This document shows, piece after piece, positions 1 to 37,800 of a stretch of DNA of 37,800 nucleotides. A program made the translations under genes and the position numbers. Below the pieces are notes generated by a model. That model searched no databases and was not told where the DNA came from. It saw only the letters and a program-made list of their open reading frames with translations. The DNA is from Methylotenera oryzisoli. GTDB lineage: Bacteria > Pseudomonadota > Gammaproteobacteria > Burkholderiales > Methylophilaceae. Location of the stretch: positions 1 through 37,800 of the forward strand of contig CAMBZE010000010.1 of NCBI GenBank assembly GCA_945872425.1, given 5' to 3'. Positions within the stretch are counted from its first letter, which is position 1. Each line of letters opens with the position of its first letter.

Positions 1-659
1 GCCATATTGGCTCGCAAATTACCGAACTATCACCGTTTTTAGATGCGTTTGACCGCGTGTTGGCACTTGTGGATGCGCTGGAAGAGAATCGCATTCATAT
101 TCAACACATTGACCTTGGTGGTGGTATTGGCATTTGTTATCACGACGAAACGCCACCAGAGTTTGCCGTTTATGCAGCTGCAATGCGCGAAAAACTGGGG
201 GGGCGCGATATTAAGCTAGTATTTGAACCTGGTCGCGCTTTGGTAGGCAATGCTGGCATTCTGCTCACAAAAATAGAGTACTTAAAGCATACTGAGGCGA
301 AAAACTTCGCTATTGTAGATGCCGCAATGAACGACCTGATGCGCCCGGCACTTTACGATGCGTATCATGAAATTAAAGCAGTCCGGCCACGTGAGACCGG
401 TACGATGAACTATGAAATCGTTGGGCCGGTTTGCGAAAGTGGGGATTTCTTGGGCCATGATAGAACGCTTGCATTGCAAGAGGGTGATTTATTAGCCATT
501 ATGTCCGCCGGTGCTTATGGCATGAGCATGTCCAGCAACTACAACACCCGGCCACGCGCAGCTGAGGTGATGGTAGATCATGATCAATGTCATTTAATTA
601 GAAAACGTGAACAGATAGCAGATTTATTTGCGGCTGAAAATATATTGCCGAATAGTTAG
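1..659 (+). CDS. lysA: Diaminopimelate decarboxylase, 3' part (partial)
   Basis: The reading frame is open from the window edge (first full codon at base 3) to TAG at 657-659, so the N-terminal half lies outside. LysA decarboxylates meso-diaminopimelate to L-lysine in the cytoplasm with pyridoxal phosphate. Visible family signatures are the glycine-rich phosphate-binding segment DLGGGIGICYHDE, the EPGRALVGNAG segment, the active-site cysteine motif GPVCESGDFLG, and the C-terminal AGAYGMSMSSNYNTRPR with its conserved Tyr. These are typical of group IV PLP decarboxylases, and the DAP enzyme fits better than arginine or ornithine decarboxylase. In many proteobacteria lysA sits beside dapF; here dapF is about 25 kb away next to xerC. 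Nothing looks broken in the visible part. Confidence 0.93.
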   Translation, partial: HIGSQITELSPFLDAFDRVLALVDALEENRIHIQHIDLGGGIGICYHDETPPEFAVYAAAMREKLGGRDIKLVFEPGRALVGNAGILLTKIEYLKHTEAKNFAIVDAAMNDLMRPALYDAYHEIKAVRPRETGTMNYEIVGPVCESGDFLGHDRTLALQEGDLLAIMSAGAYGMSMSSNYNTRPRAAEVMVDHDQCHLIRKREQIADLFAAENILPNS

Positions 660-673
660 GTTTCTACCCCACT

Positions 674-715
674 CAATGATTGCCAAAAATAATCATTGCC
701 CAAAAACAATCATTG
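674..715. repeat. Short direct and inverted repeat after lysA
   Basis: A 16-base unit, CCAAAAA(T/C)AATCATTG, occurs twice with a period of 17 (683-698 and 700-715). The preceding CAATGATTG (674-682) is the exact reverse complement of CAATCATTG at 707-715, so a hairpin can form with alternative pairing to the first copy. There is no T tract, so if it ends lysA transcription it is not a canonical intrinsic terminator. Confidence 0.5.
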
Positions 716-807
716 CGTAGTTCAGCAACTGGGAGTAGATTTACTCTTAAGTAAGAATGAGTACTTACTAATTTCAACGTCATATAATTTTACAGATGAG
801 GGAAAAA

Positions 808-948
808 ATGAGAAAACTTTTATTAGGTTTACTGTTTGCTTTTGCTTTTATCGCTGTACCTGTTGCTTATGCTGATGAACCACTTCCAGAAATCGCGCCC
901 GTTGATGAACCAGAAACTCCACCTTTAATAATAGACTCCGGCGTGTAA
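808..948 (+). CDS. Small exported peptide of unknown function (46 aa)
   Basis: This is an unrecognised 46-residue protein. It starts with a classical Sec signal peptide: MRKLL, a hydrophobic run LLGLLFAFAFIAVPV, and a probable signal peptidase I site after AYA, just before DEP. The mature part would be only about 24 residues, acidic and proline-rich (PLPEIAPVDEPETPP), ending in Gly-Val. Support for it being a gene: a GAGGG ribosome binding site at 798-802, five bases before ATG; a candidate -10 hexamer TATAAT at 783-788; and a strong terminator 28 bases after the stop. There is no lipobox cysteine, so it is not the LptM-like lipoprotein often found near lysA. Function is not inferred. Confidence 0.65.
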   Translation: MRKLLLGLLFAFAFIAVPVAYADEPLPEIAPVDEPETPPLIIDSGV

Positions 949-970
949 TTTATTGTTATAAAGTGCCAAT

Positions 971-1001
971 AAAAAAGCGAAGATAAGTCTTCGCTTTTTT
1001 T
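971..1001. terminator. Bidirectional intrinsic terminator
   Basis: A perfect 7-bp stem, GCGAAGA (977-983) and TCTTCGC (988-994), encloses a TAAG loop. It is flanked by six A (971-976) and seven T (995-1001), so it works in both directions. It serves the small peptide gene on the plus strand and purU on the minus strand. Confidence 0.9.
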
Positions 1002-1018
1002 GTGTCTGAACTATCCCG

Positions 1019-1873
1019 TTAATCAAAAATCACCGTTTTGTTTGCGTACAGCAAGATGCGGTTTTCAATGTGCCAGCTTACCGCTTTTGAAAGCACGATA
1101 CGCTCCAGATCGCGACCTTTCTGAATTAAATCTTCTACTTGGTCACGATGAGAGATACGGTCTATCCCTTGCTCAATGATAGGCCCTTCATCCAGCGCGT
1201 CTGTTACATAGTGACTCGTTGCGCCTATCAGTTTAACGCCGCGCTCAAACGCACGGTGATAGGGGCGCGCGCCAATAAATGCCGGCAGGAAAGAGTGGTG
1301 GATGTTGATAATGCGTTGCGGGTAACGTGTTACAAAATCTGGCGACAAAATCTGCATGTAGCGCGCCAGCACGATTAAATCAATTTGGTAATCATCCAGC
1401 AGTTTGAGTTGCTCAGCCTCAGCTTGAGATTTATTGTTTTTATTGACTTCAATATAATGAAAATCAATGCCGTAAAATTTGACCAGACTTTCAGTATCGC
1501 GATGGTTACTAATCACCAGTGGAATCTCACAGGCCAATTCACCCCCTTTATGACGATGCAACAAATCTGCTAAACAATGGTCGTACTGCGACACCATAAT
1601 CGCTACCCGCGTTTTGTGCTGTGAGAGCTTGAGTTGCCATTGCATATTGAATTTTGTCGCAATTAGCGCGAAGGCCTGATCAAAATCGGCGCTATCCACA
1701 TTAAAACCTGCCAAGTCCCATTCCACGCGCATCAAAAATAGATTATTTTCAGCATCCTGATGCTGGTCTGCGTGTAAAATGTTGGCATTGTGTTGATGTA
1801 GAAAGTCAGCAATTGCCGCCACGATGCCTCTAGTGTCCGGGCAGGTAATGAGTAGGGTTGCGGTGTTTTTCAT
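1019..1873 (-). CDS. purU: Formyltetrahydrofolate deformylase
   Basis: PurU hydrolyses 10-formyl-tetrahydrofolate to formate and tetrahydrofolate in the cytoplasm, balancing one-carbon folate pools and supplying formate. The protein (284 aa from the chosen start) has an N-terminal ACT domain (about residues 1-85, beginning MKNTATLLITCPDTRG) and a formyltransferase-like catalytic domain. The latter includes RYPQRIINIHHSFLPAFIGARPYHRAFE and SHYVTDALDEGPIIEQ, which hold the conserved His and Asp of the family. I chose the ATG at 1873 because the domain begins there; an upstream TTG at 1915 would add 14 non-conserved residues. No strong ribosome binding site precedes it. A TATAAT on the minus strand (1915-1920) could be its -10 box. 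It is divergent from ispH. In a methylotroph it may contribute to formate production, which is inference. Confidence 0.93.
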   Translation of the reverse strand: MKNTATLLITCPDTRGIVAAIADFLHQHNANILHADQHQDAENNLFLMRVEWDLAGFNVDSADFDQAFALIATKFNMQWQLKLSQHKTRVAIMVSQYDHCLADLLHRHKGGELACEIPLVISNHRDTESLVKFYGIDFHYIEVNKNNKSQAEAEQLKLLDDYQIDLIVLARYMQILSPDFVTRYPQRIINIHHSFLPAFIGARPYHRAFERGVKLIGATSHYVTDALDEGPIIEQGIDRISHRDQVEDLIQKGRDLERIVLSKAVSWHIENRILLYANKTVIFD

Positions 1874-1965
1874 AACGAATAGTTTATTAAATGGGTCATT
1901 AAATAATTTATGCAATTATACCTGATGCACCCGCACCCTGAATAAAATTGAAACCTTGATTAAAT

Positions 1966-2928
1966 ATGAATCTAAAACAAACCAATATAGTGCTTGCTAA
2001 CCCGCGTGGATTTTGCGCGGGCGTTGACCGCGCCATTATTATTGTAGAACAGGCGCTAGAGAAGTTTGGCGCGCCAATTTACGTGCGCCATGAAGTTGTG
2101 CATAACAAATTTGTTGTAGATGAACTGCGTGCCAAAGGTGCAATTTTTGTAGAAGAACTGGATGAAATTCCTGCCGGTAGTACCGTGATTTTTAGCGCGC
2201 ATGGGGTTTCCAAAGCCGTGCGCGCTGAGGCTGAGGCACGTGGCCTCACTGCTTACGATGCGACTTGTCCGTTGGTAACCAAAGTACATATCGAAGTTGA
2301 AAAAATGCGCAAAGCTGGTATGGAAATCATCATGATCGGGCATAAAGGTCACCCTGAAGTTGAGGGGACCATGGGCCAGTCTGGTGGGGGCATGTACCTA
2401 GTTGAAACGCCAGAGGATGTGGCAAATTTACAAGTTAATGCCCCAGGAAAACTTGCTTACGTGACACAAACCACGCTATCAATGGATGATGCAGCTTTGG
2501 TCATCCATACGCTAAAGGCCAAGTTCCCGCTTATCAATGCCCCCAAAAGCGATGATATTTGTTACGCCACTCAAAATCGCCAGGATGCAATTAAAATCAT
2601 GGCGCAGGATTGCGATTTGGTCATTATTGTTGGTTCGCCAAATAGCTCGAATTCCAACCGCCTGCGGGAAGTAGCGCAAAATCAGGGCGTAGAGGCTTAC
2701 ATGGTAGACAATGCCAGTTATCTAAAACCCGAATGGTTAACCAATAAAAGTAGAATTGGCGTATCGGCAGGCGCCTCCGCACCTGAAATTTTAGTGCAAG
2801 AAGTGATCGCCAAGTTACAACAGCTAGGTGCAGATAATGTGCAGGAGCTACAAGGTGTGGTGGAAAATGTAGTGTTTCAATTACCCAAGAATCTGACTAG
2901 CGCGCAAGGTAAAAGTAAAAATGCGTAA
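1966..2928 (+). CDS. ispH: 4-hydroxy-3-methylbut-2-enyl diphosphate reductase
   Basis: IspH (LytB) carries out the last step of the MEP isoprenoid pathway, reducing HMBPP to isopentenyl and dimethylallyl diphosphate with a [4Fe-4S] cluster. The 320-aa protein has the usual length and the three cluster cysteines: C17 in [13 protein letters not shown]101 in [11 protein letters not shown] and C199 in [11 protein letters not shown]. The catalytic Glu motif [10 protein letters not shown] is present near 129-137, along with the [12 protein letters not shown] and SAGASAPE substrate-binding segments. The start follows TGAATAAAAT at 1940-1949, a possible -10 region that would give a leader of about ten bases. 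Downstream is the decayed tRNA-Thr and nudB. Nothing is anomalous. Confidence 0.97.
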
Positions 2929-2951
2929 AATGGCATTGCTGTTTTTTATCC

Positions 2952-3026
2952 GCCGACGTAGCTCGGTTGCTAGCGCGGTTCATTCGTAATGAAAAAGTCG
3001 GGGGCTCGATTCCCTTCTCCGCACCA
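2952..3026 (+). pseudogene. Decayed tRNA-Thr (anticodon CGU)
   Basis: This 75-nt stretch aligns arm by arm with bacterial tRNA-Thr(CGU): acceptor GCCGACG, TA, D arm GCTC..., anticodon stem-loop GTTCA-TTCGTAA-TGAAA with anticodon CGT, extra loop AAGTC, T arm GGGGG-CTCGATT-CCCTT, discriminator A and encoded CCA. It is damaged. The 3' acceptor strand is CTCCGC, one base short and not complementary to GCCGACG (CGTCGGC expected). The T-loop begins CTC instead of TTC, the D-stem has a T-C mismatch, the D-loop has lost the conserved GG pair, and the first anticodon-stem pair is G-A. It is most likely a relic, with the working copy elsewhere. The alternative is an odd but expressed tRNA. Confidence 0.8.
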
Positions 3027-3035
3027 TTTTTTATC

Positions 3036-3488
3036 GTGAAACATTTCAAGACACCCATTTCTGCACTCGTGCTTATCCATACCCCTGATTTACAGGTGTT
3101 AATCATGGAGCGGGCAGATAAAGCTGGCTTCTGGCAATCCGTTACAGGTAGCTTGGAGGGCGATGAAACGCCCTATCAGGCTGCGGTCCGTGAAGTGCTA
3201 GAGGAAACCGGTCTCGATGCTAGGCAATATGACTTGCAGGATTGGCAAGCCTCCAATGTTTACGAAATCTACCCACATTGGCGGCACCGCTATGCGCCTG
3301 GCATCACCCAGAACCGTGAACATTTGTTTGGCTTAATGTTACCTGGCCCATTACCCATTAAATTGGCACCTGACGAACACGTGCAATATGAATGGGTAGA
3401 TTGGCGCGAGGCGGCAAAGCGCGTTTTTTCCTGGACAAATGTAGATGCACTGAAAAGATTAGGTGAACAGCATCAATTAACGCTATAA
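3036..3488 (+). CDS. nudB: Dihydroneopterin triphosphate diphosphatase (Nudix)
   Basis: NudB removes pyrophosphate from dihydroneopterin triphosphate in folate synthesis. The Nudix box is clear: GSLEGDETPYQAAVREVLEETG, matching Gx5Ex7REUxEExG with small variation. The downstream YEIYPHWRHRYAPGITQNREHLFG segment is characteristic of NudB rather than other Nudix enzymes. I chose the GTG at 3036 (VKHFKTPISALVLI), which gives 150 aa, the length of E. coli NudB. The frame is open further upstream, but that extension (GGSIPFSAP...) is only a readthrough of the tRNA relic's T arm and acceptor. No Shine-Dalgarno is visible; the start lies ten bases after the tRNA CCA end, so it may depend on transcription from ispH. 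Confidence is high for the family and moderate for the exact start. Confidence 0.9.
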   Translation: MKHFKTPISALVLIHTPDLQVLIMERADKAGFWQSVTGSLEGDETPYQAAVREVLEETGLDARQYDLQDWQASNVYEIYPHWRHRYAPGITQNREHLFGLMLPGPLPIKLAPDEHVQYEWVDWREAAKRVFSWTNVDALKRLGEQHQLTL

Positions 3489-3550
3489 AATGTCGAACCT
3501 TACCATCTCGCGTTGAGATTTCTTAACTTTTTAGTTGTCCTAAACATACG

Positions 3551-4648
3551 ATGAAAACTGCCACAATTAAATTTGATAAATTCCAAGCAGCTGATGACAT
3601 AGATTGCCAGCACCGCATTATTGCCGCCAAAGAAAAGTTGGGTAAACGCCTGGTTATTCTGGGTCACCATTATCAACAAGAAGGCGTTTATCGCCACGCA
3701 GATTACACCGGAGACTCACTAAAGCTTTCACGTTATGCTGAAAATTTGGATGCGGAATACATTGTATTTTTAGGTGTGCATTTCATGGCTGAAGTGGCCG
3801 ATATTTTGAGCCGTCCAGAGCAAATCGCCATTCTGCCTGACCTGGCGGCAGGCTGCTCAATGGCAGACATGGCCAATCTTGCCAAAGTTGAGCGTAGTTA
3901 CCGCGAACTCAACAAAGTACTCAATTTTGATGAGCAAATCACACCGATTACCTATATTAACTCTGCGGCTGACTTGAAGGCATTTTGTGGTGAGCATGGT
4001 GGCATTGTCTGCACCAGCACCAACGCCACCAAGATTCTTGAATGGGGGTTTGCACAACGCGAAAAAGTGTTGTTCTTCCCGGACCAAAACCTGGGGCGCT
4101 GGAGTGGGTATAAAATGGGGATTCCTTTAGAACAAATGCCGGTGTGGGACCCAGACCTGCCGCTTGGCGGACTAACGGTTGAGCAGATTAAAAACGCAAA
4201 AATCCTGCTATGGAAAGGGCATTGTGCGGTACATCAAATGTTCCGCCTGCAAAATATCACCAAATTTCGCGCAGAACACCCTGATGGCTTTGTGATTTCA
4301 CACCCGGAAGCGCCGTTTGAAGTATGTCAGAACTCGGATTATGTTGGCTCTACCGAATATATTTTAAAAACTGTCAGCGCAGCGCCGGCTAACACCAAAT
4401 GGCTAGTGGGCACCGAGCTGAATTTGGTAAATCGTTTATCTGAGCAAATGAAACCCCAAGGTAAGTTGGTGCAATTTATGAGTCATGTGGTGTGTGAGTG
4501 TTCTACCATGGCGCGCATTGACCCGCAGCATCTGGCGTGGATTTTAGAGAATCTGGTTGAAGGTAACGTGGTTAACCAAATCAAAGTGCCGAAACATGAA
4601 GCAAAACTTGCCAAGCTGACGCTTGACCGCATGCTGGCAGCATCTTAG
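3551..4648 (+). CDS. nadA: Quinolinate synthase
   Basis: NadA condenses iminoaspartate with dihydroxyacetone phosphate to quinolinate in NAD synthesis, using an oxygen-sensitive [4Fe-4S] cluster. The 365-aa protein carries the three conserved cysteine regions, LAAGCSMADM, GIVCTSTNATK and VVCECSTMARI, plus the N-terminal LGHHYQQEGVYRHADYTGDS substrate-binding segment and VGTELNLVNRL near the C terminus. The length is typical of the proteobacterial form. Partner nadB and nadC are not in the window. No clear ribosome binding site precedes the ATG. The next gene, a HIT protein, starts 45 bases downstream on the same strand and could be co-transcribed. Confidence 0.97.
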   Translation: MKTATIKFDKFQAADDIDCQHRIIAAKEKLGKRLVILGHHYQQEGVYRHADYTGDSLKLSRYAENLDAEYIVFLGVHFMAEVADILSRPEQIAILPDLAAGCSMADMANLAKVERSYRELNKVLNFDEQITPITYINSAADLKAFCGEHGGIVCTSTNATKILEWGFAQREKVLFFPDQNLGRWSGYKMGIPLEQMPVWDPDLPLGGLTVEQIKNAKILLWKGHCAVHQMFRLQNITKFRAEHPDGFVISHPEAPFEVCQNSDYVGSTEYILKTVSAAPANTKWLVGTELNLVNRLSEQMKPQGKLVQFMSHVVCECSTMARIDPQHLAWILENLVEGNVVNQIKVPKHEAKLAKLTLDRMLAAS

Positions 4649-4693
4649 GTTGCTTGACTATGCAGAAATAATTGATTATTACAGAGATATCAT

Positions 4694-5107
4694 ATGACTT
4701 GTGCGTTATGTAAACCAACCCCGCATGAAATTTTGTGGCAAGATGACTTCTGCCGTGTAGTGTTACTGAATGACACTGATTACCCGGCTTATTGCCGTGT
4801 TGAGTTACTTGCTCACATTAAAGAAATGAGCGATTTGCCACCGCCAGATCGTGTACGGATGATGAAAACTGTATTCGCTGTTGAAGTGGCGCTAAGAGAA
4901 ATGTTTAATCCAGCTAAAATAAATTTGGCCAGCTTGGGCAATAAAACACCGCATATACATTGGCATGTGATTCCACGGTTTGAGAATGACAAACACTTTC
5001 CCAACTCACACTGGGGTGAAGCTTTGCGTGAGGGTAGCCCGGCTCAACTCAATGAGAAAACTAAAATAGCCCTCGCTGACAAAATAAGCGTGTCGCTACA
5101 CGACTAA
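4694..5107 (+). CDS. HIT family nucleotide-binding protein
   Basis: This is a 137-aa histidine-triad protein. The triad is H87-I-H89-W-H91 in PHIHWHVIPRF, matching HxHxHxx with a Trp inserted, as in many bacterial HIT proteins. HIT enzymes hydrolyse or transfer nucleotides from mononucleotide conjugates such as adenosine phosphoramidate; the substrate here is not known. The N terminus has a CxxC (C3, C6), seen in HIT members that bind zinc, but the second metal pair is not obvious. The segment RVELLAHIKEMSDLPP is typical of the branch found widely in betaproteobacteria. Its last 12 coding bases overlap the end of the convergent ferredoxin gene on the minus strand. Confidence 0.9.
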   Translation: MTCALCKPTPHEILWQDDFCRVVLLNDTDYPAYCRVELLAHIKEMSDLPPPDRVRMMKTVFAVEVALREMFNPAKINLASLGNKTPHIHWHVIPRFENDKHFPNSHWGEALREGSPAQLNEKTKIALADKISVSLHD

Positions 5108-5407
5108 CCGCTCCACGATTTTGCCATTGATTAAATGGCTATCGATGATTTCATCGATATCTTCATTATCAACAAAGGTGTACCAGATAGCCTGCGGATA
5201 AATGACCAGCAACGGTCCCTCACCACAACGATCAAAACAGCCGGCACGATTCACTCGCACCTTGCCTGCCCCATTCAAATTAAGCTTTTTCACCCGTACT
5301 TTCATGTGGTCAAATGCCATTTCTGCACCTTTATCCATGCAACAGGCAGTGCCGTCATCACGCTGATTCAGGCAGAAGAATATGTGGTATTGAAAATGGT
5401 TCGTCAT
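5096..5407 (-). CDS. Thioredoxin-like [2Fe-2S] ferredoxin
   Basis: This 103-aa protein belongs to the thioredoxin-fold [2Fe-2S] ferredoxins. Cluster cysteine candidates are C12 (HIFFCLNQ), C22 or C23 (GTACCMDKG), and C57 and C61 (AGCFDRCGEGP). The spacing and the CFDRCGEGPLLVIYP segment are characteristic, as is the C-terminal part of about 30 residues ending in an INGKIVERL-like motif. Such proteins are small soluble electron carriers; the partner enzyme is not known and is not indicated by neighbours. It converges with the HIT gene, overlapping it by 12 bases, and is followed upstream (toward higher coordinates) by a small inverted-repeat element. Confidence 0.9.
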   Translation of the reverse strand: MTNHFQYHIFFCLNQRDDGTACCMDKGAEMAFDHMKVRVKKLNLNGAGKVRVNRAGCFDRCGEGPLLVIYPQAIWYTFVDNEDIDEIIDSHLINGKIVERLVV

Positions 5408-5431
5408 AGGTCGTTAATCATTAATTTAAAA

Positions 5432-5534
5432 ATTCTGCTTCAAAATCGTCATAATCAAGAAAGTGAGCCGCAGGCAGTACAATAGGTACGACAAGGCAAG
5501 GCTGACGCCGAGTATGGCGATTTTCAAGCAGAAT
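5432..5534. repeat. 103-bp element with 21-bp terminal inverted repeats
   Basis: ATTCTGCTTCAAAATCGTCAT at 5432-5452 is repeated in reverse complement at 5514-5534 with two mismatches (ATTCTGCTT-G-AAAATCG-C-CAT). The roughly 60-bp core is GC-richer than the surrounding intergenic DNA and has no ORF. The right end supplies the last base of the TGA stop of the minus-strand TonB gene. The small size, imperfect terminal repeats and intergenic position suggest a non-autonomous mobile or palindromic repeat. A long imperfect hairpin acting as a terminator is the alternative, though there is no T tract. Confidence 0.65.
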
Positions 5535-6550
5535 CACTCTGTGGCCAGACTGTCTTCTTTAGTAAACGTCCAAGTCCTGGTAATACTCAAAATATCAATT
5601 TCCTTACGCACATCATCAGGAAACCGTGCATAGGGCGCGCCTAATTCCACAATATGTTTAGCCGCTTCGTCTAACACCTTACGCCCTGAGCTACGGTTAA
5701 TCTCAATCGCTTCAATACTACCGTCCGCTTTAATGGATACCGTGAGTTGTAATTGCCCATAAAGTTTCAGATTTCTAGCCGCTTCCGGGTAATTCAAATT
5801 GCCAATCATCTCCACCTTCTGTCGCCAAGATTCCACATACAATGCATAACGATATTCTTTAGTACGCCCACCAACAAACTTGCGTTTCGGTCGCTTTTGA
5901 TATTCGTCCTGCTGCTTGGAAATGAGTGCTTCTAGGCGATCCATCTCTAAGGCTGTTGCCGTAATTGTCTCAAGATTCAATTCTTTATCAGGCGTAACTT
6001 GGTTGTCAATTTCTAATTCTTTTACCGCGGCATCTTGCACTGGTTGTGACGCCACAACTTTATTGGCGTTGATCTGCGTCATCAATTCTTGCACTTGTTT
6101 TTCTAGCTCAGCTACTCGTTTTTGCGCTTGTGTTTGCTCATTTGCCTGCTGTGTGACCTCCGCCCTTTGCTTGGCCTGAGGCTTGATCTTGGACTTTGCT
6201 TGGAGTGTAAGTTCTGCTTTTTGCTGTTTCGAGGCCGGCAATGCCGTTTTCATTTTGCGGTCTTGATCGGTATTGCCACCACGGTCTAAATTGGCCTGCG
6301 CATAAACTTCGGTGTTATCCGGTTTGGATTGCGTTTTAGCGTTGACTAGCACCACTTCCAACACCGGCAAAGTGTCACGAAACTTTTTCAGTTCAGGCTG
6401 AAAGTGAATACCTAAAATAATCACATGTAGGACAACAGAACACCAGATGGCGATAACCATCACTCGCATCTCTTTTAACTTTGCGATTAACGCAGGCTTT
6501 GCTACACCTTCGATTTTTGTGCGTTGCTGTGCCAAAGGCTTACACTTCAT
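5534..6550 (-). CDS. TonB-like energy transducer / TonB C-terminal domain protein
   Basis: The 338-aa protein has a cytoplasmic N-terminal stretch of about 28 residues, one membrane anchor (about 29-51, MRVMVIAIWCSVVLHVIILGI), and a periplasmic region rich in Lys, Gln and Ala. A predicted coiled coil (about 130-170, AQKRVAELEKQVQELMTQI) follows. The C-terminal TonB domain (about 245-335) contains YPEAARNLKLYGQLQLTVSI and the IEINRSSGRKVLDEAAKHI segment. TonB proteins transmit proton-motive energy to outer-membrane receptors, but no exbB, exbD or receptor is adjacent, and the coiled coil recalls TolA. Its start overlaps the end of mpl by 11 bases, so the two are probably co-transcribed. A role in envelope or cell-wall work is inferred from that linkage only. 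Confidence 0.85.
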   Translation of the reverse strand: MKCKPLAQQRTKIEGVAKPALIAKLKEMRVMVIAIWCSVVLHVIILGIHFQPELKKFRDTLPVLEVVLVNAKTQSKPDNTEVYAQANLDRGGNTDQDRKMKTALPASKQQKAELTLQAKSKIKPQAKQRAEVTQQANEQTQAQKRVAELEKQVQELMTQINANKVVASQPVQDAAVKELEIDNQVTPDKELNLETITATALEMDRLEALISKQQDEYQKRPKRKFVGGRTKEYRYALYVESWRQKVEMIGNLNYPEAARNLKLYGQLQLTVSIKADGSIEAIEINRSSGRKVLDEAAKHIVELGAPYARFPDDVRKEIDILSITRTWTFTKEDSLATE

Positions 6551-7916
6551 TTAATGCATCAAGTAACTTTTGATGAACGCCTCCAAAGCCGCCATTACTC
6601 ATCACCAGCACATGATCACCAAATTGAGCTACTTGTATAATCGCCGTCACCAACTGACTCAAATCATCATGCACCTGCGTTTTGCCCTTAATTGGCGCCA
6701 GCGCCTCAGTCGCATCCCAGCCCAAATTAGCTTGATAACAGAACACTAAATCCGCCTCTTTTAAGCTCGCCGGCAAGGCATTTTTCATCACGCCCAGCTT
6801 CATGGTGTTAGAGCGCGGCTCCAGCACCGCCAGAATACGCGCCTTGCCAACCTTGGCGCGCAAGCCGGCGATTGTAGTTTCAATCGCCGTGGGGTGATGT
6901 GCAAAATCATCATACACCGTCACGCCATTCACCGCCCCGCGAACTTCCATACGGCGTTTTACATTTTTGAATTCCGTCAGCGCCGCCATGCTCACGTTAA
7001 TTGCGACACCAACATGGCGTGCGGCCGCAATGCTAGCTAACGCATTCATCCGGTTGTGTTCACCCAGCAAACCCCATGCCACGCGACCTTGTGTTTTACT
7101 CTGATACACAACATCAAAGCTGCCATCGCCTTGCGCATTGGCCGCTTGCCAGTCATTATCTGTGCCAAATTTCTCCACAGGCGTCCAACAGCCTTTATCA
7201 ATGACACGTTGCAGACTAACTTCTTTACCATTAGCAACCACCAACCCTTGCTGCGGCACGGTACGCACTAAATGGTGGAATTGTTTTTCAATCGCCCCCA
7301 AATCCTCAAAGATATCGGCGTGGTCGAATTCCAGATTATTCAACACTGCTGTGCGTGGGCGGTAATGCACAAATTTGGAGCGTTTATCAAAAAAAGCCGT
7401 GTCGTATTCGTCTGCCTCAATCACAAAAAATGGCGAAATACTTTTTTTATCTTGGGTTGGCACTTGCGGCAAACGCGCTGAAACCGAAAAGTTTTCCGGC
7501 ACACCGCCAATTAAAAACCCTGGCGCCAAACCAGCGTATTCTAATATCCATGCCAGCATCGAGCTCGTGGTCGTTTTACCATGCGTACCAGCAACAGCCA
7601 ATACCCACTTGCCTTGCAGCACATTCTCCGCCAACCACTGTGGGCCGGAGATGTAGGGCAACCCGCAATTCAAAATCTCTTCCATCAGCGGATTGCCGCG
7701 AGATACTACGTTGCCGATTACATAAATATCAGGATTAAGTTTGGTCTGAGATGGGTCAAAACCTTCAATCAACTCAATGCCTTGCGCCTCCAGTTGCGTA
7801 CTCATTGGCGGATAAACATTGGCATCACAGCCCGTCACTCGATGCCCAGCCGCTTTTGCCAATACGGCAATACCACCCATGAATGTACCGCAGATACCTA
7901 AAATATGAATATGCAT
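6540..7916 (-). CDS. mpl: UDP-MurNAc:L-Ala-gamma-D-Glu-meso-DAP ligase
   Basis: Mpl re-attaches the recovered tripeptide L-Ala-gamma-D-Glu-meso-DAP to UDP-MurNAc in peptidoglycan recycling. The 458-aa protein begins MHIHILGICGTFMGGIAVLAK, the Mpl variant of the Mur ligase N-terminal motif. It has the ATP loop AGTHGKTTTSSMLAWI (near residue 110), the NLEFDHADIF central motif, LGEHNRMNALASIAAA, and the C-terminal DDFAHHPTAIETTI plus EPRSNTMKLG. This is the full family length. The HHPTAI and FMGGIA signatures separate it from MurC. The meso-DAP substrate agrees with lysA and dapF in this window. It is followed with an 11-base overlap by the TonB-like gene; metH lies upstream with a 37-base gap. 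Confidence 0.96.
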   Translation of the reverse strand: MHIHILGICGTFMGGIAVLAKAAGHRVTGCDANVYPPMSTQLEAQGIELIEGFDPSQTKLNPDIYVIGNVVSRGNPLMEEILNCGLPYISGPQWLAENVLQGKWVLAVAGTHGKTTTSSMLAWILEYAGLAPGFLIGGVPENFSVSARLPQVPTQDKKSISPFFVIEADEYDTAFFDKRSKFVHYRPRTAVLNNLEFDHADIFEDLGAIEKQFHHLVRTVPQQGLVVANGKEVSLQRVIDKGCWTPVEKFGTDNDWQAANAQGDGSFDVVYQSKTQGRVAWGLLGEHNRMNALASIAAARHVGVAINVSMAALTEFKNVKRRMEVRGAVNGVTVYDDFAHHPTAIETTIAGLRAKVGKARILAVLEPRSNTMKLGVMKNALPASLKEADLVFCYQANLGWDATEALAPIKGKTQVHDDLSQLVTAIIQVAQFGDHVLVMSNGGFGGVHQKLLDALNEV

Positions 7917-7953
7917 AAGTTTTACTTAGTTATAAGCCATCAAAGTTCTAAAT

Positions 7954-10900
7954 TTAAGCCAAATTCGGCGCAAGCCAGCGTTCCAGATACTCTTTTGGCA
8001 ATCTTCTACGTTTTGCCATATCCAGCAACTGGTCTTCGCCAATTTTATCCACACTGAAATATTTACTTTCAGGATGCGCAAAATAAAAGCCTGAAACAGC
8101 CGCTCCCGGAAACATGGCGAACGATTCAGTCAACTGCATACCAATGGCTTCTGCCTGCAACAACTTAAACATATCGGCTTTCACCGTATGATCTGGGCAG
8201 GCCGGATAGCCAGGTGCCGGGCGGATACCCTGATATTGCTCTTTTATCAGCGCTTCTTTACTTAAACTCTCATCCGCTGCATAACCCCAGAAATCCAAAC
8301 GAATACGCTCATGCATATATTCTGCAAACGCTTCAGCTAATCTATCTGCCAGGGCTTTGAGCATAATGCTGCTGTAGTCGTCATGCGCGGCTTCAAACTT
8401 CTCTACATGTTTCTCAATGCCCAAACCTGCCGTTACGGCAAACAGGCCAATGTAATCAGCCACTTCTTTTAACTTGTCATTCCGACGCAAGTCGGAATCT
8501 AGCATCTCAGGCGTTGGTGTAACAAATAAGGTTTTAGGCGCGATAAAATCAGCCAGGCATTGGTTGGGGCGCGCCAACCCCTCTATCACCGGCTTCACCG
8601 TTTGCTGGCGCATGCCATACCAGGTAAACGCCACCTGGCTACGTGTTTCATCCGTGTAGATTTCAATATCATCATCATGCACAGTGTTGGCCGGCAACAA
8701 TGCCACTACACCATTCGCGCTCAACCAGCGGCCATCGATGATTTTTTTCAGCATGGCTTGCGCCTCGCCGAACAATTTAGTGGCGGCCTCACCCACTACT
8801 TTGTCGCTTAGAATCGCCGGGTAAGCACCGGCTAAATCCCAAGTCTGGAAGAAAGGTGTCCAATCAATATACTGCGCAATAACGCTTAAATCGGCATTTT
8901 TTATTTCACGCCGCCCGATAAATTTAGGTTTTATCGGAGCATTCTTCCCTTCAAAAGAAAGCTGAGTTTTATTCGCGCGTGCTTCAGTAATGGTGAGCAT
9001 AGGCGTGCCTTTTTTATTGGCATGTTGCGCGCGCGCTTTTTCGTAATCGCTTGCCACTTCGGCAATATAAGCGTCACGGTTTTCTGGCGTGAGTAGTGAT
9101 TGCATAATCGCCACCGAGCGCGAGGCATCTGGCACGTAAACAATAGGCCCGTCATAATGTGGCGCGATTTTAACCGCAGTGTGCGCGCGTGAAGTGGTTG
9201 CTCCACCAATCAGCAATGGCGTTTTTAGCCCCTTAAAGTAAGGGTCGCGTTGCATTTCTTTGGCAATGTGCGTCATTTCTTCCAGCGACGGTGTAATTAA
9301 ACCTGACAAGCCAATAATGTCGGCTTTCTCTGCTTTTGCCATGGCTAAAATTTCCGAGGCTGGCACCATCACGCCCATATTCACCACCTCAAAGTTATTG
9401 CACTGCAACACGACGGATACAATGTTTTTGCCAATATCATGCACGTCACCTTTAACCGTGGCAATCACCATTTTGCCTTTGGGTTTGGCAACGATGCCTG
9501 TACGTTTTTCTTCTTCGGCCTTTTCCGCTTCAATAAAGGGAATCAAATGTGCTACGGCTTGCTTCATCACGCGAGCAGATTTCACTACTTGCGGTAAAAA
9601 CATCTTGCCTTGGCCGAACAAGTCGCCCACGACATTCATGCCATTCATGAGCGGCCCTTCAATCACATGAATCGGACGGCCGCCGCTGGCGGCAACTTTT
9701 TGTCGCGCTTCTTCAGTGTCGCTGACAATGAATTCGGTAATGCCATGCACCATGGCGTGACTCAGACGCTTTTCTACGGCTACAGGCGCTTCCGGCGTGC
9801 CACGCCACTCCAGCGTAGCGGCTTCTTTTTTACCGCCCGCTGTCAACGTGCCGGCAATTTCAATCATGCGTTCAGTGGCATCTTCTCTGCGGTTCAGCAC
9901 CACATCTTCAACGCGTTCGCGCAATTCGGCCGACAGATCATCGTATACGCCCATCATGCCTGCGTTCACGATACCCATGGTCATGCCGGCCTGAATGGCA
10001 TGATAAAGGAACACGGTGTGAATCGCCTCGCGCGCAGGGTCGTTACCCCTGAAACTAAAGCTTACATTCGACACACCGCCCGAAACTTTGGCGTAGGGTA
10101 AATGCTCTTTAATCCAGCGCGTGGCGTTAATAAAATCTACCGCGTAGTTATTGTGTTCTTCAATGCCGGTAGCGATGGCGAAAATATTGGGGTCAAAAAT
10201 AATGTCTTCCGCCGGAAATCCAATTTTTTCCACCAGCAAATCATAGGCACGCTTACAGATTTCAACTTTACGTTCGTAGGTATCGGCCTGACCTTTTTCA
10301 TCAAACGCCATCACAATCACAGCAGCGCCGTAACGTTTGCATAAGGTTGCCTGGCGCAGAAATTCTACTTCGCCTTCTTTCATGGAGATCGAGTTAACAA
10401 TCGCCTTGCCCTGCACGCATTTCAAGCCTGCTTCAATCACCGACCATTTGCTGGAGTCAATCATAATCGGCACGCGCGCAATGTCTGGCTCGGATGCGAT
10501 CAAATTCAAAAAGTGCGTCATGGCTTTAATGGCATCCAGCATGCCTTCATCCATGTTGATATCAATCACCTGCGCACCATTTTCCACTTGCTGGCGCGCC
10601 ACGGTGAGTGCTTCATCGTACTGCTCGTTAATAATCATGCGCGCAAACGCTTTGGAGCCGGTGACATTGGTGCGCTCACCTACGTTTACAAATAAGGACT
10701 CATCATCCACCACAAATGGTTCCAAGCCGGATAATTTAAGCGTTTTTGGCAGCACTGGCAGTGTGCGCGGTGCAATGTCTTTAATTTGATGGTAAATAGC
10801 GTTGATATGCGCAGGCGTGGTGCCGCAACAACCGCCCGCCACATTCAAAAATCCGCTTTCCGCAAACTCTTTCACCAAGCTTGAGGTAACGTCTGGAGTT

Positions 10901-11793
10901 TCATCAAAGCCGGTGTCACTCATCGGGTTGGGCAAACCGGCATTGGGGTAAATACACACAAAGGTATCAGCGATGGACGAAAGTTCTTCCACATACGGGC
11001 GCATCAGCGTTGCCCCGAGCGCGCAATTCAAGCCTATGGTCAGCGGTTTGGCATGGCGTACCGAATGCCAAAATGCCGTCACGGTTTGACCGGATAGAAT
11101 ACGACCGGACGCATCGGTCACCGTGCCGGAAATCATGATGGGCAAGGTATAGCCCACTTCTTCAAAAAACATGTCTATCGCGAACAAAGCTGCTTTACAG
11201 TTCAGCGTATCAAAAATGGTTTCCACCATTAAAATGTCTGCACCTCCTGCCGCCAGCCCTCGCGTTTGCTCTAAGTAAGCGCTCACCAACTGATCAAAAT
11301 TCACATTACGTGCTGCCGGGTCGTTTACGTCCGGTGAGATAGAAGCGGTTTTAGGTGTGGGGCCAAGTGCGCCCGCCACAAAACGTGGCTTGTCCGGCGT
11401 GCTGTATTTGGCACAAGCCACTTTGGCAAGCCTGGCTGCCTCCACGTTCATCTCGTACACCAAATGCGCCATATGATAATCATCTTGCGCAACCGTGGTG
11501 GCACCAAAGGTGTTGGTTTCGATAATATCCGCACCTGCGGCCAGATATTTTTCGTGAATTTCCTGAATGATTTGCGGCTGGGTTAACGTAAGCAGCTCGT
11601 TATTGCCTTTAACAAACAATTCACGCTCGCCCGCCGGAGCTTTGAAATCTGCAAAACGCTCACTGCGGTAATCCGCCTCGGTCAGCTTGTATTGCTGAAT
11701 CATGGTACCCATTGCGCCATCCAGAATAAGGATGCGCTGCTTGAGTAGTTCACGAAGTTTGGTTTCTGTTGCGGATGTAATTGATTGGCTCAT
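7954..11793 (-). CDS. metH: Cobalamin-dependent methionine synthase
   Basis: MetH transfers a methyl group from 5-methyl-tetrahydrofolate through cob(I)alamin to homocysteine. The four modules are present. The homocysteine domain (about 1-340) has zinc ligands C257 (GLNCALG), C322 and C323 ([11 protein letters not shown]). The pterin domain (about 360-630) contains [14 protein letters not shown]. The cap and B12 domain (about 650-900) has [10 protein letters not shown] with the cobalt ligand H785. The activation domain (about 930-1279) has [12 protein letters not shown] for SAM binding. At 1279 aa it is about 50 residues longer than the E. coli enzyme. Part of the excess is an insertion around residues 1087-1110, where a palindromic repeat is translated in frame (separate entry). 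No cobalamin riboswitch is visible in the 83 bases before comM. Confidence 0.97.
8476..8499. repeat. REP-like palindrome inside metH, translated in frame
   Basis: ATTCCGAC (8479-8486), loop GCAA, GTCGGAAT (8491-8498) form a perfect 8-bp stem. With the flanking GTC and C this has the form of the common dispersed palindrome GTCATTCC...GGAATC of proteobacteria. On the coding strand of metH it encodes residues 1099-1106, DSDLRRND, a familiar translation of such repeats. It sits in the activation domain between LADFIAPK and [13 protein letters not shown], segments that are nearly contiguous in other MetH proteins. I infer an inserted repeat of which about 20 codons remain in frame. Confidence 0.7.
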
Positions 11794-11876
11794 GAGAAAT
11801 TAATGATTAAATTTTTTCAATTTTATCACGCAACCAGTTTTAACAAGTAACTTGCTGGCGGCTAACTTACTGATGG

Positions 11877-13400
11877 CTAAATCGCGCTGCGTCGATATTG
11901 CACTGCCTCGGCAATGTGTGCTGGTTTAATGCTAGCTTCACCTGCCAAATCGGCAATCGTTCGCGCCACTTTTAAAATACGATGATAAGCCCGCGCTGAT
12001 AAATTTAAGCGAGAAATTGCGGATTTAAGCAGCGTTAGACCGGCAGCGTCGGCTTTGCAGTACTCATCAATCTCTTTAGTGCCAAGTTGATTATTTGACT
12101 TACCTTGGCGCGCCAACTGCATTGCACGCGCCTTTTCTACGCGACTTCTGATGGTTTTTGAATTTTCACTTGCACTGGCTTGCATCAGCTCGTCTTCCTT
12201 GAGCGCAGGCACTTCAATATGCAAGTCTATGCGATCCATCAACGGGCCAGAAATTTTAGCTCGGTAGCGTGACACCTGATCTGGCGTGCAGCGGCACTTG
12301 TTGTTGTGATGCCCCAAATAACCACACGGACATGGGTTCATCGCGGCGATTAGCTGAAAGCTGGCCGGAAAGTCCGCCTGACGTGCAGCACGCGAAATGG
12401 TGATATGTCCGCTTTCAAGCGGCTCACGCAACACCTCTAAAACTTTACGATCAAACTCCGGCAACTCATCCAAGAAAAGTACCCCATGGTGTGCCAAGCT
12501 AATTTCACCCGGACGCGGAACACTGCCACCGCCCACCAGCGCCACACCTGATGCGGTGTGATGAGGCGCACGGTAAGGTCTGCGCTTCCAGTTTTCCAGC
12601 CTGTAACTGCCGTTCAGTGATTGAATAGCAGCTGCTTCCAGCGCTTCTTCTTCTGTCATATTGGGCAAAATGCCGGCAAAACGACTGGCCAACATGCTTT
12701 TACCGGTACCCGGCGGGCCACTCATAATCACGCTGTGTCCACCCGCTGCAGCAATCTCCAGGGCGCGCTTGGGCATACTTTGCGCCTTCACTTCATTAAA
12801 GTCCGGATAGGCAATTTCGGTGACATGATCCTTTGCCGCCAGTGGTGTTAACGCCGTATGTCCGCTCAAATGCGCGCAAACTTCAAGTAATGATTTTGCC
12901 GGATAAATAATTGCGTTGCGTACTAACGCAGCTTCCGCCGCACTCATTTGGGGCAAGACAAATGCACGTTTTTGGGTGTTTTGTAGTAATGCACCGTTAT
13001 CAGCATGGCGCATCATGCTGGATGTCATTGCCAGCGCACCTCTTATCGGGCGCAATTCACCAGTAAGTGCCAACTCACCCGCAAATTCATAACGCGACAA
13101 GGGCTCAGAAGGTATCTGCCCAGAAGCCGCTAAAATCCCCAAGGCAATGGGCAAATCATAGCGCCCGCTTTCTTTGGGCAAATCAGCGGGAGCCAAATTT
13201 ACCGTAATACGCCGCGCCGGAAACTCAAACTGTGCCGTTAGCAAAGCCGCACGCACACGATCCTTACTCTCTTTCACTTCCGCCTCGGGTAACCCAACAA
13301 TGGTAAAACTGGGCAAGCCATTGGCAAGATGCACCTCAACCACCACCTCTGGCGCATCCATGCCGCTTAGGGCGCGACTATATAGCACAGCCAAGCTCAT
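11877..13400 (-). CDS. comM: ComM/YifB family Mg-chelatase-like AAA+ ATPase
   Basis: ComM is a hexameric AAA+ helicase that promotes branch migration during integration of incoming DNA in natural transformation. Many non-competent bacteria also carry it. The 507-aa protein has the N-terminal Lon-like fold (MSLAVLYSRALSGMDAPEVVVEVHLANGLP), Walker A MSGPPGTGKSMLASR, Walker B VLFLDELPEF, the zinc-like CxCx motif NPCPCGYLGHHNNKCRC, and the C-terminal Mg_chelatase domain ending LAGEASIKPAHIAEAVQYR. The start at 13400 is supported by GAGGTGG eight bases upstream; a GTG at 13409 in the same frame overlaps that site and is unlikely. It follows ubiK by ten bases and is probably co-transcribed, a pairing common in betaproteobacteria. 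Confidence 0.95.
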   Translation of the reverse strand: MSLAVLYSRALSGMDAPEVVVEVHLANGLPSFTIVGLPEAEVKESKDRVRAALLTAQFEFPARRITVNLAPADLPKESGRYDLPIALGILAASGQIPSEPLSRYEFAGELALTGELRPIRGALAMTSSMMRHADNGALLQNTQKRAFVLPQMSAAEAALVRNAIIYPAKSLLEVCAHLSGHTALTPLAAKDHVTEIAYPDFNEVKAQSMPKRALEIAAAGGHSVIMSGPPGTGKSMLASRFAGILPNMTEEEALEAAAIQSLNGSYRLENWKRRPYRAPHHTASGVALVGGGSVPRPGEISLAHHGVLFLDELPEFDRKVLEVLREPLESGHITISRAARQADFPASFQLIAAMNPCPCGYLGHHNNKCRCTPDQVSRYRAKISGPLMDRIDLHIEVPALKEDELMQASASENSKTIRSRVEKARAMQLARQGKSNNQLGTKEIDEYCKADAAGLTLLKSAISRLNLSARAYHRILKVARTIADLAGEASIKPAHIAEAVQYRRSAI

Positions 13401-13410
13401 TGTTGCCACC

Positions 13411-13671
13411 TCATGGTTTTTGTTTCACCCCTAATTCTACAGCCTTACCCTCGAGTTCTGCCAACTTGGCCTCCAGCAATTCCAGCTTCTGCCGCGTATT
13501 GCGCAGCACTTCTGCCTGCACATCAAACTCTTCGCGTGAAATAAGCTCCATTTTGGTGAACATGCCCTTTAATAGTGCATTGATGTTTTTCTCAACATCC
13601 GCCAAGGGGGATGCGCTGACTATCTCTTTGATTTTATTTGATATTTCGTTTATTTTGTGCGAATCAAGCAT
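13411..13671 (-). CDS. ubiK: Ubiquinone biosynthesis accessory factor UbiK (BMFP/YqiC family)
   Basis: This 86-aa protein consists almost entirely of helix: LDSHKINEISNKIKEIVSASP, then ISREEFDVQAEVLRNTRQKLELLEAKLAELEGKA, which is the BMFP-domain signature with a trimeric coiled coil. UbiK binds UbiJ and lipids in the cytosol and is needed for efficient aerobic ubiquinone synthesis in enterobacteria. The SREEFDVQ block is diagnostic of the family. It is ten bases ahead of comM on the same strand, and on the other side it is divergent from the porin-glnK-amtB operon, leaving a 176-bp regulatory region. Confidence 0.93.
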   Translation of the reverse strand: MLDSHKINEISNKIKEIVSASPLADVEKNINALLKGMFTKMELISREEFDVQAEVLRNTRQKLELLEAKLAELEGKAVELGVKQKP

Positions 13672-13780
13672 GCTAATTTCCTTTATAGTTAATCGCAGTT
13701 TAGCAGATTATGATGGGACAATACAAAACACAGCAATATACATAAATATTTATGCTGTTGATTATAAACAACTTTATTGT

Positions 13781-13796
13781 TGGCACGCCACTTGCT
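13781..13796 (+). promoter_or_regulatory. Sigma-54 (RpoN) promoter of the porin-glnK-amtB operon
   Basis: TGGCAC-GCCAC-TTGCT is an essentially perfect -24/-12 element. The GG (13782-13783) and GC (13794-13795) are separated by exactly ten bases. It lies 51 bases before the porin ATG on the correct strand. The operon genes glnK and amtB are classic NtrC/sigma-54 targets. A clear NtrC binding palindrome was not found by eye in the AT-rich 110 bases upstream. Confidence 0.9.
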
Positions 13797-13847
13797 TAAA
13801 CACTTGTGTGCAATTTTTGTTCAATTATTTCTAAGGAGTTAAGCAGC

Positions 13848-14702
13848 ATGCGTAAATCATTATTATCACTTGCAGTATTAGCTGTACTGGCAACACCAGC
13901 AGTTTCATTTGCAGAAGAAGCTGCAGATAAACATTCTCATCCAGCTGAGAAAGGTACAGCTCCCGCCACAGCGCCTGCTGCTGCGCCTACTTCACCACAT
14001 ACAGTGGCATACAACGTTGGCTTATATAGTCAATATGTCTTCCGTGGCTTGACACAAACTGATGAAAAACCTGCAATTCAAGGAGGCGTTGATTACTCTC
14101 ATGCCAGCGGTTTTTACCTAGGTGCTTGGGCATCAAACATCAGCTGGCTGGAAGACGGCGGCAACTATAGTGGTTCAAGCTTGGAGCTTGATATCTATGG
14201 TGGCTATCGCGGTGCTTTTGGCAATTCTGGTGTTGGCTATGATGTAGGTCTTTTAAACTATATCTATCCAGGTGACAAAACTGCGGCAGGTCGCGCAAAT
14301 GCCGGCTTTACTGAACCATACACTTTAGAGGCTTATGCAGCATTGTCCTACAAATGGTTACAGGCAAAATTCTCATACGGCATTACTGATATTTTTGGTG
14401 CAACAGAATCAGATGGTTCTTATTACGCTGAATTAAATGCCAATATTCCTGTTGGTGAAACAGGCATCACGGCAAACCTGCATTACGGTTACCAGGATTA
14501 CAAGGGTAGCGTTGCTGGTGTAAGTAACGACAGTGTTTATACCTATAATGACTGGAAAATTGGTGCAACTAAATCATTCAGCAATGGCGTGAATTTAGGC
14601 GCTTACTACACTGATACCGATGCGAATAGTGCTGGCTACACATTCCTTGGTGAGAACATCGGCGACAGTACTTTCACTGTGTTTGTACAAAAAACGTTCT
14701 AA
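13848..14702 (+). CDS. TorF family putative porin
   Basis: This outer-membrane protein of 284 aa starts at the ATG at 13848, which has AAGGAG at 13833-13838. It has a Sec signal peptide (MRKSLLSLAVLAVLATPAVSFA, cut before EEAADK), a short His/Pro/Ala-rich spacer, and then a beta-barrel. The barrel begins with the family hallmark YNVGLYSQYVFRGLTQTDEKPAIQGGVDY and ends FTVFVQKTF with a C-terminal aromatic, as needed for BAM insertion. The family (gcw_chp, TIGR02001-like) is known from beta- and gammaproteobacteria; its substrates are poorly defined. Being first in a sigma-54 operon with glnK and amtB, it may let ammonium or small nitrogen compounds cross the outer membrane, which is inference. 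Confidence 0.88.
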   Translation: MRKSLLSLAVLAVLATPAVSFAEEAADKHSHPAEKGTAPATAPAAAPTSPHTVAYNVGLYSQYVFRGLTQTDEKPAIQGGVDYSHASGFYLGAWASNISWLEDGGNYSGSSLELDIYGGYRGAFGNSGVGYDVGLLNYIYPGDKTAAGRANAGFTEPYTLEAYAALSYKWLQAKFSYGITDIFGATESDGSYYAELNANIPVGETGITANLHYGYQDYKGSVAGVSNDSVYTYNDWKIGATKSFSNGVNLGAYYTDTDANSAGYTFLGENIGDSTFTVFVQKTF

Positions 14703-15083
<381 letters not shown>

Positions 15084-15090
15084 GGGGACT

Positions 15091-16575
15091 ATGATGAAGA
15101 AATTACTCTCAATGTTTGCGTTGGTTGCCATGTTAGGCTTTGGTTTCACCGGTAACGCATTAGCAGAAGACGCAGCTCCAGCAGCTGAAACGGCAGTAGC
15201 CGTTGAAGCAGCACCAGCGGCGGCGCCAGCAGAGGCAGCACCAGCTGTCGCTGCCGCCGCCGCTCCTGTACCCAACAAAGGTGATACCGCATGGATGCTG
15301 ATTGCAACCGTACTTGTTACTTTAATGGTCATTCCTGGTTTAGCCTTATTTTATGGCGGTTTGGTTCGCCAAAAAAATATGCTGTCCGTACTCATGCAGG
15401 TGTTCATGATTTTCTCACTGATGGGTGTGTTATGGGCATTGTACGGTTATAGCGTAGCGTTCACTGGCGGCGGTCCATTCTTTGGTGGATTAAGCAAGGC
15501 GTTCTTGGCGGGCGTAACACCAGAGTCCGTTGCGGCAACATTCAGCAAAGGTGTTTACATTCCTGAGCTTGTGTTTGTAGCCTTCCAATTAACCTTTGCA
15601 GCCATCACACCAGCATTGATCATCGGTGCGTTTGCTGAGCGCATGAAATTCTCTGCAATTTTAGCGTTCATGGTGTTGTGGTTCACATTTGCTTACTTAC
15701 CACTAGCACACATGGTTTGGTATTGGGATGGTCCTGATGCAATCACTGATGCAGCTTCACTTAACACCGTACTTGCTAACGCAGGTTGGTTATGGGCTAA
15801 AGGCGCACTAGACTTTGCGGGCGGCACGGTTGTACATATCAATGCAGGTGTTGCTGGTTTGGTAGGTGCATTCATGGTTGGCAAGCGTATTGGTTACGGC
15901 AAGGAAGCCATGACGCCACACAGCTTAACTCTAACCATGGTGGGCGCAGCATTACTATGGGTGGGCTGGTTTGGTTTCAATGCTGGTTCAAATCTTGAAG
16001 CAAACGGTTACGCAGCTTTAGCTTTAGTTAACACCATGATTGCAACGGGTGCAGCTGCTTTATCCTGGTCATTCTCAGAGTGGCTGCTTAAAGGTAAACC
16101 ATCAATGCTAGGTGCCGCTTCTGGTGCTGTAGCAGGCTTGGTAGCCATTACCCCAGCATGCGGCTTTGTAGGCCCTATGGGCGCAATCGTCATCGGCTTG
16201 CTAGTGTCACCAATCTGCTATTTCTTTGTTGCTAAAGTAAAATACATGCTTGGTTACGATGACGCACTGGATGTTTTCGGCATTCATGCTATTGGCGGTA
16301 TCTTTGGCGCGCTCGCTACCGGTGTATTTGTTAACCCGGCTTTGGGCGGTGCAGGCGTGATTGATTATGTGGCAAATGGCGTAGCTGCTTACGACTTTGC
16401 GGCACAAATGACTGCGCAAGTTTATGCGGTAGTGACTGCAATCGTGTTGTCAGCAGTAGTTTCATTCATTGCTTTCAAGATTGTAGATGTGTTGATTGGT
16501 CTGCGTGTAAGCGAAGAATCTGAACGTGAAGGTTTAGATACTAGCGAGCATGGCGAACGCGCATATCATAGCTAG
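15091..16575 (+). CDS. amtB: Ammonium transporter
   Basis: AmtB is the inner-membrane trimeric ammonium channel. The 494-aa product starts at 15091 (AAGGGG at 15082-15087; a second ATG follows at 15094). It has a signal peptide (KKLLSMFALVAMLGFGFTGNALA), as in many Amt proteins, then an unusually long Ala/Pro/Glu-rich linker of about 45 residues, and then the transporter core from GDTAWMLIATVLVTLMVIPGLALFYGGLVR. Recognisable elements are GAFAERMKF, the pore segment GTVVHINAGVAGL, VGWFGFNAGS, and DVFGIHAIGGIFGALATG with the second pore His. The C-terminal tail LRVSEESEREGLDTSEHGERAY is the GlnK contact region. It is the last gene of the operon, followed by a terminator. Confidence 0.97.
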   Translation: MMKKLLSMFALVAMLGFGFTGNALAEDAAPAAETAVAVEAAPAAAPAEAAPAVAAAAAPVPNKGDTAWMLIATVLVTLMVIPGLALFYGGLVRQKNMLSVLMQVFMIFSLMGVLWALYGYSVAFTGGGPFFGGLSKAFLAGVTPESVAATFSKGVYIPELVFVAFQLTFAAITPALIIGAFAERMKFSAILAFMVLWFTFAYLPLAHMVWYWDGPDAITDAASLNTVLANAGWLWAKGALDFAGGTVVHINAGVAGLVGAFMVGKRIGYGKEAMTPHSLTLTMVGAALLWVGWFGFNAGSNLEANGYAALALVNTMIATGAAALSWSFSEWLLKGKPSMLGAASGAVAGLVAITPACGFVGPMGAIVIGLLVSPICYFFVAKVKYMLGYDDALDVFGIHAIGGIFGALATGVFVNPALGGAGVIDYVANGVAAYDFAAQMTAQVYAVVTAIVLSAVVSFIAFKIVDVLIGLRVSEESEREGLDTSEHGERAYHS

Positions 16576-16625
16576 ACCCCAAGCACCTAGTTTCTACTAG
16601 GGCTCGACTAGGTCAGGCTTAAAAA

Positions 16626-16649
16626 GGGACGCGCAAGCGTCCCTTTTTT
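16626..16649 (+). terminator. Intrinsic terminator of the porin-glnK-amtB operon
   Basis: GGGACGC (16626-16632), loop GCAA, GCGTCCC (16637-16643), followed by six T. The stem is preceded by five A. Confidence 0.95.
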
Positions 16650-16756
16650 ATGAGCGGATTCAAAGTTGCCTTTAAACTGAAATTAGCCATGAAGGTATCA
16701 ATAAAACTGATTAAGAGTTCCAAAAAGTAAACCCCAATAGTCAGCTCAATGCATAT

Positions 16757-16773
16757 CTAATGATTATCATTAG
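16757..16773. promoter_or_regulatory. Fur-box-like 17-bp palindrome
   Basis: CTAATGATTATCATTAG is a perfect palindrome about the central T (16765). It agrees with the 19-bp Fur consensus GATAATGATAATCATTATC at about 14 positions, including the whole central TAATGAT-ATCATTA core. It lies about 120 bases before pqqA. Binding by Fur is inference; any palindromic repressor could use it. Confidence 0.55.
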
Positions 16774-16782
16774 GCTGTTTTA

Positions 16783-16796
16783 ATGACTCGCGTCAT
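16783..16796. promoter_or_regulatory. Second palindrome upstream of pqqA
   Basis: ATGAC (16783-16787), TCGC, GTCAT (16792-16796). This is a short perfect inverted repeat ten bases downstream of the Fur-like palindrome, and just ahead of the region where a pqqA promoter would be expected. It is a candidate operator or activator site; no specific regulator is identified. Confidence 0.35.
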
Positions 16797-16889
16797 GTTG
16801 CAAGTTTAAGTTAGACGTATGATTCTATCCACGTAATGCAAATGCTGTTAAGCAAACGCGGTACGAATCAATCAAAAAGGAGAATTACT

Positions 16890-16961
16890 ATGTGGACAAA
16901 ACCAGCTGCTACTGAAATGCGCTTCGGTTTCGAAGTTACAATGTACGTAATGAACAAGTAA
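16890..16961 (+). CDS. pqqA: PQQ precursor peptide PqqA (orphan)
   Basis: This 23-residue peptide begins MWTKPAATEMRFGFEV and ends TMYVMNK. It has the PqqA hallmarks: MWTKP start, R-x-GFEVTMY core, and the E15-x3-Y19 pair whose side chains are cross-linked by PqqE and become the PQQ skeleton. PqqD presents the peptide to PqqE. The length (usually 22-24) and the AAGGAGA ribosome binding site at 16877-16883 (seven bases before ATG) support expression. No pqqB, C, D or E is in the window, so this is a separate copy or a detached gene. It has its own terminator. PQQ is the cofactor of Mxa- and Xox-type methanol dehydrogenases, in keeping with a methylotroph. Confidence 0.93.
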   Translation: MWTKPAATEMRFGFEVTMYVMNK

Positions 16962-16977
16962 TATCTTACGTATCGCT

Positions 16978-17004
16978 AAAAAGGGTGCTCTAAGCACCCT
17001 TTTT
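16978..17004 (+). terminator. Intrinsic terminator of pqqA
   Basis: GGGTGC (16983-16988), loop TCTAA, GCACCC (16994-16999), preceded by five A and followed by five T. It starts 16 bases after the pqqA stop and shows that pqqA forms a monocistronic unit. Confidence 0.93.
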
Positions 17005-17108
17005 ATTTGTAATTCCAGATTGCGTTTAAATCAGATCAGACGCACTAACAAAGATAGCGCTATGGCACTGCACCGTCAGTGCAGCTCAGAACTTAGCATC
17101 CGACACCA

Positions 17109-18401
17109 TTACTTCAACACAAATTCTTTCGGCAATAACACCCAAATTCTACCTGACTGCTTCATCGCGCCTGCTTTTGCACCGGCATCAGCACCCGCAC
17201 CCCAAAAGAAATCCGCACGTACGCCTCCTTTAATCGCACCACCTGTATCTTGCGCCATCATCAGGCGTTTTAAAGGTTTTGTGCTATTTGGTTCGGTGGT
17301 AGATAAAAATACCGGCGCACCCAATGGCACAAATTTCGGATCAACCGCAACACTACGCTCACTTAGAATTGGCACTCCGAGCGCACCTAGTGGGCCAGGC
17401 AAGCCTGCTGGCAACTCTCGAAAAAATACATAACTCGGATTGTTATTCAGCAACTCACGCAGTTTATCCAGATTATTACGCGCCCAATTCTTAATCCCTT
17501 GCATTGAGGCCTGCGCCAGCGTCAGCTCTCCACGCTCAATCAGCAAACGTCCTATCGAATGATAAGTATGTCCATTCTGGTTTGCGTAGCCGACATGCAC
17601 CTGTTCGCCATTCTCCAACTGCACCAAACCTGAACCTTGAATCTGTAAGAAAAAAACATCGATGATGTCATCAATATAAATGAACTCGTGTCCTTTGGCT
17701 GGCGATGCTTCCGTCTCAATTTCTGCGCGATTGTAATAAGGCACCAATTTATTCCCCACCAATCTGCCGCGCACACGCTTGTATTTTAATTCAGGGAATA
17801 GGCTATCTAATTCAACGGTAATTAAATCAGCAGGTGGCGCATATAGGGGATAGGGGTACTTCGCAGACTTGTTGCGACTGCCTTTGAGCAATGGCTCATA
17901 ATAACCGGTAATCAGACCGCTGTCTGAACCATCAACGTTTGTTGTTTTATAAACCGAGAAATATTGCTTGAAATAAGCCTGCGCCGCCGTAGCACTGGGT
18001 TTGCTAGCAGTTTGGCTATTCAGTTGCGTTGCAGCACTACACGCGTTTAGCCACATTGGTTTATTGATTAAAGTAGAGCAACTTTGCATCCACGCTGACC
18101 AGGCCAAGCTCAAGTTATCACCTTGTAAGCCATCGACCTCTTCCCACTGCGCGGGTTTGAGTAAGCTGTAATCCGCAAGTTTAGCGAGTTCTTTCTGTTG
18201 CTCTGGATGAGGCTTGATTTCTGTCAATTTTCCAGCATCAGGAATTTGTACAGGGAGTTTTTCAGCAGGGCAATCGCACTGAGCTTTAGACAGAGCAAGT
18301 GGTGGTGCAGGTAGCGTCACAGGTTTTATGGGCTTATCTGCACACGCTACAACCATCGTGGCTATCAATACGAGTAAAGCATTCTGAGCTATTTTTTTCA
18401 T
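17109..18401 (-). CDS. mltA: Membrane-bound lytic murein transglycosylase A
   Basis: MltA cleaves the MurNAc-GlcNAc bond of peptidoglycan from the outer membrane, forming 1,6-anhydro products. The 430-aa protein is a lipoprotein: signal MKKIAQNALLVLIATMVVAC with C20 as the lipidated residue. The MltA domain contains GLITGYYEPLLKGSRNKSAKYPYPLYAPP and the DVFFLQIQGSGLVQLENGEQVHVGYANQNG block. The C-terminal 3D domain has MAQDTGGAIKGGVRADFFWGAG (first Asp near residue 385), which carries the catalytic aspartate of the family. The length is near normal. It is transcribed alone or ahead of nothing obvious; thiG lies 55 bases upstream on the same strand. Its products feed the recycling route that includes mpl. 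Confidence 0.95.
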   Translation of the reverse strand: MKKIAQNALLVLIATMVVACADKPIKPVTLPAPPLALSKAQCDCPAEKLPVQIPDAGKLTEIKPHPEQQKELAKLADYSLLKPAQWEEVDGLQGDNLSLAWSAWMQSCSTLINKPMWLNACSAATQLNSQTASKPSATAAQAYFKQYFSVYKTTNVDGSDSGLITGYYEPLLKGSRNKSAKYPYPLYAPPADLITVELDSLFPELKYKRVRGRLVGNKLVPYYNRAEIETEASPAKGHEFIYIDDIIDVFFLQIQGSGLVQLENGEQVHVGYANQNGHTYHSIGRLLIERGELTLAQASMQGIKNWARNNLDKLRELLNNNPSYVFFRELPAGLPGPLGALGVPILSERSVAVDPKFVPLGAPVFLSTTEPNSTKPLKRLMMAQDTGGAIKGGVRADFFWGAGADAGAKAGAMKQSGRIWVLLPKEFVLK

Positions 18402-18456
18402 GGTTATTTAGCTAATGACGTGGCCAAAGCCGTTAATGCAGCACACTTTAATGGCA

Positions 18457-19239
18457 CTAAGTAATCAATCCGGTGCTAGGCGAGCTTGGACTGGCTGAAT
18501 ACAGCTTTTTAGGCATGCGGCCCGCCAAATAGGCATCACGCCCGGCTTCTACCGCCTTTTTCATCGCGCCTGCCATCAAAACAGGGTTGCCTGCCGCCGC
18601 AATTGCCGTATTCATTAACACCCCCTGGCAACCCAACTCCATGGCAATGGCAGCATCAGATGCTGTACCAACGCCCGCGTCTACCAAAACCGGGATTTTT
18701 GCATTTTCAATAATAATTTGCAGGTTCCATGGGTTCAAAATGCCCATGCCTGAACCAATCAAGGATGCCAATGGCATTACAGCACAACAACCAATTTCCT
18801 CTAGCTGTTTGGCAATAATCGGGTCATCAGAACAATAAACCATCACGTCAAAACCTTCTTTCACCAAGGTTTTAGCCGCAGCAATGGTTTCTATCATGTT
18901 GGGATATAGCGTATTAGGGTCGCCCAGCACCTCTAATTTCACCAGCTTGTGCCCATCTAATAACTCACGCGCCAATCGCAACGTACGCACAGCGTCATCT
19001 GCCGAATAACACCCTGCCGTATTTGGCAGATAGGTAAACTCTTCAGGCGGTAAAAAATCTAGCAGCGAAGGCTCACCGGCCGTTTGCCCAATGTTAGTAC
19101 GGCGAATCGCCACGGTAACAATTTCTGCACCACTCGCGTCAATCGCAGCGCGCGTCTCGGTAAAATTTTTATATTTACCTGTGCCCACCAATAAACGTGA
19201 AGAATAAGTTTTATCTGCAATTTTTAATAAGTCTGACAA
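18457..19239 (-). CDS. thiG: Thiazole synthase
   Basis: ThiG forms the thiazole phosphate of thiamine from 1-deoxy-D-xylulose 5-phosphate, dehydroglycine and ThiS thiocarboxylate. The 260-aa TIM-barrel protein includes [25 protein letters not shown], the Schiff-base lysine region [16 protein letters not shown], and the phosphate-binding [28 protein letters not shown]. The start is TTG at 19239, giving [16 protein letters not shown] nine bases upstream supports it, and no ATG fits. thiS lies 17 bases upstream, so the pair is an operon. The glycine/tyrosine-derived partner (thiO or thiH) and thiE are not here. Confidence 0.96.
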
Positions 19240-19256
19240 CGTTAGTATCCTTTACT

Positions 19257-19460
19257 TTAACCACCACCCACCGCGCCAACAATCTCCAACTTATCACCGT
19301 CTAGCAATTGTGTTGCTTCAAATTGGCTACGTGGCACAATTTCGCCATTGCGCTCAATCGCTAGACGCTTACCTGTTAACTCCAGCGTATTCACAAGATG
19401 TGCCACACTAAAACTAGCCGCATCAAAACTACGTGGTTTACCATTTATCGTGAGTTGCAT
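19257..19460 (-). CDS. thiS: Sulfur carrier protein ThiS
   Basis: This is a 67-aa ubiquitin-like sulfur carrier. It begins MQLTINGKPRSF, has RLAIERNGEIVPRSQF in the middle, and ends DKLEIVGAVGGG. The C-terminal Gly-Gly is adenylated and converted to the thiocarboxylate that donates sulfur to ThiG; here three glycines end the chain, as in many ThiS proteins. It is first in the thiS-thiG operon. A TPP riboswitch was looked for in the 264-bp upstream region and not recognised. Confidence 0.95.
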   Translation of the reverse strand: MQLTINGKPRSFDAASFSVAHLVNTLELTGKRLAIERNGEIVPRSQFEATQLLDGDKLEIVGAVGGG

Positions 19461-19724
19461 ATTGATTTATAATTTAAGCAGGCCAAGAATGATGTAAATT
19501 TTATGCCCACTGCTAAGAAACGGCACGACCATACACATGGCACAAATAGATTTTAAAACAGTATTTTACGAAAATAATAGGGCGCTTAGCAAACCTTATA
19601 TGGATTATTTGCATGCTGTGCAAAAAATAACATCCCCCAATAATCACATATCCCGAAAATAAGTAAGTACCGTTGTACAATATCCCAAGTTTCATATTTT
19701 TAAAGTTAATACAGAAAGCTCACC

Positions 19725-20465
19725 GTGAACACTCAAAGCCATATTGCAGACCTTAACACACCCACTGGGGTGATGCGCACTTATATCCACCGCCCAATAG
19801 GTGAGGGGAAATATCCAACCATTTTGTTTTATTCGGAAATTTTCCAGCAAACCGGCCCTATTGAGCGTGCTGCCAAAATAATGGCCGGGCATGGTTACGC
19901 GGTACTGGTACCCGAGGTGTTTCACGAGCTCAATCCTATTGGCACGGTGCTAGGCTACGACAATGCCGGGCGTGATAAAGGTAATGCGGATAAATCCGCA
20001 AAAGATGTACAAGGCTATGATACCGACAACGCGGCTATGATTGCTTTTGCAAAACAACAGCCGTGGTACAACGGCAACATTGGCGCTATGGGGTTCTGTA
20101 TCGGCGGCCATTTGGCATTCCGCGCTGCCTTACAACCTGAAATCAAAGGCACCGCTTGTTTCTATGCCACTGACTTGCATACACAAGTCATTCCGAACAA
20201 ACCAAGTCAGCACAGTATGGATCGATTAAAAGACATCTCCGGTGAACTGCTCATGATCTGGGGCAAACAAGACCCGCACATCCCTGCACCTGGTCGTGCA
20301 GAAGTTTATAAAAAGCTCGGCGATGCCAACCTGACGTTCACCTGGCACGAATTTAATGCGCAACACGCTTTCATGCGTGATGAAGGTGAGCGCTATGACC
20401 CACAAACCGCGATGATTGGTTACCAGCTTGCTTTGAATCTATTTAGCAGGACGTTACATCAATAA
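19725..20465 (+). CDS. Dienelactone hydrolase family protein
   Basis: This 246-aa alpha/beta hydrolase of the DLH family has a Cys-His-Asp triad: nucleophile C125 in GAMGFCIGGHLAFRAAL, D183 in WGKQDPHIP and H214 in NAQHAFMRDEG. E38 in FYSEIF matches the conserved Glu that interacts with the cysteine in dienelactone hydrolase. True dienelactone hydrolase acts in chlorocatechol breakdown, but no aromatic pathway genes are near and this family is broad, so the substrate is unknown. The start is GTG at 19725, preceded only by a weak AGAAAG-like site. It is a single gene with a bidirectional terminator shared with gnd. Confidence 0.88.
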   Translation: MNTQSHIADLNTPTGVMRTYIHRPIGEGKYPTILFYSEIFQQTGPIERAAKIMAGHGYAVLVPEVFHELNPIGTVLGYDNAGRDKGNADKSAKDVQGYDTDNAAMIAFAKQQPWYNGNIGAMGFCIGGHLAFRAALQPEIKGTACFYATDLHTQVIPNKPSQHSMDRLKDISGELLMIWGKQDPHIPAPGRAEVYKKLGDANLTFTWHEFNAQHAFMRDEGERYDPQTAMIGYQLALNLFSRTLHQ

Positions 20466-20486
20466 AAAACTTAAATTTATGTCAGC

Positions 20487-20512
20487 AAAAAGCCCGCTTT
20501 CGCGGGCTTTTT
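20487..20512. terminator. Bidirectional intrinsic terminator between the hydrolase gene and gnd
   Basis: AGCCCGC (20491-20497), loop TTTC, GCGGGCT (20502-20508), flanked by an A run on the left and a T run on the right. It can serve the plus-strand hydrolase gene and the minus-strand gnd. Confidence 0.93.
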
Positions 20513-20541
20513 CACATTACTACGCTTAGTACTTAACTAAC

Positions 20542-22053
20542 CTACACTTCCAATTGTGGACGACCTGCCTCTGGCCAATCCAAGTGGAAGAATTGACCGC
20601 GTGGCTGGTCTTTACGCTCATAAGTATGTGCGCCAAAGTAGTCACGTTGGCCTTGCAACAAGTTTGCTGGCAAATCTGCACTGCGGTAACCATCATAGTA
20701 AGCCATTGCAGCGGCAAAACCTTGTGCCGGGATGCCGTTAGTCACTGCTAATGCAATCACTTTGCGCCATCCAGCTTGACCTTCGTTCATGGCATTAGTG
20801 AAGTAAGGGTCTAACATCAAGTTTTTCAGACGTGAGTTCAATGCATAAGCATCCGTGATTTTTTGCAAGAAACGTGCGCGGATGATACAACCACCACGCC
20901 AGATCTGTGCAATCTCACCGAAGTTCAGTTTCCAGTTGTAAGCCACTTGTGCTTTATCAATCAATTGGAAGCCTTGTGCATAAGCGCAGATTTTTGAGCA
21001 ATACAATGCGTTTTTAATCGCTTCGATAATCGCTTTTTTATCACCTTCAACTTTGATTGCAGGGCCTTTCAAGATTTTACTTGCTTCAACGCGCTCTTCT
21101 TTTAAGCTTGAAAGTGCACGTGCGTAAACTGCGGCAGCAATCGCATTGGCTGGTGCGCCAAGTTCTAGTGCATTTGCCGCTGTCCATTGACCCGTGCCTT
21201 TTTGACCTGCTGTATCCAGAATTTTGTCTACTAGGAAGCCAGGCCCCATCGGGTCTTTTTGTTGCAGAATGTCGGCAGTGATCTCAATCAGAAAGCTTGA
21301 TAGCTCGCCTTTATTCCACTCAGCAAACACTTTGCCGATTTCATCCGCTGGCATGCCAAGCAGGTTCTTCATCAACCAGTAAGCTTCGCAAATCAATTGC
21401 ATATCGATATATTCAATACCGTTGTGCACCATTTTCACATAATGGCCGGCGCCATCAGGGCCAATGTACTCAGCACATGAAAAGCCGCCTTCAACAGGCT
21501 TGCCCGGTTTACCACCTTCTAAAGGCTCGCCAGTCACAGGGTCAACTTTAGCAGCAATGTCGCGCCAGATAGGCTCTAAGCTCGCCCATGCTCTACGGGT
21601 ACCAGATGGCATCAATGATGGGCCAAAGCGTGCGCCGGTTTCACCGCCAGATACGCCAGAACCAATAAATTCGAACCCTTTAGCTGCCAATTCTTTTTCA
21701 CGACGGATGGTGTCTGTCCACAATGAGTTGCCACCGTCAATAATGATGTCGCCTTGCTCCAGGAATGGCAGTAAAGCGTTAATGGTTACGTCTGTCGCGC
21801 TACCAGCTTTTACTAACAACACAATTTTGCGTGGGCGTTTAATACTTAGTACAAATGAAGCCAAATCCGCATGACCAACCACATTGGCATGTGAAGGCTC
21901 ATTCTTTTTGCATTCTTCGATAAAATTTACCATTTTTTTAGGGTCACGGTTATAAACCGCAATGGTGTAGCCATGATCGGCAATATTGAGAGCCAGGTTT
22001 TGGCCCATAACAGCTAGGCCCACTAGGCCAATATCAGCATTTTTTGTAGTCAT
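20542..22053 (-). CDS. gnd: 6-phosphogluconate dehydrogenase, decarboxylating
   Basis: Gnd oxidatively decarboxylates 6-phosphogluconate to ribulose 5-phosphate. In Methylophilaceae this closes the dissimilatory RuMP cycle that oxidises formaldehyde to CO2 (established for the family, inferred here). The 503-aa protein is the long form. It has the nucleotide-binding [29 protein letters not shown], the substrate motif [23 protein letters not shown], the catalytic KMVHNGIEY segment, and the C-terminal [12 protein letters not shown] and [18 protein letters not shown]. The full-length C-terminal tail points to the NADP-type dimeric enzyme. A weak AGAGAAG precedes the ATG. It is a single gene; zwf and pgl are not adjacent. 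Confidence 0.97.
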
Positions 22054-22204
22054 TTATCTTCTCTTTTGGAGTTGTTTAATGGAAAGGGTATTTTTGTAGG
22101 CAAGATTATAGAGCTTTTAACAGATTTAAGCGCCAAATCTTAACGCAGATACCGTATTTATTTTGATTATTGACTAATTTTTTGATCACACCCATCCGCC
22201 TCAG

Positions 22205-22235
22205 CACTAAGTGCTAAGTGCTAAATGTCAAGTGC
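22205..22235. repeat. Heptamer tandem repeat (CTAAGTG)
   Basis: CTAAGTG (22207-22213), CTAAGTG (22214-22220), CTAAATG (22221-22227) and TCAAGTG (22228-22234) form about four tandem units in the gnd upstream region. No other feature was recognised in this 242-bp gap. Confidence 0.7.
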
Positions 22236-22295
22236 TCACACAACGTGCGGGAAGGTAAATTTTTAAGTGTAGCTACAGATGCTCAATTCGGGTAG

Positions 22296-22514
22296 TTAGT
22301 AGTTACTATTCCTACCGCTAGAGTATCCCTCTGGCATATCGTTCTGCCACTCACCGCAATCTGCACAAAAATGATTATGCATCGTCGGACTTGGTTCTAG
22401 ATGACGACTCCCACAAAATTTACATTGGACTGCGTGTAACGCAGGTGTTTTATGATGCGTTTCGTGAAGTTCTGTGGCAACCTTGGTGCCGCCTAATCCG
22501 TATTTATTATCCAT
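22296..22514 (-). CDS. Small zinc-ribbon protein of unknown function (72 aa)
   Basis: The product is not recognised as a named family. It has two CxxC knuckles, C31-KF-C34 and C50-AD-C53, which make a plausible four-Cys zinc ribbon, with His at several nearby positions. The tail is polar (NDMPEGYSSGRNSNY), and there is no signal peptide or membrane segment. An AGGGA nine bases before the ATG at 22514 supports translation. It stands alone, with about 110 bases to the lipoprotein gene upstream. It may bind nucleic acid or act as a metal-binding adaptor, but nothing in the context decides that. Confidence 0.7.
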   Translation of the reverse strand: MDNKYGLGGTKVATELHETHHKTPALHAVQCKFCGSRHLEPSPTMHNHFCADCGEWQNDMPEGYSSGRNSNY

Positions 22515-22622
22515 GATCAGTCCCTGCAGAATGCGAGCTTGGAGTAGCTAAATTACGCTTTTTTTACGTCGTTAGCAAGTGGTCGATCTGCTATCAGCGG
22601 TTGGCAGGTTAACTGAAATCTT

Positions 22623-22985
22623 TTATTTCTTAACTTGTGGCTTGCAAGCCGTGTAGATGATTTTTTCACCATCATTCAGTGTGGTGGCATCCCCGTTAAC
22701 CAGCAGCGTAATTGCTCCGCTAGTAAAGCGATTATTCGCGTCGCCCGCTTTAGTTAGGTTAATTTCATGGTCAGGATAAATGAGCCACGCGTCATTGCCA
22801 TTATTAAGCATACGCACATAAAAATGTTTATTGCCCTCACAAATATACTCTGTCGCATTTTGCGGAGTGCGCGACTGCTCTTTATTATCCGTACCGAACG
22901 GATTAGAAAGGTTAATTGAGCTACATGCGGGAAGTATGGCTAACAAAGCCAGCACTAAAGAAGATTGATGTAATTTGATGATCAT
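22623..22985 (-). CDS. MliC-like lipoprotein
   Basis: This 120-aa lipoprotein has a signal peptide ending LLAILPAC, with lipidated C21. The mature part contains a domain of about 70 residues with C49 (EYICEGN) and C114 (YTACKP) near its ends, positioned for a disulfide. The pattern TSGAITLLVNGDATTL resembles the MliC/PliC family, periplasmic inhibitors of C-type lysozyme (usual motif SASGARY...W.KG..A.L). Several key residues of that motif are not obvious here, so inhibition of lysozyme is uncertain; a structural role in the envelope is also possible. It is followed upstream by the Sua5-type gene on the same strand with an 80-base gap. Confidence 0.7.
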   Translation of the reverse strand: MIIKLHQSSLVLALLAILPACSSINLSNPFGTDNKEQSRTPQNATEYICEGNKHFYVRMLNNGNDAWLIYPDHEINLTKAGDANNRFTSGAITLLVNGDATTLNDGEKIIYTACKPQVKK

Positions 22986-23065
22986 ATTTTAAGCCTGTGG
23001 TTGATGTTGAATGGGTATCGAATAACCATTATGAAATCTTCGAATAGTGCATAATATACAACAAG

Positions 23066-24019
23066 TTACCGATGTCCCGCACGGTTTAACCTATCTAATA
23101 TAGCTGACCACGCTGGCGCGCTGGGTGGCAACTCTACCAACAAACGATCTACTCTCATTGCATCTAGACTATGTAGTGTACCGTATAACAGCTCTGCAAC
23201 TTTATCCGGTTGATTCGGCAGCCTTACCACCGCGCAATTGGGGGCATCACCATCACCTATCAACAATGCCGCACAAGTTAAACCCGCCTGTATAAGCAAC
23301 TCACTCTCTTTGATGAGCGCAGGTTTATCTTTGAAGAGTATCAGCGAGGTACGGGGTGAGTAATGCAAAGCATGTTGCCCCGGCGCTTTGGGAGTCGTTT
23401 GGGCAGCAACGTTAGCCGGCTTAATGTTAGCTATTTTGGCAATGTCTTCTTCACTAATCATCCCTGGCCGCAATAACTGCCATTGCCCATTGGCAGCCAC
23501 ACTCACAATCGTTGATTCGATACCAATATTACACGCGCCGCCATCCAATACCGGAATCGCCTCACCCAGCCCCGCCTCTACGTGCGAGGCCGTGGTTGGG
23601 CTAAGTTGGGTAAATAAATTAGCAGAAGGTGCCGCAACGCTCAAGCCGCTCTGTTTAAGCAAAGCGAGTGTAACGGGGTGATTCGGCACGCGCAGGGCAA
23701 CAGTAGATTCACCGCCACGAACCACGCGCGACACATGCTGCTTTGCAGGTAGCACCAAAGTCAACGCTCCCGGCCAAAAAGCTTTTGCTAATTTGACGGC
23801 AATGTCAGGGAATGCCGTTACCCAATAATCGACTTGGTCAATATCGCCAATATGCACAATCAACGGGTGATCTGCAGGACGTTGCTTAATCGTAAATATT
23901 TTTTTTAACGCGTCATCATTAGTGGCATCAGCGGCCAGACCATAAACGGTCTCGGTCGGAATCGCTACAACTTCACCTTTTTTGAGTTCGGCAATTGCCT
24001 GTTCCAAGCTCACGCGCAT
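23066..24019 (-). CDS. Threonylcarbamoyl-AMP synthase (Sua5 type)
   Basis: The enzyme makes L-threonylcarbamoyl-AMP from Thr, bicarbonate and ATP, the first step of the universal t6A37 tRNA modification. The 317-aa protein has the YrdC domain (about 1-200): VVAIPTETVYGLAADATND, KRPADHPLIVHI-like IKQRPADHPLIVHIGD, the FWPGALTLVLPAK segment, and SVAAPSANLFTQLSPTTASHV. A linker then leads to the C-terminal Sua5 domain (about 205-315), starting APGQHALHYSPRTSLILF. The presence of the Sua5 domain separates it from the short TsaC of E. coli. Partners tsaB, D and E are not in the window. Confidence 0.93.
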   Translation of the reverse strand: MRVSLEQAIAELKKGEVVAIPTETVYGLAADATNDDALKKIFTIKQRPADHPLIVHIGDIDQVDYWVTAFPDIAVKLAKAFWPGALTLVLPAKQHVSRVVRGGESTVALRVPNHPVTLALLKQSGLSVAAPSANLFTQLSPTTASHVEAGLGEAIPVLDGGACNIGIESTIVSVAANGQWQLLRPGMISEEDIAKIANIKPANVAAQTTPKAPGQHALHYSPRTSLILFKDKPALIKESELLIQAGLTCAALLIGDGDAPNCAVVRLPNQPDKVAELLYGTLHSLDAMRVDRLLVELPPSAPAWSAILDRLNRAGHR

Positions 24020-24137
24020 GATATTTTGATTGTTGCTAAAAACGCCATTTTACTACTTTAAACCATCATTTACCCAACTTGAAAATTTCAGCTTTGTAAC
24101 ATCATGAGATAAAATGCGTTTTTTATAAGGAATACAC

Positions 24138-24464
24138 ATGACTCAAATCACGGTAGAAAAAAATCCAAGCCAACAACGTTTAGATGCGCTGACTGTCAAC
24201 AAATGGCCAACTTGGCAAAAAGAGGTTTCTGTTTTTTCATGGACGTTTCCCGAGCAGGAAATCGCTTACATTTTAGAAGGCGAATGTATCATTACGCCAA
24301 CTGGTGGCACCCCCGTGGCTTTTGGCAAAGGTGATTTAGTCACTTTTCCGGCAGGCATGACAGCAAGCTGGGAAGTAAAACAGCCACTACATAAACACTA
24401 CCATTTAGATGGCTCTAAACTTTGTCAAATCTATCGCCGCATTAAACTGGCACTAAAACTCTAG
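24138..24464 (+). CDS. Cupin domain protein (DUF861 type)
   Basis: This small 108-aa cupin has the cupin_3 (DUF861) pattern: WSWTFPEQEIAYILEGE-type strand (SWTFPEQEIAYILEGECIITP), then VAFGKGDLVTFPAGMTASWEV. The family includes metal-binding and non-enzymatic members; the metal-binding His/Glu set is poor here, with E in EQEIAY as the best candidate, so the activity is unknown. AAGGAA lies before the ATG, with TGAGATAAAAT at 24105-24115 as a likely -10. The stop TAG (24462-24464) lies inside the first bases of a MITE-like element, so the present C terminus (ALKL) may have been set or preserved by that insertion. Confidence 0.87.
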   Translation: MTQITVEKNPSQQRLDALTVNKWPTWQKEVSVFSWTFPEQEIAYILEGECIITPTGGTPVAFGKGDLVTFPAGMTASWEVKQPLHKHYHLDGSKLCQIYRRIKLALKL

Positions 24465-24740
24465 GGAAACGCTGATTAAATCCTCATGACCACGCACATG
24501 AGGTTTGCGGGATGGGATGCCAGGCAGGCGACGAGGTTAATGGTTATTCCCTTGACGAGGAGACTAACACAGCAGACCGCCCGCAAACTCTGTGCCCATC
24601 AGGGTTGCGATAAATTTGTGCGCTTACGTATGTGTGCTCCTTGGCTTCGTAGAATAACTACGACCTGCGTCGCACGCCTCGCAATCACCACAAATTTATT
24701 CGCAACGTGGCTTATGGTGATTTAATCAGTGCTTCCCTAG
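24461..24740. mobile_element. 280-bp MITE-like element with terminal inverted repeats
   Basis: The left end reads CTAGGGAAACGCTGATTAAAT and the right end in reverse complement CTAGGGAAGCACTGATTAAAT (24720-24740), matching at 19 of 21 positions. The outermost CTAG at both ends could be part of the repeat or a 4-bp target duplication, the target type of IS5-like transposons. Inside are a CCTCATG/CATGAGG hairpin (24482-24503) and a second inverted pair around TAAATTTGTG (about 24604-24620 and 24690-24706). No transposase fits; the only ORF inside is a low-quality Arg/Leu/Thr-rich frame. I infer a non-autonomous derivative of an IS. Confidence 0.8.
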
Positions 24741-24778
24741 AGAACCAGAAAGGAGAGTGCCTCCAGAATGGATGTTCT

Positions 24779-24804
24779 ATTCAAGAGCTTCTCAGCTCTT
24801 GAAT
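24779..24804 (-). terminator. Hairpin downstream of metK
   Basis: ATTCAAGAGCT (24779-24789), loop TCTC, AGCTCTTGAAT (24794-24804) make a perfect 11-bp stem 8 bases beyond the metK stop. No T run follows in the metK direction, so it may act as an mRNA 3'-end stabiliser or a non-canonical terminator. Together with the MITE it accounts for the 348-bp gap between the cupin gene and metK. Confidence 0.55.
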
Positions 24805-24812
24805 AAACAGCC

Positions 24813-25970
24813 CTAGACGGAAGCTTTCAGTGCAGCCGCTTTATCTGTATGTTCCCAGGTAAACTCTGGCTCATCACGACCAAAATGACCATAAGCAGCC
24901 GTTTTAGTGTAAATCGGACGTAACAAATCCAGCATTTTTACAATGCCTTTAGGACGCAAATCAAAATGATCCAACACTAATTGTGTCAACACTTCGTTTG
25001 ATACTTTGCCGGTGCCATAGGTTTCTACCATCACAGAGGTTGGTCGCGCCACGCCAATCGCGTAACTGACCTGCACCAGACAACGTGATGCCAAGCCTGC
25101 AGCCACAATGTTTTTAGCGACATAACGTCCGGCATAGGCTGCGCTACGATCAACTTTGGATGGGTCTTTACCAGAGAATGCACCGCCGCCATGTGGTGCT
25201 GCGCCGCCGTAGGTATCCACAATAATCTTGCGACCGGTTAAGCCGCAATCTCCTTGTGGGCCACCAATCACAAAACGTCCGGTAGGGTTCACCAGATAAT
25301 TGATATCACCCTTGATGAGTTCTTTAGGTAATGTTGGTTTGATAATCTCTTCAATCACGGCTTCGCGGATGTCTTTTAATTCCATCTCGGGTGCATGTTG
25401 GGTAGAAACAACCACTGTATCAATTTTATAAGGTTTACCATCCACATATTGCACGGTTACTTGAGACTTTGCATCTGGACGCAACCATGGCAGACGGCCA
25501 TCTTTACGTAACTGCGCCTGACGCTCCATCATGCGATGGCTCAACCAGATTGGCAATGGCATCAGTTGCGGTGTTTCGTTGACTGCATAGCCAAACATCA
25601 AGCCCTGATCGCCAGCGCCTTGGTCTAGCGGGTCGTCATGTGCGCCGTCTACGCCTTGGGCAATGTCAGGAGATTGTTTGTCGTAGGCAACGAGTACCGC
25701 ACAACCTTTATAGTCAATACCGTATTCGGTATTGTCGTAACCAATGCGTTTAATTGTTTCGCGTGCCACTTTGATGTAATCGACGTTGGCTGTGGTGGTG
25801 ATTTCACCAGCAAGCACAATCAGGCCGGTATTGGCTAAAGTCTCTGCTGCAACACGGGCTGTTGGGTCTTGTTCAAGTATCGCATCTAAAATACTATCGG
25901 ATACTTGATCTGCGAGTTTGTCGGGATGGCCTTCAGAAACGGATTCTGAAGTAAATAAATATGAATTCAT
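24813..25970 (-). CDS. metK: S-adenosylmethionine synthetase
   Basis: MetK makes SAM from methionine and ATP. The 385-aa protein begins [26 protein letters not shown], with the ATP-binding His and Asp of that motif. It also has [10 protein letters not shown], the P-loop-like [21 protein letters not shown], and [24 protein letters not shown] chose the ATG at 25970; an upstream in-frame start at 26024 would add 18 non-conserved residues. A weak AAGGCAG lies just before it. The upstream region (to dapF, divergent) was examined for SAM or SAH riboswitch features and none was recognised. MetH is also in this window, but the two are 13 kb apart. Confidence 0.97.
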
Positions 25971-26157
25971 GATCTGCCTTGGAAGAAAATGGTTGTAAAA
26001 AATACTCACTAAAGGCTGAAGCAAGTATTAAGGAACGTGTGATTGTACACGAATGTAGCTCACCCCAAATAAGTAAACCACACATCCAAAAATTAACTTG
26101 TTAAAATAGCACTAAATAATTCAACAAAGCAATTTGCCACTCTCATACAATAATCAC

Positions 26158-26991
26158 ATGACACACACCATACGCTTTACCAAGATGCAAGGCGCTGGCA
26201 ATGACTTTATGGTCTTGGACGGCATCAATCAATCCATTCACTTGTCTGCGGATCAGATCAGAATGCTGGCACATCGTCAGTTTGGCGTAGGCTTTGATCA
26301 GTTGTTACTGGTTGAAACTTCTGCAATCGCTGATTTCAAATATCGAATTTTTAACGCAGATGGTAGCGAAGTCGCCCAATGTGGCAACGGCGCACGCTGT
26401 TTTGTACGCTTCGTGGTTGACCAGCAATTAACCCAGAAACGTGAAATCAGCGTTGAAACCGCGAGCGGTATCATCACACCAAAATTAGAAGACAATGGCC
26501 TGGTCACCGTGAACATGGGCGCACCAAGATTTGTGCTCAGCGAGATTCCGTTTATTGCAGATGCCATCGCCAAAACCTACCAACTCGATGTGGATGGGCA
26601 ACAAATTGAAATCTCTGCGCTGTCGATGGGCAACCCGCATGCGGTACAAATTGTAGAAGATATTGAAACCGCCCCGGTATTGGCACTCGGTAGTAAAATT
26701 GAATCGCACCCGCGCTTTCCGGAACGCGTCAATGCCGGATTTATGCAAATTGTAGATGCCCACCACATTAAACTTAGAGTATTTGAGCGTGGCAGCGGTG
26801 AAACCCTTGCCTGTGGAACTGGCGCATGCGCTGCAGTGATTGCAGGCATTCAGCTCGGCCGCTTGCAGTCGCCGGTTCGCGTCTCCGCTCGCGGCGGTGA
26901 ATTGCACATTGCATGGCAAGGCGGCGGCACCCCCGTCATGATGACTGGTCCGGCAGTGTCTGTGTTTACAGGTGAAGTGAATTTAGCATAA
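26158..26991 (+). CDS. dapF: Diaminopimelate epimerase
   Basis: DapF interconverts LL- and meso-diaminopimelate. The 277-aa protein carries both active-site cysteines, in [12 protein letters not shown] and [14 protein letters not shown], and the N-terminal [15 protein letters not shown]. The GNPHAVQIV and [11 protein letters not shown] segments are also typical. I chose the ATG at 26158 (MTHTIRF); an upstream TTG in frame adds eight residues with no family match. No Shine-Dalgarno is seen, but TTAAAAT at 26101-26107 could be a -10 box. It is the first gene of dapF-DUF484-xerC, an order well known in proteobacteria, where the linked genes are also yigA. Confidence 0.96.
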
Positions 26992-27017
26992 GCTTAACAT
27001 TTAGGAAAACCTACTCC

Positions 27018-27716
27018 ATGACAAGCACTCAATCACTCAATGCTGAAATATCAGCTGAGCAAATCAAGAGCTTTTTACGCACGCACCCAAACTTTTTTGA
27101 GGAAAATGCACACTTACTCACCGAAATATCACTCCCCAGCCCACATGGCAGCGGCGTTATCTCGCTGGCAGAACGCCAACAGTTAGCGCAGCGCGATAAA
27201 ATTCGTGTTTTGGAAGCCATGATGGCGCAAATAATTAAACATGCAGAAGAAAACAATGTTACCAGTGCGAAAGTGCATGCATTCAGCGTCCATTTGCTTA
27301 ATCAGCAAAGTTTCGGTGCATTGCAACAACTCATTTCTGAAACCTTGCAGTTCGATTTTTCAGTGTCGGAATCCATTATTCGCATTTGGATTAAACCAAG
27401 TAGCGGTGCCATTGCACAAGATGCCATTTTCACGCCGGTCAGTGAAGCGTTTAGTGACTGGGTCATGGGGCTAAATCAAATACATTGCGGCGCAAAACCA
27501 GAAATCACGGATGAGTTACTCAACCAGCATTTGCAGTCCTATGCCTTTATTCCATTAAGCAAAAAAACATTGAATCAACGTCCGTTTGGCGTGCTTATTC
27601 TTGGCGCTGAAGATCAGCAGCGCTTCAAGGCTGACATAGGTACACTCTATCTGGAACACATTGGTGAACTGGTAAGTGCCGCATTACTTAATCATTTATT
27701 TGATCTACATCTTTAG
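27018..27716 (+). CDS. DUF484 family protein
   Basis: This is a 232-aa protein of the DUF484 (YigA) family, a GAF-like fold. It begins with a short helix region, IKSFLRTHPNFFEENAHLLTEISLPSPHGSGVISLAERQQLAQRDKIRVLEAMMAQII, whose SLAERQ segment is the family signature. The GAF-like part runs from about residue 90 to 225 and ends ERIG-like LEHIGELVSAALLNHL. Its molecular function is not known. It sits 26 bases after dapF and 23 bases before xerC, so all three are probably one transcript. The dapF-DUF484-xerC linkage is conserved, but the protein has no clear role in lysine synthesis or dimer resolution. Confidence 0.93.
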   Translation: MTSTQSLNAEISAEQIKSFLRTHPNFFEENAHLLTEISLPSPHGSGVISLAERQQLAQRDKIRVLEAMMAQIIKHAEENNVTSAKVHAFSVHLLNQQSFGALQQLISETLQFDFSVSESIIRIWIKPSSGAIAQDAIFTPVSEAFSDWVMGLNQIHCGAKPEITDELLNQHLQSYAFIPLSKKTLNQRPFGVLILGAEDQQRFKADIGTLYLEHIGELVSAALLNHLFDLHL

Positions 27717-27739
27717 TTGTAGGGTCGCATAGGCAAACA

Positions 27740-28624
27740 GTGCTTTATCTAAACGATTACATCCAGCACCTGACCTTTGAGCGTGGATTAAGCACACTCA
27801 CTTGCAAAAACTATACCCGTGACATTCAACTATTAGCGTCACTTGCCGAAAGCACTCCTTTAGAGCGGGTTACAAACCTTCAGGTACGCCGCTTTATAGC
27901 CACACTACACGGCCGTGGCTTGGGCGCTAAAAGCATCGCACGCGCACTCTCCGCCTGGCGAGGATTTTATGACTATTTAATTCAGCATAAGGGCTTTACA
28001 CAAAACCCGGTAACAGGATTGCGTGCGCCAAAATCTGCAAAAATGCTGCCACAGGCACTTTCCGTAGATCAAGCGGTGAAGTTTGTCGATATTCAAGGCG
28101 ATGGGGTACTGGAGCAGCGCGACCATGCCATAGCTGAGTTGTTTTACTCGTCAGGTTTGCGTTTAGCAGAACTCGTAAACTTGGATATTGATATGCTGGA
28201 TTTTTCTGAAGGCACCGTCACCGTTACCGGTAAAGGCAATAAAACGCGCATTGTGCCGCTGGGCAGTCATGCCGGAGATGCGATTCAACATTGGCTGCAA
28301 CAACGCGCGCTAATAAAAATTGATAACAAAACCCCCAAAGCCCTATTTATCACACAACAAGGTCGCAGAATCACGCCACGCGCTGTGCAATACCGTATGA
28401 AAACTTGGGCAATCAAACAAGGCATCAATACTGACATGCATCCACATCTATTGCGCCATAGCTTTGCAACGCACGTATTGCAATCCAGTCAGGATTTACG
28501 CGCCGTGCAAGAAATGCTAGGGCATGCCAATATCAGCACCACACAAGTTTACACACATCTAGACTTTCAACATTTAGCTAAAATTTATGATGTCGCACAT
28601 CCCAGAGCCAAGAAAAAGACCTGA
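27740..28624 (+). CDS. xerC: Tyrosine recombinase XerC
   Basis: XerC with XerD resolves chromosome dimers at dif during division. The 294-aa protein has the SAM-like N-terminal core-binding domain (about 1-85) and the catalytic domain with R141 (SSGLRLAELV), K165 (TGKGNKTR), H236 and R239 (HPHLLRHSFATHVL), H262 (LGHANISTT) and nucleophile Y271 (QVYTHLDF). The length and the position after dapF and DUF484 mark it as XerC and not XerD or a phage integrase. The start is a GTG at 27740 (MLYLNDYIQHL), with no strong ribosome binding site, which suggests translational coupling or weak initiation. Confidence 0.95.
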   Translation: MLYLNDYIQHLTFERGLSTLTCKNYTRDIQLLASLAESTPLERVTNLQVRRFIATLHGRGLGAKSIARALSAWRGFYDYLIQHKGFTQNPVTGLRAPKSAKMLPQALSVDQAVKFVDIQGDGVLEQRDHAIAELFYSSGLRLAELVNLDIDMLDFSEGTVTVTGKGNKTRIVPLGSHAGDAIQHWLQQRALIKIDNKTPKALFITQQGRRITPRAVQYRMKTWAIKQGINTDMHPHLLRHSFATHVLQSSQDLRAVQEMLGHANISTTQVYTHLDFQHLAKIYDVAHPRAKKKT

Positions 28625-28703
28625 TTCAAAAATACCCTACTAAAATACTGCACTATTATGGCAAAATAACAGCTATCAAATTTTTACTCTAAAGGGAAAC
28701 AAC

Positions 28704-29285
28704 ATGGAACACCAACTACCGGCCTTACCTTATGCGAAAAACGCGCTAGTACCGCATATTTCGGAAGAGACCTTTGAGTATCACTACGGCAAGCATCATC
28801 AAACTTACGTAACCAATTTAAACAACCTGATCAAAGGTACCGAGTTTGAAAACGCAAGTTTAGAAGACATCATTAAAAAAACTTCTGGCGGACTATATAA
28901 CAACTCAGCTCAAGTCTGGAACCATACCTTTTTCTGGAATTGTATGAAACCTAATGGCGGCGGCGCACCCACTGGCGCACTGGCAGATGCAATCGATGCA
29001 AAATGGGGTTCATTTGACGATTTCAAAAAAGCGTTTCAAACTTCAGCCGTAGGCAACTTTGGCTCTGGCTGGACCTGGCTGGTTAAAAAAGCGGATGGCT
29101 CAGTAGATATCGTCAACATGGGCGCGGCTGGCACGCCACTGACAACAGGTGACAAAGCATTGCTTACTATTGACGTGTGGGAACACGCTTATTACATTGA
29201 TTACCGCAATGCACGTGCAAAATTCGTAGAAGTATTTTTAGCTTCATTGGCTAACTGGGATTTCGCATCAGCTAACTTTGCTTAA
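28704..29285 (+). CDS. sodB: Superoxide dismutase (Fe type)
   Basis: This 193-aa enzyme dismutates superoxide in the cytoplasm. The metal ligands are H27, H74, D157 and H161 ([25 protein letters not shown]). The Gln at 70 in NNSAQVWNH and the GGAPTGAL segment favour the iron form over the manganese form, though the distinction by sequence alone is not absolute. The preceding sequence has AAAGGGAAAC as the ribosome binding site. It is monocistronic. A palindromic element and two CACTGATTTATT motifs follow its stop codon. Confidence 0.95.
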
Positions 29286-29331
29286 TCACTGATTTATTGT
29301 TTGGTAATCATAAATACGTAACTTTTAGATG

Positions 29332-29409
29332 CCCTAGGGGATCGCTGATTTATTTGTCACACCGGCCGCCGGAATGACGTATATGGAATAAATCAGTGTT
29401 TCCTTAGGG
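29332..29409. repeat. 78-bp inverted-repeat element after sodB (REP core)
   Basis: CCCTAGGGGATCGCTGATTT... at 29332-29354 pairs with its reverse complement at 29387-29409, 19 of 23 positions. These ends are related to those of the 280-bp element at 24461-24740 (both read CTA-GG-AA/T-C-CTGATT). The core GTCACACCGGCCGCCGGAATGAC (29356-29378) is itself a palindrome of the REP type. A partial third copy of the end motif, AATCACTGATTTATT, overlaps the sodB stop at 29284-29298. It is probably a short internally deleted relative of the same transposable family, or a REP inserted in a terminal repeat. Confidence 0.7.
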
Positions 29410-29446
29410 ATTTTCCCTTTCAATTTCTTGCAAATTTCAGGTGTTT

Positions 29447-31672
29447 TTATGGGGCCTTAAACGTAGCCACTATATTGGCCCGAACCGTATGCAACTTTCT
29501 GTAGCTGTCGATTAGGCGGTGGTGCCTGTCGAGCCCCTCCAGCCGCATACTGGTTGGCGTCAAGCCAAAGAAGCGCACGTTGCCCTTCACTGAACCCATT
29601 ACGGCATCCATCCTGGCATTACCGAACATGCGACGAAAATTAGTCTCATAGTCGTCGAGTTTCAGATCGTCATCCAGCAGAACTTCCAGCACCACATTCA
29701 AAGTCTGGTAAAACAATCCGCGCTCAACCGTGTTGTCGTTGTACTGCAAGAAGGCCCCTACCAGTTCATGCGCCTCATCAAACTGCTGCAAGGCCAAATG
29801 AATCAATAGCTTCAACTCTAGTACTGTGAGCTGACCCCAGTCCGTATTCTCGTCAAATTCGATGCCGATCAATGTGGCGATGTCGCCGTACTCATCTAGC
29901 TCGTTATTTTCTAAACGCTCAAGCAGTGCTTCTAGGCTAGCATCGTCCAGGCGATGCAGGTTCAAAATATCAGTGCGGAACAACAGCGCCTTGTTGGTGT
30001 TATCCCAGATCAAATCCTCTATCGGATAAACTTCCGAATAGCCCGGCACCAGAATCCGGCAAGCAGTCGCGCCTAGCTGGTCATACACCGCCACGTAAGC
30101 CTCCTTGCCCATAGCTTCGAGAATGCCAAACAAAGTCGCCGCTTCCTCGGCATTAGAGTCACCAGATTTGTCTTCTTGACCCTGCCCAGAGAAATCCCAC
30201 TCAACAAAATCGTAATCCGATTTGGCGCTGAAAAAACGCCATGACACAATACCGCTTGAATCAATGAAGTGTTCAACAAAGTTATTTGGCTCAGTCACGG
30301 CTTCGCTTGCAAAAGTGGGCTGAGGCAAATCATTCATGCCTTCTAAACTGCGCCCCTGCAGTAATTCCGTCAGACTCCGTTCCAGCGCCACTTCTAGGCT
30401 GGGGTGCGCGCCGAATGAGGCAAACACACCACCTGTCCGCGGATTCATCAAAGTGACGCACATCACCGGGTAGGTTCCACCCAGCGACGCATCCTTTACC
30501 AACACTGGAAAACCTTGCTCTTCCAAGCCATGAATACCGGCCAGAACGCCAGGATATTTCGCCAGTACTTCCTGCGGCACATCAGGCAAGGTGATTTCAC
30601 CTTCGATAATTTCTCGTTTCACAGCCCGCTCGAAAATCTCCGACAGACATTGCACCTGCGCTTCGGCCAGCGTATTGCCGGCACTCATGCCGTTGCTGAC
30701 GTAAAGGTTTTCGACCAAGTTGGACGGAAAATAGACGACCTTACCGTCCGACTGGCGCACATATGGCAACGAACAGATACCGCGCCGCACATTGCCGGAA
30801 TTAGTGTCAATCAGATGCGAACCCCGTAAATCGCCATCAGGATTGTAAATTTGCAGACAGTAATCATCTAGAATTTCTATTGGCAGCGCATCTTTACGGC
30901 CTGGTTTGAACCAGCGCTCGCTCGGGTAGTGCACAAACGCTGCATTGGCGATATCTTCGCCCCAGAACGACCCGGCATAGAAATGGTTATTACTCAGTCG
31001 CTCGATGTACTCGCCCAAGGCTGACGCCAACGCGCTTTCCTTGGTCGATCCCTTGCCATTGGTAAAACACATCGGCGAGTGCGCATCACGGATATGCAAC
31101 GACCACACATTAGGAATAATATTGCGCCACGAAGCGATTTCAATCTTGATGCCTAGTCCTGCCAACACACCGGACATATTGGTAATGGTTTGCTCCAACG
31201 GCAGATCCTTGCCCGCAATATAGGTGAGCGCATCAGCAGCCGGATTCGCCATTAGCAACGCCTGCGCATCAGCATCCAGGTTCTCCACTTCTTCAATGAT
31301 AAACTCGGGGCCGGCTTGCACCACTTTCTTGACCGTACAGCGGTCGATGGAGCGCAATATACCTTGGCGGTCTTTGTCGGAGATATCTGCCGGCAACTCG
31401 ACTTGAATCTTGAAAATCTGCTGGTAACGGTTTTCCGGATCAACAATATTATTCTGTGAGAGGCGGATATTTTCGGTAGGGATATTGCGAGTGTTGCAGT
31501 ACAACTTCACAAAATAAGCCGCACACAAGGCCGATGAAGCCAAAAAGTAATCGAAGGGGCCGGGGGCAGAGCCATCGCCTTTATATCGGATAGGTTGGTC
31601 GGCAATCACCGTGAAGTCATCGAACTTGGCTTCAAGACGTAGCTTATCGAGAAAGTTGACCTTAATTTCCAT
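29447..31672 (-). CDS. OsmC-YcaO fusion protein
   Basis: The protein has 741 aa. Residues 1-140 are OsmC-like (MEIKVNFLDKLRLEAKF, DGSAPGPFDYFLASSALCAAYFVKLYC with the redox Cys of the family, and IEVELPADISDKDRQGILRSIDRCTVKKV-like sequence). From about 170 it matches E. coli YcaO along its length, for example HIRDAHSPMCFTNGKGSTKESALASALGEYIERLS, SNGMSAGNTLAEA and SFGAHPSLEVALERSLTELLQGR, with a helical C-terminal part. YcaO enzymes use ATP to activate amide backbones, and E. coli YcaO assists RimO in methylthiolation of ribosomal protein S12. A similar housekeeping role is likely; no precursor peptide or RiPP partner gene is next to it. OsmC-YcaO fusions are known. Confidence 0.9.
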   Translation of the reverse strand: MEIKVNFLDKLRLEAKFDDFTVIADQPIRYKGDGSAPGPFDYFLASSALCAAYFVKLYCNTRNIPTENIRLSQNNIVDPENRYQQIFKIQVELPADISDKDRQGILRSIDRCTVKKVVQAGPEFIIEEVENLDADAQALLMANPAADALTYIAGKDLPLEQTITNMSGVLAGLGIKIEIASWRNIIPNVWSLHIRDAHSPMCFTNGKGSTKESALASALGEYIERLSNNHFYAGSFWGEDIANAAFVHYPSERWFKPGRKDALPIEILDDYCLQIYNPDGDLRGSHLIDTNSGNVRRGICSLPYVRQSDGKVVYFPSNLVENLYVSNGMSAGNTLAEAQVQCLSEIFERAVKREIIEGEITLPDVPQEVLAKYPGVLAGIHGLEEQGFPVLVKDASLGGTYPVMCVTLMNPRTGGVFASFGAHPSLEVALERSLTELLQGRSLEGMNDLPQPTFASEAVTEPNNFVEHFIDSSGIVSWRFFSAKSDYDFVEWDFSGQGQEDKSGDSNAEEAATLFGILEAMGKEAYVAVYDQLGATACRILVPGYSEVYPIEDLIWDNTNKALLFRTDILNLHRLDDASLEALLERLENNELDEYGDIATLIGIEFDENTDWGQLTVLELKLLIHLALQQFDEAHELVGAFLQYNDNTVERGLFYQTLNVVLEVLLDDDLKLDDYETNFRRMFGNARMDAVMGSVKGNVRFFGLTPTSMRLEGLDRHHRLIDSYRKLHTVRANIVATFKAP

Positions 31673-31849
31673 GGTGATAATTCCAAAAATGGTGCAGAAA
31701 ACGATATGGGCGCTATTATCCCTTACAACGCCGATGCCGTGTAATACATCGATGCTTTCCGCAAAGGCTAACGCATAAGAATAAATTGCTAAAAAGTTAC
31801 GTATTTATTCCCGCGAAATATTTATTGAGCGCTAACTGATAGGGGCGGC

Positions 31850-31876
31850 TTGTAACTTATTGTTACCATTTATAAT
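31850..31876 (+). promoter_or_regulatory. Possible promoter before mshL-like gene
   Basis: TTGTAA (31850-31855) and TATAAT (31871-31876) are separated by 15 bases, shorter than ideal, in the 280-bp region between ycaO and the secretin gene. No other feature is seen in that region. Weak evidence. Confidence 0.3.
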
Positions 31877-31952
31877 TTCTTGCAATTTTTGCGGTATTAT
31901 GGAAAATCTGTGAAGGATTGCGAACAAAGCGACAAATTAGGGATAACGAGGC

Positions 31953-33812
31953 GTGGCGTACAATAGAAAAAAATTATCACTGCTATGTGTGGCCTTGCTG
32001 TCAGGGGCGTCAGCATGTACACATCAATCAGAAATTCAGCCCTCAACGGGCCATATTGAACATCAAAACACGCCAAATAACCCAGTAGTCAGTGAATCAG
32101 CCTCAAGCGCCATCCCTAAACCTATTGCCAGCAGCGCCTATCTCCCCCCGCCTAAGCCTAAAGCTAAAGAGCCTGTTTACAGCATCGTGGTGTATGACAC
32201 ACTAGTAAAGGAAGTGCTCTTTGCGATCGCGCGTGACAGCAAGCTCAATGTGGATATTCACCCGGTCATTCAAGGGCGCGTAACCTTGAATGCGGTGGAC
32301 CAAACCTTGCCTGCTATTTTAGAGCGCCTTTCTAGGCAGGTTGATTTGACCTACAAGATTCAAAATAATGTGCTTACAATTAGTCCGGATCAAGCGGTGT
32401 TGCGTACTTATAAAGTTGATTACGTGAACATGTCGCGCGATACCGCCGGATTTATTGGTGCTGATGGCCAAATTTCAAGCACAGGTCAGAGTTCTGGTAC
32501 TGGTGGTACAACGAGCAATACTTCTGGGACCGGGGCTAACAACAGTTCGCGTACAACCATTTCAAGCAAGGCTGAAAACCATTTTTGGAAAACGCTAGAA
32601 AAAAATATCAGTGATTTACTGGCTGAAACTGACAAGGAAATCATTATCGGTCGAATGGGGGCAGATAAGCAGACTTCCAATAATCAGAGTAGCAAAGATG
32701 CTTCAGCGAATGCTACTGACGGGGCTGCAAAAAATGCGGGCAATTCAAACACACCGCTTGATTCGCAAAAAGCACTGACTGAATATAAGACTTTATTCGC
32801 TGCCAATGTGATCTCAAATCCGGAAGCAGGCGTTATCAGCGTCAGAGGTACGAACAAACAGCATGAAACGGTGCAGGAGTTTCTTGATAAGGTGCTGACG
32901 AGTGCCAAGCGTCAAGTGTTGATAGAGGCAACGATTGTTGAGGTCAGGTTGAGTGACAGCTTTCAGGCCGGCATCGACTGGAGCCGCTTAAATAATTCCG
33001 CTTCTAACAGCGGCTTTATTGTCAGGCAGCAGCTTGGTCCTCGGGTGAGCGTGGGGGCTACCGGTGCTTTAACTACAACCGCAACCGCATTGGGTAGCGC
33101 GACTTCTAACGGAGGGTTTATTGCAGGTTACGTCAATCCTTTGAGTCGAATTGGCAGTATAGCGGCATCTATTAACCTACTTGAGCAGTTCGGAGATACG
33201 AAAGTATTATCCAGCCCTAAACTGATGGTACTCAATAATCAGACCGCCGTATTGAAGGTTGTAGATAATCTGGTTTATTTCACCGTGCAATCTCAACAGT
33301 CACAAGGCGCGGTGGGTGGCAGCGTATTGTCTACGGTAACCACCACACCCAATATCGTCCCTGTTGGTGTCGTGATGAGTGTGACCCCTCAAATTAATGA
33401 CTTAAACAATGTGAATATCAATGTAAGACCTACCGTTTCAAGAGTATTGGGTTACAAACGGGATCCTAATCCTAACCTGATAAATATTGAAAGCCTAGTG
33501 CCAGAGATTCAAGTGCGCGAAATGGAGTCCATGCTACAGATTGATAGCGGGAGAATTGCTGTTTTAGGTGGATTGATGCAGGACGAGATCTCAAATAACA
33601 CCGATAAGGTGCCTTGGTTATCGAAATTGCCTGGTGTAGGCAAAGCATTTGCCAGTAAAAATGATGCTAACAGAAAGACCGAATTAGTGATTTTCTTACG
33701 CCCAACCGTGATTCCTAATGCCAGTTTGGAAAGTGATGAGCTGGAATCCTATAAACGACATCTCCCTTCACAGCAGTTGGGGCAAGTTCTCGAAGCCGAC
33801 GGTGAGAGATAA
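31953..33812 (+). CDS. mshL: MSHA-type pilus secretin MshL
   Basis: This 619-aa outer-membrane secretin is MshL-like (PilQ/GspD superfamily). The start is a GTG at 31953 (AGGGA nine bases upstream). It has a lipoprotein-type signal with lipobox LSGASAC (C22), a proline-rich stretch, and then a secretin N-terminal domain VYSIVVYDTLVKEVLFAIARDS. After a Ser/Gly/Thr/Asn-rich region (about 170-270) comes the secretin core, VLIEATIVEVRLSDSFQAGIDW, DTKVLSSPKLMVLNNQTAVLKV and the C-terminal VREMESMLQIDSGRIAVLGGLMQDEI plus TELVIFLRPTVI. Other msh genes (mshM, E, G, I, J, K, A) are not here, so it may work with machinery encoded elsewhere or be a remnant. Confidence 0.88.
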   Translation: MAYNRKKLSLLCVALLSGASACTHQSEIQPSTGHIEHQNTPNNPVVSESASSAIPKPIASSAYLPPPKPKAKEPVYSIVVYDTLVKEVLFAIARDSKLNVDIHPVIQGRVTLNAVDQTLPAILERLSRQVDLTYKIQNNVLTISPDQAVLRTYKVDYVNMSRDTAGFIGADGQISSTGQSSGTGGTTSNTSGTGANNSSRTTISSKAENHFWKTLEKNISDLLAETDKEIIIGRMGADKQTSNNQSSKDASANATDGAAKNAGNSNTPLDSQKALTEYKTLFAANVISNPEAGVISVRGTNKQHETVQEFLDKVLTSAKRQVLIEATIVEVRLSDSFQAGIDWSRLNNSASNSGFIVRQQLGPRVSVGATGALTTTATALGSATSNGGFIAGYVNPLSRIGSIAASINLLEQFGDTKVLSSPKLMVLNNQTAVLKVVDNLVYFTVQSQQSQGAVGGSVLSTVTTTPNIVPVGVVMSVTPQINDLNNVNINVRPTVSRVLGYKRDPNPNLINIESLVPEIQVREMESMLQIDSGRIAVLGGLMQDEISNNTDKVPWLSKLPGVGKAFASKNDANRKTELVIFLRPTVIPNASLESDELESYKRHLPSQQLGQVLEADGER

Positions 33813-33830
33813 ACTGGTGAGAGATAAACT
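33801..33830 (+). repeat. 15-bp perfect tandem duplication at the mshL stop codon
   Basis: GGTGAGAGATAAACT occurs at 33801-33815 and again at 33816-33830. The mshL stop TAA (33810-33812) lies in the first copy; the second copy carries the same stop in the same frame, and its GGTGAGAG may act as the ribosome binding site of the next gene. It looks like a recent slippage or duplication event. Confidence 0.9.
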
Positions 33831-33834
33831 GTAG

Positions 33835-34863
33835 ATGAGTTTACTAACCAAGGCATCGGCTAGTGCTATCACTACTTTAATGCGGTTAGGCGCTGTCGGC
33901 ATACTTATCATTGGGCTAGGGGTTGTGGGAGCTCACTATATGGGTGATTTAATTTCTCCAGAAGTGATTATCGTCAAGCCAGCCTCTTCAGCACCTCAGT
34001 TGACAAATTCACCTGTGGCAGCCATCCCAGCGCAGGTTGAGTTGCCGCCCACTTCAAGCCGGAATTCTGCCAGTGCAACTGGAAGCGCTTCTTCAACAGA
34101 CGCTGTAGAGGTAATCCACGCATTGGAAACTGAAGCGGCATCTAAAACAGCTGCCCATACGAATGCCATTAAGCATAAAGAAATTGAGGGTAGCGCAGCC
34201 CAATTACCAGCATCTTCACGCAAGCCAGTAGCGCCGGATTTAGCAAGCCAAGCCACATTGCAGCTTACCAGCAGAACACCCGTTGCGAGTGTTGACCCAA
34301 TTCTGCTTTCGGCATATCAGGCATTTAACCGAGGTGACGATGTCAGCGCGCAACAGCAATATCGACAAGTATTGCAACGAGATGTGCGTAATATTGATGC
34401 GTTGTTAGGGATGGCGGCAATTGCACAGCGGCAGGAGCGTGAAGCGGATGCAATCGGCTGGTATCAGAAAGTACTTGAAATTGAGCCCAGAAATACTATT
34501 GCCCAATCTGCGATTGTGAGATCACAAGTAAACGGTGATGTTATCGGTGCAGAAAGTCACATTAAAAATCTGCTGGCTCAGCAGCCAGAGGCAGCCAACC
34601 TGCACGCTACACTGGGTAATTTATATGCGGAGCAAAATAAGTGGGCATCAGCGCAAGAGGCTTACTTTAATGCCAGCCGTTTTGCCCCCAATAGTGCAGA
34701 TTATGCGTTCAATCTGGCGATTAGCTTGGACCAATTAGGTAAGTCCAGTCTCGCTTTAGCGCAATATCAGCGCGCACTAGCGCTGTTAAATAGCTCAGGG
34801 GCTTCGACTCCTGACAAAGCGCAGTTAGAAACGCGAATTCAAGCACTTCAGGCATCAAATTAA
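33835..34863 (+). CDS. TPR protein, MshN-like
   Basis: This 342-aa protein begins with one membrane anchor (about 17-38, LGAVGILIIGLGVVGAHYMGDL). A Ser/Ala-rich periplasmic linker follows (about 45-150), and then several TPR repeats (about 165-335), for example LLSAYQAFNRGDDVSAQQQYRQVLQRDVRNIDALLGMAAIAQRQ. In the MSHA cluster the protein after the secretin and ATPase, MshN, has this layout. The match here rests on layout and position only, 22 bases after mshL, and the AAA ATPase MshM normally between them is absent. A general TPR scaffold is possible. Confidence 0.7.
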   Translation: MSLLTKASASAITTLMRLGAVGILIIGLGVVGAHYMGDLISPEVIIVKPASSAPQLTNSPVAAIPAQVELPPTSSRNSASATGSASSTDAVEVIHALETEAASKTAAHTNAIKHKEIEGSAAQLPASSRKPVAPDLASQATLQLTSRTPVASVDPILLSAYQAFNRGDDVSAQQQYRQVLQRDVRNIDALLGMAAIAQRQEREADAIGWYQKVLEIEPRNTIAQSAIVRSQVNGDVIGAESHIKNLLAQQPEAANLHATLGNLYAEQNKWASAQEAYFNASRFAPNSADYAFNLAISLDQLGKSSLALAQYQRALALLNSSGASTPDKAQLETRIQALQASN

Positions 34864-34912
34864 GAAAATTTTATTTACATCAAAACTAACCGTCAGCTTT
34901 AAAATACATTAC

Positions 34913-34921
34913 TGATAAAAT
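34913..34921 (+). promoter_or_regulatory. Possible leaderless promoter of uppP
   Basis: TGATAAAAT (34913-34921) ends seven bases before the uppP ATG, and no Shine-Dalgarno is present. If TAAAAT is the -10 box, transcription would start at or within a base of the start codon. No good -35 hexamer is visible. Confidence 0.4.
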
Positions 34922-34927
34922 AACAAT

Positions 34928-35734
34928 ATGGACTTAATTTTACTATGCAAAGCCCTTATTCAAGGCTTGGTGGAGGGCGCCACCGAATTTTTACCAATCA
35001 GCAGCACTGGGCACCTTATTATTGTGGGCGACCTGCTCAGTTTTAATGACGACAAAGCCAAAGTGTTCGACATTGTGATTCAGCTGGCAGCCATTCTAGC
35101 TGTGTGCTGGGAATACCGCCGCAAACTTATCGACACAGTCTTGCATATTACACATCAAAGTAAAGCGCAAAAATTTTCACTCAACCTGATCATCGCGTTT
35201 TTACCTGCCGCCTTGATAGGCTTGGCTTTTCACGATCAAATCAAAGCGCATTTATTTTCACCGCTCACCGTGGCTATTGCACTGATTCTGGGCGGCATCG
35301 CCATTTTGATTATTGAGCAAACACCCCTCAATGGCAAAACCGTATCGATTGATGCCATGAGTCATAAACAGGCGTTAAAAATAGGCTTTGCACAAGCGGC
35401 GGCGCTTATTCCAGGCGTATCGCGTTCAGGGGCAACTATTTTAGGCGGCATGCTGTTTGGCTTAAATCGTCACACTGCAACCGAGTTTTCATTCTTTTTA
35501 GCCATTCCCATTATGTTTGCTGCATCAGGCTATGATCTATTAAAAAGCTGGCAGCTACTTTCAATGGACGATTTGGGCATGTTTGCCGTAGGCTTTGTCA
35601 CCGCATTTGCTTCAGCCTTAGTGGCCATTAAATTCCTGTTACGCTTTGTTGCCAGTCATAATTTCAAGGTATTCGCATGGTATCGCATTGCGCTCGGGCT
35701 CATTGTAATCGCCTATTTTGGCAAAGCCTTTTAG
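34928..35734 (+). CDS. uppP: Undecaprenyl-diphosphate phosphatase (BacA/UppP)
   Basis: UppP regenerates undecaprenyl phosphate, the lipid carrier of peptidoglycan and other envelope polymers, at the inner membrane. The 268-aa multispanning protein has the two catalytic signatures: [22 protein letters not shown] near the N terminus and [14 protein letters not shown] (about 155-170), with the conserved Glu, Ser and Arg. The rest is hydrophobic helices. It follows the mshL/mshN pair and its stop overlaps that of convergent argH by four bases. The start is ATG at 34928, possibly leaderless. Confidence 0.95.
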
Positions 35735-37170
35735 GGAAGCGCCTTCCTAGCTCGCGCAATCGCCGCCTTCACCTGCGCCGGAGCTGTACCGCCAACATGG
35801 TTACGGCTATTGAGTGAGCCTTCCAACGTCAACACAGCATACACATCTTCAGTAATTTGAGTTGCAAACTCCTGTAAAGTAGCCAGTGGCAAATCGCTTA
35901 AATCTACTTTTTTGTCAACGGCATAACGCACGGCAAGTGCTACCGCTTCGTGGGCATCTCTAAACGGCATGCCTTTTTTCACCAAATAGTCGGCCAAATC
36001 TGTAGCGGTTGCAAAACCTTCAGTTGCGGCCTGACGCATGGCTTCTTTGTTGACGGTAAACCCGGTTTTTACCACAACACCATGTTCCACCACCGGCAGG
36101 CGAAGCATGTCGGCGTAAATCTCCAGCGTGACCAACAAAGTATCGGCTGTATCAAACAGCGGTTCTTTATCTTCTTGATTATCTTTATTGTAAGCCAGCG
36201 GCTGACTTTTCATTAAGGTCAGCAGTGCGGTTAAATGCCCATAAACGCGACCAGTCTTGCCTCGCACCAATTCTGGTACGTCAGGATTTTTCTTTTGCGG
36301 CATGATAGATGAACCGGTGCAGAAACGGTCAGCAATATCAATAAATGCAAAGCGTGGTGAGCTCCATAAAATCAGCTCTTCGGATAAACGTGATAAATGC
36401 ATCATTACCATAGAAGATGCAAATGTAAATTCAATGGCAAAATCACGGTCCGATACAGCATCAAGCGAATTTTCACATACGCCATCAAAGCCTAGGGCCT
36501 TGGCAACCATTTCGCGGTCGATCGGGTAGCTAGTGCCGGCCAACGCTGCTGCCCCCAGCGGCAAACGGTTGATACGGCAGCGCGCATCGGCAAAACGCGC
36601 GACATCGCGCTTGAGCATTTCAACATAAGCCATTAAATGATGACCAAAGGTTACGGGTTGCGCTACCTGCAGATGAGTAAACCCTGGCATGACGGTATCA
36701 AAATGTGCTTCCGCTAAATCCAGCAAACTGGATTGCATTTTAACCAAGCCGGCAATCACCTGGTCGGTAGTAGATCGCAACCACAAGCGCACATCTGTCG
36801 CCACTTGGTCGTTACGGCTTCTGCCAGTATGTAAGCGCTTACCTGCATCCCCAATTTTGTCCGTCAAACGTTTTTCTATGTTGAGATGCACGTCTTCTAA
36901 ATCAAGCAGCCATTCGAATTTTCCGGATTTGATTTCTTCCAGAATTTCGTAAAGCCCTGTTTCAATCGCCTTAAAATCTTCTTGCGAAATAATGCCCTGC
37001 AAGCTCAACATGTGCGCATGTGCAATGGAGCCTTGAATATCGTACATGGCTAGGCGGTGGTCAAAACCAACCGAAGCGGTGTATTTTTTTACCAACTCCG
37101 CCACCGGCTCGTTAAACCGCCCTGACCAGCTGGTATCTTTTTTATTGAGCGCGCTTGTTTTTTGTGTCAC
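35731..37170 (-). CDS. argH: Argininosuccinate lyase
   Basis: ArgH splits argininosuccinate into arginine and fumarate. The 479-aa protein has the superfamily motif [23 protein letters not shown] with the catalytic Ser, and also [60 protein letters not shown] and [18 protein letters not shown]. The C-terminal part ends [20 protein letters not shown], a typical tail. The gene is single. It is convergent with uppP (four-base overlap of the stops, TAA on minus at 35731-35733 and TAG on plus at 35732-35734) and divergent from hemC, a pairing common in betaproteobacteria. Confidence 0.97.
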
Positions 37171-37353
37171 TTTACTTTGCCTATCTGTTTTAACTTTGTC
37201 TTAATTGCGATTGTGATGATTATGCTACATTTTTGTGTTGCTGTGTCTGTCAGTTTTTTTCGAATTAGGGAAACCAAGTGCTGATTTACGGTTCACAGAG
37301 ATTTGCATTTTGTAGTTGGCTTGCAATGCGCTAAAGGTTTGTAAACATCGCCT

Positions 37354-37368
37354 TGTGATAAAATCACA
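37354..37368 (+). promoter_or_regulatory. Palindrome and possible -10 of hemC
   Basis: TGTGAT-AAA-ATCACA (37354-37368) is a perfect inverted repeat three bases before the hemC ATG. It contains TGATAAAAT (37356-37364), whose last T is eight bases before ATG, the same arrangement as at uppP. It may be the hemC -10 with a leaderless start, or an operator over it. Confidence 0.4.
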
Positions 37369-37371
37369 GGC

Positions 37372-37800
37372 ATGAAAACTCAACCCAAAACACTCGTGAT
37401 TGCCTCGCGTGAAAGCGCCCTTGCCATGTGGCAGGCACGCCATATTCAAAGCCGTTTGCAGGCGCTTTACCCACAAACTGAAGTCACCATTTTAGGCATG
37501 ACGACGACTGGCGACCAAATTCTGGATACGCCTTTGGCTAAAGTTGGTGGCAAAGGCTTGTTTGTAAAAGAACTGGAAATGGCGTTGGAAGATGGTCGTG
37601 CAGATTTGGCCGTGCATAGTATGAAAGACGTTCCCATGAATTTGCCTGCGGACTTTATACTTGCGGCCACAGGCGAACGTGAAGACCCGCGCGATGCCTT
37701 TGTTTCCAACGACTTTGCCGCACTTGAAGACTTGCCAACAAATAGCGTCGTCGGCACTTCCAGCTTGCGCCGTCAGAGCCAATTACAGGCACGCTTTCCA
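37372..37800 (+). CDS. hemC: Porphobilinogen deaminase, 5' part (partial)
   Basis: The frame from ATG at 37372 is open to the window end (143 codons), so the C-terminal half is missing. HemC polymerises four porphobilinogen molecules to hydroxymethylbilane on a dipyrromethane cofactor. The visible N-terminal part has [38 protein letters not shown], the [13 protein letters not shown] segment with the catalytic Asp, and the [11 protein letters not shown] motif of domain 1. The dipyrromethane-binding cysteine lies outside. It is divergent from argH with a 201-bp gap. Confidence 0.96.

Follow-up and report, generated by a model that had tools for sequence, protein, structure and literature searches.

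A detached pqqA copy in Methylotenera oryzisoli and a conserved palindrome, a putative operator, linked to pqqA and PqqU-like receptor genes

Introduction

Methanol dehydrogenases, both calcium- and lanthanide-dependent, use PQQ as their cofactor. In bacteria that grow on methanol, the gene of its precursor peptide, pqqA, is known to occur in several copies. Among the Methylophilaceae, genomes have been described with 3–12 pqqA copies and a single set of the other pqq genes, with one exception (PMC4109929), and in Methylovorus, which has five pqqA copies, the supply of PqqA was reported to be rate-determining (PMC11317620, citing Ge 2015). The copies have been described as reacting to different stimuli (PMC6520949), five copies were unequally expressed in a methanol-grown production strain (PMC9851590), and two orphan pqqA copies of M. 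extorquens change their expression with the neodymium source (PMC11317620). As regards control, in Pseudomonas the LuxR-type regulator AgmR is reported to activate the pqq operon in trans (PMC12997753), and for the PQQ importer PqqU a regulation independent of the pqq operon was inferred from absent synteny (PMC12124388).

Here we analysed a stretch of 37,800 nucleotides of the Methylotenera oryzisoli genome (contig CAMBZE010000010.1, hereafter the window). The original prediction, based on the sequence of the window, had proposed that it carries an orphan pqqA gene, isolated from pqqBCDE and possibly under a control of its own.

Results

The window carries a detached pqqA, and the genome a second copy ahead of pqqBCDE

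The pqqA gene of the window (16890..16961, + strand) is composed of 23 codons plus a TAA stop codon at 16959-16961, and encodes the peptide MWTKPAATEMRFGFEVTMYVMNK. The predicted 23-residue PqqA with intact E15 and Y19 was confirmed both by translation and by family models, with scores of 42.4 bits against PF08042 (curated cut-off 21.1) and 40.4 bits against TIGR02107 (curated cut-off 20); E15 and Y19 are the Glu and Tyr, with three-residue spacing, of the PqqA family. An in-frame ATG at 16836 would yield 41 residues, but we favoured the inner ATG at 16890, because the family model spans the 23-residue part only and because the Shine-Dalgarno sequence fits the inner start. This sequence, AAGGAG (16877..16882, + strand), ends 7 bases before the ATG, is conserved in the alignment of mltA-linked pqqA orthologs, and corresponds to the ribosome binding site that had been claimed. 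The gene likewise has its own terminator-like stem-loop, as expected (16977..17005, + strand; 13-pair stem, T-run at 17000-17004, script-computed fold of −17.8 kcal/mol). A consensus scan returned no sigma-70-type promoter on the + strand of 16570-17110, which counts against a strong promoter, and no Rfam family matched within the window. The location between amtB and mltA was also correct: the former lies upstream and ends at 16575, the latter lies downstream on the opposite strand (17109-18401). For these neighbours we adopted the names AmtB and MltA given with the original prediction; their homologs are present in all, or almost all, of the genus genomes.

We searched the whole genome (1,492,958 bases, 81 contigs, 98.3% complete) for further pqqA copies and for pqqBCDE, as had been suggested, and found both. 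PqqA had two matches, the window copy and one at position 33315 of contig C3, which has pqqB, pqqC, a pqqD-like frame and pqqE downstream of it. The claimed lack of pqqBCDE is thus correct for the neighbourhood of the window gene and wrong for the genome, and the absence of pqqBCDE from the whole genome, which had been named as a refutation, does not hold. The window gene has an upstream region and a terminator to itself, and a complete pqqABCDE stands elsewhere in the genome; it is indeed a stand-alone pqqA, and a detached copy in the sense used here (a pqqA apart from pqqBCDE in a genome that holds the complete set). The C3 copy encodes an identical peptide and has a terminator-like hairpin ahead of pqqB. 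Of the 72 bases of the reading frame, 10 differ between the copies, all of them synonymously, which suggests that the peptide is under selection in each.

The gene is no oddity of this genome: pqqA was present in all 120 genomes of the family that we searched, with 1–12 matches each, and in 52/52 genomes of the genus. The window gene is a genuine and ordinary member of the published multi-pqqA pattern. As a side observation, several other families of the order carry two oppositely oriented pqqA genes on the same contig, separated by about 5 kb (genomes G174, G184, G191, G203, G229, G246, G268 and others).

The link between pqqA and mltA looks inherited

We compared the 3' flanks of mltA within the genus, recognising pqqA by pattern rather than by family model, as was also done for the alignment, operator, other-family and public-scan counts below. 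pqqA is convergent with mltA, as in the window, in 25 of 50 flanks from 49 of the 52 genomes (two had no mltA match and G152 was left out because of a contig end), some of the flanks being cut by contig ends (e.g., L080, L090, and L131). In three more (G084, G107, and G145 contig C14) pqqA lies about 2 kb from mltA, and the pair was also found in one genome of another genus (L004).

In the three relatives that we read (L142, L143, and L145), amtB and pqqA are separated by two genes, of ~670 and ~752 residues; amtB adjoins pqqA in this genome because these two genes are absent. Judging from gene order, the pqqA–mltA link looks inherited and the pqqA–amtB link incidental. In two of the same relatives a gene of 127-132 residues, which we take to be ApaG-like, follows mltA; it is absent from the window (16575-18457 compared).

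A palindrome and a half-site are conserved upstream of pqqA

The alignment of mltA-linked pqqA orthologs revealed a palindrome conserved before pqqA, here called the PQQ box, whose form in the window is CTAATGATTATCATTAG (16757..16773, + strand). The motif TMATGAWWWTCATKAG is exact at 16758-16773, 132 nt ahead of the ATG, and this is its sole exact match in the genome (control 0); the window gene therefore belongs to the PQQ-box group, which we defined by the presence of TMATGAWWWTCATKAG upstream of a PQQ gene. The palindrome is also the only match in this genome to CTMATGANNNTCATKAG at ≤1 mismatch, a level at which the backward control also matched at 1 place. Across six genomes the same search gave 20 places against 6 for the backward control, a background that we counted against the operator reading. 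The exact box motif occurs in 44/52 genomes of the genus (backward control, 1/52), and the window contains 3 box-motif matches at ≤2 mismatches, compared to 0.27 in shuffled sequences.

We then counted boxes in the upstream regions of 78 de-duplicated pqqA genes, retained from 80 after two with short upstream sequence (L014 and L064) were dropped. TMATGAWWWTCATKAG was found at ≤3 mismatches before 67 of the 78, 111-151 nt from the start codon and exact in 36, and in 57 of 1,560 shuffles; these loci come from top-scoring pqqA and mltA searches, hence they are a non-random and related set. The 11 pqqA without a box are all downstream members of tandem pairs of one genus, and in 11/11 pairs the upstream member is boxed (≤3 mismatches). 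In this small-genome genus (L011-L013, L015-L021, and L024) the paired genes stand about 200 nt apart behind one box, and their peptides differ: the upstream one ends in CNR or CNK, the downstream one in MNK.

A half-site, TMATGA with at most one mismatch, follows at exactly +23 in 51 of the 67 aligned sites. In the window it reads TAATGA (16781..16786, + strand), so that box and half-site of the window gene are both exact. The profile of the 67 sites also contains a TATNAT-like block of columns at +61 to +66, which, with the transcript start predicted from it, would put the centre of the palindrome near −64; the corresponding hexamer of the window, TATGAT (16818..16823, + strand), is a presumed −10 element that the sigma-70 scan did not return. 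The box may be a protein-binding, activating site, and the detached copy is probably transcribed.

In nine of the genus loci that we compared, pqqA stands directly before pqqB. Eight of them have a box with two mismatches (TCATGAWWWTACTTAG) and one, L049, an exact box, and by eye TMATGA at +23 within one mismatch is absent from all nine. These loci bear on the proposal that a detached copy provides precursor in excess of the processing enzymes, or under a different control. That more precursor may matter is in line with the rate-determining PqqA supply of Methylovorus, and the condition-responsive orphan copies in the published accounts agree with a regulated role, but in this genome both copies share an operator, exact before the detached gene and with two mismatches before the operon. 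A different control is consequently not our first reading: the two copies more likely answer one signal with different strength.

The box extends beyond the family and follows the pathway

In other families of the order, the exact motif precedes 13 of 25 usable pqqA genes (L345, which has no ORF, is left out), and 16/25 deviate from it by at most one mismatch. Of the remaining nine, three genes have 3 mismatches, two have 4, two have 6 and two have 7; these were counted against the conservation of the box.

A scan of public genomes for the variant CTCATGAAAATCATGAG retrieved at least 120 stretches. Among the 120 listed, 62 boxes precede pqqA, 13 precede a PqqU-like receptor gene, 3 occur with pqqB and 42 lie elsewhere, the last including Firmicutes and other distant groups. 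In the three pqqB cases (L384, L413, and L450, the first two titled Methylophilus) about 200 nt separate the box from the downstream pqqB, and this interval contains no pqqA; the box thus follows the pathway, and not merely the pqqA gene. Six Lachnospiraceae-type loci (L373, L412, L424, L431, L442, and L481) have this 17-mer 59-98 nt upstream of an XRE-like regulator gene, which seems to be an unrelated reuse of the palindrome.

Within the genus we found at least 87 box sites. Among the 87 listed, 46 are upstream of pqqA (34 assigned by coordinates, 8 by locus and 4 seen already), and the other 41 comprise 21 sites beside a glycine-zipper gene, 4 at TonB receptors, 10 at the 5' end of a metallohydrolase gene and 6 single or few cases; for these 41, families were tested on example genes and the remaining neighbours were named by eye. 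We counted these 41 sites, like the 42 public boxes elsewhere, against the operator reading. The glycine-zipper 2TM gene (L258, L259, L261, and 18 further loci), in most loci presumed from its appearance to be such, often has a gene for a periplasmic pentapeptide plus YHS-like protein running divergently from it.

Other neighbours were rejected as targets. katG, an ilv-like gene and a PAS-kinase gene account for one listed site each, and the thiG side of mltA for three, all too few. The katG case is that of G117 (L205 and L262), where the motif lies about 210 nt before the catalase-peroxidase gene. For the metallohydrolase TIGR04559, the motif is within the first codons (exact in 9 of 30 genes), and several variants break the palindrome but keep similar codons; it is therefore probably a coding coincidence, and the 10 listed sites are of this kind. 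TIGR04559 is a quinoprotein relay metallohydrolase (L260, 1095-2036, with relatives in L306-L335); in L260 a cytochrome b561 gene diverges from it, at a distance of ~108 nt from the box sequence. At E 1e-60 the family had no match in the Methylotenera oryzisoli genome.

PqqU-like receptor genes carry the box

The box-bearing TonB receptor of G117 matched PqqU/YncD in the PDB at E ~1e-132, the next receptor being at ~1e-20. Against the PqqU model NF041535 it scored 571.7 bits, and the five box-bearing receptors tested scored 571.7 to 646.5 bits; NF041535 was the best family in each, and since the scores are below its equivalog cut-off of 1200 we call these proteins PqqU-like only. Among the receptor genes of the genus, the box is present at ≤3 mismatches in 22 of 27 upstream regions and exact in 4, compared to 2 of 30 mltA control regions (L293 and L303, with the wrong upstream stretch, and L278, with a short one, are left out). 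Two receptor genes were found in this genome; the one checked (L297) has a 3-mismatch site only, which, like the lack of any exact box in this genome apart from that of the window, we counted against the shared operator. The distribution of the box suggests that PQQ synthesis and import may be under one control.

A two-component system is linked to the box in other families

In three public loci (L393, L403, and L445), the box adjoins an operon that encodes a sensor kinase together with a response regulator of the LuxR type; in the two for which domains were tested (L393 and L403), the kinase has HAMP, HisKA_3 and HATPase domains and the regulator Response_reg and GerE. In addition, the box lies ahead of a PAS-type kinase gene in the genus genome L232 and in the public locus L462, the latter accompanied by a regulator that has these domains too but is more distant (36% identity). 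The LuxR-type response regulator of the three loci is our candidate for the protein that reads the operator.

The most serious competitor, though we consider it the less probable one, is that another protein, such as a LysR-type activator, reads the element and that the response regulator is merely a neighbour of pqq clusters. LysR-type activators often bind near −65, and a palindrome near −64 with a second site nearer the promoter would suit them too. Moreover, in the Methylophilaceae loci we found no linked close relative of the response regulator. Its relatives are, on the other hand, encoded near the box in 27 of the 62 pqqA loci and 8 of the 13 receptor loci among the public stretches listed, compared to 4 of the 42 other loci and 0 of the 3 pqqB loci; the comparison is one among box-bearing stretches, and the query locus L403 is one of the 13. 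The precedent of a LuxR-type activator of pqq, AgmR of Pseudomonas (PMC12997753), also argues against a mere neighbour. So does the position of the box directly beside the kinase–regulator operon in the three loci above.

We regard as unlikely, and as weaker than the LuxR-type candidate, the possibility that the palindrome is a Fur box and the window gene an iron-regulated copy. In its favour, PqqE is an iron-sulphur enzyme, and the inner 15 bases of the box coincide with the centre of the 19-bp Fur consensus; the targets of the box include TonB receptors, one site precedes katG, and some Fur-type boxes of these genomes hold the related core ATGA-GAA-TCAT. However, a search of the window for the 19-mer at ≤3 mismatches gave no match. 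A longer Fur-type element was instead located 13 times across four genomes, compared to once for the control, and 11 of the 13 are by genes that, by eye, we assume to be iron genes (hemP, tonB, exbB, fecI, and feo; L269 and L274 have none), whereas the targets of the PQQ box centre on pqqA, pqqB and PqqU-like receptors.

It is very improbable that the window gene is a decaying, silent duplicate in a reduced genome: the genome is small for the genus (1.49 Mb) and has only two pqqA copies, compared to at least three in many relatives, but the gene differs from the operon copy by synonymous changes only, and its box, half-site, Shine-Dalgarno sequence and terminator are intact, the box being exact, unlike that of the operon copy.

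Discussion

The explanation that we consider probable as a whole is that the window contains a functional, inherited detached pqqA behind a conserved bipartite operator, for which one regulator can be proposed. The gene would be a vertically inherited copy whose product, the PqqA precursor peptide, would serve in trans as substrate of the PqqBCDE enzymes, the genes of which are on contig C3. The proposed operator would consist of the 17-bp palindrome, ~64 bp before the expected transcript start, and of the half-site 23 bp further on; this element marks the majority of the pqqA genes that we examined in the family, as well as many in the order, and recurs before PqqU-like receptor genes. A single regulator reading it would raise the supply of precursor and, in many species, increase PQQ uptake at the same time. 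Our candidate, a response regulator of the LuxR (GerE) type paired with a HisKA_3 sensor kinase, is encoded near many boxes in other families.

More broadly, and with confidence only a little better than even, we propose a PQQ regulon of beta- and gammaproteobacteria, in which the operator CTMATGAWWWTCATKAG with a half-site at +23 and a LuxR-type two-component regulator would couple scattered PqqA genes, pqqBCDE and PqqU-type import. If so, the multiplication of detached pqqA genes in methylotrophs would be an amplification of the regulon and not an escape from its control. The conserved operator and the candidate regulator make the coordination of scattered pqqA copies and PQQ import testable, and the box helps to locate short pqqA genes that annotation can miss. 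Detached pqqA copies in methanol-eating bacteria are known already; less expected is an operator common to pqqA and PqqU-like genes, as the conservation of the box suggests. In the open-licence PMC literature that we searched we found no description of this operator, its target genes or the linked two-component system.

Compared to described systems, the closest is the multi-pqqA arrangement of the Methylophilaceae (PMC4109929): the detached copies beside one pqqBCDE set are alike, but that paper gives 3–12 copies while this genome has only two, and a shared operator, found here, does not appear in the paper's account of the copies. The pqqA2 and pqqA3 genes of Methylorubrum extorquens AM1 are likewise orphan copies, and are reported to respond to the neodymium source (PMC11317620), in an organism of another class of bacteria than Methylotenera. 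AgmR/ErbR control in Pseudomonas resembles our proposal in the LuxR type of its regulator, which activates pqq in trans (PMC12997753); the likeness is one of regulator type, and the description there, in its part on pqq, gives no binding motif, whereas a box motif is found here. Finally, the boxed receptor of G117 resembles the TonB-dependent PQQ importer PqqU (PMC12124388) in its match to PqqU/YncD, although the boxed receptors score below the PqqU equivalog cut-off. For PqqU and the pqq operon that work infers independent regulation, while the box shared by pqqA and PqqU-like genes suggests co-regulation in trans.
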